Part shown: positions 1-64,000 of the stretch, one piece after another
How the letters are laid out: each line of letters opens with the position of its first letter
Numbering within the stretch: the first letter of the stretch is position 1
DNA from: Actinopolyspora mzabensis
GTDB taxonomy: Bacteria > Actinomycetota > Actinomycetes > Mycobacteriales > Pseudonocardiaceae
Length of the DNA stretch: 64,000 nt
NCBI RefSeq assembly: GCF_900101095.1
Contig: NZ_FNFM01000015.1
Coordinates: 1 to 64,000, forward strand
Direction: 5' to 3'
Notes under the pieces: model-generated
What the model was told of the DNA's origin: nothing
Database searches by the model: none
Seen by the model: only the letters and a program-made list of their open reading frames with translations
Translations under genes and position numbers: made by a program

Positions 1-1007
1 GCTGCCGCGGTGTCGGCTTCGGTGGCGGCTCCGTAGCCACCGCCGACGAGTTCCGGTGCGACCTCGGCCGCCTCGGAGGCTTCGTGTTCGGCCAGCCAAC
101 GCTCCGCGTCGATGGCCGCCGAGCAACCCGAACCGGCAGCCGTGACAGCCTGCCGGTACGTCTTGTCCACCAGGTCACCCGCGGCGAACACACCCGGGAT
201 GTTGGTGGCGGTGGAGGGATGCCGCACCTGCACGTAGCCCTCCTCGTCCACCTCGACCTGGTCGGTGACGAGCTTGCTCCGCGGATCGTGCCCGATCGCG
301 ACGAACATGCCCGTCACCGGCAGCTGCGACTCCTGCCCGGTCACGGTGTCACGCACGGTCAGCCCGGAGACGGTCCCGTCCCCGTTGACCTCGGTGACCA
401 CGGTGTTCGTGCGCCAGTGGATCTTGTCGTTGGCCCGTGCGCGTTCCAGCATGATCTTGGAGGCGCGGAAGTCCTCGCGACGGTGCAGGATGGTCACCGA
501 GTTCGCGAACCGGGTGAGGAAGGTGGCCTCCTCCATGGCGGAGTCACCACCGCCGACCACGGCGATGTCCTGGTCGCGGAAGAAGAACCCGTCGCAGGTG
601 GCGCACGCCGACACACCACGCCCCAACAACCGGTCCTCACCGGGTACGCCGACGTAGCGCGCCGCCGCCCCCATCGCCAGGATCACGGCCCTGGCCCGGT
701 ACTCCACACCGCCGGAGGTGACGGTCTTGATCTCCCCGCCGAGATCGATCTCCTCGACGTCGGCGGTCTTGAGCTCCGCCCCGAAACGCTCCGCCTGCGA
801 GCGGAACTGCTCCATGAGTTCGGGGCCCATGATCCCGTCGCGGAATCCGGGATAGTTCTCCACATCGGTCGTGGTCATGAGTTCACCGCCGTACTGGGTG
901 CCCTCGAAGACCAACGGTCGCAGCTCCGCCCTCGCCGCATACACCGCAGCCGTGTACCCGGCAGGACCCGAGCCCACGACGATCAAATTCCGCACGTCGC
1001 CAGTCAC
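1..1007 (-). CDS. trxB: Thioredoxin reductase, 3' end beyond window
   Basis: NADPH-dependent flavoprotein that reduces thioredoxin in the cytoplasm. The GTG start at 1007 is preceded by a GGAAGGGG ribosome site. Residues 11-16 form the FAD-binding GSGPAG motif. The redox pair is CATC at residues 135-138, the same numbering as in E. coli TrxB, followed by DGFFFRD. A second nucleotide-binding motif, VVGGGDSA, lies just after, and the C-terminal FAD motif reads GVFAAGD. About 335 codons are present with no stop, so the protein has an Ala/Glu-rich tail longer than the usual 310-320 residues, or a C-terminal fusion outside the window. It follows sigM and its anti-sigma gene on the same strand, as in M. 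tuberculosis (sigM, rsmA, trxB2, trxC), so trxA is expected next. Confidence 0.96.
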
Positions 1008-1249
1008 CGCGCCCCTTCCCTCGTCACGTCGTTCGCGCGTGGTCGGTGTCCGCGCGCATCATCGTCAACGTGATACTAGGTGTCGGTTGTTCCCGCACCG
1101 GCCGGGTGAGTGCCCCCGCCCACATGCTGGACCGGTGGGTCCGAGGCCGGGGTGAACCCGGCTGTCACCGCCCGGGCGGCTCGTCGACCTCGCCGTACGG
1201 AACGGAAAGGTAGAGCACCCCGGCGGACGAGCCGGTTCGGTTCTCCCGG

Positions 1250-2119
1250 TCAGCCACCGATCACGGTGTCCGAGAGGGTCGCGGGCTCGCCCGCCCCGCA
1301 CTCGGGGCCGACCGTCAATAACCGGAACCGGCCGACCTCGCCGGTGGACAGCACCATCAGCTGGGCCGGTTCACCGTTGAAGGTGATCCGCCGCGCTCCC
1401 ATGGGGTCGCTGTCGGAGATCCCGTTGGCCTGTAAACACCGCAACAGTCGGCCGGGGTCGTCCAGCCCGCCCGCGTACTCCTCCTCGGAGGAGAGCACCG
1501 CCTGCAACTGTTCGCCGGTGAGCGTCGCCTGCTCCCCGGTCAGCGCCAACGGCGGATCCGAGGTGTCGGTGGCGACCGGGGGCTCCGAACCGGTGTCCCC
1601 GGCCCGGTCGCCGCCGGGTTCACCGCCCGGAACCGTGACCAGCACCACGGCCAACACCGCCGCGGCCGCGGCCACCAGACCCGAGCCCCACGCGAGCCCC
1701 CGGCGGCGTCGGTTGCCGCCCCGGCCGGAAGCACGTCCGATGTCGATCACTTCGGCCCGTTCCGGCACCGGCGCCCCGGGGGAGTCCGCCCGCTCGTCCC
1801 CGTGGACCTCGGCTCCGACGGTGTGGTCGGGTTGCCCGTCGGCCCCGTCCGTGGCCACCGGAAGCGGTTCGACGGCCAGTGACCGCTCGATGCGGGCCGC
1901 CACCTCCTCCGGTATCTCGACGGCGACCTCTTCCGCCAGTTGGGTCCGCGTGGTCTCCAGCGCGGTCAGGACCGCCGCGGCGGCCGGATCAGCGCTCGTC
2001 ACGGGCCGGAGTCGCGCCGCGGTCTCCTCGTCGAGCGCTCCCGCGTGCAGTTCGGCCAGCATCTCGGGGGACCACTCCGGAACCCCGTGCTCACCGGCAC
2101 GCCGATCCTCGCCACTCAT
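1250..2119 (-). CDS. rsmA: Anti-sigma-M factor (RsmA-like membrane protein)
   Basis: Predicted membrane-anchored anti-sigma factor for SigM, 289 residues. The ATG at 2119 overlaps the sigM stop as ATGA, implying translational coupling. Residues 1-130 are a cytoplasmic acidic region (WSPEMLAELHAGALDEE near the start), followed by an Arg-rich stretch and a single membrane segment at about 140-163. The rest is an extracytoplasmic domain with a pair of cysteines (LLRCLQ and GPECGAG). This matches Rv3912 in order, topology and size class. The identification rests mainly on synteny and topology, because sequence conservation in this family is low. An in-frame extension up to 2623 exists but runs inside sigM and has no ribosome site. 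Confidence 0.85.
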   Translation of the reverse strand: MSGEDRRAGEHGVPEWSPEMLAELHAGALDEETAARLRPVTSADPAAAAVLTALETTRTQLAEEVAVEIPEEVAARIERSLAVEPLPVATDGADGQPDHTVGAEVHGDERADSPGAPVPERAEVIDIGRASGRGGNRRRRGLAWGSGLVAAAAAVLAVVLVTVPGGEPGGDRAGDTGSEPPVATDTSDPPLALTGEQATLTGEQLQAVLSSEEEYAGGLDDPGRLLRCLQANGISDSDPMGARRITFNGEPAQLMVLSTGEVGRFRLLTVGPECGAGEPATLSDTVIGG

Positions 2120-2724
2120 CGTCCCTCCCGTCGACGCGTGGCCATGCCTTCGTCTGAGACGTGCGCGTCCGCACTCGGGTTCCGTAGATGCCCGAGAAGT
2201 TGCGCCAACTTGATCCGGCCTCTGGCACAGCGGCTTTTGACGGTGCCCTCGGCCACGCCGAGCAGTCTCGACGCTTCCGAAACCGGATATCCCTCGACGT
2301 CCACGAGCACGATAGCGGCTCGTTGATCTTCCGGCAGCTCGCCGAGCGCGTCCGATACGACCATCCGGGTGTCGTGCTCGGCTATTCTGTCGTGCGGGTG
2401 TGCGGGCTCGCCCGGGCCGTCCTCCGGTAGTGGGACGGTGGCTCGGGTCTGACGTCTGCGAATTCGATCCAGGCAGGCGTTCACCACGATCCGGTGCAGC
2501 CAGGTGGTGACCCTGGACTCGGAGCGGAACGAACCCGCGTTGCGAAACGCGGAGATCATCGCGTCCTGCAGCGCGTCGGCGGCTTCCTCCGGATCGCGCA
2601 TCGTCCGCAGGGCCACCGACCACAGTCGATCACGGTGCCGCCGGAAGAGCTCGGAGAACGCCTGCCGGTCCCCGGATAGGTGAGCCGCTATGAGATCGGC
2701 ATCCGAACTGGCGGTTTCTGACAC
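2116..2724 (-). CDS. sigM: ECF RNA polymerase sigma factor SigM
   Basis: Extracytoplasmic-function sigma factor, 202 residues from a GTG at 2724. Region 2 includes FSELFRRHRDRLWSVALRTM and DPEEAADALQDAMISAFR, followed by the VTTWLHRIVVNACLDRIRRR segment. Region 4 carries LPEDQRAAIVLVDVEGYPVS and GVAEGTVKSRCARGR, the helix-turn-helix that reads the -35 element. The gene is followed by its anti-sigma gene with a 4-base overlap and then trxB, the same arrangement as sigM-rsmA-trxB2 in mycobacteria. In M. tuberculosis SigM controls late-growth surface and secretion genes; whether the regulon is shared here is not visible. A short A/T-rich CATAAT element lies about 20 bases upstream of the start. 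Confidence 0.93.
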   Translation of the reverse strand: MSETASSDADLIAAHLSGDRQAFSELFRRHRDRLWSVALRTMRDPEEAADALQDAMISAFRNAGSFRSESRVTTWLHRIVVNACLDRIRRRQTRATVPLPEDGPGEPAHPHDRIAEHDTRMVVSDALGELPEDQRAAIVLVDVEGYPVSEASRLLGVAEGTVKSRCARGRIKLAQLLGHLRNPSADAHVSDEGMATRRREGR

Positions 2725-2879
2725 GCCACGAACCCTACTGATTATGCGCTGTTACACATCCACCAGATTGGTCAGAGGGGGGCGCAGGCCCACCGGAGTG
2801 GACGTTCTGGTGTCCTGTCCCGACGGTGCCGGGGTGCGAGAACTACTCCGGAACCGGCGTTCCCAGCGGCTCGGTGCCT

Positions 2880-2913
2880 CCCCTCCCCGCCGGGAGCTCG
2901 CCGCCGGGAGGGG
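2880..2913 (-). terminator. Terminator-like hairpin after the murJ-pseudokinase genes
   Basis: CCCCTCCC (2880-2887) pairs with GGGAGGGG (2906-2913); the 18-base loop can form a further GC stem. It lies between the end of the pseudokinase gene (2971) and the start of sigM (2724), both on the minus strand. There is no U tract, as is common in actinobacteria. Confidence 0.5.
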
Positions 2914-2970
2914 CGCGGCCCGTCCGCCGGCACGTCGCGTCGTCTCGTAGCGTCGTGCCGGATCACCGAG

Positions 2971-4614
2971 TCACGTCTGCCCGTTGACGCCGCGCAGCTC
3001 GATCTCCTCGATCTCGGAGCTGTAGCGGTCGCCCTGGGAGAGTCCGGTGATCCAGACGAGCACGTGCGAAGTGGATTCGTCGGTTTTCACCGGGATGGTG
3101 GTGGTTCCGTCGCTGAGTTCGCCCTTGCCGATCACCTTCGCGCTGGACAGCTCCGGAGAGTCGTCGGAGGCCGCCCGGATCTCCAGCTCGGTCCCCGAAC
3201 TGGGGGAAGTGACGTCCACTTCGGTGAGTTTCGAGGGGTTCTCCAGGGTGAGCAGGACGCCGATCCCGCTCTTGAAACCGGTTCCGAGCTGGTCGTTGTA
3301 GCCGTCGGTCTGCCAGCTGGTGCCCTTGTCGCCGTCGTGCACCAGGCCGACCTCGTCCTGGTTGTCCCGGTCCTGCTCGGTGACGAACACGTCCGAGCCG
3401 GTCACCGCGACCGGTTTCGGCTGGGGCCGGGAGCTCTCCTCCGAGCTGGACGAGGATGGTTGCTGCGAGTCGCTGTTCGTCTCCCCACCGACGATCCGGT
3501 TGGGGCCCGCCGTATCCGTGGGGCCCACGAACATGCCGATCAGCATGGCGGCCAGCCAGCTGACCACGAAGAGCGTCACCACGGCCACGGCTCCGACCCC
3601 GTAGATCAGTTTGCGCCGTTTGCGTGGATCCGGTTTGGGGTCCTCGCGTTGCCAGACGTCGTCACCACGAGCTTCCACCCCCGCGGGGGCCGAGTGCATC
3701 ACGGCTTCGCCCGCGTCCTGCTGTGCGTACTGCTCCAGCACCCGCAGCACCGCCGCGCCGGTTCGCACCCCGCCGGTGGTGCCGTTCGACTCCGGACTGC
3801 CCAGTGCGCGTACCGCCACCGTGGACAGTTCCAGCGGGATGGCCGGGCGCAGCGTGCGAGGCGGGACGACTGTCCCGTCGGGGCCCGCCGGTGCGGAGGA
3901 GACGCCCTCCGGACTGCCGGACAGCGCCCAGCGGCCGGTCAGCAGCAGATAGAGCACGGCGCCCAGGCCGCGCACGTCCTCCCCGGAACCCGCGTCCGGC
4001 ATCGGCCCCGGGAACGCCATCCGGATCTCGCCGTCGCCGGTGACCCGCACCCGCTGCGGGTGGTCGATGCCCAGCACAAGTCCCGCGTGGTGCGCCGCCT
4101 CCACGGCGGCGGCCAGGGGTTGCAGCAGCCTGGCGGCGGTTCCCGGGGCCAGCGGTCCGTCCGAGATCAACTCGGTCAGGTCGCTGCCGTGGGTCCACTC
4201 CGCGATCACGATGCCCAGCACGCCGTCCGGATCACCGGGAGCGCTGCTGACCACGTCGAGCACCCTGGCGACTCCGACGTGATTGAAAGTGCTGGCGTGC
4301 ATCGCGCGTTCCAGCGTGCGGCGCGCGTCCGAGGTCTGCGTGGTGTCGGTGCTGTCCCCCACGATGATCGTCAGGGAGACGTCGCGTCCGAGGACGCCGT
4401 CCTTGGCCCGCCAGAGCTGAGCGTTGCAACGACTGTCCGAACCGACCTTGGCGAGCAGCCGATATCGTCCGTGGTCGAGTACCGCTCCCGGCGCGAGTCG
4501 CTGCTCGGATGCGTGTGCCGTACTCGTAGTGTCCTCCCGACGCACGGTTCGTTCGTTGTGGATCGTGTCCTCGTGCTGTCCGGCACCCGGCTGCTCGGTC
4601 GGTTTTCCGCTCAC
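2971..4614 (-). CDS. MurJ-partner transmembrane pseudokinase
   Basis: Membrane protein of 547 residues. Residues about 45-290 have a Ser/Thr-kinase fold without catalytic machinery: the glycine loop is degenerate (KVGSDSRCNAQLW), the ATP lysine position reads RDVSLTIIVG, the HRD site reads LVLGIDHPQRV, and no DFG is present. A membrane segment follows at about 336-360 (KLIYGVGAVAVVTLFVVSWL), then a Ser/Gln-rich linker and an extracellular discoidin/CBM-like domain with LVHDGDKGTSWQTDG. In M. tuberculosis the same domains are fused to MviN (Rv3910), where the phosphorylated pseudokinase binds FhaA to control lipid II flipping. Here they are a separate gene 137 bases after murJ. The start is the GTG at 4614, preceded by GGGAG at 7 bases. 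Reading on upstream in frame only enters murJ. Confidence 0.88.
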   Translation of the reverse strand: MSGKPTEQPGAGQHEDTIHNERTVRREDTTSTAHASEQRLAPGAVLDHGRYRLLAKVGSDSRCNAQLWRAKDGVLGRDVSLTIIVGDSTDTTQTSDARRTLERAMHASTFNHVGVARVLDVVSSAPGDPDGVLGIVIAEWTHGSDLTELISDGPLAPGTAARLLQPLAAAVEAAHHAGLVLGIDHPQRVRVTGDGEIRMAFPGPMPDAGSGEDVRGLGAVLYLLLTGRWALSGSPEGVSSAPAGPDGTVVPPRTLRPAIPLELSTVAVRALGSPESNGTTGGVRTGAAVLRVLEQYAQQDAGEAVMHSAPAGVEARGDDVWQREDPKPDPRKRRKLIYGVGAVAVVTLFVVSWLAAMLIGMFVGPTDTAGPNRIVGGETNSDSQQPSSSSSEESSRPQPKPVAVTGSDVFVTEQDRDNQDEVGLVHDGDKGTSWQTDGYNDQLGTGFKSGIGVLLTLENPSKLTEVDVTSPSSGTELEIRAASDDSPELSSAKVIGKGELSDGTTTIPVKTDESTSHVLVWITGLSQGDRYSSEIEEIELRGVNGQT

Positions 4615-4751
4615 CTGCCGTCTCCCGATTCTTCCCGTCGGCAAAGGGTCGCCGAACGCGAACCCCGCTCGTGCAAGGGCGGCCGTAGCCCACCATGATC
4701 CCGTCCGCCCCGCCGTAGAGACTCCCCGTTCGAGAGTACGTGACACCGTCC

Positions 4752-6668
4752 TCAGCGGCGACGCAGCAGACCCGTAATTCGGTTGAACGCGGGTTGGAGT
4801 TCCCGAACCCGCAGCAGCCACATCACGCCGAAGATGGCGGCCAGCCCGATAGTGCCGCCGAACACCACCTGCAGCCAACCGATCAAGGCACCGGCCTCGC
4901 CGGGAACGAGCGTGTCGATACCGGTGCTGACCAGCCATGCCAGTGCCCCGCCTGCCACGGAAGCCGCCAGCGTTCTGCCCAAAGTGCTCAGAAAACGGCG
5001 GGTGCCCAGTGGGCCCAGTCGGTGCCGCAGCCAGAGCTCGCCGACGAGCGAACCGATGACGAAGGTGAACGAGTTCGTGAACGTTATCCCCAGGACAGCG
5101 CTCTCCTCGGGCAGGAGAGCGGCCACCCCGATCGCGAGTAACACCTTCACAACGGTCATCACGACCATGATCAGCGTGGGGGTCCGCGCGTCCTTCAGGG
5201 CGTAGAAGGCGCGCATCTGCATCATGGTGATCGCGAAGGGCAGCACCCCGAACGAGGAGACGACCAACGCGAGTCCGAGCTGCTCGACCGAGCCGATGCC
5301 GTCCCTGACGGAGAACAGCGCCATGGCGATCGGCACGCCGAGCGCGGTCATCACCGCGCTGATCGGCAGCAGCGAGACGGTGGACAGCCGGTTGCCCAGC
5401 GAGAGGTCGCCGATCATCCGTTCGTTGTCCCCGTCCGCGGCGGCCGCGCTCATGCGCGGCAGGATCGCCGTCATCACCGAGAACCCGATCACGCCGTAGG
5501 GCAGCTGCAGCAGCATCCACGCGTAGTTGTAGATGGACCACGCACCGGGGTCGGCGGCGGTGGCCACGCGGGAGAGCGCCAACAGTCCGACCTGGCTGAC
5601 CCCGACGTAGCCCAGCATCCACAGCGTCATCCCGCCGAATTCGGACAGCCGGGAGTCCCAGCCCATTCTGGGGAGGAAACTCAGCCCGGTCCGGCGCAAG
5701 GCCGGAAGCTGTACGCAGGCCTGCGCCAGCACACCGCAGCTGACACCGATCCCCAGGGTCAGCAGGTGCGCGTCGGTCATCCGCACCGGATTCACGCTCA
5801 GTTCGCCGGGCAGCAGGGTGTAGACGCCGAGCGTGGCGAGGATGACCACGTTGTTCATCACCGGTGCCCAGGCGGGCGGGCCGAAGATCTGCTTGGACTG
5901 CAACAGCGCGCCGAACAGCGCGCTGGCGCCGTAGCACAGGATCTGGGGCAGCAGCAGGTAGGCGAAAGCCGTGGCCAGTTCCGGGTTGGCCTTCTCGGAG
6001 TCGCCCATGTAGAGCCAGACCAGTCCCGGTGCGGCGAGCAGGGACAGCAGGGTGCCCAGCAGCAGCACCAGTCCCGAGGCGGCCAGCAGCTTGCGCACGT
6101 ACTCCTGCCCGCCGTCGGCGTCGGACTTCTGCGCCCGCACCAGCACCGGCACGATCACGCTGGTGAGCACACCGCCGATGAGCAGTTCGAAAATGCTGGT
6201 CGGCAGCGTGTTGGCGACGGTGAACGAGTCGTTGGCCACGCTGAAGCCGATGGTGTAAGCCAGCACCAGTTTCCAGCCGAAGCCGGTGATCCGGCTGATC
6301 AGCGTGGCGATCGCCATCGAGCCGCTGGCTTTGAGCAGTGATTTCTTGCCGCCGCTGTGCCGGGGTTCGGAAGTCTCCTCCCCCTGGGCGCCGGCGGTTT
6401 CTCGGTCGGTGGTCAAGCGCTCGGCCCTGTCGTCGACGCTGGGGAAGACCTCGGTGTGCTGTTCGGCCCGGACGTTGCCGGGGCCGTGGCCGACGGTCGG
6501 GATCGGCTGGGTCAGCTCCGCGGCGTTGCCGGAGGTGTCCGTCTCCGGTGCCGCGGTGGGGGCCGCCGGAAAACCGGTCACCCGTGGGAGCGGTTCTGTC
6601 GGGTGAGCGTCCTCCCCACCGGGGCTTCCTCGTGAACCGAGGGATCCGGTGCGGTTGTCTCCGTTCAC
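4752..6668 (-). CDS. murJ: Lipid II flippase MurJ (MviN)
   Basis: Polytopic membrane protein that flips lipid-linked peptidoglycan precursor across the plasma membrane. It has 638 residues from a GTG at 6668, chosen because GAAGGAA stands 8 bases upstream. About 120 residues of hydrophilic, Pro/Thr/Glu-rich N-terminus precede the first membrane helix (SLLKASGSMAIATLISRITG), followed by the MATE/MOP-type bundle of about 14 helices, including SFTVANTLPTSIFELLIGGV. The protein ends shortly after the last helix (RELQPAFNRITGLLRRR), whereas the mycobacterial protein continues into a pseudokinase. That pseudokinase is encoded by the next gene. A longer in-frame reading to 6869 would add repetitive sequence without a ribosome site. 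Confidence 0.95.
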   Translation of the reverse strand: MNGDNRTGSLGSRGSPGGEDAHPTEPLPRVTGFPAAPTAAPETDTSGNAAELTQPIPTVGHGPGNVRAEQHTEVFPSVDDRAERLTTDRETAGAQGEETSEPRHSGGKKSLLKASGSMAIATLISRITGFGWKLVLAYTIGFSVANDSFTVANTLPTSIFELLIGGVLTSVIVPVLVRAQKSDADGGQEYVRKLLAASGLVLLLGTLLSLLAAPGLVWLYMGDSEKANPELATAFAYLLLPQILCYGASALFGALLQSKQIFGPPAWAPVMNNVVILATLGVYTLLPGELSVNPVRMTDAHLLTLGIGVSCGVLAQACVQLPALRRTGLSFLPRMGWDSRLSEFGGMTLWMLGYVGVSQVGLLALSRVATAADPGAWSIYNYAWMLLQLPYGVIGFSVMTAILPRMSAAAADGDNERMIGDLSLGNRLSTVSLLPISAVMTALGVPIAMALFSVRDGIGSVEQLGLALVVSSFGVLPFAITMMQMRAFYALKDARTPTLIMVVMTVVKVLLAIGVAALLPEESAVLGITFTNSFTFVIGSLVGELWLRHRLGPLGTRRFLSTLGRTLAASVAGGALAWLVSTGIDTLVPGEAGALIGWLQVVFGGTIGLAAIFGVMWLLRVRELQPAFNRITGLLRRR

Positions 6669-6826
6669 CAACTCATTCCTTCGATCGGCATGCTCACCCG
6701 TACGTGTGCAACCCGGCCAGGTTAGCTGAGGCCGCATCACCCGATGGCTCGCCGTTACGGGTGGGCGGGCCGCCACGCTCCGGCGAGATGATCCTCGTGC
6801 GCTCGCCGACCAGCGAGCGACGCCTC

Positions 6827-6880
6827 CGACGACCGGGGGTTTCCCGACGACCGGGGGTTTCCCGACCACTGGGGTGTTCC
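6827..6880. repeat. 18-bp tandem repeat, two exact copies plus one degenerate
   Basis: The unit CGACGACCGGGGGTTTCC occurs at 6827-6844 and 6845-6862, with a diverged third copy at 6863-6880. It lies in the 331-base gap (6669-6999) between the DUF6049 gene and murJ. The rest of the gap is G-rich and holds no credible gene. The repeat is upstream of the murJ start and could be part of its promoter region or leader. Confidence 0.85.
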
Positions 6881-6999
6881 CGGAGCGGGGAGCACCCCGG
6901 GGCCGCCGTGTTCCGGTGCGCCCGGAAGCCGATCGCGAGTCCGTGCACAGGGGATCGGGTCGCAGGAGCTCAGGTCACAGGGGCTCGGGACAAAGGGTC

Positions 7000-9465
7000 T
7001 CAGCTCTGCTGTGGATCATTTTCGGTGGCCGGGCGTTCGGACGCGTCGTCCGTTCCGGTGGCGTCCCCCGAACCGAGCGGTGTTTCGCTCGTTTTGTCCG
7101 AATTCTCCGCTTCAGGCGGTTTCGGCGGAGTGTCGGATGGCTCACTCCCGTTCGGACCCGACTGGGGCCCAGCCGTCCCGGCGGTACCGTTCGTCCCGTC
7201 GGCATCGTCCGGCGCGGTGGTGCCGTTGCGGCCCCTGATCCGGCGGACGATACGTCTGCCGGAAAGCAGCACGAGCAGTGCCGCACCGCTGATCGTGATG
7301 ATCAGCGAAACCGCGCCGTAGGCGTTCGATTTCACCCGGATGCGCTGGGTCCTGCCCAGCTTCGTGCCTCCCTCGGTGCGCATCGTCACATCCACGGTGA
7401 ACTTGCCCGCCCGCTCGGCGTGCAGCTTCGGCAGGAACTGGCGCTTGCCGTTGGCGGGGACCTTCAGCCTGCCGAGGTCGTCCACGCTCACCCCGCGTGG
7501 GCTGTCCACGTGCAGCTCGAACCATATGGTCACCGGCAGGTTGTTGACCACCGTCACGGGCAGTTTGCCGTTGCTCGAGGTCAGCGAGATCGGCTTAGGA
7601 TTCCCCAGCCGAACACTGCCGAGGACGCCCCGCAGGGTTTGTTCCGCCGTGTCCACCCATCGCCGGGCCGTCCCACTCTCGCCCCGCCAGGCGCTGGAGG
7701 CCCCGCGCAGCAGCCCGTTGCGCAGTGGCGTGGTCACGCTGGCCGGGTCGACGTTCTTGGCGGGTTCACGCGCGGCGGCCCGGTAGAGCTGGCCGACCTT
7801 GCGGTTCTGCGTCGCGAGCTCGTCGAGCACCCGCTGCGGGATCTCGTCGGCGGCGCTGCTCGTCGGATAGGTGATCGCCACCTGCTGGGGACCGCTCCCG
7901 GCGGACTGCTCCCGCGTTCCGGCGGCTCCCTGCTTCGTCGAGCTGCCGCCGGACTCGGGCAGGGCCGTCGGCCGCACGAAACCGGCGTCCCGCAGTGTTC
8001 GCAGCCCCGACAGGAAGTCGCGCAGTTCTCCCTCGTCCGGATTCCAGCGGCGGGGTGGAGCGATGAGCGTGGTACCGGGCACCGTCGCGCTCCGGGAGCG
8101 GAACGTCAGGCTCGCCAGGCCGTCCAGCAGCGCGGGGGTGGCGTCACCCAGCGGGGAGAGCCGGGTCGAGTTGGCGGCGCTCTGCCCGCGCATCGGGTTG
8201 AGCGCGTCGGCCACCAGGGGGTCGATCAGTCGAGCGTTCGGCGTGTAATCGGAGTTCGCGGTGCTCAGCCGCACCGGCCGCAGCGACCCGTCGGTGCTCG
8301 CGAGTGAGTCGGGGTGCAGCAGCATCGTGCTCACCGCGGTGCCGGCGAGCTGCGAGGCGGCCGGTTCGTCCAGCGCCCCGTCCACCGGCCAGAGGACTTT
8401 CTCGCGGACCTCGACGCCCAGCGTCTCGCTCACCGCGTCCGCGCCGTCCAGCGAGTCCTCGATCAGTTCGGGCAGTTCCGCACGCCCCAGCGCCACCACG
8501 TCCGTGTCGCTGTAGGGCACCGAGATCACGCAACGTCCCTCGGTCACCGCCCGCAGGTCGTCCAGCCAGGCCTTGGCGGCCTCGGAACCGGTTCCCCGCA
8601 CCGTCTCGCCGTTGTCCCGGCGCACCCGGTAGCCCTCGGCCATGGCCTTCGCCGTGACGATCAGGTCCGGGTCTATCGCGAAGCACAGTCCCTTGCCCAG
8701 CGGTGCGTCCGGGGGGACTTCTTCGGACACCGCCCGGACCATGCCGTGCAACCTGCCGCCCGGCGCCAGTGATCGGGCGAGTCGGTCGTCGGTGAGGATG
8801 GTCGGCCGTCCGGGCAGCCGCTGCTGGATCATCCTCGGGTAGTCGATCAGCGGTATCAGCGTGGTCACCGGCGTGCTCTCGGAGGGGGACGCCGGGGAGC
8901 CGCCCGGAGGTGAGAGCACGGGCAGCATGAACCGGGTGGAGCCCACGCGGGCCCGCCGCTGGGAGGTGAGCTCACCGTTGACGTTGAGCAGCAGCGGATA
9001 GATCCCCGGGGAGCCGATGCGCAGTGCGCGGGAGTCCGTGCCGCTCAGCGTCACCCGAAGTTCGAAGTCAGTCCGGGCGCCCGCGGGCAGTTCGGCGGCG
9101 ACCGGTTCGAACCTGGTCCGCACCACGGCGGTGGACGCCCGGTCCCGCAGCGCAGTGAGCACGCTGGCGCGGGTGGCGCGCGCCTCGCCGCGCTGTAGTC
9201 GCATCTCCAGGTCGCGCAGGGTGCTGTCGCTGGTGTTGTGGATGGTTCCGTTGATGGTCAGCGTGTTCGACGAATCGTTCCGAACCAGCTGCGGCGTGAC
9301 CGTGGAGACGGCGATGTCGATCCGCTCGGTGGGCTGCGCCTCGGCCACCGGGGCGGCCACGGGGGCCAACGCCGCGAGCAGGGCGCTCACCACGAGCAGC
9401 AGGCCCACCCGTAACCGGATCCGTGCGCCGCGTCGCTTTCGTACGTGACCGGGGCCGCGGGTCAT
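7000..9465 (-). CDS. DUF6049 family secreted membrane-anchored protein
   Basis: Conserved actinobacterial protein of 821 residues, equivalent by position to Rv3909. An Arg-rich N-terminus and a hydrophobic segment ([20 protein letters not shown]) form a signal peptide with likely cleavage after AEA near residue 43. A long extracytoplasmic region contains beta-rich domains ([20 protein letters not shown] early, [20 protein letters not shown] late). One C-terminal membrane helix ([19 protein letters not shown]) precedes a basic stop-transfer and an acidic Pro/Ser/Thr tail. The ATG at 9465 overlaps the Nudix stop by 4 bases. Function is unknown; constant linkage to murJ suggests an envelope role. 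Confidence 0.9.
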
Positions 9466-9995
9466 CCGTGCTCCGTTCCGGTACCGAACTCCGCGCTGCC
9501 CGTGCCGGGCCCGAACAGCGCGATCGCGTGCTGGACGAGCCTGCGCTCGTCGGCGTAGGCCAGAGCCCTGTCCAGCTCACCAAGCGGCATCCACGCCACC
9601 TCGGTGACCTCCACGTCCTCGTCGGAAAGATCGCCGCCCATGGCCACCAGCAGGAAATGGTGCACGGTCTTGTGCACTCGCCGGTTGTCCGCGACGAACC
9701 AGTAGTCGATCGTCCCGATCGGGCGGATTACCCGTCCGATGATGCCCGTCTCCTCGGATACTTCTCGTGCGGCGGTCTCCTCCGGTGTTTCACCGGTCTC
9801 GATATGACCCTTGGGCAGGGACCACAGCAACCGGCCTCGCCGGTCGGAACGTCCGATGACGGCGGCGTTCTCCCATCCCCCGTCGACGACCAGCCCACCG
9901 GCGGAGGTCTCGTCCACGGTCCGCAGCCCGCGCCGCCGCCGCGGCCCCCGACGTTTGGATCGGGAGCCGCCGGAGCGACCGGGCAGAGGGGGCAT
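9462..9995 (-). CDS. mutT4: Nudix hydrolase, MutT4-like
   Basis: Hydrolase of nucleoside-diphosphate-type substrates, 177 residues. The Nudix box is complete at about residues 64-86: [20 protein letters not shown] followed by TGI, matching GX5EX7REUXEEXGU. A basic N-terminal extension ([18 protein letters not shown]) precedes the domain. It sits between divergent pcnA and the DUF6049 gene, as does mutT4 (Rv3908) in M. tuberculosis, and overlaps the downstream gene by 4 bases, so the two are probably co-translated. The true substrate cannot be told from sequence. Confidence 0.9.
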
Positions 9996-10311
9996 GTAGC
10001 CGATGGTAATGCGATCGGGCGGATAACCGTTGTTCTCGACAACCGCCGTGGCGCGTTCCGTCCGTCGCGGGCCCTGCTCCCCTCGGTCTGCTCCCCTCGA
10101 TCATCCGGGATCACCCGTTCGGGCTACGAACGATGCGATCATAGTAATGATCACGAGCCCGGCCGCACTCCGGTTCGACGGTGGATGTTCCACGAGTTCC
10201 CGCCCGGGACGCCGCACCGGCTCGGCCGGCTCCGCACGCGCTCCGGCCCCGGCAGGGAGGAGGTGCGGTGACCGCCGTGGTGGGCTCGTTCGGGGCCGAT
10301 ACCCTGACGCC
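9996..10311. promoter_or_regulatory. Divergent mutT4/pcnA promoter region with a dyad
   Basis: This gap of about 316 bases lies between the divergent Nudix and pcnA genes and must hold both promoters. The clearest structure is a 6-bp inverted repeat, GATCAT-AGTA-ATGATC, at 10137-10152. A GGGAGGAGG ribosome-like site at 10256 precedes a GTG in a frame different from pcnA, so it does not decide the pcnA start. Confidence 0.4.
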
Positions 10312-11829
10312 GTGTCCCCTTCCGTTTTCGACGCCGCAGGTTCCCACGACTCCGCCGCGCGGACCGACGACCCCGAAGTGACCGCCGTGCGGACGGCGCA
10401 GCACAACGTGGTGCGGGAGCTGTCGCGACTGGTGCCGACCGCGCGGGAACTGGCCGAACGGTTCGCGGCCGAGGGGTTGTCCCTCTACATCGTGGGCGGC
10501 AGCGTGCGCGACGTGCTGCTGGGCCGGTTCGGCGGGGACCTCGACTTCACCACCGACGCGCGACCGGAACGGGTGCGCGAGCTGTTGGACGGCTGGGCCG
10601 AGACGATCTGGGACACCGGGATCGAGTTCGGCACCCTGGGGGCCTACCGGCACGGCGTCACCGTGGAGATCACGACGTTCCGGGCCGACACCTACGACCG
10701 CACCAGCCGCAACCCCGAGGTCGTCTTCGGCGACTCCATAACCGGCGACCTGTTGCGCCGGGACTTCACGGTCAACGCGATGGCGGTCGAACCGATCTCC
10801 GGGGAGTTCGTCGATCCGCACGGCGGCATGCGCGACGCGGTCCAGCAGCGGCTGGACACCCCCGCGCCGCCGGAGGAGTCCTTCGCCGACGACCCGCTGC
10901 GGATGTTGCGCGCCGCCCGGTTCACGGCGCAGTTGGGCTTCGAGCCCGCCGAGCGGGTGCTCGACGCGATGCGCCGGATGGCCGCCGAGATCGAGCGCAT
11001 CACGCCGGAACGGATCCAGACGGAGCTTTCCAAGCTGCTCTGCGGTGGCTACCCCCGCCGCGGGATCGAACTGCTGGTCGACACCGGCCTGGCCGAGTAC
11101 GTGCTGCCCGAGCTGCCCGCGATGCGGCTGGAGATCGACGAGCACCACCAGCACAAGGACGTTTATTACCACTCACTGGTAGTACTGGAGCAGGCCATCG
11201 ACCTGGAGCGTGCCGAGGACCCCGATGGTGAGCCTGATCTGGTGCTGCGGCTGGCCGCGTTGCTGCACGACATCGGCAAACCCGCCACCCGCCGTTTCGA
11301 ACCGGGCGGCGGGGTGAGTTTTCACCACCACGAGGTCGTCGGTGCCAAGATGGCTCGCAAGCGGCTTCGCGCGCTGCGGTACTCCAAGGAGGTCGTCTCC
11401 GACGTCTCCGATCTCGTGTACCTGCACCTTCGGTTCCACGGCTACGGTGAGGGCAACTGGACCGATTCGGCGGTGCGGCGCTACGTCAACGACGCGGGGC
11501 ATCTGCTGCGGCGGTTGCACAAGCTGGTCCGCGCCGACTGCACCACCCGCAACAAGCGCAAGGCGCGGGCGCTGCAGCGCTCCTACGACGACCTGGAGGC
11601 CCGCATCCAGCGCATCGCCGAGGAGGAGGATCTGGCGCGGGTCCGCCCGGATCTGGACGGCAACGAGATCATCCGGTTGCTGGGGATCAGTCCGGGTCCT
11701 CTCGTCGGTCAGGCGTGGCGCCATCTGAAGGAGGTCCGGCTGGACCAGGGCCCGCTGGAGCGGGATGACGCGATCGCCGAACTGCGCCGCTGGGCCCGTG
11801 AGCAGGGGATCGAGCCGCCGGAGCAGTAG
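10312..11829 (+). CDS. pcnA: CCA tRNA nucleotidyltransferase
   Basis: Adds or repairs the 3' CCA end of tRNAs. The protein is 505 residues from the GTG at 10312. The nucleotidyltransferase head has LYIVGGSVRDVLLGR and the metal-binding DLDFTTDARPERV. Then come EITTFRADTYD, RRDFTVNAMA and DDPLRMLRAARF, typical of class II enzymes. A C-terminal HD domain is present (LAALLHDIGKP, FHHHEVVGA), as in bacterial enzymes with phosphohydrolase activity. The annotated mycobacterial name pcnA is historical; poly(A) polymerase activity is less likely. The ribosome site is weak, and an internal GTG at about 10379 is an alternative start. It is divergent from mutT4, as in Rv3907/Rv3908. Confidence 0.94.
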   Translation: MSPSVFDAAGSHDSAARTDDPEVTAVRTAQHNVVRELSRLVPTARELAERFAAEGLSLYIVGGSVRDVLLGRFGGDLDFTTDARPERVRELLDGWAETIWDTGIEFGTLGAYRHGVTVEITTFRADTYDRTSRNPEVVFGDSITGDLLRRDFTVNAMAVEPISGEFVDPHGGMRDAVQQRLDTPAPPEESFADDPLRMLRAARFTAQLGFEPAERVLDAMRRMAAEIERITPERIQTELSKLLCGGYPRRGIELLVDTGLAEYVLPELPAMRLEIDEHHQHKDVYYHSLVVLEQAIDLERAEDPDGEPDLVLRLAALLHDIGKPATRRFEPGGGVSFHHHEVVGAKMARKRLRALRYSKEVVSDVSDLVYLHLRFHGYGEGNWTDSAVRRYVNDAGHLLRRLHKLVRADCTTRNKRKARALQRSYDDLEARIQRIAEEEDLARVRPDLDGNEIIRLLGISPGPLVGQAWRHLKEVRLDQGPLERDDAIAELRRWAREQGIEPPEQ

Positions 11830-11853
11830 TCGGGGGCAGTAGTCGGCATTATT

Positions 11854-11886
11854 AGTGAGCATCACTGCTCGGTAGTAGTGCTCACT
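11854..11886 (+). terminator. Hairpin after pcnA
   Basis: AGTGAGCA (11854-11861) pairs with TGCTCACT (11879-11886), with additional partial pairing inside. It starts 24 bases after the pcnA stop, so it is the likely terminator. The remainder of the gap to 12152 contains only the palindromic repeat listed next. Confidence 0.55.
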
Positions 11887-11960
11887 GTTACCGGCTCCTG
11901 CGCACTGCTCCCGGCGCTGTGCCCTCGATAGCTGTCGCCGCCCCCGCTGCCGCCTGCCGT

Positions 11961-11978
11961 CGATTTCGCGCGAAATCG
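11961..11978. repeat. 18-bp palindromic repeat, copy A
   Basis: CGATTTCGCGCGAAATCG is a perfect palindrome in the pcnA-yqgE gap. Near-identical copies lie between genes at 32377-32394, 60846-60863 and 60898-60915. Confidence 0.85.
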
Positions 11979-12152
11979 AGGCCGGGTCGCGTCCCCCGCC
12001 GCTGCCCTCCCGCGCTGCCGGGCAGTCGCCGTCCCGGTACGCGGGGCGGACGTGCCGGCCAGTGGGGATCCGAGCTGCGGTATCGGCGCCCCGGCACTCC
12101 GCGGCGGGAATGGCTGCTCCCCAACTCCTCCCGATAGTGAGATCATGGGCGG

Positions 12153-12725
12153 GTGGGATCCGACACGGATGTGAAACCGGGGACGCTGCTGGTGGCGGCG
12201 CCCACGCTGCAGGACGACAACTTCAGTCGTGCGGTGGTCTTCGTCATTCACCATCACGACGAGGGCACGCTCGGCGTAGTGCTCAACCGGCCCAGCGGGA
12301 TACCGGTGCACGACGTGCTGCCCAAGTGGAGCGAGCTGGCGAGCGAACCCCAGTCGCTGTTCGTCGGCGGCCCCGTCGAGCAGCGCACCGCGATCTGCCT
12401 CGCCGCGCTGCGGACCGGAGTCGACGCCGGGGAGTTCAGCAACATCGTCGGCGTCAACGGCCCGGTGGGGCTGGTGGATCTGGACAGTGATCCGGACGAG
12501 CTGGCCGGGCAGGCACGCGGGATGCGGTTCTTCGCGGGCTACGCGGGCTGGGGCAGGCAGCAGCTGGCGGGCGAGATCGACCGGGGGGACTGGCACGTGT
12601 TCCCCGCCCTGCCGGAGGACGTGATCGCGCCGCCCGACGAGAACCTGTGGGCCGGGGTGCTGCGCAGGCAGGGGCCGCCACTGGCTTTTCTGGCCACCCA
12701 TCCGGGGGATGTCCAGCTCAACTGA
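12153..12725 (+). CDS. yqgE: YqgE/AlgH family protein (DUF179)
   Basis: Conserved protein of 190 residues, starting at GTG 12153. Family landmarks are GTLLVAAPTLQDDNFSRAVV at the N-terminus, GVVLNRPSG, LFVGGPV and the FAGYAGWGRQQLAGEI core. The biochemical role of YqgE/AlgH is not settled. In M. tuberculosis the equivalent gene Rv0038 lies close to leuS (Rv0041), and the same neighbourhood is kept here. The start has only a weak ribosome site, so a leaderless or near-leaderless transcript is possible. It converges on the SdpI-like gene, with about 100 bases between them. Confidence 0.92.
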   Translation: MGSDTDVKPGTLLVAAPTLQDDNFSRAVVFVIHHHDEGTLGVVLNRPSGIPVHDVLPKWSELASEPQSLFVGGPVEQRTAICLAALRTGVDAGEFSNIVGVNGPVGLVDLDSDPDELAGQARGMRFFAGYAGWGRQQLAGEIDRGDWHVFPALPEDVIAPPDENLWAGVLRRQGPPLAFLATHPGDVQLN

Positions 12726-12827
12726 GCGAGTTCTCCCGCGCGGGCAGCGGAAGTGCCGTGCCGGTGCGCACCCGCCTCGGTGCGCGGCAGTGCTCCTCGG
12801 TGGAAGCCACCTCGCGGTGCTCCCGGT

Positions 12828-13358
12828 TCACCGGTCGTCCGGTGGAGCCGTGCCCTCGCCCCCACTGGCTCCCGTGGCCGTGGCGGCGAAGCATCCGCCC
12901 GCCGCCGAGCACAGTCCCGCCGCGGCACAGCCACCACCGCTCGGCTCGGACACGTTCCCGGCGGGTGCCGAGGAGCAGGTGGCACATCCGGAAGCCGCCG
13001 GCGCGGTCTCGGGCACCGCTGCGGCCGCTCGCCCACCGAGCACGCCACCGGCCACTATCAGCACCAGCGCGCCGAGCACGCCGATCCCGGTGATCAGCCA
13101 TCCCGTGCCGGTGCCGCCCAGCGCGGCCAGGCAGCATCCCACCACCACGGCGATCGCTCCCCCCGCGAGGATCGGCGGAGCGGCCACCCGGTTGGCCAGT
13201 CGGAACGTCTCGTCGTCACGCAGCGCCGCCGGGGTTCGCACCCCCACGTACCGGTTGCGCGGCAGCGTGCCGCGCAACCCGCGCCACCCCAGAACCAGCG
13301 CGGCGAGACCGGCGACGATCACGACGGCACACACGATGATCAGCGATGCAAGTGCCAC
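12828..13358 (-). CDS. SdpI-like membrane protein with Cys-rich tail
   Basis: Protein of 176 residues with at least three membrane helices (ASLIIVCAVVIVAGLAALVL; ILAGGAIAVVVGCCLAALGG; WLITGIGVLGALVLIVAGGV). Between helices 1 and 2, RNRYVGVRTPAALRDDETF followed by RLANR is the signature of the SdpI family. The cytosolic or external tail of about 60 residues is unusual: Ala/Gly-rich with five cysteines (CATC, then three spaced single Cys). SdpI proteins were first known for immunity to the SdpC toxin, but most actinobacterial members have no known partner and none is seen here. The start is GTG at 13358 with a weak ribosome site. Confidence 0.75.
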   Translation of the reverse strand: MALASLIIVCAVVIVAGLAALVLGWRGLRGTLPRNRYVGVRTPAALRDDETFRLANRVAAPPILAGGAIAVVVGCCLAALGGTGTGWLITGIGVLGALVLIVAGGVLGGRAAAAVPETAPAASGCATCSSAPAGNVSEPSGGGCAAAGLCSAAGGCFAATATGASGGEGTAPPDDR

Positions 13359-13589
13359 CCCGCCAGCCTACGACGCCGCCGCGCAGGGGGACGGACAGCT
13401 CCCGCCTCGGGTGCGCGGGAGCACACGTGGTGGCACTCCGACTCCACTGCTACGGTTCCCGCCGTAGGCCCCGGATCCGCCTCTTCGGTCTCGAACGTCG
13501 GCCGCGACGCCGTCCGGGGCAGCCGCATCGTTCGCACCTGTCCCCCTGTCGGGGGTTCCCACCCGGTCATCGCGCTTTACGCTCCGGTT

Positions 13590-13637
13590 ATGCTGGCCGT
13601 CGTGGCCACCGCCCGACTGCTTACGAGGCCGCGCTGA
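13590..13637 (+). CDS. leuS leader peptide
   Basis: A 15-codon ORF encoding MLAVVATARLLTRPR. It has three Leu codons, including tandem CTG-CTT at codons 10-11, just before a hairpin and terminator upstream of leuS. A TACGCT -10-like hexamer (13578-13583) ends 6 bases before the ATG, which suggests a leaderless transcript starting at the A of the start codon; no ribosome site is present. Classical leader-peptide attenuators have been predicted upstream of leuS in some Streptomyces, which supports this reading. Confidence 0.7.
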   Translation: MLAVVATARLLTRPR

Positions 13638-13700
13638 GGCGATCGATCCTCGGCGCGGCAACCCCTCATGCCCGGCAAGGGCTGAGGGGTTTTTAACTTT
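13628..13700 (+). promoter_or_regulatory. Transcription attenuator of leuS
   Basis: Two consecutive hairpins follow the leader peptide. The first pairs GCCGCGCTGAGG (13628-13639), which overlaps the last codons and stop of the peptide, with CCTCGGCGCGGC (13648-13659). The second is a rho-independent terminator pairing AACCCCTCA (13660-13668) with TGAGGGGTT (13683-13691), with an inner GCCC/GGGC stem and a T run from 13690. The expected logic is that a ribosome stalled at the Leu codons blocks the first stem and lets the region between rearrange, preventing the terminator. The antiterminator pairing (TGAGG with CCTCA, or GGCA with TGCC) is short and is my inference. The rest of the 13359-13781 gap shows no gene. 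Confidence 0.72.
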
Positions 13701-13781
13701 TCAGTGGCGGCACACCGATGAGTCGCTCGGAGCGTTACCCGGCGAGTCGGAGCGACGGACTAGGGGAAGGAAACGCACACG

Positions 13782-16694
13782 ATGAGTGGCGCGGAACGGA
13801 ACTCACAGGGCACGGATGGTGCGGGCGACGACACGCCCCCCTTCCGGTACACCGCGGGCATCGCGGGTGACATCGAGCGGGACTGGCAGCGGCGCTGGGA
13901 GGAGCTCGGCAGCTACCACGCCGCGAACCCGGTGGGACCGTTGCGTGGGCAGGGCGCCGCATCCGAGAAGCTGTTCGTGCAGGACATGTTCCCCTACCCC
14001 TCGGGTTCCGGCCTGCACGTGGGGCACCCGCTCGGGTTCATCGGCAGTGACGTCTACGCGCGCTACCACCGGATGCTCGGGCGCAACGTGCTGCACACGA
14101 TGGGTTTCGACGCCTTCGGGCTGCCCGCCGAGCAGTACGCGGTGCAGACCGGCACCCACCCGCGGACCACGACCGAGAACAACATCGAGCGCTACCTGAC
14201 GCAGATCCGCAGGCTCGGGCTCGGTCACGACGAGCGGCGCCGGGTCGCCACCACCGACATCGAGTTCTACAAGTGGACGCAGTGGATCTTCCTGCAGATC
14301 TTCCATGCCTGGTACGACACCGAGGCCGACCAGGGCAGGGGGCGGGCCCGCCCGATCAGCGAGCTCGAAGCGGAGTTCGCCTCCGGTGAGCGGGCCACGC
14401 CGGACGGCACCCCGTGGGACGAACTGGGGCGCGACCGGCAGCGCGAGATCATCGACTCCTACCGGCTGGCCTACCTCTCCGAGGCCCCGGTGAACTGGTG
14501 CCCCGGGCTGGGGACCGTGGTCGCCAACGAGGAGGTCACCGCGGACGGTCTCAGCGAACGCGGCAACTTCCCGGTGTTCCGGCGCAACCTCAAGCAGTGG
14601 ATGATGCGGATCACCGCCTACGCCGACCGGCTCGTCGACGACCTGGACCGGCTGGAGTGGCCGGACAAGGTCAAGACCATGCAGCGCAACTGGATCGGTC
14701 GTTCGCGGGGCGCGGAGGTGCGCTTCGCGCTGGAGGACCGGGACGAGACGATCGAGGTGTTCACCACCAGGCCGGACACCCTGTTCGGCGCCACCTACAT
14801 GGTGCTCGCCCCGGAACACCCGCTGGTCGACGAGATCCTCGCCGATCCCGAGAAGTTCGGCGAGTGGCCCGCGGGCACCGATCAACGCTGGACCGGCGGC
14901 TACTCGGGGCCTGTTGAGGCCCTCGCGGGCTACCGCGAGTTCGCCGCGACGAAGTCCGAGCTGGACCGGCAGGAGAACAAGGACAAGACGGGGGTCTTCA
15001 CCGGGCTGCGCGCGGTCAACCCGGTCAACGGCGAACTCGTTCCGGTGTTCGCCGCCGACTACGTGCTGCTGGCCTACGGAACCGGCGCGATCATGGCGGT
15101 CCCCGCGCAGGACCAGCGCGACTGGGAGTTCGCCACCGAGTTCGGGCTGCCCATCGTGCGCACCGTGGAACCCCCTGCCGACTTCGAGGGCGAGGCCTAC
15201 ACCGGTGACGGACCGGCGATCAACTCCGCCTCGGAGGTCACGGGGCTGAGCCTGAACGGTCTCGCGGTCGAGGACGCCAAGACCAAGGTCGTCTCCTGGC
15301 TGGAGCAGCACGGGCACGGCAACGGCAGCGTGCAGTACAAGCTGCGCGACTGGCTGTTCGCGCGGCAGCGCTACTGGGGCGAGCCGTTCCCGATCGTCTA
15401 CGACGAGTACGGCAACCCGAGGGGACTGCCGGAGTACCAGTTGCCGGTGGAGCTGCCCGAGGTGGCCGATTACTCCCCGCGCACCTACGACGCCGAGGAC
15501 GCGGACAGCCGTCCCGAACCGCCGCTTTCCAAGGCGTCCGACTGGGCCGAGGTGGAACTGGACCTGGGCGACGGGCTCAAGCACTACCACCGCGACACCA
15601 ACGTGATGCCGCAGTGGGCCGGGTCCTGCTGGTACCAGCTGCGCTACATCGATCCCGAGAACGACGAGCGGTTCGTCGACCCGGAGAACGAGCGGTACTG
15701 GATGGGGCCGCGTCCCGACCGGCACGGCGCGAACGATCCGGGCGGGCTGGATCTCTACGTCGGCGGCGTGGAGCACGCCGTGCTGCACCTGCTGTACGCG
15801 CGGTTCTGGCAGAAGGTGCTCTACGACCTGGGGCACGTCTCGGCCGAGGAGCCGTACCGCAGGCTGTACAACCAGGGCTACATCCAGGCCTACGCCTACA
15901 CCGACTCGCGCGGTGTCTACGTGCCCGCCGAGGAGGTCGTCGAGCAGGACGGCAAGTACTTCCACGACGGCGAGGAGGTCAACCGCGAGTACGGCAAGAT
16001 GGGCAAGAGCCTCAAGAACTCGGTCTCGCCCGAGGAGATGGCCGACGCCTACGGCGTGGACACGCTGCGGCTCTACGAGATGTCCATGGGGCCGTTGGAC
16101 GCCTCGCGGCCGTGGGCGACCAAGGACGTGGTCGGTTCGCACCGCTTCCTGCAGCGGTTGTGGCGCAACGTCGTCGACGAGCGGACCGGCGAGGTGCGGG
16201 TCACCGACGAGGAACCCGACGTCGAGCTGCTGCGTGCGCTGCACAAGACCATCGCCGGGGTGCGCGAGGACTACGGCGCGTTGCAGTTCAACACCGCCGT
16301 GGCCAAGCTGATCGAGCTGAACAACCGGGTGACCAAGGCGTACTCGGGTGCCGCCGGCCCGCCGCGCGCGGTGATGGAGCCGATGGTGCTGCTGGTGGCC
16401 CCGTTGACGCCCCACCTGGCCGAGGAGCTGTGGTCGCGGCTGGGCAACGAGCGGAGCCTGGTGCACGGGCCGTTCCCGGTGGCCGACGAGGAGTACCTCG
16501 TCGACGACACGGTCGAGTACCCGATCCAGTTCAACGGCAAGGTCCGTTCCCGGATCACCGTCTCGGCCTCGGCCGAGCAGGACGAGATCCGCGCCGCCGC
16601 GTTGGCCGACAGCAGGGTCGTCGAGCTGTTGGGCGGCGGCGAGCCGCGCAAGGTGATCGTGGTTCCCGGGCGGCTGGTCAACGTGGTCGGCTGA
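13782..16694 (+). CDS. leuS: Leucyl-tRNA synthetase
   Basis: Class I aminoacyl-tRNA synthetase charging tRNA-Leu, 970 residues. The start ATG follows GGGGAAGG by 10 bases. The HIGH-type motif reads HVGHP near residues 80-84 ([17 protein letters not shown]). The KMSKS-type motif reads KMGKS near residue 740. Between them is the large CP1 editing insertion with [20 protein letters not shown]. The C-terminal anticodon-binding region contains [12 protein letters not shown], and a final domain ends [13 protein letters not shown]. The protein is strongly acidic, with many Asp/Glu surface stretches. Expression is probably controlled by the leader attenuator directly upstream. Confidence 0.98.
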
Positions 16695-16707
16695 TCGCTT
16701 TCCCGTC

Positions 16708-16774
16708 GTGGCGGGTTCGCCCGCCACAGCGTCCTCGCCGGGGCTTCGGTTCCTCGTACGGGAGCCGGAGCCCC
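16708..16774 (+). terminator. Tandem terminator hairpins after leuS
   Basis: Hairpin 1 pairs GTGGCGGG with CCCGCCAC around a TTCG tetraloop (16708-16727). Hairpin 2 pairs GGGGCTTCGGTTCC (16740-16753) with GGAGCCGGAGCCCC (16761-16774), 14 pairs including G-T wobbles. They lie 14-80 bases after the leuS stop. Confidence 0.7.
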
Positions 16775-16867
16775 GACGTGCTCGCCGGTGATGAGCGGGC
16801 ACGGGACCGTGCCGCGCCCTGGGGCCTGCTGCCGGTAGGGGCCGCGTGAGCGGTGCATGATCGAAAC

Positions 16868-17101
16868 ATGCGAACGAACGTGCGGATCGACTCCGCCACT
16901 CGGGAGAGGCTCGCTCGCATCGCCGAGCGCGACTACGGCGGTGCGAGCCCGGACGAGACCGTGGCCCGACCGGCTTTCGAGCACGCGTCCTTCGCCGCGC
17001 TGGCACGGCTGTCCGACGAGGAACCGCGGGAGTACCGGGCCGAACAACACGCCTTGGCCGAGACCGATGTGACCGTGTCCGATGTGCACGACTCCGAGTG
17101 A
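16868..17101 (+). CDS. Orphan antitoxin-like small protein
   Basis: A 77-residue protein. The start is the ATG at 16868, because the sequence from there reads MRTNVRIDSATRERLARIAE, a ribbon-helix-helix/VapB-type DNA-binding N-terminus. The C-terminal part is acidic (LSDEEPREYRAEQHALAETD), the usual toxin-binding region of type II antitoxins. No toxin gene follows: the only ORF after it, starting at 17098, is about 30 codons and shows no PIN or RelE features. It may act as a stand-alone regulator or be the survivor of a decayed toxin-antitoxin pair. A GTG 15 bases upstream is an alternative start. Confidence 0.6.
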   Translation: MRTNVRIDSATRERLARIAERDYGGASPDETVARPAFEHASFAALARLSDEEPREYRAEQHALAETDVTVSDVHDSE

Positions 17102-17387
17102 GCGAAACGACCGTGCCCCTCGCGGATGTGGTGGGCCGATTTCGAAGCCTTTCCGGCCCGTGCCTCCGAGGTCCGAACGAGCGGTAGCTTACCTCGATCA
17201 CGTCTCCCGATTCGACTTTCGCCGCGGCCACGGTGAATCGTGCCGAAGTTCGTGGGATTCGTCGGTGATCTTCGCTCAACCCGGTTGGGGATTCGTGCGT
17301 CCGGACGGGGGACATACGGAAACCGAACCGTGCGATCAGCCCCAGGGCTACGGAGAGCTGATCGCACGGCGAGAGGAGCGAACCGCT

Positions 17388-17885
17388 GTGCGTACTACGC
17401 GTACGAGAACCGGCCTGACCGGACTGGTGGGAACCGGAATCGCCGCGGCTGCTCTGGTGGTAGGCGCGCCGTTGGCAGCGGCGACGCCTTCCCAGACCCA
17501 GCCTACGCTCACCGTCGCGACGGACGAGGAGAACCACCAGGAGGGGACCGCCGGGCCGGACGGGCTGTACGGCACCCCCGGTCAGGACGTGATCAAGGGC
17601 CGGGGCGGCTTCGACGTCATCTTCGGCGAGGCCAATGAGGACAGCCTGTTCGGCAACTCCGGCAATGACGTCATCCGGGGCGGTGCAGGCAACGACTTCC
17701 TCCACGGTGGACCGGGCGGTGACTATCTATACGCCGGTCCCGGCGACGACACCGTGATGTCCGACGAGCTCGGTTCCGACGACGAGGCGGACGTCGTCGA
17801 CTGCGGTCCCGGCACCGACCGCTACAACGCCGATCTCGACGACGAGGTCGTCAACTGCGAGATCCCCTACTACGGCAGGGGCTGA
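17388..17885 (+). CDS. Secreted RTX-type calcium-binding repeat protein
   Basis: A 165-residue protein with a Sec signal peptide (MRTTRTRTGLTGLVGTGIAA and on to AAAATPS). The start is GTG 17388, preceded by GAGAGGAG at 9 bases. The mature part has about five glycine- and aspartate-rich nonapeptides of the GGxGxDxux kind: GRGGFDVIF, GNSGNDVIR, GGAGNDFLH, GGPGGDYLY, AGPGDDTVM. These form calcium-binding parallel beta rolls. A two-cysteine tail ends the protein (VVDCGPGTDRYN, VVNCEIP). No catalytic domain or type I secretion gene is nearby, so it is probably a small exported calcium-binding surface protein. Confidence 0.8.
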   Translation: MRTTRTRTGLTGLVGTGIAAAALVVGAPLAAATPSQTQPTLTVATDEENHQEGTAGPDGLYGTPGQDVIKGRGGFDVIFGEANEDSLFGNSGNDVIRGGAGNDFLHGGPGGDYLYAGPGDDTVMSDELGSDDEADVVDCGPGTDRYNADLDDEVVNCEIPYYGRG

Positions 17886-17895
17886 CGCCTGCACT

Positions 17896-17927
17896 TCGTC
17901 GTGCCGCCTCGCGGGGCGGCACGACGA
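17896..17927 (+). terminator. Terminator hairpin after the RTX-repeat gene
   Basis: TCGTCGTGCCGCC (17896-17908) pairs perfectly with GGCGGCACGACGA (17915-17927) over a 6-base loop, 11 bases after the stop codon. There is no T run, a common form in high-GC actinobacteria. Confidence 0.75.
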
Positions 17928-18349
17928 GTCCCGGTCGGCTGTCGCCGTGCAACGGTCGTGATCTCCCCATTCCGGGCTGCAGGAGCGACAGCCGACCGCG
18001 GATTCGCCGTGCGAGCGTCAAGCTCGAACAGGATTCTGGGCGGGCAGGGCTTCGGCAGGGCGTCGAGTCCCGCTGATTCGCGGGTTCCGGCAGCGTGCGT
18101 GGTGTGTTCCAGCCGGTCGGCGAGCCGGACCTTGATGACGGACTGTCGCGTCACACCCAGCCTCCTGGCTTCACTATCCAGCGCCGCGATCGAAGTTGTC
18201 GTCGAACTCCGCAGCCCTCTAAATCCCTACCTCCGCAGCGCGAGACCTGTGCACCGAGATGATCCCGATGTTCTCCGGACGCACGGTCCGGCTGAGCGCC
18301 ACTTGCCGCCGATGCGGCCGATCGGTTCTTCCGGCAGTGTGCCGCGAGC
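17928..18349. other. Gene-poor gap, slightly AT-richer than its surroundings
   Basis: About 420 bases between the RTX-repeat terminator and the stop of the CPBP protease gene. A minus-strand reading frame starting at 18154 opens with MTRQSVIKVRLADRLEH, which looks protein-like for about 20 residues and then loses character. It may be the remnant of a lost gene, but I cannot name it. Confidence 0.3.
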
Positions 18350-19078
18350 TCAGGCGGGCCCGACCACGCCGGTGAGCAGCACGTACAGCGGCAGCCCCAG
18401 GTTGTTGACGGTGTGGACGGCCACCGCGGGCCAGATCGATCCGCTGCGGCGCATCAGCTCGGCGGCGATGACGCCCACCGCGATCGCCGCGGGCAGCACG
18501 ATGTTGATGCCGTGGAACAGGGCGAAGATCACCGTGCTGCTCAGTACGCCGGTGACGGTTCCGTAGCGCAGCAGGGCGTTGGCGACCACGCCACGGAAGA
18601 GGAACTCCTCACCGATGGGAGTGAGCAGGGACAGGAATACGAACGTCAGGATCAGGTGCAGCACCCCGCCGTTCGCGGCGTCGTAGTACGTGCCCTGCGG
18701 ATTGGAGTCGAATCCGGTGATGCCGATGATCGCGTAGCTCAACAGGAGATTGGCAGTGAGGGCGACCACGCCCCCGCTCACACCGATGAGCATCCAGCGC
18801 CAGGTGGTGCGGCGCACGCTGAAGGCTGCCAGGGAACGGATGCGTAGCAACGCTGCCACGCCGAAGCCGGCGAGGCCGACCACGCCCGACCAGGCGGTCA
18901 GGACCAGCCCGTACGCCGTCGGGCCCAGTTCCAGCCCCCACGGGCCGAAGAACGGCACCAGGGCCGTGGCGGCGAGCATCGCGAGCAGGCCGACCACGAT
19001 CTCGGGCCATCCCGGGCGCTTCGGTGAGGTGGTATCCGCCGATGTCGGCTGCTGTAGTTCGGCTTGATCAGTGGACAT
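18350..19078 (-). CDS. CPBP family intramembrane metalloprotease
   Basis: Membrane protein of 242 residues with about eight hydrophobic segments. The start is ATG 19078, preceded by GAGGAG at about 9 bases. The three Abi/CPBP motifs are present: EEFLFRG (motif 1, the glutamate pair plus Arg), FALFHGIN (motif 2 His) and VAVHTVNNLG (motif 3 His/Asn). The family includes CAAX-prenyl proteases of eukaryotes and bacteriocin-immunity-type proteins of bacteria; the substrate here is unknown. It is divergent from a MerR-type regulator 197 bases away, so that regulator probably controls it. Confidence 0.9.
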   Translation of the reverse strand: MSTDQAELQQPTSADTTSPKRPGWPEIVVGLLAMLAATALVPFFGPWGLELGPTAYGLVLTAWSGVVGLAGFGVAALLRIRSLAAFSVRRTTWRWMLIGVSGGVVALTANLLLSYAIIGITGFDSNPQGTYYDAANGGVLHLILTFVFLSLLTPIGEEFLFRGVVANALLRYGTVTGVLSSTVIFALFHGINIVLPAAIAVGVIAAELMRRSGSIWPAVAVHTVNNLGLPLYVLLTGVVGPA

Positions 19079-19200
19079 GGTGGTTGACTCCTCGTGCTCG
19101 TTGTTCTCGAAGGGGGCGTCGCACCGGTGCACCGCTTCCGGCCGACGCGAGTCATCGCAAACCGTGCCGTTGGGGCATGGTCAAGCTCGCCCGGTGCTGC

Positions 19201-19240
19201 TTGACTGTGTCCTCGGGCACACGACCCACCGTCGAGGACA
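19201..19240. promoter_or_regulatory. Candidate operator between the CPBP protease and MerR genes
   Basis: An inverted repeat TGTCCTCG (19208-19215) / CGAGGACA (19233-19240), spaced by 17 bases, directly follows a TTGACT -35-like hexamer (19201-19206). It lies 35 bases before the MerR start. MerR-family regulators commonly bind dyads within promoters with a long spacer. No good -10 element is visible, so this is tentative. Confidence 0.35.
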
Positions 19241-19275
19241 GCGGTTGCCGAGGAGCACGAGAGGAAGGCGGTCCG

Positions 19276-20016
19276 GTGGCTTGGAGCACGCGGCAGTTGG
19301 CAGAACTCGCGGGCACGACGCTGAAAACCGTCCGCCACTACCACGAGGTCGGACTGCTGGACGAGCCGGAACGGGCGGCGAACGGGTACAAGCGGTACCG
19401 CATCGGGCACCTGGTCCGACTGCTGCGGATCCGCAGGCTCGTCGACCTGGGCGTGCCGCTTTCCGAGATCGCTGTGATGGAGGAATCGGAGGAGAACACG
19501 GAGCAGTCCCTCCGCGCTTTGGACGACGAGCTGGCGGCGAGCATCGAACGGCAGCAGCGGATGCGGGAGGAGCTGGCCGTGATCCTGCGGCATCGTTCCC
19601 CGGCCGACCTGCCCGCGGGCTTCGACGAGGTCGCCGCCGAGCGCTCGGACGCCGACCGGGCCCTGCTGCTGATCTATTCGCGGGTCTTCGGCGACTCGGC
19701 GATGGCGGCGTTGTGGGAGATGCTGTCGCGACCTCCCACGCCGGTTGAGAAAGAGTTCGACGCCCTGCCCGCGGACGCGAGCGAGGACACTCGGAGTCGG
19801 CTGGCCGAGCGCTACTTGTCGGAGATCCGCCAGCACTACCAGAACCACCCCGCGCTGCTTGATCCGTGGGCGAAAGCCCGGCGGCGGGAAGAGACGTCCA
19901 GGGAGTCGGTCGTCGTCCAGGCGTTGCTGGAGTTGTACAACCCCGCCCAGCTCGATGTGCTGCGGCGCATCGACGCGCTGCACCCGAAGGACGGCACGAG
20001 CTCGGGCGGCGGGTGA
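19276..20016 (+). CDS. MerR family transcriptional regulator
   Basis: A 246-residue regulator. GTG 19276 follows GAGGAAGG at about 7 bases. The N-terminal winged helix-turn-helix reads STRQLAELAGTTLKTVRHYH, then EVGLLDEPERAANGYKRYR and IRRLVDLGVPLSEIAVM, the standard MerR DNA-binding layout, followed by the dimerisation coiled coil (about residues 75-110). The C-terminal part of about 130 residues is larger than in metal sensors and lacks a cysteine metal site, so a small organic ligand or protein signal is more likely. It is divergent from the CPBP protease. Confidence 0.9.
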   Translation: MAWSTRQLAELAGTTLKTVRHYHEVGLLDEPERAANGYKRYRIGHLVRLLRIRRLVDLGVPLSEIAVMEESEENTEQSLRALDDELAASIERQQRMREELAVILRHRSPADLPAGFDEVAAERSDADRALLLIYSRVFGDSAMAALWEMLSRPPTPVEKEFDALPADASEDTRSRLAERYLSEIRQHYQNHPALLDPWAKARRREETSRESVVVQALLELYNPAQLDVLRRIDALHPKDGTSSGGG

Positions 20017-20165
20017 TCCGGGACGAGCGCGTGGCTGTGGGGCTGCCGGATGGCACTCGTCCGCCGGGGTGGGCGCGCGCCGAAACCCCGGGGAGCGCCA
20101 GACTGGTTCGACAACTCCGCCACGGGGTAACCGGTCGGGCGGCAGTCGAACGAGCTGGAGGACGT

Positions 20166-22130
20166 ATGCGGACCCCGAGTATCCCCGTGAAGTTCGATCC
20201 CGCGAAGCTGCGCGAGTCACTGGATGGCCGCTGGGGCGAGGTGCGGGACCGGGTGCGTGGCGTCCTGGAGAACGAATCTCTGCCCGCAGGCGACGGGCTG
20301 GACACCGAGTCCCACCGGGCGCACACCTTCGAACAGCTGCGGCGGTTGGCCGACAGCGAGATCGTCCGGGTCGGGTTTCCCGTCGAGTACGGCGGCTCCG
20401 GGGACCGCGGCGGCTCGGTGGTGGCCATGGAGATGCTGGCGGGCAACCTCTCGCTGATGGTCAAATCCGGTGTCCAATGGGGACTTTTCGGCGGAGCGGT
20501 CACCGCGCTCGGAACCGAACGCCACCACGAGAAACACCTTCGGTCCATCATGGATCTCTCGGAGCCGGGTTGTTTCGCGATGACCGAGACCGGGCACGGC
20601 TCCGACGTGCAGCACCTCGGAACCACGGCCGTCTACGATCCGGCCACGGCCGAGTTCGTGGTGCACACCCCGGACGAGTCCGCGCGCAAGGACTACATCG
20701 GCAACGCCGCCAGGGACGGGCGCACCGCCGCGGTCTTCGCCCAGCTGTACACCCCCACCGCCGACGGCGGGACGGCGAACCACGGGGTGCACGCCCTGCT
20801 GGTCCCCCTCCGCGACGAGGCGGGAGAGCCGCTCCCAGGAGTGTCTATCTCGGACTGCGGCCGCAAGGCCGGGCTCAACGGGGTGGACAACGGCAGGATC
20901 TCCTTCGACCGGGTGAGAGTGCCCCGGGAAGCACTGCTGAACCGCTACGGCGACGTGGCCGAGGACGGCAGCTACAGCAGCCCGATCGAGGGGGTGAACA
21001 AACGGTTCTTCACCATGCTCGGCACCCTGATCACCGGTCGGGTGTCGGTGGCCGGAACGGCCGGGGCCGCGACCAAGCTCGCGCTGGAGATCGCGCTGCG
21101 CTACGGCGACGCCCGGCGCCAGTTCACCAATCCCCGAACCGGCGGCGAGACACCGGTGCTGGACTACCTGGCACACCAGCGAAAACTACTGCCCGCGCTG
21201 GCCACCTCCTACGCGCTGCACTTCGCGCAGGAGGAACTGGTCGCCACGCTGCACGACCTGCGGCAAGCCTCCCCGGAGGATGATCCCGAGGGGCGCGCCC
21301 AGCGGGAGCTGGAGTCCCGTGCCGCCGGTCTCAAGGCGGTGACCACCTGGCACGCCACCCGCACCATCCAGGACTGCCGCGAGGCCTGCGGTGGATCCGG
21401 TTACCTGACCGAGAACCAGCTGACCGGCTTGAAGGCCGACACCGACGTGTTCACCACCTTCGAGGGTGACAACACGGTGCTGCTGCAACTCGTGGCCAAG
21501 GGGCTGCTGACCGATTACCGCGAGGGTTTCGACGAGCTCGGCACGCTGGGAATGGCCCGGTACGTCGCCGACCAGTTCGTGGGAACCGTGATCGAGCGGA
21601 CCGCCGCCCGATCGTTGATCCAGCGTCTGGTGGACGCCTCACCCGGCCGCGACGACGAGGACGCGTTGTTCGACCGGGGATGGCAGCTGCGGCTGTTCGA
21701 GGACCGGGAACGGCACGTGCTGGACGGGGTGGCCCGCAGGTTGCGCCGTGCCGGCTCCGGTGACAACGACCCGTTCGAGGTGTTCAACGACGCGCAGGAC
21801 CACGTGCTGCGCGCCGCGCGGGTGCACATCGACCGCATCGTGCTGGAGGCGTTCGTGGCCGGGATCGAGCGTTGTACGGATCCGGCGGTCGCCGAGATGC
21901 TGGAGCGGTTGTGCGATCTGTACGTGCTGTGCAACATCGAGGCCGATCGCGGCTGGTTCCTGGAACACGAGCGGATCAGCCCGCGCCGGTCCAAGGCGGT
22001 CACCGAGGCCGTCAACGCGCTGTGCAAGGGGTTGCGCCCGCACGCGGTCGAGCTGATCACCGCGTTCGGGATACCGCGCCAGTGGCTGCGGGCGCCGATA
22101 GCCACCGGTGCGCAGCCCGGTACCGGCTGA
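20166..22130 (+). CDS. Acyl-CoA oxidase/dehydrogenase family protein
   Basis: Flavoenzyme of 654 residues catalysing the first desaturation of fatty acyl-CoA. ATG 20166 is preceded by GGAGG at about 5 bases. The middle domain has FAMTETGHGSDVQHLGTTA, the FAD-binding acyl-CoA dehydrogenase signature. The helical part has CREACGGSGYLTENQL and TTFEGDNTVLLQLVAKGL, in the form typical of peroxisomal-type acyl-CoA oxidases, which also explains the length (dehydrogenases are about 380-600). A final ACOX-type domain follows. It may pass electrons to oxygen and make hydrogen peroxide. It is in the same direction as merR, 149 bases away, and convergent with a TetR gene. Confidence 0.9.
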   Translation: MRTPSIPVKFDPAKLRESLDGRWGEVRDRVRGVLENESLPAGDGLDTESHRAHTFEQLRRLADSEIVRVGFPVEYGGSGDRGGSVVAMEMLAGNLSLMVKSGVQWGLFGGAVTALGTERHHEKHLRSIMDLSEPGCFAMTETGHGSDVQHLGTTAVYDPATAEFVVHTPDESARKDYIGNAARDGRTAAVFAQLYTPTADGGTANHGVHALLVPLRDEAGEPLPGVSISDCGRKAGLNGVDNGRISFDRVRVPREALLNRYGDVAEDGSYSSPIEGVNKRFFTMLGTLITGRVSVAGTAGAATKLALEIALRYGDARRQFTNPRTGGETPVLDYLAHQRKLLPALATSYALHFAQEELVATLHDLRQASPEDDPEGRAQRELESRAAGLKAVTTWHATRTIQDCREACGGSGYLTENQLTGLKADTDVFTTFEGDNTVLLQLVAKGLLTDYREGFDELGTLGMARYVADQFVGTVIERTAARSLIQRLVDASPGRDDEDALFDRGWQLRLFEDRERHVLDGVARRLRRAGSGDNDPFEVFNDAQDHVLRAARVHIDRIVLEAFVAGIERCTDPAVAEMLERLCDLYVLCNIEADRGWFLEHERISPRRSKAVTEAVNALCKGLRPHAVELITAFGIPRQWLRAPIATGAQPGTG

Positions 22131-22178
22131 AGGTCCCGCCCGCGACCCCGCCGGAGGTGTTCGCCGGTCCGGCGCCCG

Positions 22179-22946
22179 TTACCGGTACAGCCCGGCTTCC
22201 CGGCCGAGCTCCTCCAGCATCGACTCGAACAGCCGGTCGGCGTGACTCACGTCGAAGGGGAACTTCTCGAAGACCTCCAGCGCGACCTGGCCGTAGAGCC
22301 TCGCCCACCAGCGCAGCATCATGTAGACCGCCTCGAGGCTGAGCGCCTCCGGGGGCATCTCGATGCCGTGGGTCTCGCAGGCCGCGGTCAGTTCCCGCTG
22401 GCTGTTCGTGAGTCCGGCTCGCAGCTCTTCCGGGATCCGGGGTGGCTGCGGGTTGTCGGGCCCCTCCGCCATGAGCGGCCCGACCACGCCGAGGAAGACG
22501 CTGCTCAGCTCGTCGCTGTGAGTGGCGGGTTTCTCCGGCGTCGCTGTGGAGTCGGACTTCCGAGCGTCGGCACCGGTGTGCCCGCTGCCGTTTCCGCCAG
22601 GGGTGGCGAACGCCAGCGTGAACTCCCGTGGATGCGTCAGTGCCCAGCTCCGGAAGCCCCGGCAGACCGCGAACACCTTGCTCAGGTGGTCGTCCTCGAT
22701 CCCGCACATCGTCTCGTTCAGCTCCGCCGAGAGGTCGTCGCAGATGTCCTCGGAGAGCCGGTTGAGCAGGTCCTCGCGGGAGTCGTAGTAGCGGTACAGC
22801 GCGGGCGCGGTGATGCCGAGCTCACGTGCGATCGCGCGTAGGGTCACCGCTTCCTGTCCCTCGCGGACCAGCAGTTCGCGCGCGTGCCTGCGGATGTCGA
22901 GGTCCGTGGCAGCACGCAGCTGTTCACGGCGAGTGACTCCGTTCAT
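22179..22946 (-). CDS. TetR family transcriptional regulator
   Basis: A 255-residue regulator. The ATG at 22946 follows GGAGTGAC at about 4-8 bases. The N-terminal helix-turn-helix reads VTLRAIARELGITAPALYRY followed by YDSREDLLNRL. The C-terminal region (WARLYGQVALEVFEKFPF) resembles the TetR C-terminal WHG-type domain. A charged insert (GGNGSGHTGADARKSDSTAT) in the middle is unusual and may be a flexible loop. It is divergent from the MMPL transporter 125 bases away, and a palindrome in the gap is a likely operator, so the pair looks like a repressor and its exporter. Confidence 0.92.
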   Translation of the reverse strand: MNGVTRREQLRAATDLDIRRHARELLVREGQEAVTLRAIARELGITAPALYRYYDSREDLLNRLSEDICDDLSAELNETMCGIEDDHLSKVFAVCRGFRSWALTHPREFTLAFATPGGNGSGHTGADARKSDSTATPEKPATHSDELSSVFLGVVGPLMAEGPDNPQPPRIPEELRAGLTNSQRELTAACETHGIEMPPEALSLEAVYMMLRWWARLYGQVALEVFEKFPFDVSHADRLFESMLEELGREAGLYR

Positions 22947-22997
22947 GTGTCACTCCATCTGGTGCTTATCTCGGAGTTCATCGCTACAGTGGTGCGA

Positions 22998-23014
22998 AGT
23001 AAACGCCGTTAACT
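22998..23014. promoter_or_regulatory. Candidate TetR operator
   Basis: AGTAAACGCCGTTAACT is an inverted repeat with 7-bp arms (6 of 7 paired) around GCC. It sits in the divergent tetR-MMPL gap, 58 bases from the transporter start and 52 bases from the regulator start. Confidence 0.5.
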
Positions 23015-23071
23015 CGGGAATGGTCGGGTCGTGGTGACTGTACGGCTCGGTCCGCACAGCCGGAGGTCCGT

Positions 23072-25222
23072 GTGTTCGCTTCCTGGGGCTCCCTCGCATA
23101 TCGCCGCAGGCTCCCGGTACTGGTGACGGTGCTACTAGTGGTCGTTACGGGCGGTATCTGGGGATTCGGGGTCTTCGACCGATTGTCCCAGGGCGGTTAC
23201 GAGTCACCCGACAGCGAGGCCGCGGAGGCGCAGCGACGGGCCGAGCGGGCGCTCGGGTCCAGCGGCGACGTGGTGGTGCTCTACAGCGTGAACCGGGGGA
23301 CCGTGGACAACCCCGAACTGGGGGAACGAATCCGGAGCACGCTGGCCGACCTGCCGGACTCCGCCGTACGGGAGGTCGACTCCTACTGGAGCACCCCGAA
23401 CCCGGCGCTGACCAACGAGGACCGCACCACCGGGCTGGCCACCATCCAACTCGCCGGTGGTGAGAAGGACAAGACCGGTGCCTACGAGCGGATAGCCGAT
23501 CGGCTCGACGTGGCCGGAGCGAGTACCGACGTGGCGGGAAACGTCCCGCTGCAGGCGTCGATGAGCAGGCACTCCAAGCACGATCTGGCGATGGCCGAGG
23601 CCGTCTCGCTGCCCGTGGTGCTGGTACTGCTGGTGATCATCTTCGGTGGTCTCGTCGCGGCCGCCCTTCCGGTACTCGTCGGCGGTGCCGCCGTGCTCGG
23701 TTCGCTGGGCCTGCTGCGCCTGATCACGCTGTTCGCCGACGTCAACACCTTCGCGGTCAACGTGGCCAGTCTGCTCGGGCTGGGACTGGCGATCGACTAC
23801 GGCCTGTTCGTGGTCGGTCGGTTCCGCGAGGAGCTCGCGACGGGCCACTCCACCGGCGCCGCCGTGCGCCGCAGCGTGGCGACGGCGGGCCGCACCGTCG
23901 CGTTCTCCGCCACGCTGCTGGTGATCGCGCTGGGCAGCCTGTTGCTGTTCCCGCAGAGCTTCCTGCGCTCGTTGGCGTACGGCGGGATGTCCTCGGTGGC
24001 GTTGGCGGCGGTGATCTCGCTGACGGTGCTGCCCGCCGTGCTCGGCATGCTCGGTCCCCGGGTGGACAAGCTCGCGATGCCCTGGCGCCGCAACCGCCGG
24101 AGCGACGCCGAACCCGGGCGCGGCTGGTACCGGTTCGCCGACGCGGTGATGCGACGCCCGATGCTGACGGCCCTGCCCATCATCGCCGTGCTGTTGCTGC
24201 TGGGTGCGCCGTTCCTGCGGACCGAGTTCGGCACACCGGACGAGCGGATCCTGCCGAAGGACGATCCCGCCAGACAGGGAATCGAGCGGCTGCGTGCCGA
24301 TTTTCCCTCGATGAGCAGCGACAACGTTCGGATCGTGCTGGACGGCGGCGGGAACGCCCCCACGCGCCAGCAGGTCGCCTCCTTCGGTGCTGCCGTCGGC
24401 GAGGTTCCCGGTATCGGCCAGGCCCGCGCCGCGGGAAGCCGCGACGGGGTCGTGGTGCTCAGGGCGGGCCTGGAGGCGGAGACGTTCGGCGGGCGGGCCA
24501 ACGACGCCATCGACGAGATCAGGTCGTTGCCCCCGCCACCCGACACCGAGGTGCTGGTCGGCGGTGCCACCGCGCTGAACCTGGACAGTCTGCGCGACAC
24601 CGTGAAAACCCTCCCGTGGGTGGCGGTGCTGCTCGTCGGGGCGACGCTGGTGCTGATGTTCCTGGCGTTCGGCTCGGTGCTGCTACCGATCAAGGCCGTG
24701 GTGCTGAGCGTGCTCAGTCTCTCCGCGACCTTCGGGATGCTCACCTGGATCTTCGTCGACGGACACGGCGCCGGGCTGATCAACGTCACTCCCGCCCCGC
24801 TGTCGGTGGGCATCGTCGTGCTGATGGCATCGGTGGTGTTCGGGCTCTCCACCGACTACGAGGTCTTCCTGCTCTCCAGGATGGTCGAGGCACGCGCCCA
24901 GGGTGCCGAGACACCCGACGCGGTGCGCACCGGCCTGGCCAGCACCGGCCGGATGATCACCGCCGCCGCGCTGCTGCTGATAGTGGTCACCGGAGCCTTC
25001 GCGTTCTCCGGCGTCACGATGATGCGGTTCATCGGGGTGGGAATGATCGTGGCGCTGCTGTTGGACGCCACCGTGGTGCGAATGGTTCTCGTACCCGCTT
25101 TGCTGCGCTCGCTGGGCGATGCGTCATGGTGGGCACCGGGAAGGCTGCGTCGGTTGCAGCGCCGGGTCGGCCCCTCCGAGACGGGGGCCGGGAACGAGCC
25201 GGAGCCGGAATCGGTGCGCTGA
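23072..25222 (+). CDS. MMPL family RND-type transporter
   Basis: Membrane transporter of 716 residues. GTG 23072 is preceded by GGAGG. It has two repeats of one N-terminal helix, an extracytoplasmic domain and five further helices. The proton-relay motifs are LGLAIDYGLFVVGRFREEL in the first half and VFGLSTDYEVFLLSRMVEA in the second, each with the conserved Asp-Tyr pair of MmpL proteins. The size fits actinobacterial MMPL lipid or drug exporters without the long C-terminal extension of MmpL3. The neighbouring divergent TetR gene with an operator-like palindrome suggests induction by an exported compound. The substrate is unknown; lipids or hydrophobic toxins are the family norm. Confidence 0.93.
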   Translation: MFASWGSLAYRRRLPVLVTVLLVVVTGGIWGFGVFDRLSQGGYESPDSEAAEAQRRAERALGSSGDVVVLYSVNRGTVDNPELGERIRSTLADLPDSAVREVDSYWSTPNPALTNEDRTTGLATIQLAGGEKDKTGAYERIADRLDVAGASTDVAGNVPLQASMSRHSKHDLAMAEAVSLPVVLVLLVIIFGGLVAAALPVLVGGAAVLGSLGLLRLITLFADVNTFAVNVASLLGLGLAIDYGLFVVGRFREELATGHSTGAAVRRSVATAGRTVAFSATLLVIALGSLLLFPQSFLRSLAYGGMSSVALAAVISLTVLPAVLGMLGPRVDKLAMPWRRNRRSDAEPGRGWYRFADAVMRRPMLTALPIIAVLLLLGAPFLRTEFGTPDERILPKDDPARQGIERLRADFPSMSSDNVRIVLDGGGNAPTRQQVASFGAAVGEVPGIGQARAAGSRDGVVVLRAGLEAETFGGRANDAIDEIRSLPPPPDTEVLVGGATALNLDSLRDTVKTLPWVAVLLVGATLVLMFLAFGSVLLPIKAVVLSVLSLSATFGMLTWIFVDGHGAGLINVTPAPLSVGIVVLMASVVFGLSTDYEVFLLSRMVEARAQGAETPDAVRTGLASTGRMITAAALLLIVVTGAFAFSGVTMMRFIGVGMIVALLLDATVVRMVLVPALLRSLGDASWWAPGRLRRLQRRVGPSETGAGNEPEPESVR

Positions 25223-25400
25223 TCGGAGTGTTCCGGTGGTGAGCAGGGCGCTCGGTGGGCGTGACCCCTCGGAGTCGGCCCACGGCGCCGAGAAGGTCGA
25301 GTGAGCATCCACGCCACGTCTCCGGTGCTCTCGCGAGAGTGTGACGCGGGGAGCCCGAGGTGGTGCCGACGAAGGACGACGAGTGAGCCGGAGGTGGCCG

Positions 25401-25862
25401 ATGTCCTGGCGACAGAACCCGAATGACCCCGACGATCGGTTCGGGCAGCACGCGGAGAACCCGGAGCACATGGAGAACCCGGAGCACGCCGATGGCCGGG
25501 AACACGCCCAGCACGCGGAACCCACGGCGGAGGGGGAAGCCGGTGAGGGCGGCAGCGTGCTGGTCTACACCCGCCCGGGCTGCCCGTTCTGCATCTCGCT
25601 GCGCGCTGGGCTGCGCAGACACGGGGTGAGCTTCGAGGAGACCGACATCTGGCAGGACGAACGGGCGGCCGCCGCTGTCCGGGAGCTCGCCGACGGCAAC
25701 GAGACGGTTCCCACCGTGGTGATCGGTTCCTGGTCGGCGGTCAACCCCTCCGCCGAGGCCGTACGCGAGGCCGCGGCGACCCACGCTCCCGCGGCCCTGC
25801 CGGAGAGCGAGCCGGGCCTGGTGCACGGTGCGCTGCGGGCGTTGCGGTTGCGCGATTCCTGA
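25401..25862 (+). CDS. Glutaredoxin-like protein with CPFC active site
   Basis: A 153-residue protein. ATG 25401 follows GGAGGTGG. The first 50 residues are hydrophilic and repetitive (HAENPEHMENPEHADGREHA), and the glutaredoxin fold follows: VLVYTRPGCPFCISLRAGL carries the redox CPFC. NETVPTVVIG supplies the cis-Pro loop, with the thiol substrate side at SWSAVNPS. Related actinobacterial mycoredoxins reduce mycothiol-mixed disulfides, which is the probable function; CPFC differs from the CGYC of mycoredoxin-1. It is in the same direction as the MMPL gene, 178 bases downstream, and probably independently transcribed. Confidence 0.88.
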   Translation: MSWRQNPNDPDDRFGQHAENPEHMENPEHADGREHAQHAEPTAEGEAGEGGSVLVYTRPGCPFCISLRAGLRRHGVSFEETDIWQDERAAAAVRELADGNETVPTVVIGSWSAVNPSAEAVREAAATHAPAALPESEPGLVHGALRALRLRDS

Positions 25863-26783
25863 TCGCGGCTTCCGCTCGAGCGTCGAGGACGCCCGATCAT
25901 CGGGAGAGCCGGTCCTCGGAAGGCCCGGCCGTCGGGACACGCGGTCCTCGGGACACGCGGCCGGCGGATTCCCGCGGGCTCTCGTTTCGGGAGGACCGAG
26001 GCGTTACTCGGCCACGGGGCCGAGGACCGGGGGCGGCCGTACGGGGGGCGTTACGACCGGCCCCGGCTGCCGCGATCGCCGATGGCGCGATATCGACGAG
26101 CTGCGACCTTTCCAGTGTGACCCCGAGGAACCCGAAAACGGTGCGATTTCGTTCCCAATAACCCCCGAACGGGGGTGTGATCGGCGGGCGGAACCGGTTC
26201 GAAATACGCGAATCGTGCGAGAGTGCTCAGCCTGATCCGCCGGGGGAACGGCAGACTCTCCGATGCCTGCCGTCCGCGTGGTAGCCGGGTAACCGTCCGG
26301 TGCGGTACGGGAGGCGGGTGACGAGTGTCAGCCCGGGGGTTCCCGGTCCGGTGGTGGTGGCCGTGTTCCCGGTTTCCCGGCGCGAGTGGTCGGCGCTGGT
26401 GGGGTTCGCGGTGGCCGCCCTCGGGACGGTTTCCGGGGGCACGAAGCTGGTGTCCACCGGTTCACCCAGCGAGAGCCGGTGGATCCGGGCGGTGCGGGCC
26501 AGGGGTGCTCGGGAGTGTCCGACGGTTCGCGAGTGCGTCACGTTTCGTTGTGTCATGCCTCCAGCCTGCTGGTCAGCACGAGGGAAGCGGATCCGTGCGG
26601 TTACTCATGAGTTACCTATTGTCGGCGGCCCGCTGGTTCGTTCGAGTGAAGTAAGTTCCCTCGCGTACCCGATTCCGCTCTCGCCGGGGACTGATCCCTG
26701 TTTCGTGCGAGCGGGTTTCGTGGTGCTGTGAGTCCGTACGGCGTCGGGAGGCTCGGCGTCGCGGGAACAGTCAGCCGAAAGGT
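25863..26783. other. Gene-poor region of about 920 bases before ptsI
   Basis: I see no well-supported gene. The start holds short imperfect repeats (GGGACACGCGG at about 25934 and 25951). A small inverted repeat ACCCCCGAACGGGGGT lies at 26161-26176. One weak minus-strand ORF at 26227-26556 is listed separately. The region upstream of ptsI from 26560 is AT-richer and should hold its promoter. Confidence 0.4.
26227..26556 (-). CDS. Possible small hypothetical protein
   Basis: A 109-codon ORF whose ATG is preceded by GGAGG at only one base, an unusually tight spacing. The product (MTQRNVTHSRTVGHSRAPLA onwards) has no signal peptide, membrane helix or motif I recognise and is rich in Arg, Thr and Pro. 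Third-position GC is about three quarters by eye, lower than in confident genes here. It may be spurious; a plus-strand ORF overlaps it. Confidence 0.25.
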   Translation of the reverse strand: MTQRNVTHSRTVGHSRAPLARTARIHRLSLGEPVDTSFVPPETVPRAATANPTSADHSRRETGNTATTTGPGTPGLTLVTRLPYRTGRLPGYHADGRHRRVCRSPGGSG

Positions 26784-26797
26784 ATGGTCTAGACCAT
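26784..26797. promoter_or_regulatory. DasR-type operator (dre) on the ptsI start codon
   Basis: ATGGTCTAGACCAT is a perfect 14-bp palindrome. Its core TGGTCTAGACCA is identical to the core of the dre consensus bound by the GntR-family regulator DasR in Streptomyces and Saccharopolyspora, where it controls PTS and N-acetylglucosamine genes. The ptsI ATG (26796-26798) lies in its right edge, so binding would block initiation or early elongation. Confidence 0.85.
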
Positions 26798-28433
26798 GTT
26801 GCGATTGAGTGGTGTCGGCGTCAGCAACGGTCGGGCCGCCGGCCCGGTGGTCCGGGTCGCCGAGCCCCTGCCCGAACCCCCCGCCTCCCCCGCCGTGACG
26901 GATCCGGAAGCCGAGGCCGCGCGGATCCCACCCGCCGCCCAAGCGGTGGCCGACGGACTGTTCGCCCGCGCCGCGAGCGTCGAGGGAGACGCCAAGGCCG
27001 TCCTGGAGACCACCGCCGCGATGGCGATGGACCCCTCGTTGAGCTCGCGTGCCGAGCAGCTCGTGAACCAGCGCGCGGTGCCCGCACCACGGGCCGTGCT
27101 GGAAGCCGCAGGCGAGTTCGCGGAGTCCTTGCGGGCCACCGGTGGCTACCTGGCCGAACGGGTACGTGACGTGCACGACGTGAGGGACCGGATCATCGCC
27201 GAACTGCTCGGGGTGCGGCCCCCCGGGGTTCCCGCCCTGCAGGAGCCCAGCGTGCTGGTCGCACGGGACCTGGCCCCCGCGGACACCGCCGATCTGGATC
27301 CGGACCTCGTGCTGGCCCTGGCGACCGAGGAAGGCGGCCCCACCAGTCACACCGCGATTCTCGCCCGCTCGCTGGGAATCCCCGCCGTGGTGGCGGTGCG
27401 CGGACTGCTCGCCGAGACCGCCGCGATCGCCGCCGAGGTCGACGGCGACAGCGGGGCGGTAGAACTGTCGGAGGAGCGGGTCGAGGTCCGTGCCGCCGAG
27501 CGGGCCGACACGACGGACTGGACCGGCAGCGGCGGCACCTCGGACGGAACCCGGGTCAAGATCCTCGCCAACGTGGGCGCGGCCGCGGACACGGCGGCAG
27601 CCGTTTCCGCGCGGGCCGAGGGAGTCGGGCTGTTCCGCACCGAGTTCTGCTACCTCGCGGCCGAGGACGAACCGGACGTCGCCACCCAGCGGGCGGCCTA
27701 CGCGGAGGTGCTCGAACCGTTCGCCGGGAAAACCGTCGTGGTGCGCACCCTGGACGCGGGCGCCGACAAACCGCTGGGATTCCTGGACACCGGTAACGAG
27801 CCCAACCCGGCGCTGGGTGTGCGCGGGTTGCGGGTGGCGTTCGACCTGCCCGAGGTGCTCGACCGGCAGCTGACCGCCATCGCGGGGGCCGCGGGGGACT
27901 CGGGCGCGGACGTCTCGGTGATGGCTCCCATGGTGGCCACCCCGGAAGAGGCCGCCTGGTTCGCCGAACGCGCCAGGACGGCCGGGATCGCCCGCGTCGG
28001 TGCGATGGTCGAGGTGCCCGCTGCCGCGTTGATCGCCCGGGAACTGCTCGAAGTGGTCGACTTCGTAAGCATCGGCACCAACGACCTGGCGCAGTACGTG
28101 TTCGCCGCCGACCGACAGCTCGGCGCGCTGGCGGGGCTGAACGATCCCTGGCAGCCCGCGCTGCTGCGGTTGATCGCGATGATCGGTCGCGCGGGGAGCG
28201 AGACGGGCAAGTCGGTGGGGGTCTGTGGGGAAGCGGCCGCCGACCCGCTGCTCGCCCGCGTACTCGTGGGGTTGGGGGTGAGCAGTCTGTCCATGGTGGC
28301 CACGGCCGTTCCCGCCGTGGGGTCGGCGGTTGCCGGGGCCTCGCTGCCAGCCTGTGAACGAGCCGCCGAGACAGCGCTCGCCGCCTCGGACGCCGCCGGC
28401 GCCAAGGCAGCGGTGCGTGCGGCGTTCGAATGA
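26796..28433 (+). CDS. ptsI: Phosphoenolpyruvate-protein phosphotransferase (Enzyme I)
   Basis: First enzyme of the sugar phosphotransferase system, 545 residues, transferring phosphate from PEP to HPr. The phospho-histidine motif is GGPTSHTAILARSLGIPAVV, His near residue 188. The PEP-binding barrel has GVGLFRTEFCYLAAEDEP, VVVRTLDAGADKP, ALGVRGLRVAF and MVEVPAAALIA, then DFVSIGTNDLAQYVFAADR and the active Cys in VGVCGEAAADP. The start ATG is inside the DasR-type palindrome; an upstream ATG at 26784 is followed by TAG in frame, so it cannot be used. HPr and EII genes are not in the window. Repression by a DasR homologue that senses glucosamine-6-phosphate is expected. Confidence 0.95.
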   Translation: MLRLSGVGVSNGRAAGPVVRVAEPLPEPPASPAVTDPEAEAARIPPAAQAVADGLFARAASVEGDAKAVLETTAAMAMDPSLSSRAEQLVNQRAVPAPRAVLEAAGEFAESLRATGGYLAERVRDVHDVRDRIIAELLGVRPPGVPALQEPSVLVARDLAPADTADLDPDLVLALATEEGGPTSHTAILARSLGIPAVVAVRGLLAETAAIAAEVDGDSGAVELSEERVEVRAAERADTTDWTGSGGTSDGTRVKILANVGAAADTAAAVSARAEGVGLFRTEFCYLAAEDEPDVATQRAAYAEVLEPFAGKTVVVRTLDAGADKPLGFLDTGNEPNPALGVRGLRVAFDLPEVLDRQLTAIAGAAGDSGADVSVMAPMVATPEEAAWFAERARTAGIARVGAMVEVPAAALIARELLEVVDFVSIGTNDLAQYVFAADRQLGALAGLNDPWQPALLRLIAMIGRAGSETGKSVGVCGEAAADPLLARVLVGLGVSSLSMVATAVPAVGSAVAGASLPACERAAETALAASDAAGAKAAVRAAFE

Positions 28434-28482
28434 ACCTCAGCGAGTCGTCGGGTGCACGAAGCTCCACCGGTTCGGGGAGGCT

Positions 28483-29160
28483 TCACTCCGGTGGGGCCTC
28501 ACCCTCCTGATCGAGCCCGTGCTCGATCGCGTAGCGGGCGAGCTCCACCCGGTTGTGCAGCTGTAGCTTGCGCAGTGTGGACTGCACGTGGTTCTCGACG
28601 GTGCGGTGCGAGATCACCAGCTTGTTCGCGATCTGGCGTGCGGTCAGCCCCTTGGCGACCTGCCGCAGCACATCCGTCTCCCGTTCGGTCAGCCGCGGTG
28701 GGTCCGGATCCGAGTCGTCCGGGGTGACCGCCATCCGCCGGTACTCCCCAAGCACCAGGCCCGCCAGGCCGGCGGTGAACACCGCGTCTCCCACCGAGGT
28801 GCGTTCCACCGCGTCCACCAGCTCGTCCACGGAGGCCGACTTGACCAGGTAGCCCGAGGCCCCGGCCTTGACGGCCTCCAGCACGTCGGCGTGCTCGCCA
28901 CTGGCCGACAGCACCAGCACCCTGGTACCGGGGATTTCCTGGGTGATCTGGCGGGTAGCCTCCACCCCGGAGGTGTCGCCCAGATTGAGGTCCATCAGCA
29001 CCACATCCGGGTGCACGGTCCGTGAGATACGCAGTGCCGAGACCGCGTCTCCGGTGGTGGCGCTGATGCGGAAGCCCCGTTCGGTGAGGTCCCGCGCCAC
29101 CCCGTCTCGCCAGATCGGGTGATCGTCGACCACCATCACCGAAATCTTCGACCCCGTCAT
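28483..29160 (-). CDS. LuxR-type response regulator (MacR-like)
   Basis: A 225-residue NarL/FixJ-class regulator. ATG 29160 follows GAGGAG at 9 bases. Receiver domain: acidic pair in VMVVDDHPIWRDGV, phospho-Asp in PDVVLMDLNLGDTSG, switch Ser/Thr in RVLVLSASGEH, and Lys in ASGYLVKSASVDEL. Output domain: RLTERETDVLRQVAKGLTAR, IANKLVISHRTVENHVQSTL, a full LuxR helix-turn-helix. It lies 11 bases downstream of the histidine kinase gene, so the two form one operon. The pair resembles the MacRS system of Streptomyces, which controls membrane-associated proteins. The target genes here are unknown. Confidence 0.95.
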   Translation of the reverse strand: MTGSKISVMVVDDHPIWRDGVARDLTERGFRISATTGDAVSALRISRTVHPDVVLMDLNLGDTSGVEATRQITQEIPGTRVLVLSASGEHADVLEAVKAGASGYLVKSASVDELVDAVERTSVGDAVFTAGLAGLVLGEYRRMAVTPDDSDPDPPRLTERETDVLRQVAKGLTARQIANKLVISHRTVENHVQSTLRKLQLHNRVELARYAIEHGLDQEGEAPPE

Positions 29161-29171
29161 GCTCTCGCTCC

Positions 29172-30461
29172 TCAGTAATTCCCGCGTGCCAGTCCACCAC
29201 TGTGCACGGTCCGGTCCCCCGAATCGGTGCGAGTGAGATGGATTTCCCATTCGGTGCCCTCACCGACCGAGGTGTCCAATGTGACAGTCCCACCGAGACT
29301 CTCCACCCGACCGCGGATCGACTGCGCGACTCCCATCCTTCCCGCGGCGGCCGCTTCCTCCAGCCTGCCTTCCGGGATGCCGGGCCCGTCGTCCCGCACG
29401 CTGAGCACGATCTCGGGCCCCAGGTCCTCCAGCAGGATCCAGGCCTGCGCTTCCGTTCCCGCGTGCTCCGCCACGTTCTGCAGGGCTTCGCCGGCGACCG
29501 AGACCAGCGCGGTGACCGTTTCCGCGGGCAGCGTGACCTCGGTGGCGGGTACCGAGACGTTGATCCCCGTGCCCTCGAGCGCTCGGAGGCGCGTGGCCAG
29601 GTCCGTGCTCGTCTCGCCGCGTTCGGCCGGGCCGGTGGATACCAGGGCTCGCAGCGCGGTCTCCTGCTCACCGGCCATAGTGGCCAGTTCGGCGGCTTCG
29701 CCGCCGAGTTCCCCGCCTCTGCGCCGTACTCGGGCCAGCACCTGGAGCACGCTGTCGTGGATGTCGCGTGCCAACCGCTCGCGTTCGGCCGTGGCCGCCT
29801 CGGCGCGCAGTGCTCTGGCCAGCCGCCGCGTGGAATGCTTGGCGGTTTCCGAGGCGAGTCCCAGCAGCAGTCCGATCACCAGGTGCAGCGCCGTGTCCAT
29901 CCACATGTTGGAGTCGATGTAGCCGCGCATGGCGAGATTGGCCGCCGCCGCGGCCGCGCCGCTCGTGACTCCTCCCGGCATGCCGCACCGTACCGCGGCA
30001 GCGGTGACCATCGAGGCGTGCCACATGGTGACCACGGTCGGCAGGCCCTGTTCCAGTTGTTGCTCGGTGAGTACGAAGTAGCAGAGCCCGAACAGTGCCG
30101 TCGTGACGAACTGGTCCAGCAGCACCAGCCGTTTCGTGCGCCCCGACGGTTTGCTGTAGCGCCAGATGGTGAAGGCGGTCCAGCCAACCATCGACGCCAT
30201 GATCACGGAACCCAGCGCGGGTTCGCGGTAGTGGGGCAGCATGACCAGGAACCACACGAAGGCGTAGATCAGGGTCAACACACGTAGTCCGTTGTGTGCC
30301 CGCCAGAGCGGGATGCGCCCGTCCGGAACCGCTTCCAGCTGCCCGTTCCGGTTGGTGGTGGTGTGCGGGGTTCCGCCTGTCGTCGTGAGTGTTCGCCACA
30401 TTCTCGGCCACAGGGGTCGGTTGCGGTGTCCGTCCGTGCTGTCGCTGGTCGTGCTGCCCAC
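29172..30461 (-). CDS. MacS-type sensor histidine kinase
   Basis: A 429-residue membrane kinase. About 60 hydrophilic residues are followed by several membrane helices (VLTLIYAFVWFLVMLPHY, VIMASMVGWTAFTIWRYS, FVTTALFGLCYFVLTEQQ, LHLVIGLLLGLASETA). A HisKA_3 dimerisation domain follows with the phospho-His motif RLARDIHDSVLQVLARVRRR. The ATPase domain has VAGEALQNVAEHAGTEA (N box) and LSVRDDGPGIPEGRLEE (G1 box). This topology and the linked LuxR regulator match the MacS family. The start is taken as GTG 30461, with AAAGGAAC about 10 bases upstream; internal starts are possible. Confidence 0.92.
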   Translation of the reverse strand: MGSTTSDSTDGHRNRPLWPRMWRTLTTTGGTPHTTTNRNGQLEAVPDGRIPLWRAHNGLRVLTLIYAFVWFLVMLPHYREPALGSVIMASMVGWTAFTIWRYSKPSGRTKRLVLLDQFVTTALFGLCYFVLTEQQLEQGLPTVVTMWHASMVTAAAVRCGMPGGVTSGAAAAAANLAMRGYIDSNMWMDTALHLVIGLLLGLASETAKHSTRRLARALRAEAATAERERLARDIHDSVLQVLARVRRRGGELGGEAAELATMAGEQETALRALVSTGPAERGETSTDLATRLRALEGTGINVSVPATEVTLPAETVTALVSVAGEALQNVAEHAGTEAQAWILLEDLGPEIVLSVRDDGPGIPEGRLEEAAAAGRMGVAQSIRGRVESLGGTVTLDTSVGEGTEWEIHLTRTDSGDRTVHSGGLARGNY

Positions 30462-31006
30462 TCTTCGGCGTTCCTTTCCGGCGAACTTGCCAGGGCCATA
30501 CGTATCGACGAGCGCGCCGGGCTTCTCGTTCCAGCCTTCGCGGAGTTCGCTCCGGGACCTTCGTGACGGTTTTCACCCCGCCCCTCGACTCTCTTCCGCA
30601 CGTGGTGACGTGCGAACCAGCCAAGTATGAATCTTATTCGTCTTGGCGCGGGGCGAGCGAACCGATCGTCGCTCGCGCGGGACGGCGCGCTCTCCCCCTC
30701 GCGCAGTCCCCGTCCCACGCCCCGGTCGTACTTCCCAGCCGTGCTTCCCAGTCGTACTACCCAGCCGTACTTCGCGGCCCGCTCCCGTATCCACCACGAC
30801 GTTCCGAGAAAGGACCGAGAACCGCTGCCGTCCCAGCCATCGAGCCTATGGTTTCACCGAACGGAACCAGTCGATCACCTCGGACATCCAACGGGAAACG
30901 GGGTTCGACGAGTGAACGACGCATCGCATCGAAGCCCACACCGGGTGTGGCTACGAACCCGGCCGGATCTGTGCGAGGCTCCCGACAGGGGAGGAGTGAG
31001 AGATTC
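30462..31006. other. Long divergent intergenic region before a diguanylate cyclase
   Basis: About 545 bases between the divergent kinase and diguanylate cyclase genes. It has a 13-bp tandem repeat (listed separately) but no supported gene; the six reading frames contain only short arginine- and serine-rich ORFs. The last 30 bases carry the GGGGAGGAG ribosome site of the downstream gene. Confidence 0.5.
30727..30778. repeat. 13-bp tandem repeat, four units
   Basis: Units at 30727, 30740, 30753 and 30766: CGTACTTCCCAGC, CGTGCTTCCCAGT, CGTACTACCCAGC, CGTACTTCGCGGC. The period is exactly 13 bases with drifting sequence. It lies about 230 bases upstream of the diguanylate cyclase start. Confidence 0.85.
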
Positions 31007-32203
31007 ATGGGGTACTGGCCATTGTGGAGGCTCAGGCCCGCGGCGCTGGTCTACGTGATCGTGGTGCAGCTCGTGGCCGTGTCGCTGGTGTTCGCGGTCA
31101 TTCTGACCACCGCTCCGCCGACTTCCGAGACGCTGCACCGCTTCGGGCTGCTCGCGTTCACCGCAGGCGTCGTGATCGTCGGTACCTCGTTGTCCATCCA
31201 GCTGCGCGACGAGGTTCGCCGGGATCCCTGGACGATCCACATCTGCTATCTCGTCACCGGCATGCTCACCCTGCCGCCGAACCTGCTCGTGCTGTTGTTG
31301 CTGGGGCCCGCCCTGCACGGGGTGCTCGGCGTGCGCGGCGAGTCGTACCGGTGGATGTTCGTCACCGCCGCCACCGTTTCGGCCACGTTCGTGGCCCGGG
31401 CGGTCGTCGGTTGGCACGAGCCGCAGTGGAATCCCCTGCTGCTGATCGCGGGCTCGGCCACCCTGCTGTTGCTTCGGGCCGCGATCGTGGCGGTTGGACT
31501 CCGACTGCGCAGACCCCGGGCTGACAGGGCCGAGATCCTGGGAGACCCGATCGATGTGCTGCTCGGCATCGTCGCCGCCGCCCTCGGCCTCCTGTTGGCG
31601 GTGGCGATGGAGCTCCATCCGGCCAGCGCGTTGCTCGCCGCACCGCCGATGGCACTGCTGGACATGGCCGGTCAGCTACCGCAGTGGCGGCGCTCGGCGC
31701 AGCGGGACGGCAAGACCGGACTCGTCAACGCGGTCCACTGGGACAAACTGGCACGTGCGGAACTGGGCAGGGCGAGCTCCCGGAAACAGCGGGCCGCGAT
31801 CCTGCTGCTCGACCTCGATCACTTCAAGCGCGTCAACGACGAGCTCGGACACCTGGCGGGAGACGCCGCACTGTCCTCTATGGCCCTGATGCTGCGCGGC
31901 AGCGTCCGCAAGGGCGATCTGGTGGGGCGCTTCGGCGGCGAGGAGTTCGTCGTGCTGTTACCCGACGCCGACATTCCCGCCGCCAGCGAGATCGCCCACC
32001 GGATCCGGAGTTCCACCGCCTCGCTGTCCGTACCCGCCCGGGACACCCGAGGAGTGCACCGGGAACTGGACGGGCTCACCGTCAGCATCGGTGTGGCCGC
32101 CACCGAGCGGGTGGGCTACGAGCTGGAGGATCTGCTGGTGGCCGCCGACGCGGCCCTCCTCGCAGCGAAAGCGGGTGGGCGCAACGCCGTCAGCCTCGCG
32201 TAG
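31007..32203 (+). CDS. Membrane diguanylate cyclase (GGDEF)
   Basis: A 398-residue protein making cyclic di-GMP. ATG 31007 follows GGGGAGGAG. Six or seven membrane helices occupy residues 1-215 (LVYVIVVQLVAVSLVFAVIL is the first). The GGDEF domain follows: DGKTGLVNAVHWDKLARAEL, LLLDLDHFKRVNDELGHLAG and the active-site RFGGEEFVVLLPDADIP. An inhibitory-site RxxD (RKGD) precedes GGEEF at the canonical spacing, so product feedback is expected. The membrane part is not a standard MASE domain that I can name. An in-frame TTA codon at 31958-31960, rare in such a genome, could make expression dependent on the rare leucine tRNA (bldA type). Confidence 0.93.
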   Translation: MGYWPLWRLRPAALVYVIVVQLVAVSLVFAVILTTAPPTSETLHRFGLLAFTAGVVIVGTSLSIQLRDEVRRDPWTIHICYLVTGMLTLPPNLLVLLLLGPALHGVLGVRGESYRWMFVTAATVSATFVARAVVGWHEPQWNPLLLIAGSATLLLLRAAIVAVGLRLRRPRADRAEILGDPIDVLLGIVAAALGLLLAVAMELHPASALLAAPPMALLDMAGQLPQWRRSAQRDGKTGLVNAVHWDKLARAELGRASSRKQRAAILLLDLDHFKRVNDELGHLAGDAALSSMALMLRGSVRKGDLVGRFGGEEFVVLLPDADIPAASEIAHRIRSSTASLSVPARDTRGVHRELDGLTVSIGVAATERVGYELEDLLVAADAALLAAKAGGRNAVSLA

Positions 32204-32376
32204 TGGTTTCGCACGGTCCCGTGGCACGGCCGCTCGGGTGGCGGAACCTCCCGCACGGCTCTCGCTGCGGGTGCCCCGACCTCGGGTAGCGACCTACACA
32301 ACGTCGGGACCGTCCTCGCGAGAGCCGCACGCGAGAACCCGCGGCGGTGCCGACTGCGTAAGTGATGGGGGTTCGT

Positions 32377-32394
32377 CGATTTCTCGCGAAATCG
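32377..32394. repeat. 18-bp palindromic repeat, copy B
   Basis: CGATTTCTCGCGAAATCG, with 7-bp arms CGATTTC/GAAATCG. It lies in the 296-base convergent gap between the diguanylate cyclase and the AI-2E family transporter. The rest of the gap shows no gene. Confidence 0.8.
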
Positions 32395-32499
32395 CCGCCC
32401 CCCGAAGTCGCTACTCAAGAGCCGGCCCAACGCCGCGAGGCACCGACTCACGTGACGGCTACCCGATCAGCTATGCGGGGCGAACCGAATTCGACCGAA

Positions 32500-33651
32500 T
32501 CACTCGGGTGCGGGCTCTTCGCTGTCACTTTCGGGGGGTTCCCGCCCGCCTTCCACGGCGGCGGTGGCCGGTTCCGCCTGCCCGTCGCCCTCGTAAAGCG
32601 CGCGGACGGCGGAGTTGAGCATCGCCAGCACCGGCACGGCCAGCAGCGTACCGATGATGCCGGCGACTATGGCTCCCACGCTGATCGCCAGCACCACGGC
32701 GAGCGGGTGCAACCGCACCGCACGGCCGATCAGCAGCGGCTGCAGCACGTTGCCCTCGAGCTGCTGCACCCCGAGCACCACCCCGAGCGTCAGCAGCGCC
32801 GCGATCGGCCCCTCGGCGACCAGGGCGACGAGTATCGCGACCGCTCCGGACGCCACGGCGCCGACGATCGGGATGAACGCCGCGAGGAACACCAGCGCCG
32901 CCAGGGGCACCACCAGCGGCACACCTATTATGGCCAGCCCGATCCCGATGCCCAACGCGTCACCGACGGCCACCAGGCCGGTCGCCCGGATGTAGCCGAT
33001 CAGCGAGTCGAATCCCCGGGTCCCCGCCAGATCGAGCCGGGAGCGCAACGGATCCGGCATCGGCCCCAGCAGGAACAGCCAGATCCGCCTGCCGTCGTGC
33101 AGGAAGAAGATCAGGGTGAACAGCATCAGCAGCATTCCGGTGAGGAAGCTGCCGAAGGTGGTGGCCGTGGCCAGCGCTCCGGTGGTGATTCGCTGCTGGT
33201 TGTCCTGCAGCCAGTTCCCGACCTGGTCGACGTATCTGTTGATCTGTGCCTCGCCGAGGTGCAGCGGACCGGTGGCCGCCCACTCCCGGACGGTGTCCAG
33301 GCTGGCCATCAGTTGCCGTTGCAGGTCGGGCAGACCCGCGATGAACGCGTTGATGACGAAGGTGAGGACACCGCCAACGGCGGCGAGTCCGCCGACCAGT
33401 ACGACCGCGGTGGCCAGTCCGCGCGGCACGCGCAGCCTGCTCAGCGCCGACACGGCCGGAGCCAGCAGCGCGGACAGCAGCAGCGCGATGGCCACCGGGA
33501 TGACCACCACGGACAGCTTGCCGACCAGCCAGCCGAGGGCGTACAGCGTGCCGAGGATGACCAACACTCGCCAACCGAGGGCTGCCGCTGTTCGTATCGC
33601 GACCGGAACCCTGGCGGCTTCGTCCGAATCCGTGACCTTGAAGGCGCTCAC
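32500..33651 (-). CDS. AI-2E family transporter (PerM-like)
   Basis: Polytopic membrane protein of 383 residues with eight predicted helices. The start is GTG 33651. Family features are the N-terminal helix pair (LSVVVIPVAIALLLSALLAP), the long soluble loop (DNQQRITTGALATATTFGS), FLTGMLLMLFTLIFFLHDGR and the C-terminal PLAALVFLAAFIPIVGAVAS with VQQLEGNVLQPLLIGRAVRL. The family was named for an AI-2 exporter (TqsA), but members also work in sodium/proton antiport and most substrates are unknown, so quorum-sensing function should not be assumed. The tail is acidic. It is divergent from the secreted protein gene at 33985. Confidence 0.92.
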   Translation of the reverse strand: MSAFKVTDSDEAARVPVAIRTAAALGWRVLVILGTLYALGWLVGKLSVVVIPVAIALLLSALLAPAVSALSRLRVPRGLATAVVLVGGLAAVGGVLTFVINAFIAGLPDLQRQLMASLDTVREWAATGPLHLGEAQINRYVDQVGNWLQDNQQRITTGALATATTFGSFLTGMLLMLFTLIFFLHDGRRIWLFLLGPMPDPLRSRLDLAGTRGFDSLIGYIRATGLVAVGDALGIGIGLAIIGVPLVVPLAALVFLAAFIPIVGAVASGAVAILVALVAEGPIAALLTLGVVLGVQQLEGNVLQPLLIGRAVRLHPLAVVLAISVGAIVAGIIGTLLAVPVLAMLNSAVRALYEGDGQAEPATAAVEGGREPPESDSEEPAPE

Positions 33652-33984
33652 ACCGCAACCGTATACGCACGCGGTGGATCACGGTGGTGACTCACGGCTC
33701 CGGTTTCGCCGTGTCCGGTTCGGGACGCACGCGACATCCCGGAATGTCACACGATGTGACGAACCGAGCGCTGCGTGAATGCGAAGCGGGGGATGTCTTT
33801 GGAAGAGTGATCGTCGGCAATCCGCTGGACGTGCTCCGGTCCGATTGTCCGTCGGTCGGCGGGAACGTCGTTCTCCCACCGGCGTGGCAGTGGACCGCAC
33901 GCGAGGATCGGTCGGTGTTCTACCGCCCTTCCTCGTCCGGGCCCGTCGCGGCGGGAATGTCGTTCCGAGGAGGCTGCGGAGTTC
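33652..33984. promoter_or_regulatory. Divergent promoter region with a 15-bp palindrome
   Basis: About 333 bases between the transporter and the secreted-protein gene. GTCACACGATGTGAC at 33746-33760 is a perfect inverted repeat with 6-bp arms around CGA. Its TCACA/TGTGA half-sites are the reverse arrangement of a CRP-type box. It is 95 bases from the transporter start and 225 from the secreted protein. No gene is seen. Confidence 0.4.
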
Positions 33985-35247
33985 ATGTTCGACGGCGAGC
34001 AGGGGGTGACGGCCGACCGCCAACGGCGGTGGCTGTCCCGCGCGCTGGTCGCCGTCGGCGGGACCGTGGCCGGTGTTTCCGCTGCTTGGCTCTTCGGATC
34101 CGCCCAGGCCGTGGCGGTCGAGAAACCTTCCGAGGACGGCACGCTCCGCCAGGTCGGGGCGCTGATCCGACACGTCGACGATCGCTCTCCCGGTGCGCGA
34201 ACGGACGGTTCCGAGGCGCACGAGCGCTACGACGACGAGCGGGCCGCATCCCCCGCGGAACCGGGCGCGGCCCGGTCCGGTCCGGTGTCGACCCTCTCCA
34301 AGGCGCTGGGAACCGAAGCTTGCGGTCGAACCACCACGGTGGATCCGGCCGACAGGACTGTCGGGAGTGGTGCGGAGAGCCGGGTATCCGGGCCACCGAC
34401 CGAGAACGACAGGATCCGGAATGATCCTCGTCGAACTGATCGAGCTCGAACTGATCGAGCTCGGGCCGACCGACTCCAGCACGACCGTGCCCGGGTATCC
34501 CCGACCGTTTCCCCCGGACCGGATCGTGCTCGGGAAACCGTCGAGGAAAGCGGTCCACTCCGGACCGTGCTGGATCGTGACGAGCTCCGGGGAACCACCG
34601 AGCAGCTGTCCGACTCCGTTTCCGACGGGCTGCGTACCGCGCGACGTGAGGTCGATCCGTTGCTGCACCCCGTCGAGCGAGTGACGGGCACCCTGATTTC
34701 CGGGACGACGGGCGAGGAATCGCTCACCGGAGCCGTCGAGTCGGGCCTGGGAGAACTGCACGACTCGCTACGCGAAACGGTCTCGGGAGAGCAGCCGGGC
34801 GAGTTCCCGGACGAACCCGCCGGGAGCACGGGCATCGGAGCCGGGACGCTACCGGAAGACGGTGTGTCCGCCGCACATCCCGGCGACACCTCCGACGAGA
34901 CCGGGTCGAACGACTCCGGCGCGTCCGGTTCCGAATCCGACTCCCGGGAAGCGGCCGTGCTCGCCGCGATCGACCGCGACATCGCCTGGCCGAACCACGA
35001 ATCGCACTCCGAACGCGACGGTTCGTCCACGGAAAGTCGTGGCGGGAAACTTCCCTTCCCGTCCGGTAACTGCGGCTGCGGCACGGACACCAACACCTCC
35101 GGCGGCGGCTCGCACGGCGGTTACGGCCTAGGGGACTCGCTTCCCGTTTCGCGTTCCGCCGTCCCCTCGTTCGGCGCCATAACGCGCGCCAATGTTTACG
35201 ACCCCGCGAGCCCCGAGGGGCCGCAACCGGGTACCACTCCCGACTGA
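33985..35247 (+). CDS. Secreted or anchored protein of unknown function
   Basis: A 420-residue protein I do not recognise. The ATG at 33985 follows GAGGAGG and GCGGAG sites. After a 15-residue basic N-terminus, a hydrophobic segment (ALVAVGGTVAGVSAAWLFGS) ends in an AxA site, giving a signal peptide or anchor. The mature part is hydrophilic and rich in Ser, Thr, Glu, Asp and Gly. A short repeat RTDRARTDRARADR corresponds to a duplicated 15-bp unit (TCGAACTGATCGAGC) at 34431-34460. A weakly helical part (LRTVLDRDELRGTTEQLSDS) follows. The end has a CGC cluster (FPSGNCGCGTD) and a Gly/His stretch. Low complexity and composition suggest an extended cell-surface protein. It is next to another such gene and within the c-di-GMP cluster. 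Confidence 0.75.
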   Translation: MFDGEQGVTADRQRRWLSRALVAVGGTVAGVSAAWLFGSAQAVAVEKPSEDGTLRQVGALIRHVDDRSPGARTDGSEAHERYDDERAASPAEPGAARSGPVSTLSKALGTEACGRTTTVDPADRTVGSGAESRVSGPPTENDRIRNDPRRTDRARTDRARADRLQHDRARVSPTVSPGPDRARETVEESGPLRTVLDRDELRGTTEQLSDSVSDGLRTARREVDPLLHPVERVTGTLISGTTGEESLTGAVESGLGELHDSLRETVSGEQPGEFPDEPAGSTGIGAGTLPEDGVSAAHPGDTSDETGSNDSGASGSESDSREAAVLAAIDRDIAWPNHESHSERDGSSTESRGGKLPFPSGNCGCGTDTNTSGGGSHGGYGLGDSLPVSRSAVPSFGAITRANVYDPASPEGPQPGTTPD

Positions 35248-35467
35248 TTCTCGGTCCGCCGTGGCGGACCGCCTCGGGCCGGTTCGAGTGATTTCCACTC
35301 ACCGTCACCCCGAGCAGTGTTTTTCGCCCTCCGCGACTTCGACCCCGAGCGTTACCGGAATCGAAATCCGTGCTCGCTCCATCGGGTCATTCGGCAATCG
35401 CAGTTCGCACAAAGCTTGCGTGCAGGGGCACTCCTGTATCGCGGGAAAGGAATCGGAGGAGAGTTCC

Positions 35468-36979
35468 ATGCAGAGTTGGGCAAGGCGAGGCGTGCAAGCA
35501 GCGCTGGTGACCGGCGGAATGCTCGCGGCCGGTACCGGTGTCGCTGCGGCGTCCGGGAACTGCCCGGACCGTCCCACCTCACCGCTCGGTGACCCGCTGA
35601 CTCCGGCCGAAGCGGCCGGAGACGGCACTCCCAGCCGCAGTGGGCTGTGCTTCGCGGGCGAGTTGTTCCCGGAGGACGGCAGGGATCCCCTCCGGGACAC
35701 GATCGCCAACGCCACCGCCGACACCCTCGTCGGCGTCATCGAACCCATACGCGATGTCCCACCCGAGTTCGACAACGAGCGCACTCAGCGGATCCCGCGC
35801 ATCACCGATGCGCCGGAGCCCGATGTCGAACGGACAGTCGAACGGACCGGCGAGCGAACAGCCCGGCAGCACTGGATCCCGCCTCGTACGGCGTCGACGG
35901 AGCGCCTGCCGGTCGAGCCTCCCCGCACCGGCCCCGCCACCGCGCTGCCCGAGTTGTCCTGGCGCACGGACGTGGCACGTTCCGCCCCGCTCGGGACCGC
36001 CGCCCGAGCCGAGGCTCAGCCCAGGGAACGCTCTCGCGGGAGGCACGCGGCCCAGGAGAGCAAACCGGCGGACGGCTTCCACCGCTCGTTGAGCTGGTCC
36101 GGACCGATCGGCGAGATCGTCGACAGGCTCGTCGATGCCCGGCAGCGAGTGGACGCCCTGCCGCATGACGACGCCCTGCCGCATGACGACGCCCTGCCGC
36201 ATGACGAAGCCCGGCCGCACGTCGACGACAGCACCCTCGAGATGCTGCCCGTCGCGTTGGTGAGGCCGCACATCGATCCGGCCGTGGCTCCCGAACTGGC
36301 CGCCCCACGCGGCGAGGGGATCGTGCAGGCCGGTCCGGTCGCGCGGTCGCACAACACACCGGGGCTGCTGCTCACCGATTCGGTCGACCTCACCTCGGCC
36401 GGGCTGGACACCGGGCCGGATCTGCGCGCGGTGCCGCGCGAGCTGCTGCGCTCGGTGCTTTCGGCGAATTCCGGTGTCGAGCGCCCCGCGGAGGACGCCG
36501 AGCCGCTTCGGCTGCCGAACGAGGCACATCAGCGAGCCGAGCAGGTGCCCACGCTGGTGGAGCCGGAACTTCTGGTCGCCACTCCCGATCCGATGAACGG
36601 CTCGGACGGTGCCGAGCTCGCCGAGCCGCTGGGGGAGTTCAACGCGTTCGGCGGCAACGCCGAGACCGGCGGTTTCTCCCGCATCGCACGCGAGTTGAGC
36701 GTCGAGGCAACCACCGCTATCCCGGCCTACGAAGCCGGGGAGGACGAGGTGGTCTTCAGCGAGCGCCCCGAGTTCTCGCGCGTGGTGGTGCGGGAGCTGG
36801 ATGAGTTGGCGGCCGCGATGCCGGAACGGCAGCAGGTGACTTCCAACCCGTTCCGCGAGCGGCCCACCGCCCGTGGTGCCGTCCCGGCGAAGATGATGGC
36901 GTTGCCGCTACTCGACGGGCACACGCGTCCACTGCCCGCGCTGGACGCCAACGGTATGCCGAAGGTCGGTGCCGTGTGA
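35468..36979 (+). CDS. Secreted protein with ALPHD repeats
   Basis: A 503-residue exported protein of unknown function. ATG 35468 follows GGAGGAGAG. The signal peptide (MQSWARRGVQAALVTGGMLA and on to AAAS) resembles those of other small secreted Pseudonocardiaceae proteins. The mature N-terminus reads GNCPDRPTSPLGDPL and includes a second Cys at SGLCFAGELFPED, so a disulfide is possible. Near residues 231-247 the pentapeptide ALPHD is repeated three times (a 15-bp DNA repeat at about 36160-36205). The remainder is rich in Pro, Glu, Arg and Ala without a recognisable domain. It shares direction and style with the gene 220 bases upstream, and the two may be paralogous in architecture. Confidence 0.75.
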   Translation: MQSWARRGVQAALVTGGMLAAGTGVAAASGNCPDRPTSPLGDPLTPAEAAGDGTPSRSGLCFAGELFPEDGRDPLRDTIANATADTLVGVIEPIRDVPPEFDNERTQRIPRITDAPEPDVERTVERTGERTARQHWIPPRTASTERLPVEPPRTGPATALPELSWRTDVARSAPLGTAARAEAQPRERSRGRHAAQESKPADGFHRSLSWSGPIGEIVDRLVDARQRVDALPHDDALPHDDALPHDEARPHVDDSTLEMLPVALVRPHIDPAVAPELAAPRGEGIVQAGPVARSHNTPGLLLTDSVDLTSAGLDTGPDLRAVPRELLRSVLSANSGVERPAEDAEPLRLPNEAHQRAEQVPTLVEPELLVATPDPMNGSDGAELAEPLGEFNAFGGNAETGGFSRIARELSVEATTAIPAYEAGEDEVVFSERPEFSRVVVRELDELAAAMPERQQVTSNPFRERPTARGAVPAKMMALPLLDGHTRPLPALDANGMPKVGAV

Positions 36980-37093
36980 GCGCCGTGGCGGGTTCGCCGC
37001 ACGCGTACGACCGGGACTGACCACCCCGGAAGTACGCGTCCTGTCGCCCTTGCGGGACCGCTTGGCGATTGTCGGTAGCCGCGGGGCGGCGTT

Positions 37094-37130
37094 ATCGGGG
37101 CCGGGGAGCTGGGAACTCCCCGGCCCCGAT
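37094..37130. terminator. Bidirectional terminator hairpin
   Basis: ATCGGGGCCGGGGAG (37094-37108) pairs perfectly with CTCCCCGGCCCCGAT (37116-37130) over a 7-base loop. It lies between the convergent secreted-protein and GT87 genes. Confidence 0.8.
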
Positions 37131-37193
37131 TGTCGTCTCAGCTCCGGTGGCCGCCTCCGGGAGCCTCACTTCCGGGATCGCCGCCGCGGCGGT

Positions 37194-38675
37194 TCAGCCG
37201 CCGGATCCGTCCGGAGCGGTCGATCTGGCGCTCCCGGTGGGGCCGGAGCCCACGGATCCGCTGGTGCCGGACTCGGTCCCATCGGAGCGGGCTCTCCCGT
37301 CGTCGAAGCTTTCGCTGTCGGAGCCCTCGGTAGCGGAGCCCTCGACAGCGGAGCCCTCGGTAATGGGGTTCCCGTGAGCGGGGTCCTCGGGAGTCGACCG
37401 CTCACCGGGATTCGGCGTGGTGGGAACCGGCGTCCTCGTCTCGGAATTCGAGTACCGGGCCTGCCAACCGAGAAAAGCGTGGTAAACCAGGAAACCTACT
37501 CCCAGATACACATACGCGTTGCCGATCAGGTGCTCGAAGAAGTTCCACGTGAGCTCCTTGCCGTCACCCTGGGGAACCAGCCAGTGCGGGCCGATCAGGT
37601 AGAGCTCCACCGCGAGTCCCAACGAGACCAGCAGTGGCCAGTCGCGCCGGGTGTAGCCACGCCCGAACAGCAGCACCAGCCCCGGCACCACCCAGACCCA
37701 GTGGTGCGACCAGGAGATCGGCGAGATCAGCAGACCGAACACCGCGTTGATCACCAGCGCTGTCGAGTAGTCCCGGCGCTGTCCGTTCCGGGGGCGCAGT
37801 GCCGCCAGCATCCCGAACACCGCCAAGCCCGCCAGCAGCAGGATCAGCACCCCCAGGCAGCCGCTCAACCAGGGTTCCGGCACGGCGAGCTTGCTCAGCA
37901 ACGAGCGCAGCGAGACGTTGCCCGCGTAGATCGAGGCGTCGCCCGTGAACTGCGGGCCGAACGAGACGTCGCTGCTGGCGAACACCTCGTGCAGCCAGAA
38001 CTCGCGCGCGTCGTCGAACGCGAGCAGGAAACCGAGTGCCACGGTCGCCAGGAAGGTCACCACCGTCGTCACGATCGCGCGCAGGTCGCGGCGCAGCAGG
38101 AAGAACAGCAGGAACACGGCGGGTGTGAGCTTGAGGCCCGCGGCGATGCCGAGCAGCACTCCTCTGGGGTAGGGCAGCTTGCGGTGCCCGTCCGCCCGCC
38201 ACAGGCAGTCGACGGCGACCAGCGCCATGAGCACCAGGTTGATCTGCGCGTAGGTGAGGGTTTCCCGTACCGGCTCGACGAGGGTGGCCAACGGCAGCAC
38301 CGCGGCGGTGATCAGCAGGACGGTTCGTCGGCTCGCCGGGCCGAAGTCGGCCGTCCGAAGGATCACGTACAGCGTGACCAGCAGGGCGACGTGACTGACG
38401 AACATGATCAGTGCGACGGCGACCGTCTTGGAGACCAGCGCCAGCGGTGTGAACGCGACGGCCGCGAACGGTGGGTAGATGAACGGCAGCCGCAGTCCCA
38501 CTTCGGTGGGCGGCAGATCGTGATAGATCGGTTGCCCGTTCCACCACGCCTGTGCGCCGAGCCGGTACACCTCGCCGTCGATGTGGGCGTGCGGGTCTAT
38601 GGCCGAGACGAGGACCACCGCGAGGAACTCGCACAGTGCGATTACGAAGAGTATTTTTCGGTGTTCGTACACCAT
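37194..38675 (-). CDS. GT87-type polyprenol-phosphate mannosyltransferase
   Basis: Membrane glycosyltransferase of 493 residues (DUF2029/GT-C fold), related to the mycobacterial alpha-1,2-mannosyltransferases PimE and Rv2181. The start is taken as ATG 38675. A first helix (KILFVIALCEFLAVVLVSAI) is followed by an extracytoplasmic loop with the acidic motif DPHAHIDGEVYRLGAQAWW and IYHDLPPTEVGLRLPFIYPP, which places the catalytic Asp outside the cell. About nine more helices follow, including SPISWSHHWVWVVPGLVLLF. The C-terminal 70 residues are Ser/Gly/Thr/Glu-rich (EGSAVEGSATEGSDSES). It probably adds mannose from polyprenyl-phosphate-mannose to lipoglycans or surface proteins. Confidence 0.85.
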   Translation of the reverse strand: MVYEHRKILFVIALCEFLAVVLVSAIDPHAHIDGEVYRLGAQAWWNGQPIYHDLPPTEVGLRLPFIYPPFAAVAFTPLALVSKTVAVALIMFVSHVALLVTLYVILRTADFGPASRRTVLLITAAVLPLATLVEPVRETLTYAQINLVLMALVAVDCLWRADGHRKLPYPRGVLLGIAAGLKLTPAVFLLFFLLRRDLRAIVTTVVTFLATVALGFLLAFDDAREFWLHEVFASSDVSFGPQFTGDASIYAGNVSLRSLLSKLAVPEPWLSGCLGVLILLLAGLAVFGMLAALRPRNGQRRDYSTALVINAVFGLLISPISWSHHWVWVVPGLVLLFGRGYTRRDWPLLVSLGLAVELYLIGPHWLVPQGDGKELTWNFFEHLIGNAYVYLGVGFLVYHAFLGWQARYSNSETRTPVPTTPNPGERSTPEDPAHGNPITEGSAVEGSATEGSDSESFDDGRARSDGTESGTSGSVGSGPTGSARSTAPDGSGG

Positions 38676-39181
38676 GCTGACAAGTGATCCCCGTTCGGGG
38701 AATTGTGTTGTCGGCCGCACACTGCCACCGTCCTGTTGGTCCTGCTGGTTCGTCGGGTGGTCCGAGAACCGCGTCCGTTCCCGCTCGGCTTCCGGGAACT
38801 CCGAGCCGCCAAGTGCCCGTGCCGCGGGTTCCGCCGCGACTCGGAGACATCCGCGCCGGAGCCCGTGGCACGGGCCGGCGAGCCGGACGCCAGCGGCGGG
38901 CCGATCGTTCGGGGTGGAACGCGTTCCCGGACAGCAGTCGAGATGTCAACCAGAGTAGGAGGTCGGGGCACAACGCCGGAGTACCGCCACGGTTCATCTC
39001 GATGTCGCCGAACCGTCGCGAAAACATCACCTCGGGTTCCCGGGGTTCGACAGTGCTCACGTTGTGTTAGTAACTCAACGAAAAAACACCATGACGTGTG
39101 GTGTCGGAACCCTTGAATTCGATCCCGCTACGAGGGGAGGCTCAAATTCACTGCTCCATCTGGTGGGGAGGGTAGCTCCGA
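38676..39181. other. Divergent intergenic region, about 505 bases
   Basis: The region separates the GT87 gene from the PAS-GGDEF gene and shows no supported gene. The part before 39182 is AT-richer and has two small dyads: GTTG...CAAC around 39061-39079 and ACACCA-TGACGTG-TGGTGT at 39086-39104. The promoter of the PAS-GGDEF gene is probably here. Confidence 0.4.
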
Positions 39182-40033
39182 ATGAGTGTTGTCTATGCCA
39201 CTGGCGTGTCCCAGTTCACCGGGGTGTGGGATGAACTCATCATGAGTCTGACCACCGGATTCATGCTCACCGACGAGCGGGGTCAGGTGTTGGCCACGAA
39301 CGATGCCGCCGCGGATCTGCTGCGGCTGGATCGCACGGACCTGCTCACCGGTTCGCGCCCGGCGGACTGGGCGATGCGGGACAGCACCGGAGCGCGACTG
39401 CCCGACTGGACCGATCTGACCAGCCAGGTGCTGCGTACCGGCACCCGGATGTCCACGCCCGTCGTGATCACCCGAGAGGGCAAGCCGAGCGGGCACCTCT
39501 GGATGGACTACCAGCCCACCCGCACCTGTTCGCAACAGCGGGTGTTGATGTTCCTCCAACCGGTGGATTCCGAGGTGTCGCACTCCCGTGGAATGACTGA
39601 TCCGTTGACGGGCCTGCCGGGGCGGGTGCTGCTGTTGGACAGGCTCGACCAGGCACTGGCGCGGGCCCGTTGCCGGACCACCCTGACCACGTTGGTGCTC
39701 GTGGACGTCCGCAGGCTCGAACAGTTCAACGTCGACTACGGCTTCGCTCAGGGGGACGAGCTGCTGACCATGATCGCGGGGAGGCTGCGGCAGAGCGTCG
39801 CCGACGAGCACACCGTGGCCCGTTTCGGTGGGGACGAGTTCGCGGTGGTCGTGGAACATCCCAGCGGGACCGGCGACGAGATCGCCGAGGGAGCTCGCAG
39901 CGCGGTGGCCCGTCCCATGCGGCTGCAGCGCAGACAGGTCCGCCCGAGCGTTCGGGTCTCCTGGGTCACGAGCGACGGTCACGCCTCGGTGCATTCGGTG
40001 ATCAGTCGTGCGGAGCGGCAGTTGAAGGACTGA
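39182..40033 (+). CDS. PAS-GGDEF protein (probable diguanylate cyclase)
   Basis: A soluble 283-residue protein. ATG 39182 follows GGGGAGGG at about 9 bases. Residues 15-125 form a PAS-like sensor (LIMSLTTGFMLTDERGQVLA, NDAAADLLRLDRTDLL). The GGDEF domain follows: MTDPLTGLPGRVLLLDRLDQ, LVLVDVRRLEQFNVDYGFAQ and RFGGDEFAVVVEHPSG. The GGDEF active site is complete, but the substrate-binding stretch is shorter than normal and the inhibitory RxxD site is absent, so activity is probable but not certain. It converges on the GGDEF-EAL gene 243 bases downstream. Confidence 0.88.
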   Translation: MSVVYATGVSQFTGVWDELIMSLTTGFMLTDERGQVLATNDAAADLLRLDRTDLLTGSRPADWAMRDSTGARLPDWTDLTSQVLRTGTRMSTPVVITREGKPSGHLWMDYQPTRTCSQQRVLMFLQPVDSEVSHSRGMTDPLTGLPGRVLLLDRLDQALARARCRTTLTTLVLVDVRRLEQFNVDYGFAQGDELLTMIAGRLRQSVADEHTVARFGGDEFAVVVEHPSGTGDEIAEGARSAVARPMRLQRRQVRPSVRVSWVTSDGHASVHSVISRAERQLKD

Positions 40034-40276
40034 TGTTTACCGCGGGAGCGACGTCGCTCCGGGGGCTTCGTTGGTCGGCCCGGCGTATCCCGCCGCGGCC
40101 GGCTGTCTCCCCGTACGGCCGCCACCCCGTACGGCCGCAAGGAGAGGGCCCGAAGGCAGCGGCGAGGTGTCCCCGGCGAGCTCGGTTCCGGGGAAACACC
40201 CAGCCGAGGCGGGGAAAGCTCGCCGCGCCGCTCCGGCGTCCTCGGAGTTGATCGGTTTCGCTCGGACGTTCCGGCC

Positions 40277-42454
40277 TCACCGGTGCTGTTCGGCGGTCAG
40301 TAGTTCTCGTACCGCGTCCGGGGGGCCCGGTTTCGCGAAGAGCCAGCCCTGCCCGGTTTCACACCCGATCTCGCTCATCCGCTTGGCCTGGGCGTGGGTC
40401 TCGACACCCTCGGCGGTCACGGTCAGCCCCAGGGTGTGTGCCAGGTCGACCAGGGTGCTCACGATCCGGGCATCCACCGGATCGATGCACTCGCTGTCGG
40501 CGAGCCCCTCCATGAACGAACCGGCGATCTTGAGCTCGTGCACGGGCAGGTGCCGTAGATAAGCCAGGTTGGAGTAGCCGGTGCCGAAGTCGTCGATCGC
40601 GATGCGCACTCCCATCCGGGACAGGGTGCGAAGGGCCTCGAGCGGTTCGTCGGCGGTGCCCATGATCGCGCTCTCGGTCAGCTCCAGCTGCAGCTTCCCC
40701 GGGTCCAGACCGGTCCGGTCGAGAATCTCGGTGACGTCGGAGACGAGGTTGGGGTCCCGGGACTGTCGCACGGCCAGGTTCACGCTCATGAACGGCGCGG
40801 CCCGGCCGAACTCGTCCTGCCAGGCCTTCGCCTGCTCGCAAGCCTTGCTGAGCACCCAGCGCCCCAGTGGGACGATCATGCCGGTCTCCTCGGCGAGACC
40901 GATGAACCGGTCGGGGCCGAGCCTGCCCAGCTCCGGGTGCCACCACCGAACCAGCGCCTCCACGCCGGAGACGGTGTACTCGCCGAGTTCGACCAGCGGC
41001 TGGTAATCGACGTAGAACTCCTCGCGTTCCAGCGCCGCTGGCATGGCTGCCGAGAGCCGGAACTGCGCGACCTCGCTCGCGTTGCGTTCGGTGTCGAACA
41101 GCGCCCACTGGTTCTTGCCCTCGGCCTTGGCCCAGTACAGCGTGACGTCCGCGTCGCGCATCAGTTCGGCGGGTGTCTGCCCCGCCGTGGAGCGCTCCAG
41201 GATCCCGATGCTGGCCGAGACCGCGAGCTCCTGGTTGCCGACACGCATCGGGGAAACCAGGGTTTCCAGCACGTGGTTGGCCACTTCGATGGCCTGCTGC
41301 GTGCCCTGCGATCCCTGGATGAGGATCACGAACTCGTCCCCGCCCATCCGCGCGACGAGCCGGTCCTCGCCCCGCACGGCCTCGTCGAGGCGCTGCGCCA
41401 CGGTCACCAGCAGGTCGTCACCCACGTGGTGTCCGAGGCTGTCGTTGATGACCTTGAAACCGTCGAGGTCCATGTAGCACAGCGCCACCCGGTCGGTTCG
41501 CTTCGTGCTATCGGAGTCCTCGCGCAGTGCCTCGGTGAGCCGGTCCAGGAACAGGGCACGGTTGGGCAGACCGGTCAACGGGTCGTGCAGGGCCTGGTGC
41601 CGCAGCCGGTCCTGCAGCATCTTGCGGTCGGTGACGTCCTCCATCATCGCGACCTGGTAGAGCGGCATGCCGTCCTCACCGCGTACCAGCGACACGATCA
41701 GTTCGGTCCACGACTTGCTGCCGTCCGGGCGGGTGAAGTGCTTCTCGACCCGGTACTGCTCGCGTTCGCCGCGGACGAGTTCCTCGTAGACCCGCCAGAC
41801 GGTGTCGTTGTCCTCGGGATCGACCAGGTCGTAGACCATCAGGCCGCGCAGTTCCTCGGCGGTGCGCCCCAGGATCCGCCGCAGGGAGGCGTTGGCCTCC
41901 ATGATCCGGCCCTCGGTGTCGGCGATCCCGATACCGATGGCGGCTTCGGCGAAGATCGCCCGGAACCTGGCCTCACTGGTGCGCAGGGCCTGTTCCACGG
42001 AGTCGCGTGCGTCCAGCACGGCCTGACGGATGGCTTCCTGCTCGTCCAGGGTCCGTTTGCGGGCCGCCTGCATGAATCCCGCCGAGATCGCGGACTGGAT
42101 CGCCGAAACGCGCGTTCGCATCTCGGGGCTCTCCGCGATGCCGAGCGTGGGAAGCATGTGTTCCCCGACGTTCTCGATCGTTCTCGCGAGGGACTCGGCG
42201 CCGGTGAAGTGCACGGACACCAGCTCGGAACCGACCTCGCGGGCGGCGTCGGTGTGCTGCGGCTCGCTCAGCAACGCCTCGACCAGCTGGTCGGTGTAGC
42301 CTTCCAGCAGTTCTTCCACTTCCGCGCCGGTCATCGGCACGTAACTGGTCCCGACGAGCGCCCGGCTCCAGGCAGCGGCGAAGTCCCGTTTGCGCTGTCC
42401 GTCCACACTCGTCACCTCGTGAGCGCTTGAAACAGGCGCTGTCCAGCCGGTCAT
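40277..42454 (-). CDS. PAS-GGDEF-EAL c-di-GMP turnover protein
   Basis: A soluble protein of 725 residues with, in order, an N-terminal helical region of unknown type (about 1-150), a PAS domain (FRAIFAEAAIGIGIADTEGR), a GGDEF domain (LHDPLTGLPNRALFLDRLTE, MDLDGFKVINDSLGHHVGDD, RMGGDEFVILIQ) and an EAL domain. The EAL catalytic residues are all visible: VSGVEALVRWWHPELG, MSVNLAV, LQLELTESAI, IDDFGTGYSNL, the Lys of ELKIAGSF, TAEGVET and Gln of GQGWLF. The Asp usually next to that Lys is Ala (KIA for KID). It may both make and degrade c-di-GMP. The start is ATG 42454, after GGAGGGC at about 10 bases; a GTG 51 bases further in (42403) is an alternative. Confidence 0.93.
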   Translation of the reverse strand: MTGWTAPVSSAHEVTSVDGQRKRDFAAAWSRALVGTSYVPMTGAEVEELLEGYTDQLVEALLSEPQHTDAAREVGSELVSVHFTGAESLARTIENVGEHMLPTLGIAESPEMRTRVSAIQSAISAGFMQAARKRTLDEQEAIRQAVLDARDSVEQALRTSEARFRAIFAEAAIGIGIADTEGRIMEANASLRRILGRTAEELRGLMVYDLVDPEDNDTVWRVYEELVRGEREQYRVEKHFTRPDGSKSWTELIVSLVRGEDGMPLYQVAMMEDVTDRKMLQDRLRHQALHDPLTGLPNRALFLDRLTEALREDSDSTKRTDRVALCYMDLDGFKVINDSLGHHVGDDLLVTVAQRLDEAVRGEDRLVARMGGDEFVILIQGSQGTQQAIEVANHVLETLVSPMRVGNQELAVSASIGILERSTAGQTPAELMRDADVTLYWAKAEGKNQWALFDTERNASEVAQFRLSAAMPAALEREEFYVDYQPLVELGEYTVSGVEALVRWWHPELGRLGPDRFIGLAEETGMIVPLGRWVLSKACEQAKAWQDEFGRAAPFMSVNLAVRQSRDPNLVSDVTEILDRTGLDPGKLQLELTESAIMGTADEPLEALRTLSRMGVRIAIDDFGTGYSNLAYLRHLPVHELKIAGSFMEGLADSECIDPVDARIVSTLVDLAHTLGLTVTAEGVETHAQAKRMSEIGCETGQGWLFAKPGPPDAVRELLTAEQHR

Positions 42455-42813
42455 GCCCGCGGCGCCCTCCGCTTCTCGTAGTCGCCCGCGCAAGGTACTC
42501 GGGAGAGCATACGGCCGATGCCACCCGTCGGTCGAACGCGGAACCTGTTGCCGCCCAGGGTAGCTAGCCGCTGTGAATTGACGGGAAGTGCTGACGGAGA
42601 TCGAATCGGCTGATCATGTCACCCGAACGGGGCGAGTTTTGTGAAACACGCGGTGTCCGGTTTGCCTCGTTGTGGTGAAAAGGTAACACGATACCTAGTA
42701 GTGCGGTGGAACGATCGCAGCCTTCGCCGCACGACCGGAATTCCACAACGGCGGTTACCCGTGGGGACCGACGCCACACCCCCGGGCCGCGGGACGAGCA
42801 CGAGGGGACAATC
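42455..42813. promoter_or_regulatory. Divergent promoter region before the lysozyme gene
   Basis: About 359 bases between the GGDEF-EAL and GH25 genes. The part at 42640-42700 is AT-rich, with GTGAAAAGGTAACACGATAC. GTGAA and GTAAC within this stretch resemble the direct half-sites reported for MtrA, and GATACC could serve as a -10. I see no riboswitch: the conserved core of the c-di-AMP riboswitch often found before actinobacterial wall hydrolases is absent. Confidence 0.35.
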
Positions 42814-43632
42814 ATGCACGGTTCGAGGGGATGTGGTCGCGCCCGAGCGCTGACCGTGGCCTTATCAGCGTTGTTCGGCACGGTACTGCTGCTGGGAACC
42901 TCCGCGCAGGCCGTGAGCGAATCCTCGCCGGCCCGGGGGCAGGCGGGCCACGAGATGGGCTCGCAGATTCGGGAACACGAGGGTGGTGATCCCTCCGCCG
43001 ATCCCGCCACGGCACGCAATCCCTCGGTCAAGGGGATGGACGTGAGCGGGCACCAGAACTGGGTCGACTGGCGACACTGGTGGAACAAGGGGATGCGGTT
43101 CGCCTACGTCAAAGCCACCGAGGGCACGGGCTACACCAGTCCGGACTTCAACCACCAGTACACCGGCTCGTACGAGGTCGGAATGATCCGGGGCGCCTAT
43201 CACTTCGCACTGCCCGACCGCTCCGGGGGCGCGGCCCAGGCGCGCTACTTCGTCGCCAACGGCGGCGGCTGGTCCGACGACGGCAAAACCCTGCCCGGCG
43301 CGTTGGACATCGAGTACAACCCGTACGGACCCACCTGCTACGGCAAGAGCAAGGCGGCCATGACGGCCTGGATCCGGGACTTCAGCGACACCTATCGGGA
43401 ACTGACCGGCAGGTACCCCACCATCTACACCAGCACCAGCTGGTGGAACAAGTGCGTGGCCTCGGACTTCGGCGACACCAATCCACTGTGGGTGGCGCGC
43501 TACAACGACTACATCGGTCCGCTACCGCACGGCTGGGGGTTCCACACCTTCTGGCAGTACACCTCGTCCCCGTTGGACAAGAACCTGTTCAACGGCTCCT
43601 ACAAGCAGCTCGAGCGGCTGGCACGCGGGTGA
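42814..43632 (+). CDS. Secreted GH25 lysozyme (N-acetylmuramidase)
   Basis: A 272-residue exported muramidase cleaving the glycan strands of peptidoglycan. ATG 42814 follows GAGGGG at about 7 bases. The signal peptide includes ALTVALSALFGTVLLLGTSA; codon 17 in it is a rare TTA. The GH25 barrel shows KGMDVSGHQNWVDWRHWW (first catalytic-site Asp), FAYVKATEGTGYTSPDFNHQ, GAYHFALP, and GALDIEYNPYG, where Asp and Glu of DIE are the catalytic acids near residues 165-167. It ends with FHTFWQYTSSP. There is no separate wall-binding module. It resembles the Streptomyces cellosyl/muramidase type and could serve wall remodelling, or attack on other cells. Confidence 0.95.
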   Translation: MHGSRGCGRARALTVALSALFGTVLLLGTSAQAVSESSPARGQAGHEMGSQIREHEGGDPSADPATARNPSVKGMDVSGHQNWVDWRHWWNKGMRFAYVKATEGTGYTSPDFNHQYTGSYEVGMIRGAYHFALPDRSGGAAQARYFVANGGGWSDDGKTLPGALDIEYNPYGPTCYGKSKAAMTAWIRDFSDTYRELTGRYPTIYTSTSWWNKCVASDFGDTNPLWVARYNDYIGPLPHGWGFHTFWQYTSSPLDKNLFNGSYKQLERLARG

Positions 43633-43754
43633 GGACTCTCCCGTGCGCCCCGGGCGGACCTTCGTCGTCCGGAAGTCGGCCCGAGACCGCGCGGCGCCGA
43701 CTCGGGTGCCGAACCCGAGCACCCGAACAACCACCGCTACGAGTTCCGGGAGGC

Positions 43755-43790
43755 GAGTGCCGTCGACAGGCGTCGGTGTCGACGGCACTC
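43755..43790. terminator. Bidirectional terminator between lysozyme and purL
   Basis: GAGTGCCGTCGAC (43755-43767) pairs perfectly with GTCGACGGCACTC (43778-43790) over a 10-base loop in the convergent gap. Confidence 0.8.
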
Positions 43791-43803
43791 CGCCCGGGAA
43801 CGA

Positions 43804-46137
43804 TCAGCCGAACAGTCGGGGAAGCGTGCCTTCCCACGCCTCCCGCAGCTCCGACAGCGGGATGTCGCCGACGCCCTGGATCTCCAGCGCCTTCGACTCG
43901 TCGTCCACCACACCGATCTTCGAGCACGGCAGACCACGCGCCGAGCAGAGCTCGGTGAACTTCAGTTCCGCGCCGCGCGGCACCGACACCGCGACCCGGC
44001 CCGCCGACTCGGCGAACAACCACACGAACGGGTCCGCCTCCTCCGGCAGCACGATCCGCGCCCCGGTCTCACCGATCAGCGACATCTCCACCAGCGCCTG
44101 GGCCAGCCCGCCCTCGGAGAGATCGTGCGCGGCCGAGAGCAACCCGTCCCGCGATCCGATCCCCAGCACGTCGGCGAGCAGCCGTTCCCGTGCCAGATCC
44201 ACTCGCGGCGGGGTGCCGCCGAGGTGGCCGTGCACCACCCGGCTCCACTCGGAACCGCCGAACTCCTCGCGGGTGTCACCCAACAGCAGCAGCGACTCAC
44301 CGGGCGCCGCTCCGATCCCGGTGGGAATCCGGGCGGTCACGTCGTCGATGACCCCGAGCACCCCGGCGACCGGTGTCGGCAGGATCGGGTCACCACCGGT
44401 CTGGTTGTAGAAGCTCACGTTGCCGCCGGTGACCGGGATGCCGAGTTCGGCGGCCGCGTCGGCCAGCCCCCGCACGGACTGCTGGAACTGCCACATCACG
44501 CCGGGGTCCTCGGCCGAGCCGAAGTTGAGGCAGTTGGTGACCGCCACCGGCTTCGAGCCCGTGACCGCGACGTTGCGGTAGGCCTCGGCCAGCGCCAGGC
44601 GCGCGCCCTCGTAGGGATCGAGCCTGGTGTAGCGGGCGTTGCAGTCGGTGGCAACGGCGATGCCGCGGCCGGTCTCCTCGTCCACCCGCAGCACGCCCCC
44701 GTCGGAGGGCTGCGCCAACACGGTGTTGCCCCGCACGTAGTGGTCGTACTGGCCGGTCACCCACTCCCGGGAGCACAGGTTGGGCGAGGCCGCCATCCGC
44801 AGCACGGTCTCGCGCAGCTCCTCCGCCGTGGCCGGGCGCGAGAGGGTGTTCGCGTCGTCCGCGGCGATCAGGTCCTGTTCCGCGGGGCGCCGCACCGGGC
44901 GCTGATAGACCGGTCCCTCGTCGGCCACGGTCCGGGGCGGGACGTCGACCACGCACTCGCCCCGCCAGTCGATCCGCAGGTGCTCCTCGTCGGTCACCTC
45001 GCCGATGACCGTCGCCGTCACGTCCCACTTGCGGCAGACCGCCATGAAGGAGTCCACGTCCTCGGGGCGGACGATCGCGCACATCCGCTCCTGCGACTCG
45101 CTGGACAGGATCTCGGCCGGGTTCATCCCCTCGGCCCGCAGCGGCACCGTGTCCAGATCGATCCGCATGCCGCCGTCGCCCGCGGCGGCCAGCTCGGAGG
45201 TGGCGCAGGAGAGCCCGGCTCCACCGAGGTCCTGCACGCCCACGACCAGGTCCGAGCCGTAGAGCTCCAGACAGCACTCGATGAGCACCTTCTCGGTGAA
45301 GGGGTCGCCCACCTGCACACTGGGCAGCTTCTTGCGACCGCTGCCGGTCTCGTCGCCGCTGAAGGTCTCCGAGGCCAGCACCGAGACACCGCCGATGCCG
45401 TCCAGCCCGGTGCGGGCACCGAACAGGATCACCTTGTTGCCCGCCCCGGTGGCGTGTGCCAGCTGCAGCTCGTCGGACTTGAGCACGCCGACGCACATCG
45501 CGTTGACCAGCGGGTTCCGTGCGTAGGACTCGTCGAAAACCACCTCGCCGCCGATGTTGGGCAGCCCGAGGCAGTTGCCGTAGCCGCCGACTCCCTCCAC
45601 CACACCGGGCAGCACGCGGCGGGTGTCGGCGGCGTCGGCCGGACCGAACCGCAGCGGGTCGGCCACTGCCACGGGGCGCGCGCCCATCGCCATGATGTCG
45701 CGCACGATGCCTCCGACACCGGTGGCCGCGCCCTGGTAGGGCTCCACGTACGAGGGGTGGTTGTGGCTTTCCACCTTGAAGGTGACCGCCCAGCCGTCGC
45801 CGATGTCGACGACTCCCGCGTTCTCACCGATGCCCGCCAGCATCTTGGCGCGCATCTCCTCGGTGGTGGTCTCACCGAAGTACTTCAGGTGCGTCTTGGA
45901 GGACTTGTAGGAGCAGTGCTCGCTCCACATCACCGAGTACATCGCCAGCTCGGCCTCGGTGGGGCGCCTCCCGAGGATCTCGCGGATGCGCTCGTACTCG
46001 TCGTCGGCGAGGCCGAGCTCGCGGTACGGCTGGTCGAGTTCGGGGGTCCGTGCGGCCTGCTCGACGCTGTCCACCGGTTCGGCGCCGTTCGGCGTGGCCG
46101 GGTCCTGCGTCGCGGCTTCGCGGGTGGGGTCGGTCAT
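43804..46137 (-). CDS. purL: Phosphoribosylformylglycinamidine synthase, large subunit
   Basis: Small-type PurL, 777 residues, converting FGAR to FGAM in purine synthesis with PurQ and PurS. The ATG at 46137 overlaps the purQ stop by 4 bases. Landmarks: [20 protein letters not shown] with the catalytic His, [66 protein letters not shown] and [16 protein letters not shown]. The N-terminal 35 residues are an acidic extension. It is the last gene of purS-purQ-purL. The same strand continues past the lysozyme terminator, so the operon ends here. Confidence 0.98.
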
Positions 46138-46820
46138 GCTGCCACCAGGGTGTCGAGGGCGGACAGGAACATGCCGAGGCCGTCGTCGGTGGGCCCCGTG
46201 AGTGGATCGACGGCGTGCTCGGGGTGGGGCATCAGCCCGGCGACCCTGCCGCGTTCGTCGGTGATTCCGGCGATGTCGCGTCGCGAGCCGTTCGGGTTGC
46301 CGTCCACGTAGCGGAACAGCACCCGGCCGTCGCCCTCCAGGCGGTCCAGCACCGGGTCCTCGGCCACGTAGCGTCCCTCGCCGTGCTTGATCGGGATCAG
46401 CAGCTCGGCGCCGGGTTCGTAGCGGGTGGTCCAGGTGCTGGTGTTGTTGTCCACGCGCAGCCACTGGTCGCGGCAGACGTAGTGCAGCCCCGAGTTGCGG
46501 GTCAGCACGCCGGGCAGCAGCCCGGCCTCGCACAACACCTGGAACCCGTTGCACACCCCGAGCACCGGCATGCCCTGCCCGGCGGCGCGCACCACCTCGG
46601 TCATGACCGGTGCGAACTTGGCGATGGCGCCGCAGCGCAGGTAGTCGCCGTAGCTGAATCCGCCGGGGACGATGACGGCGTCCACTCCGTGCAGGTCGGC
46701 GTCACCGTGCCACAGCGCCACGTCCGAGGCACCCGCCCGGCGCACCGCGCGGCGGGCGTCGCCGTCGTCCAGCGAGCCCGGAAAGGTGATGACCCCGATC
46801 CTGGCCCCGGCGGCGCTCAC
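46134..46820 (-). CDS. purQ: FGAM synthase glutaminase subunit
   Basis: Class I glutamine amidotransferase of 228 residues that supplies ammonia to PurL. GTG 46820 overlaps the purS stop (GTGA). Motifs: [40 protein letters not shown], nucleophile Cys in [19 protein letters not shown] near residue 88, and the His-Glu part of the triad in [11 protein letters not shown]. The order and overlaps keep equal translation of the three subunits. Confidence 0.97.
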
Positions 46821-47056
46821 GATCCCACCCGGCGCACGGCCCAGTCCTCGATCACGGGGTTGGCCAGGAAGTTCTCCGCGATTCGGGCGAGCGTGTCGTC
46901 GTCGACGTCGTCGTCGACCTCCAGCTCGAACCGCTTCCCCTGACGGACTTCCGAGATTCCTTCGAATCCCTGCCGGGGCAGCGCGTTGGCAACCGCCTGT
47001 CCCTGCGGATCGAGGATCTCCTGCTTCGGCATTACGTCGACAACGACTCGGGCCAC
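46817..47056 (-). CDS. purS: FGAM synthase subunit PurS
   Basis: A 79-residue subunit that bridges PurL and PurQ. GTG 47056 is preceded by GGAGCG at about 8 bases. The sequence ([20 protein letters not shown], then [19 protein letters not shown]) is typical, and the end [10 protein letters not shown] matches the family C-terminus. It is the first gene of the purSQL operon. Confidence 0.96.
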
Positions 47057-47115
47057 GGGCGTCGCTCCGGAAACTGTGCGGATCCGTCCCGCTACCGCGG
47101 GCGCGGATGGTCGGC

Positions 47116-47134
47116 GTTACGAGCAAAGCGTAAC
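47116..47134. promoter_or_regulatory. Palindrome upstream of purS
   Basis: GTTACGAGCAAAGCGTAAC has 6-bp arms (GTTACG/CGTAAC) around a 7-base centre and lies 60-78 bases upstream of the purS start, a suitable place for an operator. The regulator is unknown. Confidence 0.4.
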
Positions 47135-47183
47135 TGACCTGCGAGTTCCCTCACGGGCGGCCGGGGACCACGTGGGAGCTGGG

Positions 47184-48053
47184 TCACTCGGCCAGGCCGT
47201 GCAGCCGTCCCTTCAGGTGCGGTTTGCCCGAGGTGGAGTGCAGCGCGAAGAGCTTCGCCGCGTCCGACTCCCCGGGTTGTTCGGTGAAGCGCACCTCGGA
47301 GGGCAGCAGCACCGGCTTGGCGAACTCCACCTCGACCGTGCAGGCGTCGGGCAGTCTGCCCTCGAAGGCGGCGAGGCAGCGGGCCTTGGACCACATGCCG
47401 TGCGCGATCGTCCGGGGGAAGCCGAACGCCTTGGCGGTGAGCGGGTGCAGGTGGATCGGATTACGATCACCGGACACGGCCGCGTAGCGCCTGCCGAGGT
47501 TCGCGGGCAGCCGCCAGGCCGCGGTGGGGGCCTCGGCGGTCACCTCCGGAATTCCCTCGGGTCTGGGGACGGAGTCGTCCGAGGCGCCCCGCCGCAGGTA
47601 CGTGCTCGTCTCGCTCCAGACGAGCCGATCGTCGACGCTGGTCTCGGTGATCACGTCGAACTGCTGTCCCTTCGGGTGGCGGCGCTGGTTCGCCAGCCGC
47701 ACTCGCTGGGTCATCGAGTCGGTCACCGACACCGGTTCGTGCCGCGTGATGCGGTTCGCCACGTGCACCAGGCCGACCAGCGGGTACGGGAAGTCCCGGT
47801 CGGTCATCAGCCGCACGGCCAGCGGGAACGAGGTGATGTGCGGATAGGTGAGCGGCAGCTCGTCGCGGGTGCCGAATCCGCACAGCCTGTTGTAGGCGGC
47901 AAGGTGTTCCCGGTCGATCGTGATCCCGGAGCGGACGTACTCGCTGTAGGGGAGTTCGGCGTCCCGCCCGGCCCGCCGCAGCGGTGTGGTTCCCGCTGCC
48001 TTCAGATAGAGCGCGCCCAGGTTCGGCGACTCGCTCAGTTCCTCGGTCGGCAT
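47184..48053 (-). CDS. htdX: (R)-specific 3-hydroxyacyl dehydratase, MaoC type (HtdX-like)
   Basis: A 289-residue double-hotdog hydratase. The hydratase-2 motif is complete in the C-terminal half: RYAAVSGDRNPIHLHPLTAK with Asp and His, then AFGFPRTIAHGMWSK. The N-terminal half (LPLTYPHITSFPLAVRLMTD) is the non-catalytic hotdog. This matches HtdX (Rv0241c), which in M. tuberculosis is adjacent to fabG4 (Rv0242c) as here. It acts on 3-hydroxyacyl thioesters in fatty acid synthesis or oxidation. It follows fabG4 on the same strand by 151 bases. Confidence 0.92.
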   Translation of the reverse strand: MPTEELSESPNLGALYLKAAGTTPLRRAGRDAELPYSEYVRSGITIDREHLAAYNRLCGFGTRDELPLTYPHITSFPLAVRLMTDRDFPYPLVGLVHVANRITRHEPVSVTDSMTQRVRLANQRRHPKGQQFDVITETSVDDRLVWSETSTYLRRGASDDSVPRPEGIPEVTAEAPTAAWRLPANLGRRYAAVSGDRNPIHLHPLTAKAFGFPRTIAHGMWSKARCLAAFEGRLPDACTVEVEFAKPVLLPSEVRFTEQPGESDAAKLFALHSTSGKPHLKGRLHGLAE

Positions 48054-48204
48054 CCTCGTCCCACCTTCCTGCGGTACTCCGCCGCGACTTGTCGTGATCT
48101 ACCCACTCGATGTCGGGCCTCCCCGGAGCGAGAGCCCGCGAGAGGTTCCGCCACCCGAGCCCTGCGCCAACCGAGCCCCTGCGCCAACCGAGCCGACGAA
48201 ACCC

Positions 48205-49542
48205 TCAAGCCCCCAACAGGCTCTGCCCGCACACGCGAATTACGTTGCCGTTGACTCCGGCCGACCCGGGATCGGCGTAGTAGGCGATGGTCTCGGCGAC
48301 GTCCACCGGCAGCCCGCCCTGCGAGAGGCTGTTCATCCTGCGGCCCGCCTCGCGCACGAACAGCGGTACGGCCGCGGTCATCGCGGTCTCGATGAATCCG
48401 GGAGCCACGGCGTTGATCGTCACACCGCGTTCCGCGGCGCGCGGGGCGAGTGCCTGCACGTGGCCGATCACCCCGGCCTTGGAGGTCGCGTAGTTCGCCT
48501 GCCCGACGTTGCCCGCGATGCCGCTGATGGAGGCGATCCCGACCAGCCTGCCGCCGCTGCGGAGCGGGGAGGAGTCGGCCAGCAGGGCGGTGTTGATCCG
48601 CTCCTGGGCGGCGAGGTTGACCCGCAGCACCGCTTCCCACTGGTCCCGGCTCATCCTGCCGATGGTCTTGTCCCGCGTGATGCCCGCGTTGTGCACCACG
48701 ATGTCGAGCCCGTCGTGCCGCTGTTCGACGTGTTCGATGAGTTGCCGGGGCGCGTCCTCGGCGGTGATGTCGAGCTGCAGCGTCGAACCGCCGATCCGGT
48801 TGGCCACCTCGGCCAGGTCCTCCCCCTGTGCGGGGACGTCCAGGCACACCACGTGGGCTCCGTCCCGGGCCAGGGTCTCGGCGATGGCGGCGCCGATGCC
48901 GCGGGAGGCGCCGGTGACCAGCGCGACCTTGTCGCGCAGTGGTCGCGCTGCGTCGACGGTGGGTGCTTCGGCGGCTCCGACGCGGATCACCTGGCCGGAG
49001 ACGAACGCCGATTTCGACGAGAGCAGGAAGCGCAGCGTGGAGTCGATCGCCCGCTCGCCGCCCCGGGAGACGTGGACCAGTTGGGCGGTGGCGCCGCGTT
49101 TGAGTTCCTTGCCCGCGGTGCGGACGAATCCTTCCAGCGCGCGCTGCGCGGTTCGCTCCGCGGGGTCGTCGATCTCCTCCGGCGGGGTGCCGAGCACGAT
49201 CAGCCTGCCGCACTTGCTCACTCGCCGGATCGTGGCGCCGAAGAACTCGTGGAGTTCCCCGAGTTCCGTGCTGCCCGCTATTCCGGTGGCGTCGAAGACC
49301 AGGGCCGCGTACTCGGCGTCGTCGTCCCGGCTCCGGTGTACCTCGGCGTCGGCCTCTCGCAGGGTCTCGGACACGGCTTTGCCGAGCCGGCCCCCTTCGG
49401 CTTCTCCGAGCAGTACGGGGCCGGAGACGAGCGGGTCACCCGGTCGGTACCTGCGCAGCGGGGTGGGGGTGGGCAGCCCGAGCCGGTTGGCCAACTGCCG
49501 CCCGTACCGGGATGTGACCAGCTTGCTGTACGGATCCGCCAT
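48205..49542 (-). CDS. fabG4: High-molecular-weight 3-ketoacyl reductase FabG4
   Basis: A 445-residue short-chain dehydrogenase with an extra N-terminal Rossmann-like domain (about 1-200), the HMwFabG architecture of mycobacterial FabG4 (Rv0242c). The C-terminal domain has VALVTGASRGIGAAIAETLA, VHNAGITRDKTIGRMS, the Ser of GIASISGIAGNVGQANYATS, and YxxxK with Tyr near 351. The family uses NADH on long 3-oxoacyl-CoA and can work in either direction. The start is ATG 49542, because GGAGGAG lies 9 bases upstream; in-frame ATG 49560 overlaps that site. It is divergent from fadA2, and an operator-like palindrome is in the gap. Confidence 0.94.
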   Translation of the reverse strand: MADPYSKLVTSRYGRQLANRLGLPTPTPLRRYRPGDPLVSGPVLLGEAEGGRLGKAVSETLREADAEVHRSRDDDAEYAALVFDATGIAGSTELGELHEFFGATIRRVSKCGRLIVLGTPPEEIDDPAERTAQRALEGFVRTAGKELKRGATAQLVHVSRGGERAIDSTLRFLLSSKSAFVSGQVIRVGAAEAPTVDAARPLRDKVALVTGASRGIGAAIAETLARDGAHVVCLDVPAQGEDLAEVANRIGGSTLQLDITAEDAPRQLIEHVEQRHDGLDIVVHNAGITRDKTIGRMSRDQWEAVLRVNLAAQERINTALLADSSPLRSGGRLVGIASISGIAGNVGQANYATSKAGVIGHVQALAPRAAERGVTINAVAPGFIETAMTAAVPLFVREAGRRMNSLSQGGLPVDVAETIAYYADPGSAGVNGNVIRVCGQSLLGA

Positions 49543-49585
49543 TACGAGCAACTCCTCCATGCGTGACCGGCACTCGACGCATAAG

Positions 49586-49599
49586 CTACCCGTCGGTAG
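49586..49599. promoter_or_regulatory. Operator-like palindrome between fabG4 and fadA2
   Basis: CTACCCGTCGGTAG has 5-bp arms (CTACC/GGTAG) around CGTC. It matches the pattern YTACYNNNCGGTAR, seen twice in the fadE5-like promoter near 62.9 kb. It is 44 bases from the fabG4 start and 68 from the fadA2 start, so one protein here could control both. Confidence 0.6.
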
Positions 49600-49667
49600 G
49601 TTGAGTTTCCAGTCAGGCCCGGCGCTGTTCCGGGTGTTCGTCGAGCAGCTGTGCGGAGGAATCGGCC

Positions 49668-50945
49668 ATGTCCACAACTCGCCGGGTCGCCATCGTCGGA
49701 GGCAACCGAATCCCGTTCGCACGTTCGGGTGGCCCCTACGCGCGTGCGTCCAATCAGGACATGCTCACCGCCGCTCTCGACGGCTTGGTGGCTCGTTACG
49801 GACTCTCCGGGCGGCGTGTCGGTGAGTTCGTCGCCGGGGCGGTACTCAAGCACAGCCGCGACTTCAACCTGGCACGCGAGGTCGTGCTCGGCTCCGGTCT
49901 CGACTCGCGTACTCCCGCGCACGACGTGCAGATGGCCTGTGCCACCGGCCTGGAGTCGGTCGTGTCCGTGGCGAACAAGATCGCTCTCGGGCAGCTCGAG
50001 TCCGGCATAGCGGGCGGGGTGGACTCGGCCAGCGACGCTCCGATCGAGCTCAACGACGAACTGCGCAGAGTGCTGTTGCGCGCCAACCACGCCAAGGGCA
50101 CCGGGGCCAAGCTGCGGGCGCTGACCGGCCTGCGGCCGGGACACGTCGTACCCGGTATCCCCCGCAACGAGGAACCCCGCACCGGACTCTCGATGGGGGA
50201 GCACGCCGCCAGGACCGCTGCGGCGTGGGGTGTCGAGCGGGCGGAGCAGGACGAGCTGGCCGCCCGCAGCCACCAGCGGCTCGGTGCCGCCTACGAGCGA
50301 GGGTTCTTCGAGGATCTGGTCACCCCGTTCCAGGGGCTCACACGTGATCAGAACCTGCGGCCGGATTCCTCGCCGGAAAAACTCGCCGAGCTCAAGCCCG
50401 TTTTCGGCCGGGGCGAGCAGGCCACCATGACCGCGGGCAACTCCACACCGCTCTCCGACGGCGCGGCCACGGTGCTGCTCGCCAGCGAGGAGTGGGCGCA
50501 GCGGCACCAGCTGCCGGTGTTGGCCTACCTCGGTGACTTCGTCTCCGAGGCGGTGGACTACGTCAGCGGTGACGAGGGGCTGTTGATGGCTCCCGCCTAC
50601 GCCGTACCGAGGCTGTTGGACCGGGTGGGCAGCTCGCTCGGCGAGTTCGACTTCTACGAGATCCACGAGGCATTCGCTTCCCAGGTGTTGTGCACGCTCC
50701 GGGCCTGGCGGGATCCCGAGTTCTGCGCCGAGCGGCTGGGCCGGGGTGAACCGCTGGGCGAGATCGACACCGACCGACTGAACGTGAACGGTTCCTCGCT
50801 CGCGGCCGGACATCCCTTCGCCGCGACCGGCGGGCGGATCGTGGCGACCTTGGCCAAGTTGTTGGCGGAGCGTGGGTCCGGTCGTGGACTCGTCTCCATC
50901 TGCGCGGCCGGTGGTCAGGGGCTCACCGCCGTCGTCGAACGCTGA
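49668..50945 (+). CDS. fadA2: Acetyl-CoA acetyltransferase/3-ketoacyl-CoA thiolase
   Basis: A 425-residue thiolase catalysing the last step of beta-oxidation. Nucleophile Cys near residue 91 in QMACATGLESVVSVANKIAL. EIHEAFASQVL carries a conserved Glu-Ala. VNGSSLAAGHPFAATGGRIV has the active His. SICAAGGQGLTAVVE has the second Cys. The length and EIHEAFASQ fit the FadI/FadA2 group (Rv0243). In M. tuberculosis fadA2 is divergent from fabG4, exactly as here, and next to fadE5; here the FadE5 homologue is 10 kb away. Confidence 0.95.
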   Translation: MSTTRRVAIVGGNRIPFARSGGPYARASNQDMLTAALDGLVARYGLSGRRVGEFVAGAVLKHSRDFNLAREVVLGSGLDSRTPAHDVQMACATGLESVVSVANKIALGQLESGIAGGVDSASDAPIELNDELRRVLLRANHAKGTGAKLRALTGLRPGHVVPGIPRNEEPRTGLSMGEHAARTAAAWGVERAEQDELAARSHQRLGAAYERGFFEDLVTPFQGLTRDQNLRPDSSPEKLAELKPVFGRGEQATMTAGNSTPLSDGAATVLLASEEWAQRHQLPVLAYLGDFVSEAVDYVSGDEGLLMAPAYAVPRLLDRVGSSLGEFDFYEIHEAFASQVLCTLRAWRDPEFCAERLGRGEPLGEIDTDRLNVNGSSLAAGHPFAATGGRIVATLAKLLAERGSGRGLVSICAAGGQGLTAVVER

Positions 50946-50974
50946 TCAAAAACCTGTTCGAGTTCCGGTGTTCA

Positions 50975-50992
50975 CCCGACCGGCAGGTCGGG
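50975..50992 (+). terminator. Hairpin after fadA2
   Basis: CCCGACC (50975-50981) pairs with GGTCGGG (50986-50992) around GGCA, 30 bases after the fadA2 stop. Confidence 0.6.
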
Positions 50993-51351
50993 CGCTCCGG
51001 GCCCCGCTCGGGGGCTATCCGAAGTGGACTGTGCTCGTCGTGGCGCGGGGTCGGTGGGAGACGGCGTGTCTCGCCGTGCCCCGGGCCGTGAGCTGCGCTA
51101 CATTTGTTGCCCCGCTCGGGAATTCGCACCGCTTCGGTTCCGTTCGTCGGACGGGAACCAACGCGGTGATCAAGTGTTCTCGGATCCCGTCCGAAGAATA
51201 CTTTCCCCTCCGGGGATGACTGTCCGTATCGTACTGAGGCCGTTTCGTGTTCCCGATCGATCGACATTGTGATCGGATCGAAAAATGTGATCCAAGACAC
51301 ATCATGTCGAAGGTGTAACGCTTTGATGTACAGGCACGATGAACGGGGTGA

Positions 51352-51615
51352 CTCCGCGATGCTGTCGGACCCCCGACCTGGCAGCATCGCGGAGCTCGCC
51401 ACCCCGGTGTCCTGGCTGTCGGTGAACGGCAGGTAGGCACCTCCCATACGTCCTCGCCCAACGGGTGGATTCCCACGCGCCGGACGAGGTGTCTCTTCGT
51501 CGCGAGAGCGACGAGTCCGATAACGGCATCCCTGTATGACAGGAAGACCTGTATTTCAGGGCGATGCCATGGCCCCATATTGATCACCCTGAGTGATCGG
51601 AAAAACACTCAGGGT
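51352..51615 (+). other. Hairpin-rich leader upstream of a small membrane protein
   Basis: The gap from 50993 to 51641 is AT-richer than its surroundings and has no gene, but contains several strong inverted repeats. CTCCGCGATGCTG (51352-51364) pairs perfectly with CAGCATCGCGGAG (51382-51394), with an inner TCGG/CCGA stem. TCGTCGC-GAGA-GCGACGA (51497-51514) has a GNRA tetraloop. ACAGG-AAGA-CCTGT lies at about 51539-51552. ACCCTGAGTG (51586-51595) pairs perfectly with CACTCAGGGT (51606-51615). The last ends 26 bases before the start codon of the 77-residue protein. It could be a structured 5' leader or an independent small RNA; the strand is inferred from that gene. Confidence 0.55.
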
Positions 51616-51641
51616 TTCGGACAGCCTTAAGGAGAGGCACC

Positions 51642-51875
51642 ATGAACATTGCCATCGTGATGATCGGTGCACTGCTTCCGATCTTGGCGGCAAGCGTGTT
51701 CTACGTAAGCGACCACCGTACTCCGCAACGCATCAATCGCTCACCTCCGAATTTCGAGGAGAGCGGTGAGTACGACATGTCGACTTCCGGTGACCTCACC
51801 CCGCTGACTCCGATGGAGCACGTGGCCCCGACGGAGCAAGGGCCTTTGGACAGGCGGATGTCCGAGGCGGCCTGA
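51642..51875 (+). CDS. Small single-span membrane protein, unknown function
   Basis: A 77-residue protein with the best ribosome site in the neighbourhood (AAGGAGAGG, 6 bases before ATG). The N-terminal 22 residues are one membrane helix (MNIAIVMIGALLPILAASVF), followed by a hydrophilic tail rich in Pro, Ser, Thr and Glu (TPQRINRSPPNFEESGEYD, then LTPLTPMEHVAPTEQG). I recognise no family. It is flanked by a structured leader upstream and a terminator about 245 bases downstream, so it seems to be a single-gene transcription unit between fadA2 and the CHRD gene. Confidence 0.65.
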   Translation: MNIAIVMIGALLPILAASVFYVSDHRTPQRINRSPPNFEESGEYDMSTSGDLTPLTPMEHVAPTEQGPLDRRMSEAA

Positions 51876-52119
51876 CCGGCGGAGACCGATGATCCGGGGC
51901 TGATCCGTCGAGGCCGTTCCGGTCTCGTGCTTCGTTCCCGGTGGCCGTATCCGGGTGCGGGTGAGACGTGAACGCGGTGATGCCGTGTCGACGGCGAAGA
52001 ACCGAAAAGCACCGAACGGTCGTGCTCTGTCCCCCGGTGCACGACCGATGAAAATACGAAACCGCTTGCGAAATTGATTCCGATGTCCCGTGAATCGGTT
52101 TCGGTGGGGCTCGTTTCCC

Positions 52120-52160
52120 GGCGCGCACCGACGCTCCCGACGTTCGGCGCGCGCCGTTTT
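52120..52160 (+). terminator. Rho-independent terminator
   Basis: GGCGCGCACCGA (52120-52131) pairs with TCGGCGCGCGCC (52144-52155), with one mismatch, followed by GTTTTGTTTC. It is on the plus strand downstream of the small membrane protein gene. The rest of the 51876-52259 gap shows no gene. Confidence 0.65.
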
Positions 52161-52259
52161 GTTTCTCGGCAGCCGAATCCGGTGCTCTCCTGACGGAAGT
52201 CCACCGGCCCTCGGGTCAGGTGTACCCGGGGCCGGTGACTCGAACTTCTCGATTGGTTC

Positions 52260-52964
52260 TTACCGCGTGCTCAGGCCGAGCCCGAGACCGAGGCCGTGCT
52301 CGTCGAGACCGCCGCCGAGCCGCAGTCCCTGCGTGCCGCAGGCGGCCGGTGCTGTCGCCTCCAGCGGTAGGGACGGGTCCAGCGAACTCGGAGCGTCCCC
52401 GTCGTAGGCGCCGCTGTCGTTGATGTCGATGCCGTGCTGCACGAGCACCGCGTTGCCGTCGCGGATGTTCGCGGCGGTTTCCTCGCTGACGGTCACCGTC
52501 CGCGAGTAGGTCACGAATCCGTTTGGGGCGGTCGGGAACCGGTCCACCGCGAGACCGCTGGACGGACCGGTGTCACCGGTGGTGGTCAGTGAGACCCCGA
52601 TCCCGCCGTAGTCCGAGGCGCCTTCGGCGGTGCTGATGATGCCGTCGTCGTTGGCGTCGTCGGCCTTGGTGGGGCACCGCCCCGCGCCGCCGATGTGGAC
52701 GTGTTGCGCGTGCGGTTGGTTCTCCAGCAGCCCGGAGCTGTAGAGCCGTACGGTCGCTTCGCGGCCTCGCAGTTTGATCAGGCCGAACCCGTGCGCTCCG
52801 CTGTCGTTGAGCTCGTCGAGCTCGACGACGGTGAACGTGCCTCGGTCGCGGTCGTGCTCGACGTCGTGCTTCGGTTGCGCGGATGCCACCGCCGCCGAAC
52901 CCGTGGCCATCAGCCCGAGTGCGGCTACGGTGCTCACGACGGAACGCAGTTGAAACCTGGACAC
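52260..52964 (-). CDS. Secreted CHRD-domain protein
   Basis: A 234-residue exported protein. The start is taken as the GTG at 52964 (MSRFQLRSVVSTVAALGLMA), with GGGAAGGG upstream; it gives a signal peptide ending at SAQ near residue 32, whereas the longer frame to 53069 puts 35 extra residues before it. The mature part resembles the CHRD (chordin-like) domain: FTVVELDELNDSGAHGFGLI, ATVRLYSSGLLENQPHAQHV with the histidine pair, then GGAGRCPTKADDAND. It ends with a leucine-glycine tail (GLGLGLGLSTR). CHRD proteins in bacteria are extracytoplasmic and of unknown function. Convergent with the 77-residue protein gene. Confidence 0.75.
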   Translation of the reverse strand: MSRFQLRSVVSTVAALGLMATGSAAVASAQPKHDVEHDRDRGTFTVVELDELNDSGAHGFGLIKLRGREATVRLYSSGLLENQPHAQHVHIGGAGRCPTKADDANDDGIISTAEGASDYGGIGVSLTTTGDTGPSSGLAVDRFPTAPNGFVTYSRTVTVSEETAANIRDGNAVLVQHGIDINDSGAYDGDAPSSLDPSLPLEATAPAACGTQGLRLGGGLDEHGLGLGLGLSTR

Positions 52965-53149
52965 TGGCAGCACCCTTCCCGTGGTCGCGTTGATCTGCCA
53001 ACGGGGGTTCGTCAGCCCGGTGGTCGTGGATTGGTATCGGCCCTGTTCGGGTGAGAACAGCCTGCTCACCGCCCTCGCGGTCCTCCGCGCTGCCCATGCG
53101 TAGTCACACGACTTATGATGGGGGCGGGGTACGCTGCGAACATCGGCAC

Positions 53150-54040
53150 ATGCGCGTACTCACCGATTCCGACGTCGTCACCGTTGCTCCCGAGACGGCC
53201 GTCGACGCCGCGCGAGAGGCCCTCCGCCGGTTCGCTCGGGGCGAGCTCGCCGCACCTCCCCGGGTCAGCGCCGAACTCGGCGATCTCGACTACTACTACA
53301 CAACCGGTGGCCTGCCGGGCGGCGTCAGCGGTTTCCGCGCCTACCGCGCCGGTACGCCCGCCGGTGATCAGCTGGTGGCGCTGTGGGATGCCGCGGGGAG
53401 GCTGTTCGGCATCGTGGTCGGGGACGAGCTGGGCGCCCGACGCACCGGAGCCCTGGGGGGTGCCGCCGTGGAAGCGATGTCCGACGAACGAGCGAGCACG
53501 CTCGCCGTGGTCGGAACCGGCAAGCAGGCGTGGACCCAGATCTGGGCCGTCAGCGCGGTTCGCTCCCCCGAACTGGTCCGGGTGCACAGCAGGGACGAGC
53601 GCAACCGCGAGACGTTCGCGGCCGAGGTGCGGGACCGGCTGGGGCTGCGCGCCGAGACCGTCGCGACCCCGGCTTCGGCGGTAGGTGACGCCGAGGTCGT
53701 CGTGCTGGCCACCCGTTCGGAGCGTCCGGTGATCGACTCGGCCGACATCGCTCCCGGCGCGCACGTCACCACCGTGGGGCCGAAGGGGAGCACCGGGCAC
53801 GAAATGCCTCCTGAACTGCTCGAACGGGCGGCGGTCGTCAGCTGCGACTCGCCGCCGCAGGCGGCGGCCCTGCCCGACTTCCTCGTCGGCCCGGCGAGGC
53901 TGGTATCGCTGGGAGACGTCCTGATCGGCGCTCACCCCGGTCGGGAGAGCTCCGATCAGCTCACGGTGCACTGCTCGGTCGGTCTGGCCGGCTCGGAGGT
54001 GCTGTTCGCCGATCGCCTGTTCGACGCGACCCCCGGTTGA
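53150..54040 (+). CDS. Ornithine cyclodeaminase/mu-crystallin family protein
   Basis: A 296-residue NAD(P)-dependent enzyme. The start is ATG 53150 (MRVLTDSDVVTVAPETAVDA); there is no clear ribosome site. The N-terminal substrate domain has the conserved start and GGVSGFRAYRAG (the Lys typical of ornithine cyclodeaminase in this segment reads Arg). The Rossmann domain has LAVVGTGKQAWTQIWAVSAV and VVLATRSERPVIDSADIAPG, then HVTTVGPKG. Members include cyclodeaminases, alanine dehydrogenase and ketimine reductases, so the exact substrate is open. It is followed by a YunG-like ORF one base after the stop. Confidence 0.85.
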   Translation: MRVLTDSDVVTVAPETAVDAAREALRRFARGELAAPPRVSAELGDLDYYYTTGGLPGGVSGFRAYRAGTPAGDQLVALWDAAGRLFGIVVGDELGARRTGALGGAAVEAMSDERASTLAVVGTGKQAWTQIWAVSAVRSPELVRVHSRDERNRETFAAEVRDRLGLRAETVATPASAVGDAEVVVLATRSERPVIDSADIAPGAHVTTVGPKGSTGHEMPPELLERAAVVSCDSPPQAAALPDFLVGPARLVSLGDVLIGAHPGRESSDQLTVHCSVGLAGSEVLFADRLFDATPG

Positions 54041-54041
54041 G

Positions 54042-54365
54042 ATGCCCGGCTTCGGACGCCGGTGGAACCACGCCGCGACTCGCCGAGCGGTGCGGGAAGA
54101 ATGCGGCACCACCGCCCTCGTCTTCAACGATCTCTTCGGTGGCGACCTCGTGCGGGGCGATGTTCGCCGCCGGGGCGAACGGGTGGACTTCCACTGGTGG
54201 AACCGCCTCGGCGGCGGTCCGGAACTGGATCTCACCCGAGGCCAGTTCGCCTCCGACGAGCTCGTCGGCCCCGGTGAACCCGTCTCTCGCCCGACCGGCA
54301 GGACCCGCCTCGACACGGAGTACGAAACCCTCCGAGAACGAGTACTGACGTACCTCGAGCGCTAG
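54042..54365 (+). CDS. YunG-like protein, N-terminally shortened
   Basis: A 107-residue ORF. From residue 19 it reads EECGTTALVFNDLFGGDLVR, HWWNRLGGGPELDLTRGQF and VSRPTGRTRLDTEYETLRER, matching the YunG-like family (GQCAVTALV, NRL.DG.E.DLT..QF). Family members usually have about 20-25 more residues before this. The N-terminus here (MPGFGRRWNHAATRRAV) is atypical, and its DNA (54058-54098) is 35/41 identical to part of the NHL-thioredoxin gene at 54779-54819. The gene may therefore be a fusion or truncated relic. YunG function is unknown. Confidence 0.6.
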   Translation: MPGFGRRWNHAATRRAVREECGTTALVFNDLFGGDLVRGDVRRRGERVDFHWWNRLGGGPELDLTRGQFASDELVGPGEPVSRPTGRTRLDTEYETLRERVLTYLER

Positions 54366-54384
54366 TCCGCGCGACGACGGTGGA

Positions 54385-54636
54385 ATGCGGCGCGCGGGTG
54401 ACCTCGCCGTCGATGATGTCGAATTGGCCCTGGGCCGCCTCCCAGCCATGCCCGTTACTCGTCACCCGTTGCCAAGTCTGCTGACGGGGGCGTGGGCACG
54501 GCGCGCGGACGTGCGGCTGCTCGACGCGCTCTACATCGCGCCGGCCGAGCGCCTCGGGCTTCGGGTACTGACCACGGACCACGAACTGGCGAGGGTGTGC
54601 CCCAAGTTGACCGAGACCCCGCATCCACCGAACTGA
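54385..54636 (+). pseudogene. VapC-type PIN toxin remnant (C-terminal half)
   Basis: An 83-codon ORF whose product aligns with the second half of PIN-domain toxins: LAVDDVELALGRLPAMPVTR, then LLTGAWARRADVRLLDALYI and RLGLRVLTTDHELARVCPKL. The late acidic residues (LLDALY, TTDHEL) remain. The N-terminal half, with the first catalytic Asp and Glu, is absent, so no active nuclease is expected. No antitoxin gene precedes it. It lies inside a segment bracketed by imperfect 41-bp direct repeats. Confidence 0.7.
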
Positions 54637-54705
54637 CGGTGAGACGTGACTCAGGAGTAACTCTCCCGCGGAACACCGCGCCGTTCGGGTGTGTTGACTG
54701 GGGAC

Positions 54706-56583
54706 GTGAATACTTCGCAGCAGAACCGTCGTGCCCGTGTCCGAGCCCCGGAACCCTCCGGGCGCGCCTGGCTGAACACCGGTGGAACCACGCCACGACT
54801 GACCGAACTGCGCGGGAAGTTCGTGCTGCTGGACTTCTGGGCGTTCTGCTGCGTCAACTGCCTGCACGTCATCGACGAGCTGCGCCCGCTGGAGCGGGAG
54901 TTCGCCGAGGAGCTGGTCACCATCGGCGTGCACTCGCCGAAGTTCGAGCACGAGGCGGACCCGGATGCGCTCGCCGCCGCCGTGGAGCGCTACGGCGTGG
55001 ACCACCCGGTGCTCGACGATCCGGAGCTGGCGACCTGGCGCGACTACGCGGTCAAGGCGTGGCCGACCCTGGTGCTGATCGACCCCGAGGGCTACGTGGT
55101 GCACCAGGCGGCCGGGGAAGGGCACGTCGAGGCACTGCGCCGGATACTCGGCGAGCTCGTGCCCGAGCACGACCGGCGCGGCACCCTCCACCGCGGTGCC
55201 GAACACCGGGTCGAGACCCCGGAGCCGGAGACCACGTTGCGCTTCCCCACCAAGGTGCTCGGCCTGGAGGGGGGAACGTTGCTCGTCGCGGATTCGGCGC
55301 GGCACTCGCTGGTCGAGTTCGCGGCGGACGGCGAGACCCAGCTGCGCCGCATCGGAACCGGCCGCAGGGGAAACGCGGACGGCGACGCCGAGTTCGCCTC
55401 CTTCAGCGAGCCCGGTGGCATGGCGCTGCTGCCCGAGCGGGTCGCGGCGCGGGTCGGCTACGACGTCGTGGTGGCCGACACGGTCAATCACCTGTTGCGC
55501 GGGCTGCGGCTGGCCGACGGTGCGGTCGTCACGGTGGCGGGAACCGGTGCGCAGTGGCGGGACGAGCCGGACTCGGGCGCGGCGGCGCGGACGGCGTTGA
55601 CGAGTCCGTGGGACGTGACCTGGTGGGCACCGGCTGGCGGTGTGGTCATCGCGATGGCCGGGAACCACACCCTGGGGCTGTTCGATCCCGTGGCGGAGAG
55701 CGTCACCCGGTTCGCGGGCACCACTGTGGAGGGGCTGCGCGACGGCCCGGCGAACGAGGCGTTCTTCGCCCAGCCCTCCGGACTCGCCGTCGCGGCGGCC
55801 ACCGATGCGGGCGATCCGGAGCGCCTCTGGTTCGTCGACGCCGAGACCTCCGCGCTGCGCTGGGTGGAGCCGACCGACGGCGGTTTCGAGGTGCGCACCG
55901 CGGTCGGCAGGGGTCTGTTCGACTTCGGCCACTCCGACGGACCGGCGGCCGAGGCGCTGCTGCAGCACCCGCTCGGTGTCGCGGTGCTGCCCGACGGCAC
56001 CGTGGCGATCTGCGACACCTACAACGGCGCGATTCGGCGTTACGAACCCGCCACCGGGGAGGTCTCGACGCTGGCGACCGGTGTCGCCGAGCCGTCCGGT
56101 GCCACCACGTCCGAAGGCGAGCTGGTGGTCGCGGCCAGTACCGCGCACCGGCTGGAACGCCCGGTGCCGCCGGGGGTGACCGCGCGACTGATCGAGGGTG
56201 GGTCCCAGCGGGTCAACCGCCCCGCGACCGAGGTCAGTTCCGGCGAGGTCGAGCTCACCGTTGTCTTCGAGCCTCCGCCCGGGCAGAAGCTCGACGAGCG
56301 CTACGGCCCTTCCACGCGGCTCGAGATCAGCTCCTCCCCGGAGAACATGCTGGTCGAGGGCGCCGGTGTCGGTACGGAGCTGAGCAGGCGGCTCGTGCTG
56401 GCCGAGGGGATCGAGCACGGGGTGCTGCACGTGGTCGCGCAGGCGGCCAGTTGCGACGACGACTCCGAGGTCGAGCATCCGGCCTGTCGACTGACCAGGC
56501 AGGACTGGGGAGTGCCGGTCCGGCTCGACAGCGGCGGCAGCCGGCGGTTGCCGCTGGTCATGGGAGGGATGGACGAGCAGTGA
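54706..56583 (+). CDS. NHL-repeat thioredoxin-like protein (NHLRC2-like)
   Basis: A 625-residue protein. GTG 54706 is chosen because the product then starts just before the conserved RARVRAPEPSGRAWLNTGG; GTG 54691 is the alternative. The thioredoxin-like domain has VLLDFWAFCCVNCLHVIDEL with the CVNC redox pair near residues 49-52 and AWPTLVLIDPEGYVV with the cis-Pro loop. It is followed by an NHL beta-propeller: LLVADSARHSLVEF, VVVADTVNHLLRGLRLADG, AIAGNHTLG-type repeats (VIAMAGNHTLGLFDP), AICDTYNGAIRRYEP. A C-terminal beta domain ends the protein. There is no signal peptide, so it is cytoplasmic. The function is unknown; a scaffold with disulfide chemistry is likely. Confidence 0.9.
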   Translation: MNTSQQNRRARVRAPEPSGRAWLNTGGTTPRLTELRGKFVLLDFWAFCCVNCLHVIDELRPLEREFAEELVTIGVHSPKFEHEADPDALAAAVERYGVDHPVLDDPELATWRDYAVKAWPTLVLIDPEGYVVHQAAGEGHVEALRRILGELVPEHDRRGTLHRGAEHRVETPEPETTLRFPTKVLGLEGGTLLVADSARHSLVEFAADGETQLRRIGTGRRGNADGDAEFASFSEPGGMALLPERVAARVGYDVVVADTVNHLLRGLRLADGAVVTVAGTGAQWRDEPDSGAAARTALTSPWDVTWWAPAGGVVIAMAGNHTLGLFDPVAESVTRFAGTTVEGLRDGPANEAFFAQPSGLAVAAATDAGDPERLWFVDAETSALRWVEPTDGGFEVRTAVGRGLFDFGHSDGPAAEALLQHPLGVAVLPDGTVAICDTYNGAIRRYEPATGEVSTLATGVAEPSGATTSEGELVVAASTAHRLERPVPPGVTARLIEGGSQRVNRPATEVSSGEVELTVVFEPPPGQKLDERYGPSTRLEISSSPENMLVEGAGVGTELSRRLVLAEGIEHGVLHVVAQAASCDDDSEVEHPACRLTRQDWGVPVRLDSGGSRRLPLVMGGMDEQ

Positions 56584-56666
56584 CCGGCTCGTCACGGTTC
56601 CGGGGCCCGATTCGGCGGTCTACCCTGCGCATTCGCCGGGCTCGACCGGACGCGTAAACTTTCCGG

Positions 56667-56987
56667 GTGACCGATGCCAAGCTTGAGATCCAGATGTTGC
56701 ATGACCGAGTCATGGTGCGGGTCTCCGAAGAGTCCGGTGAACGTCGCAGCAGCGGCGGTATCGTGATACCCGCGACCGCCCAGGTGGCCAAACGCCTGCT
56801 CTGGGGCGAGGTTTTCGGTGTGGGCAGCCACGTGCGCAGTGTCCAAACCGGGGATCAGGTGCTGTTCAACCCCGAGGAGCAGTACGAGGTGGAAGTGCAG
56901 GGCGAGATCTACGTGGTGCTGCGGGAGCGGGATCTGCACGCCGTCGCCTCCGAGCGGACCGAGCAGGGTACCGGTCTGTATCTTTGA
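56667..56987 (+). CDS. GroES-like (Cpn10 family) protein
   Basis: A 106-residue protein from GTG 56667. It has the Cpn10 beta-barrel pattern: MLHDRVMVRVSEESGERRSS, GGIVIPATAQVAKRLLWGEV, GDQVLFNPEEQYEVEVQGE and YVVLRERDLHAV. The segment equivalent to the GroEL-binding mobile loop is present but altered (ERRSSGGIVIP). It has no groEL neighbour, and the main groES-groEL operon is expected elsewhere. It could be a second co-chaperonin or a diverged relative. Confidence 0.8.
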   Translation: MTDAKLEIQMLHDRVMVRVSEESGERRSSGGIVIPATAQVAKRLLWGEVFGVGSHVRSVQTGDQVLFNPEEQYEVEVQGEIYVVLRERDLHAVASERTEQGTGLYL

Positions 56988-57153
56988 CCGAGGTGCGTGT
57001 CCGGTTCGGCGTGGCCGCTGTGTGCTGTGGCGCACGTGATACCAGTTCGGAAGCCGTGTGAGGCCTCCCCAGCCGGGCTGTACCGGTGATGCCGGTCGGC
57101 AGGCTCGAGTTGTGCTGCCGACCCCGCCGCAAGACCGAGAAGAAGGGGACGCG

Positions 57154-59616
57154 GTGCCGGAAGACCACGAACGTCCCGATCGCACCGAGGGCGGTCGGGA
57201 TCGGCGAGCGGACGAACCGACCGAGCGGATTCAGTTTCTCACCGGTGATCTGAGCGGCAGTGGTGCTCCGAGCGGCGGCGCGGCCGCCGAGGGGACGTCG
57301 GAGTCGGCCACCGGTGGGCGATCGGACGACGACGAGGCCGTCGACGAGTCCCGCCGGAGTACGAAACCCGGTATGACACCGCCGCACGTCGCCGGATCGC
57401 CGACCGGGGCGGCCGCGAACACCGAAACGGGTGGCACTGCCCCCGGGAGTTCCACCACCGGTAGTTCCGCCGGTGCGGCGAGCGGTACCGGAGATACCGG
57501 CACCGCTGGGGCGGGCACCGGCAACGATGCCCCCGCGGAGACGGCCACCGAGAGTACCGATTTCATCCCGCGGGTGACCGAGGAGACGACGGCGGTCCCC
57601 TTCGAGGGGGACACCGAGCGCACCGACACGATTCCCGCCGTGCCCGAGAGCACGCGGGCCGTCGACTCCACCGCGGCCGCCACGGCCTACGTACCGGCCT
57701 CGCCCGAGCACTACAACGGCAACGCGACCGCGTGGTTCGGGCACCAGCAGTCCCAACAGGCCCCGTACGGGCAGCCTCAACAGGCCCCGTACGGGCAGGA
57801 CCAGCAGTTCGGGACGCCACCCGGTTATCCGCAGCAGCCCCCGTTCGGCACGCCTGGGGCGGAAGCGGGTTCACCGGACGATTCGGTCGGCTCGCGTTTC
57901 CGCCGAAATCTCCCCAACAACAGGTCCTTACTCCGAGCGGGCATCGCCGCGGGCATCACGATCGGGGTGCTGGCGTTGCTCTACATCGGTGACCTGGCAT
58001 TCAGCAGTGGGCAGGTGCCACGTGGCACCACGGTGGCCGGTGTCGACGTCGGCGGGCTCGATCCCTCCGCTGCCGAGCGGAAGCTGCGTTCCCGGCTCGA
58101 CGACTCGCTCAGCGAGCCCTTCCGGCTGAAGGTCGGCAAAGCCACCAGCAGCATCGAGCCCCAGGCAGCCGGGCTGTCGATGAACTGGGACGCCACACTG
58201 GACAAGGCGGGTTCACAGCCGTTGAACCCGATCACGAGGCTTACCTCCTTCTTCACCACCCGCGAGGTGCCTCCGCAGAGCAATGTGGACCGAGAGAAGC
58301 TCCGTGCGCAGCTGAAGCAGGTGCGCAACGACCTCCATCGCGAACCGGTGGAGGGAACCATCCGGTTCGAGGGGGCCGAACCGGTGCCGGTCTTCCCCGT
58401 CACCGGCAGGAACGTGGACATGAAGCGGGCGATGGACGTCGTCGTCCGTGACTGGGTGGGCAGCCAGCCGGTCTCGCTGCCCTACACCAAGGAGGACGTC
58501 CGAACCGACGAGGCGGGGGTGCGCCGGGCGCTGGAGGGGGTCGCCCGCCCCGCGGTCTCGGGAACGGTGACCGTCAACGGTGACGGCGTGCAGGCGAGCC
58601 TGGCGCCCGCCGACGTCGCCGCGGCGCTGCGGTTCGAACCCAACGACTCCGGTGGTCTGGACTGGCATCTCGACGTGCCCACGGCCAGGAAGGTCGTAAA
58701 ACCCCAGCTGAAGTCCACTCTCAAGGAGGGCAAGAGCGCCTCCTTCGTGTTCGAGGACGGCAAACCCACCGTCGAGCCCTCCGAGACCGGACGCGGTATC
58801 GACTGGAAGAAGACGTTCGAGCCGCTGCGCGAGAAACTCACCAAGTCCGGTTCGGACAGCATCGACGCGGTCTACAAGGACATTCCGGCCGAGCTGACGA
58901 CGGAGCAGGCCAAGAAGCTCGGTATCAAGGAGAAGGTCAGTACCTTCACCACGGGTGGGTTCAGCAAGGACTCCGGGGTGAACATCAAACAGGTCGCCCA
59001 GGAGGTCGACGGCGCGCTCGTCAAACCGGGCGAGACGTTCAGCCTCAACGGCCACACCGGTATCCGCCAGAAGGAACAGGGCTACATCGCCTCCGGGATC
59101 ATCAAGAACGGCCGTCCCGACGAGGCCGTCGGTGGTGGTATCTCCCAGTTCGCCACCACGCTCTACAACGCCTCCTACCTGGCCGGTATGAAGGATGTGG
59201 AGCACAAGGCGCACAGCTACTACATCAGCCGTTATCCGATGGGGCGGGAGGCGACCGTGTTCCAGCGTCCCGACGGCACGAGCGTGATCGACGTCAAGTT
59301 CAAGAACGTCTCCGACAGCGGGATTCTGATCAAGACCGCGTGGACTCCCGAGTCGGTGAGCGTGACCTTCTGGGGGACCAAGCAGTACAAGGTCCAGTCC
59401 AAGACCAGCGACAAGACCGACGTCACCGAACCCGAGAAGGTGACCGTGCCCGCGGACGAGGAGTGCGTGGCCACCAGCGGCAAGAAGGGCTTCACGGTTC
59501 ACAACACGCGGATCAGGAAGGATCTCGAGAGCGGCGAGGTGACGAAGGACCGGCAGAAGACGGTCTACGATCCGCAGCCGATCGTCAAGTGCGCCAAGAA
59601 GAAGGGCGAGGAGTAG
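57154..59616 (+). CDS. VanW family membrane protein with PG-binding domains
   Basis: An 820-residue envelope protein. GTG 57154 follows AAGGGG. Residues 1-255 are cytoplasmic, disordered, rich in Thr/Gly/Glu and end with a Gln/Pro/Tyr-rich part including QQAPYGQ twice. One membrane helix (GIAAGITIGVLALLYIGDLA) at about 264-283 follows a basic stretch. Outside are two repeats of the PG_binding_4 type (GTTVAGVDVGGLDPSAAERK; TVNGDGVQASLAPADVAAAL) and a VanW domain near 620-690 (GETFSLNGHTGIRQKEQGYI, GGGISQFATTLYNASYLAGM), then a beta-rich end. VanW is named for vancomycin clusters, but its function is unknown and no van genes are here. Wall-associated role likely. Confidence 0.92.
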   Translation: MPEDHERPDRTEGGRDRRADEPTERIQFLTGDLSGSGAPSGGAAAEGTSESATGGRSDDDEAVDESRRSTKPGMTPPHVAGSPTGAAANTETGGTAPGSSTTGSSAGAASGTGDTGTAGAGTGNDAPAETATESTDFIPRVTEETTAVPFEGDTERTDTIPAVPESTRAVDSTAAATAYVPASPEHYNGNATAWFGHQQSQQAPYGQPQQAPYGQDQQFGTPPGYPQQPPFGTPGAEAGSPDDSVGSRFRRNLPNNRSLLRAGIAAGITIGVLALLYIGDLAFSSGQVPRGTTVAGVDVGGLDPSAAERKLRSRLDDSLSEPFRLKVGKATSSIEPQAAGLSMNWDATLDKAGSQPLNPITRLTSFFTTREVPPQSNVDREKLRAQLKQVRNDLHREPVEGTIRFEGAEPVPVFPVTGRNVDMKRAMDVVVRDWVGSQPVSLPYTKEDVRTDEAGVRRALEGVARPAVSGTVTVNGDGVQASLAPADVAAALRFEPNDSGGLDWHLDVPTARKVVKPQLKSTLKEGKSASFVFEDGKPTVEPSETGRGIDWKKTFEPLREKLTKSGSDSIDAVYKDIPAELTTEQAKKLGIKEKVSTFTTGGFSKDSGVNIKQVAQEVDGALVKPGETFSLNGHTGIRQKEQGYIASGIIKNGRPDEAVGGGISQFATTLYNASYLAGMKDVEHKAHSYYISRYPMGREATVFQRPDGTSVIDVKFKNVSDSGILIKTAWTPESVSVTFWGTKQYKVQSKTSDKTDVTEPEKVTVPADEECVATSGKKGFTVHNTRIRKDLESGEVTKDRQKTVYDPQPIVKCAKKKGEE

Positions 59617-59752
59617 TCGCCCGACGACACTCCGGGAACCCACCGCGTGTGATGTCGCACGTTTCGCGGATGTGTGCCGGTTCGCCGGAATCCCGCGACC
59701 GCTCCGTACGTGGCACGGGGTGGAAGGTTTCTATCCGAAACGGAGTGGTTTC

Positions 59753-60790
59753 ATGCGCGCCACCGTCATACACGGTGCGGGCGACGTCCGGGTGGAGGAC
59801 GTCGCCGACCCGGTGCTGGCCGAGCCCACCGACGCCATCGTGCGGGTGAGCCTCACCTGCATCTGCGGCAGCGACCTCTGGCCCTACAAGGGTATGGAGC
59901 AGGACGGCGCGGGCAGTCGCATCGGTCACGAGTTCGTCGGGATCGTCGAGGAAACCGGCTCCGAGGTCGGCGGCTTGCGTGCCGGTGATCTGGTGGTCTC
60001 GCCGTTCACCTGGTCGGACGGTCACTGCACCTACTGCAGGGAACAGCTGCAGACCTCCTGCGTCAACGGCGGCCTTTGGGGTTCGCCCGGTTCGGACGGT
60101 GCCCAGGGTGAGGCGGTAAGGGTTCCCCATGCCGAGGGCACGCTGGTTCGCCTGCCGGTGGAGCCGGACAGCGAGCTGCTGCCCGGCTTGCTGACACTGG
60201 CCGACGTGCTTCCCACCGGGCACCACGCGGCCGTCTCCGCCGGGGTGCGTCCCGGCGGCACCGCCACCGTCGTCGGCGACGGCGCGGTCGGGCTGTGCGG
60301 GGTACTCGCGGCCAACCGGCTCGGTGCCGAGCGCATCATCGTCATGGGCAGGCACACCGATCGGACGAATCTCGCCCGCGAGTTCGGTGCCACCGACGTG
60401 GTGCCCGAGCGCGGCGACGAGGCGGTGGAGCGCGTCCGCGAGCTGACCGGTGGCGAGGGCACGCACTCGGTACTGGAGTGCGTCGGCACCGGCGACTCGT
60501 TGCGAACCGCGCTGCGGCTGGCCCGCGAGGGCGGCCGGGTCGGTTACGTCGGCGTTCCGCAGGAGGGCGACGGCGTGGACGTGCGCGAGATGTTCATGCG
60601 CAACGTCGGCCTCTCCGGCGGGGTGTGTCCCGCCCGCGCCTACATTCCCGAGCTGCTGCCCGACGTGCTCTACGGCAAGCTCGACCCCGGTCGGGTGTTC
60701 GACCAGCGGACCGGGCTGGACGGTGTTCCGGGCGGGTACCGCGACATGGCCGACCGGAAAGCACTCAAGGTCCTCGTCGACCCGAGCTGA
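59753..60790 (+). CDS. Zinc-dependent alcohol dehydrogenase (MDR family)
   Basis: A 345-residue medium-chain dehydrogenase. ATG 59753 follows GGAG at 8 bases. Catalytic zinc ligands: Cys in CICGSDLWPYKG and His-Glu in RIGHEFVGIVEE. The structural zinc loop reads SDGHCTYCREQLQTSC, with Asp where the first Cys often is. The Rossmann motif is GGTATVVGDGAVGLCGVLAA, and the segment VMGRHTDRTNLAREFGATDV suggests NADP or NAD preference cannot be fixed. The substrate is unknown. It is followed by a large terminator. Confidence 0.92.
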   Translation: MRATVIHGAGDVRVEDVADPVLAEPTDAIVRVSLTCICGSDLWPYKGMEQDGAGSRIGHEFVGIVEETGSEVGGLRAGDLVVSPFTWSDGHCTYCREQLQTSCVNGGLWGSPGSDGAQGEAVRVPHAEGTLVRLPVEPDSELLPGLLTLADVLPTGHHAAVSAGVRPGGTATVVGDGAVGLCGVLAANRLGAERIIVMGRHTDRTNLAREFGATDVVPERGDEAVERVRELTGGEGTHSVLECVGTGDSLRTALRLAREGGRVGYVGVPQEGDGVDVREMFMRNVGLSGGVCPARAYIPELLPDVLYGKLDPGRVFDQRTGLDGVPGGYRDMADRKALKVLVDPS

Positions 60791-60839
60791 ACCGTGTGCA
60801 GCGGCCCTTGGGTTCGAGGAGTGCGTTGCCGGTTCCCGG

Positions 60840-60918
60840 GCACGGCGATTTCGCGAGAAATTGACGGGGCGCGGGGTCGTATCGCCGTCCCGCACGGCGA
60901 TTTCGCGAGAGATTGACG
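60840..60918. repeat. Palindromic repeats, copies C and D, as a direct repeat
   Basis: A 27-bp sequence beginning GCACGGCGATTTCGCGAGA occurs at 60840-60866 and again at 60892-60918 with one difference, a period of 52 bases. Each contains the 18-bp palindrome-like element (60846-60863 and 60898-60915). It sits between the alcohol dehydrogenase stop and the convergent terminator. Confidence 0.85.
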
Positions 60919-60949
60919 CCCCGTAGGGAACCGTCGAACGGACGAAACC

Positions 60950-60995
60950 GCGCCCACCGGTTCCGCCGGGTCTTCCCGGTGGCGCCGGTGGGCGC
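60950..60995. terminator. Large bidirectional terminator
   Basis: GCGCCCACCGG (60950-60960) pairs perfectly with CCGGTGGGCGC (60985-60995), and inside CCGCCGGG-TCTT-CCCGGTGG continues the stem. It lies between the convergent adh and fadE genes. Confidence 0.8.
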
Positions 60996-61025
60996 GGGTG
61001 AGTCGCTCCGAGCTCGGTACGGGGA

Positions 61026-62870
61026 TCAGAACGCGGACTCGTCGATCTCCATCAGCGAGTTGTCGGTGTTCTCCACGATCTTCCGCCGCGAGGACAGTTC
61101 CGGCAGCACGTTCTTGGTGAAGAACCGGACCACCGCTACCTTGCCGTTGTAGAACGCCGCCTCCCTGCCGGTGGCTCCGGCGTCCAGCGCGCGCAGCGCG
61201 ATCTCGGCCTGACGCAGCAGCAGCCAGCCGATCAGCACGTCGCCCATGCTCATCAGCAGGGTCACGGCCTGCTGGCCGACCTTGTAGATCTCGTTGACGT
61301 CCTCCTGCGCGGAGGTCGCGAAGTTGAACAGCGCGCCGAGGATGCCCTGCGCGTCGTCCAGCGCCTGTCCGAGCAGCTCGCGCTCCTCCTTGAGCCGTTC
61401 GTCGGCCTCGGCGGAGTTCAGGGTCTGCTGGATCTCGTTGGCCACGTGGCCGATCGCCTGCCCGTTGTTCTTGACGATCTTGCGGAAGAAGAAGTCCTGC
61501 GCCTGGATCGCGGTGGTGCCCTCGTAGAGGCTGTCGATCTTGGCGTCGCGGATGTACTGCTCGATCGGGTAGTCCTGCAGGTAGCCCGAGCCGCCCAGGG
61601 TCTGCAGCGACAGCGTGAGCATCTCGTAGGCCCGTTCCGAACCGACACCCTTGACGATGGGCAGCAGCAGGTCGTTGATCTGCTCGTACAGGCTCGCTTC
61701 CTCACCGGAGGTCTTGGCCTGCGCGATGCGGTCCTGGTAGTCGGAGGTGTAGCAGTAGACGGCACGCAGTCCTTCCGCGTAGGCCTTCTGCAGCATCAGG
61801 ATGCGCCGCACGTCCGGGTGGTGTGTGATCGTGACGCGGGGGGCCGTCTTGTCCGTCGAGCGCGGCATGTCGGCGCTCTGCACCCGTTCCTTGGCGTACT
61901 CCAGTGCGTTGAGGTAGCCGGTGGACAGGGTGCCGATGGCCTTGGTGCCGACCATCATCCTGGCGTACTCGATGACCTGGAACATCTGCGCGATGCCGTC
62001 GTGCACCTCGCCCAGCAGCCAGCCCTTGGCCGGGGTGTCGTGCTGTCCGAAGGTGACCTCGCAGGTGGCCGAGACGTTGAGCCCCATCTTGTGCTCGACG
62101 TTGGTGACGTAGGCGCCGTTGCGCTCGCCGGGCTCACCGGTGCTGTCGTCGAAGTGGTACTTCGGCACCAGGAACAGGCTCAGCCCCTTGGTGCCGGGCT
62201 TGGGCTCGATGCCGGCGCCCTCGGGCCGGGCCAGCACCAGGTGCATGATGTTCTCGGTCATGTCCTGGTCCCCCGAGGTGATGAAGCGCTTGACTCCTTC
62301 GAGGTGCCAGCTGCCGTCCTCCTGCTTGACGGCCTTGGTGCGGCCCGCGCCCACGTCGGAACCGGCGTCGGGCTCGGTCAGCACCATCGTCGCGCCCCAG
62401 CCGCGATCGATCATCAGCTCGGCCCAGCGCTGCTGCTGCTCGGTGCCGTTCTCCCAGAGGATGGTGGCGAAGCTCGGTCCCGCCATGTACATGAAGATCG
62501 CGGGGTTGGATCCCAGCATGAGCTCGGCCGCCGCCCACTGCACCGACGGCGGGATGCCGTAGCCACCCAGCTCGTCGGGCAGGCTCAGCCGCCACCACTC
62601 ACCGTCCATGACCTGTTGGTAGGACTTCTTGAACCCCTCGGGCAGGGTGACCGAGGCGGTCTTGGGGTCGAACTGGGCCGGGTTGCGGTCGCCCTCCTCG
62701 AAGGAGTCGGCCAGCGGGCCGGTGGTGAGGGTGTTCAGCTCGGTGAGCACGCCCCGGGCCGAGTCCTCGTCGGCCTGTTCGAACGCGCCCTTGCCCAGCC
62801 GGTTCTGCACTTCGAACAGCTCGAAGAGGTTGAATTCGAGGTCGCGGATATTGCTCTTGTAGTGGCCCAT
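61026..62870 (-). CDS. fadE5: Acyl-CoA dehydrogenase, FadE5-like
   Basis: A 614-residue acyl-CoA dehydrogenase, the length of mycobacterial FadE5 (Rv0244c). ATG 62870 follows GAGGGAG. The N-terminal extension ([20 protein letters not shown]) is typical of the long bacterial FadE/AidB-like group. Middle domain: [20 protein letters not shown] and [17 protein letters not shown]-terminal domain: [20 protein letters not shown] and [15 protein letters not shown], where the Glu is the catalytic base. It performs the first step of beta-oxidation on a range of acyl-CoAs. Its promoter has two operator-like palindromes. In M. tuberculosis the gene adjoins fadA2. Confidence 0.94.
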
Positions 62871-62920
62871 GGCGTGGCTCCCTCGTGCTGAATCGTGCGG
62901 GCGGGCCAGGTACCACGCCC

Positions 62921-62968
62921 TTACTCATCGGTAACCTGAGTATATTACCTACCGGTAACTTCTGCCAA
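62921..62968 (-). promoter_or_regulatory. fadE5 promoter with two operator-like palindromes
   Basis: On the minus strand, -35 TTGGCA (plus 62963-62968) and -10 TATACT (plus 62939-62944) are separated by 18 bases. The spacer contains TTACCTACCGGTAA (plus strand, 62945-62958) and a second copy, TTACTCATCGGTAA (62921-62934), covers the expected start of transcription. The centres are 24 bases apart. The arrangement is that of a TetR-type repressor site. Confidence 0.75.
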
Positions 62969-63140
62969 GAAAAACCCGTTGAAACGCCCCGAAAGTCGGC
63001 GGGTTCTCCCCGGGCACCACCCCCGGGAAGAACCCGTGGTCGAACCCCGGGGCGGGGTGTGGCCGCGATCGCGCGCGGAATACCGCCCGGCCGTTTACGG
63101 TTGCCGCGTACATCACGCGAACGGATGGAGGCTCCCCACG

Positions 63141-64000
63141 ATGACCTCCGCTACGGCGATCAGCGCCGAATCACTGGTCAAGACCTTCGGCGCCAACCGC
63201 GCGCTGGACGGAGTGGAGCTCTCGGCTCGCAAGGGGCGGGTGCTCGGACTGCTGGGGCCGAACGGCGCGGGCAAGACCACCGCCGTGCGCATCCTGACCA
63301 CCCTGCTGCGCCCCGACTCCGGAAGCGCTTCCGTGGCCGGGCACGACGTGCTCACCGAACCGAACGCGGTACGGCGTTCCATCGGTCTCTCCGGGCAGTA
63401 CGCCGCCGTGGACGAGAACCTCACCGGTCGCGAGAACCTCTACATGGTCGGCAGGCTCTACGGCATGAACCGTCCGGACGCGCGAAAACGCGCCGGTGAA
63501 CTGCTGGACGGTTTCCAACTGGGTGAAGCCGGTGACCGGATCGCCAAGGGTTACTCGGGCGGGATGCGCAGACGCCTGGACCTGGCGGGCGCGCTGGTGG
63601 CCAGGCCTCCGGTGGTGATGCTCGACGAGCCCACGACCGGGCTCGACCCGCGCGGCCGGATGGACACCTGGCGGCTCATCGCCGAACTGGTCGACGACGG
63701 CACCACCGTGCTGCTGACCACCCAGTACCTGGAGGAGGCGGACGCGCTCGCCGACACCATCGCGGTCATCGACCACGGCAGGGTGATCGCCAACGGCACC
63801 TCGAACGAGCTGAAGGCGCTGGTCGGTGGCGAACGCCTGGAGCTGGTGGTCGACGAGGCGGCCGAAATGGACACCGCGGCCGAGGTGCTCGCCGGGATAG
63901 GTACCGGCACCCCGCGAGTCGACACGCAGAGCCGCCGGTTGCAGGTGGCCGTGAACGACGGCTCGAAGTCGTTGGTCGAGGCGGTGCGCTGGTTGGGCGA
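63141..64000 (+). CDS. ABC transporter ATPase, DrrA-like, 3' end beyond window
   Basis: ATPase subunit of an ABC exporter, 286 codons visible with no stop. ATG 63141 follows GGAGG at 10 bases. Walker A GLLGPNGAGKTTAVRILTTL, Q loop in SIGLSGQYAAVDENL, signature YSGGMRRRLDLAGALVARP, Walker B VVMLDEPTTGLDPRGR, and H loop motif near LLTTQYLEEADALAD. The extended C-terminal domain is that of DrrA-type ATPases (daunorubicin resistance, two-component exporters). A DrrB-like permease is expected immediately downstream. The substrate is unknown. Confidence 0.92.
   Translation, partial: MTSATAISAESLVKTFGANRALDGVELSARKGRVLGLLGPNGAGKTTAVRILTTLLRPDSGSASVAGHDVLTEPNAVRRSIGLSGQYAAVDENLTGRENLYMVGRLYGMNRPDARKRAGELLDGFQLGEAGDRIAKGYSGGMRRRLDLAGALVARPPVVMLDEPTTGLDPRGRMDTWRLIAELVDDGTTVLLTTQYLEEADALADTIAVIDHGRVIANGTSNELKALVGGERLELVVDEAAEMDTAAEVLAGIGTGTPRVDTQSRRLQVAVNDGSKSLVEAVRWLG

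Follow-up and report, generated by a model that had tools for sequence, protein, structure and literature searches.

The regulon of FdmR (Rv0238) in mycobacteria is reportedly the subject of a 2021 study by Dong et al. in PNAS. According to the available excerpts of two other reports, FdmR is a repressor of genes for fatty-acid degradation that responds to long-chain acyl-CoA (PMC12403877) and a key regulator of fadE5 (PMC9262360); our literature search on Rv0238 returned no description of a binding motif, the original FdmR paper aside. A related mycobacterial TetR protein that senses long-chain acyl-CoA is FasR (Rv3208), which published excerpts present as an activator of fas-acpS and whose crystal oligonucleotide carries two imperfect TAC-N6-GTA copies placed 13 bp apart. 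MftR, which is associated with mycofactocin in mycobacteria, is likewise a TetR protein that binds long-chain acyl-CoA; its operator, given in the available excerpt as T-N2-GGCA-N5-TGCC-N2-A, is unlike the motif studied here, and MftR was rejected as a reader of this motif on those grounds.

Our study compares with these systems a set of palindromic sites in Actinopolyspora mzabensis. The likeness to the FdmR regulon consists of an orthologous TetR protein, fadE5 as a target, and the same palindrome at the mycobacterial fadA2/fabG4 and fadE5 promoters; the differences are that FdmR of A. mzabensis lies outside the htdX-fabG4/fadA2 neighbourhood, beside an SCP2-acyl-CoA dehydrogenase operon, and that the same fadE5 operator extends to genomes in which FdmR was not detected. 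FasR also has an orthologue in this organism, and its crystal operator contains related TAC-N6-GTA half-sites; in contrast to its role as an activator of fas-acpS, the fadE5 sites occupy the positions expected of a repressor and lie ahead of degradation genes. We consider it rather probable that TetR repressors of the FdmR/FasR kind, which sense acyl-CoA, use the site between fabG4 and fadA2 as their operator, and that FdmR (C14:458661-459239) is its likeliest reader in A. mzabensis. The earlier note on this DNA knew of no named regulator for the motif, a statement that is not supported, as published excerpts describe FdmR (Rv0238) as regulating fadE5 and other fatty-acid catabolism genes. The features considered, all within the 64-kb stretch of DNA that was analysed (the window), are as follows.

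47184 to 48053, minus strand: htdX homologue, a MaoC-type hydratase (gene family assignment)
48205 to 49542, minus strand: fabG4 homologue, an SDR 3-oxoacyl reductase (NCBIfam NF006110, above cut-off)
49586 to 49599, no strand assigned: candidate operator CTACCCGTCGGTAG, in the gap between divergent fabG4 (minus) and fadA2 (plus), exact coordinates checked
49668 to 50945, plus strand: fadA2 homologue, a thiolase (gene family assignment)
61026 to 62870, minus strand: fadE5 homologue, an acyl-CoA dehydrogenase (gene family assignment)
62921 to 62934, no strand assigned: fadE5 operator 2, covering the predicted transcription start, its first position offset by 24 bp from that of operator 1
62939 to 62944, minus strand: predicted fadE5 -10 box TATACT, directly 3' of operator 1 (sequence reading and consensus scan)
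62945 to 62958, no strand assigned: fadE5 operator 1, filling the spacer of the predicted -35/-10 pair
62963 to 62968, minus strand: predicted fadE5 -35 box TTGGCA (sequence reading and consensus scan)

The three sites had been proposed to share a motif, and they do: CTACCCGTCGGTAG at 49586-49599 and both fadE5 sites (62921-62934 and 62945-62958) conform to the pattern YTACYNNNCGGTAR given in the earlier note, and its symmetric form YTACYNNNNRGTAR is matched in the window by these three sites and no others, whereas none of 50 dinucleotide shuffles of the window contained it. When up to one mismatch is allowed, YTACYNNNCGGTAR has 8 matches at 5 places in the window against 1.75 expected, a number reached in 0 of 100 shuffles. 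The gene families assigned previously (MaoC hydratase, SDR reductase, thiolase, and acyl-CoA dehydrogenase) were also right, and the separation of fabG4/fadA2 from fadE5 is about 10 kb, as had been stated; elsewhere the distance between fadA2 and fadE5 can be larger, reaching about 33 kb in one genome (G027).

The site at 49586-49599 lies 43 bp ahead of the ATG of fabG4 (49542, minus strand) and 68 bp ahead of that of fadA2 (49668), and it is probably bound by repressors that sense fatty compounds. Our consensus scan returned no promoter-like pair at 49586. On the plus strand, the palindrome and its downstream bases (49586-49609) form a weak terminator-like match of 5 pairs, for which a terminator role is unlikely because it lies between two divergent genes. 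In the genomes of family f1 (L117, L118, L120, L122, L123, and L125), the operator between fabG4 and fadA2 is bordered symmetrically by TAAC and GTTA, and TAnnnT-like boxes possibly begin 2 bp outside it on either side; to judge from this arrangement, a single operator may serve two face-to-face promoters in these genomes.

The promoter of fadE5 has a more elaborate geometry. Its two sites lie 50 and 74 bp ahead of the ATG (62870, minus strand), and the order on the minus strand is TTGGCA, 18 bp that hold operator 1, TATACT, and operator 2; the consensus scan of the window independently recovered the same -35/-10 pair, with 10 of 12 matching positions and 0.0 expected. Among 61 upstream regions of fadE5, 41 have tandem sites, 15 have other arrangements, and 5 have none. 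In 35 of the 41 tandem loci, a TTG is followed by 16-19 bp with operator 1 in the spacer and then by [TC]AnnnT, while both boxes occur at a rate of 0.0003 at 20,000 random control positions; it is important to note that the rule placing the -10 box directly after operator 1 was fixed after the alignment had been inspected. An earlier free scan for -10 and -35 boxes, which chose overlapping hexamers, had found both in just 10 of the 41 tandem loci. The mycobacterial fadE5 contexts shown retain a TATAGT-like box and operator 2. The spacing of paired sites is also narrow, being 22-27 bp in 26 of 27 pairs and 24 or 25 bp in 20 of them. As read from the sequence, a protein bound at these sites would cover the spacer of the promoter as well as the start, as expected of a repressor.

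Special care is needed in judging how often the motif occurs in the complete genome (5.0 Mb in 24 contigs). The symmetric pattern YTACYNNNNRGTAR has 35 matches and its own reversed control 8, but two palindromes of the same composition have 42 and 29 matches, and 34 and 52 when read backwards. Because same-composition palindromes occur 42 and 29 times, the genome count alone is not evidence, and we rejected it as such. It is the location of the matches and the breadth of their conservation that go beyond chance. The same script called genes around the 32 sites outside the window, which form 29 loci, and around 30 control sites out of 71. The site is intergenic in 29/29 loci of A. mzabensis compared with 11/30 control loci (Fisher 5e-8), and it lies within 400 bp before a gene in 28/29 compared with 8/30 (Fisher 2e-8). 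The earlier note held that a motif at background frequency would speak against it; the raw count is indeed not above the controls, whereas the placement departs clearly from them.

With the window included, the 35 sites occupy 32 intergenic regions. They precede, in addition to fadE5 and fabG4/fadA2, genes for a thiolase, FadB-like, FadD-like, and EtfD-like proteins, EtfB, and an acyl-CoA dehydrogenase, as well as three TetR genes. The regions assigned by Pfam, together with the two of the window, are listed below.

Window: fadE5 region, acyl-CoA/electron-transfer class
Window: fabG4/fadA2 region, acyl-CoA/electron-transfer class
L016: acyl-CoA thioesterase
L026: 3-hydroxyacyl-CoA dehydrogenase
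L027: thiolase, two sites
L028 and L043: two AMP-binding ligases
L035: iron-sulfur reductase of the EtfD kind
L037: 4HBT thioesterase
L038: AidB-type acyl-CoA dehydrogenase
L042: EtfB
L034, L039, and L040: three regions with TetR genes that carry a TetR_C_46 domain
L018: one region with a DUF4442 gene

Acyl-CoA enzymes or electron-transfer partners thus follow 11 of the 32 regions but only 1 of 30 control genes (p 0.003), in a comparison where control genes were assigned at E 1e-10 with one gene per site and site genes at E 1e-5 with up to two genes per site; counted per gene, 12/43 are acyl-CoA or electron-transfer genes (p 0.011 against the control). The regulon is consequently not small, contrary to what had been suggested. 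A scan of the genome had been expected to yield hits before fatty-acid genes and before one TetR gene; many promoters of acyl-CoA and TetR genes were indeed recovered, but with three TetR genes instead of one. Another 17 of the 32 regions have no clear fatty-acid link and precede, for example, genes for a subtilase, glycosyltransferases, a sigma factor, and ATP synthase subunit A. The Pfam analysis covered the flanking genes except L031:2197-2472, L033:1577-1804, and L043:2102-2506; the site of L024 is not followed by a gene. The EtfD label of L035 is based on the Pfam pattern (CCG, Fer4) and on Rv0338c, which literature listings name as EtfD. At L040 (G000:C18:111500-115500), the site at 1988 lies between the TetR_C_46 gene and a divergent FMO-type monooxygenase gene; in the mycobacterium-type genome G007, a site (L297) is likewise found 19 bp upstream of an FMO-type gene, next to which an alpha/beta hydrolase is encoded.

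The conservation of the fadE5 sites extends far beyond this genome. Of the 81 genomes searched in the order, 77 carry fadE5, and among 40 fadE5 loci the motif precedes the gene in 35, with at least two motifs in 27; the five that lack it are without exception second copies of fadE5 in f8 genomes. Outside the order, fadE5 is present in 44 of 56 genomes, and in a sample of 20 of these 44 the motif lies within 300 bp in 20/20, mostly as a tandem pair in which one operator falls in the promoter spacer and the other on the predicted start. In the mycobacterial set, which was chosen by similarity to FdmR (best 80 of 562 matches, 77/80 titles naming mycobacteria or Mycobacteriaceae), the motif precedes fadA2 in 66/67 usable loci and fadE5 in 40/40, and among these best 80 it is always TTACCCACCAGTAA at both genes; loci with a missing or incomplete flank were not counted (13/80 for fadA2 and 40/80 for fadE5). 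The order htdX-fabG4/fadA2-fadE5 is seen in named mycobacteria of this set, whose 80 loci do not include M. tuberculosis. With one operator type conserved before both in relatives, the proposal that it joins fabG4/fadA2 with fadE5 is upheld at the level of sequence, and their co-regulation appears well supported. In the G007 genome, the 15 loci listed include sites before fadA2, fadE5, an EtfD-like gene (two sites 25 bp apart), isocitrate lyase, an MlaE permease, and unlinked genes. In the literature searched, the class-wide fadE5 operator, the promoter geometry that it forms part of, and the arguments in favour of FasR being an older reader are new, but the FdmR paper may hold part of this. 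It follows from one operator type marking beta-oxidation promoters (fadE5, EtfB, EtfD-like, and thiolases) in the genomes sampled across the class that membership in the regulon can be proposed from sequence.

The mycobacterial FdmR was located by position, as the TetR beyond htdX in loci ordered htdX-fabG4/fadA2-fadE5; from this position and the Rv numbering, we take it to be Rv0238. Its closest match in A. mzabensis is C14:458661-459239 (43% identity), which falls inside the FdmR clade with support of 98/95 in a first midpoint-rooted tree of 49 TetR proteins (without L114, L265, L271, and L273, which had no TetR match) and 99/88 in a second of 69, from which L270 (a long branch, left out) and L342 (no match) are absent; the lesser TetR matches were fetched in part (20 of the rows without a locus). 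The clade includes families f1, f8, f13, and f15, and also f33 in the second tree. Two sites lie ahead of the predicted start of the FdmR gene of A. mzabensis, at distances of 50 and 66 bp; the divergent SCP2-acyl-CoA dehydrogenase operon shares them. A strict site is found ahead of 8 of 17 FdmR-clade genes; upstream of L085, L086, L087, and L098, nothing close to a site was seen. In 13 of 15 genomes, the distance between FdmR and fadA2 is 2.3-7.6 kb; in A. mzabensis and G062, two genomes of the same genus, it is on a contig other than that of htdX-fabG4/fadA2. The gene fadA2 is present in 28 of 40 genomes, with a site upstream in 22 of 29 fadA2 loci, and this site accompanies FdmR: it is found in 15/15 genomes with FdmR and in 1/6 without it, an association that is no more than a correlation, since the genomes are related and the gene order differs in the six without FdmR, where a neighbour gene of about 445 residues, probably fabG4, lies downstream of fadA2 on the same strand.

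FdmR cannot be the sole reader of the fadE5 sites across the class because these sites are present in genomes without it. Only relatives of at most 32% identity were found in families f2, f3, f4, f5, f7, f9, f10, f11, f12, and f16 and in G070 (f15), and the same holds for 10 of 12 genomes outside the order; within the order, the fadE5 sites are kept in 15 of the 15 FdmR-less genomes examined. One of the genomes without FdmR, G049, has sites before EtfB, an EtfD-like gene, two acyl-CoA dehydrogenases, fasR, and unlinked genes. Two genomes of 1.3-1.4 Mb (G122 and G104, the genes of the latter named by likeness to those of the former) each have three TetR genes (TetR_N), one of the FasR clade and none of them FdmR. 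In both, sites precede fadE5, EtfB, and thiolase, and another sits between fabH and the fab gene after it; G122 has a further site before an enoyl-CoA hydratase gene, and its FasR-clade gene is flanked by ThiF-rhodanese and DEAD-helicase genes. The fabH-fab site (L350 and L353, at 1501 in both) would link the same operator to fatty-acid synthesis. These findings raise two evolutionary questions, namely, whether the synthesis regulator FasR and the degradation regulator FdmR are paralogues with a DNA code still in common, and which protein reads the operator in genomes that lack FdmR.

FasR is the foremost candidate for that role and must also be weighed in A. mzabensis itself, where its orthologue (C15:472787-473383, L039; match to PDB 6o6p, E 1.7e-63), which was a second match of the mycobacterial FdmR, could be the main reader, with FdmR sharing or fine-tuning the regulon. 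FasR is present where FdmR is absent while the fadE5 sites persist, its gene in A. mzabensis has a site 61 bp upstream, and the recognition stretch SKPxxY is common to both proteins. Because the reduced genomes keep both sites and FasR, the crystal oligonucleotide holds TAC-N6-GTA copies (in the published excerpt), and SKPxxY is shared, FasR is likely the reader in reduced and other FdmR-less genomes and, as far as the sequences indicate, the older one. Yet the copies in the crystal oligonucleotide differ from the motif by 1 and 2 mismatches, 2/7 and 4/8 of the sites in the reduced genomes have no clear link, the words fadE5 and oxidation appear in neither of two FasR papers examined for them, and the fadA2 site tracks FdmR instead. 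A strict site was found before just 5 of 33 FasR-clade genes, and self-regulation of FasR as a general rule was rejected on that count. We therefore regard FasR as an unlikely main reader in A. mzabensis; if it were, it would be an old class-wide repressor of beta-oxidation despite being a fas activator in mycobacteria. The broader scenario, in which FasR was by origin such a repressor, acting through the tandem operator of the fadE5 promoter, and FdmR arose later as a paralogue, took charge of a portion of the regulon, and added the fabG4/fadA2 site, is put forward tentatively, at slightly less than an even chance.

Some other reader, whether the third paralogue by the FMO gene (L040), the fourth by the thioesterase (L037), or a regulator from a different family, seems improbable. 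All four FdmR-like TetR genes of A. mzabensis have a site within 1.5 kb, against an expectation of about 2% per gene, and the L037 kind is widespread in the second tree (11 rows from 10 families); in that tree, however, the rows of the L040 clade come from f1 alone, and the single FdmR-like match of G122 is FasR, the sites being kept nonetheless. Chance palindromes would account for a raw count of 35, which is inside the range of the control palindromes, but they are already contradicted by the placement, the tandem spacing, and the conservation at fadE5 (35/40 loci in the order and 20/20 sampled outside it), and this explanation can for practical purposes be set aside.

Under the preferred reading, in which FdmR is the likeliest reader in A. 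mzabensis, we infer binding, repression, ligand release, and the pairing of paralogues with sites from what the sequences themselves display: the sites, their placement and conservation, the fadE5 geometry, and FdmR orthology. Without fatty acids, a repressor dimer on the site at 49586 would block the divergent promoters of fabG4-htdX and fadA2, and at fadE5 two dimers would block the -35/-10 spacer and the start site. Long-chain acyl-CoA would free the repressor from its sites, and acyl-CoA dehydrogenase, hydratase, reductase, thiolase, EtfB, and the EtfD-like protein would then be induced jointly.

The reversed control also varies among genomes: it outnumbers the motif in the two genomes of 1.3-1.4 Mb (28 and 37 against 7 and 8), and the counts are 40 against 37 in G007 and 8 against 15 in G049. 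Unlike in A. mzabensis, some sites fall inside called genes, namely, 3 of 15 in G049 and 1 of the 15 listed loci in G007. In the latter genome, three sites lie within 240 bp (G007:C1:1276163-1276402, L300-L302) between divergent genes without a Pfam match. In the window of A. mzabensis, TTACTCATGAGTTA at 26601-26614 scores 14.7 with the site matrix, compared with 15.4 for the fabG4/fadA2 site. Finally, one match of a control palindrome, TACTCCACAGAGTA (TAC-N8-GTA; G000:C4:54379-54392, L242), is found 27 bp upstream of a gene for an acyl-CoA dehydrogenase and may be a wider-spaced relative of the operator.
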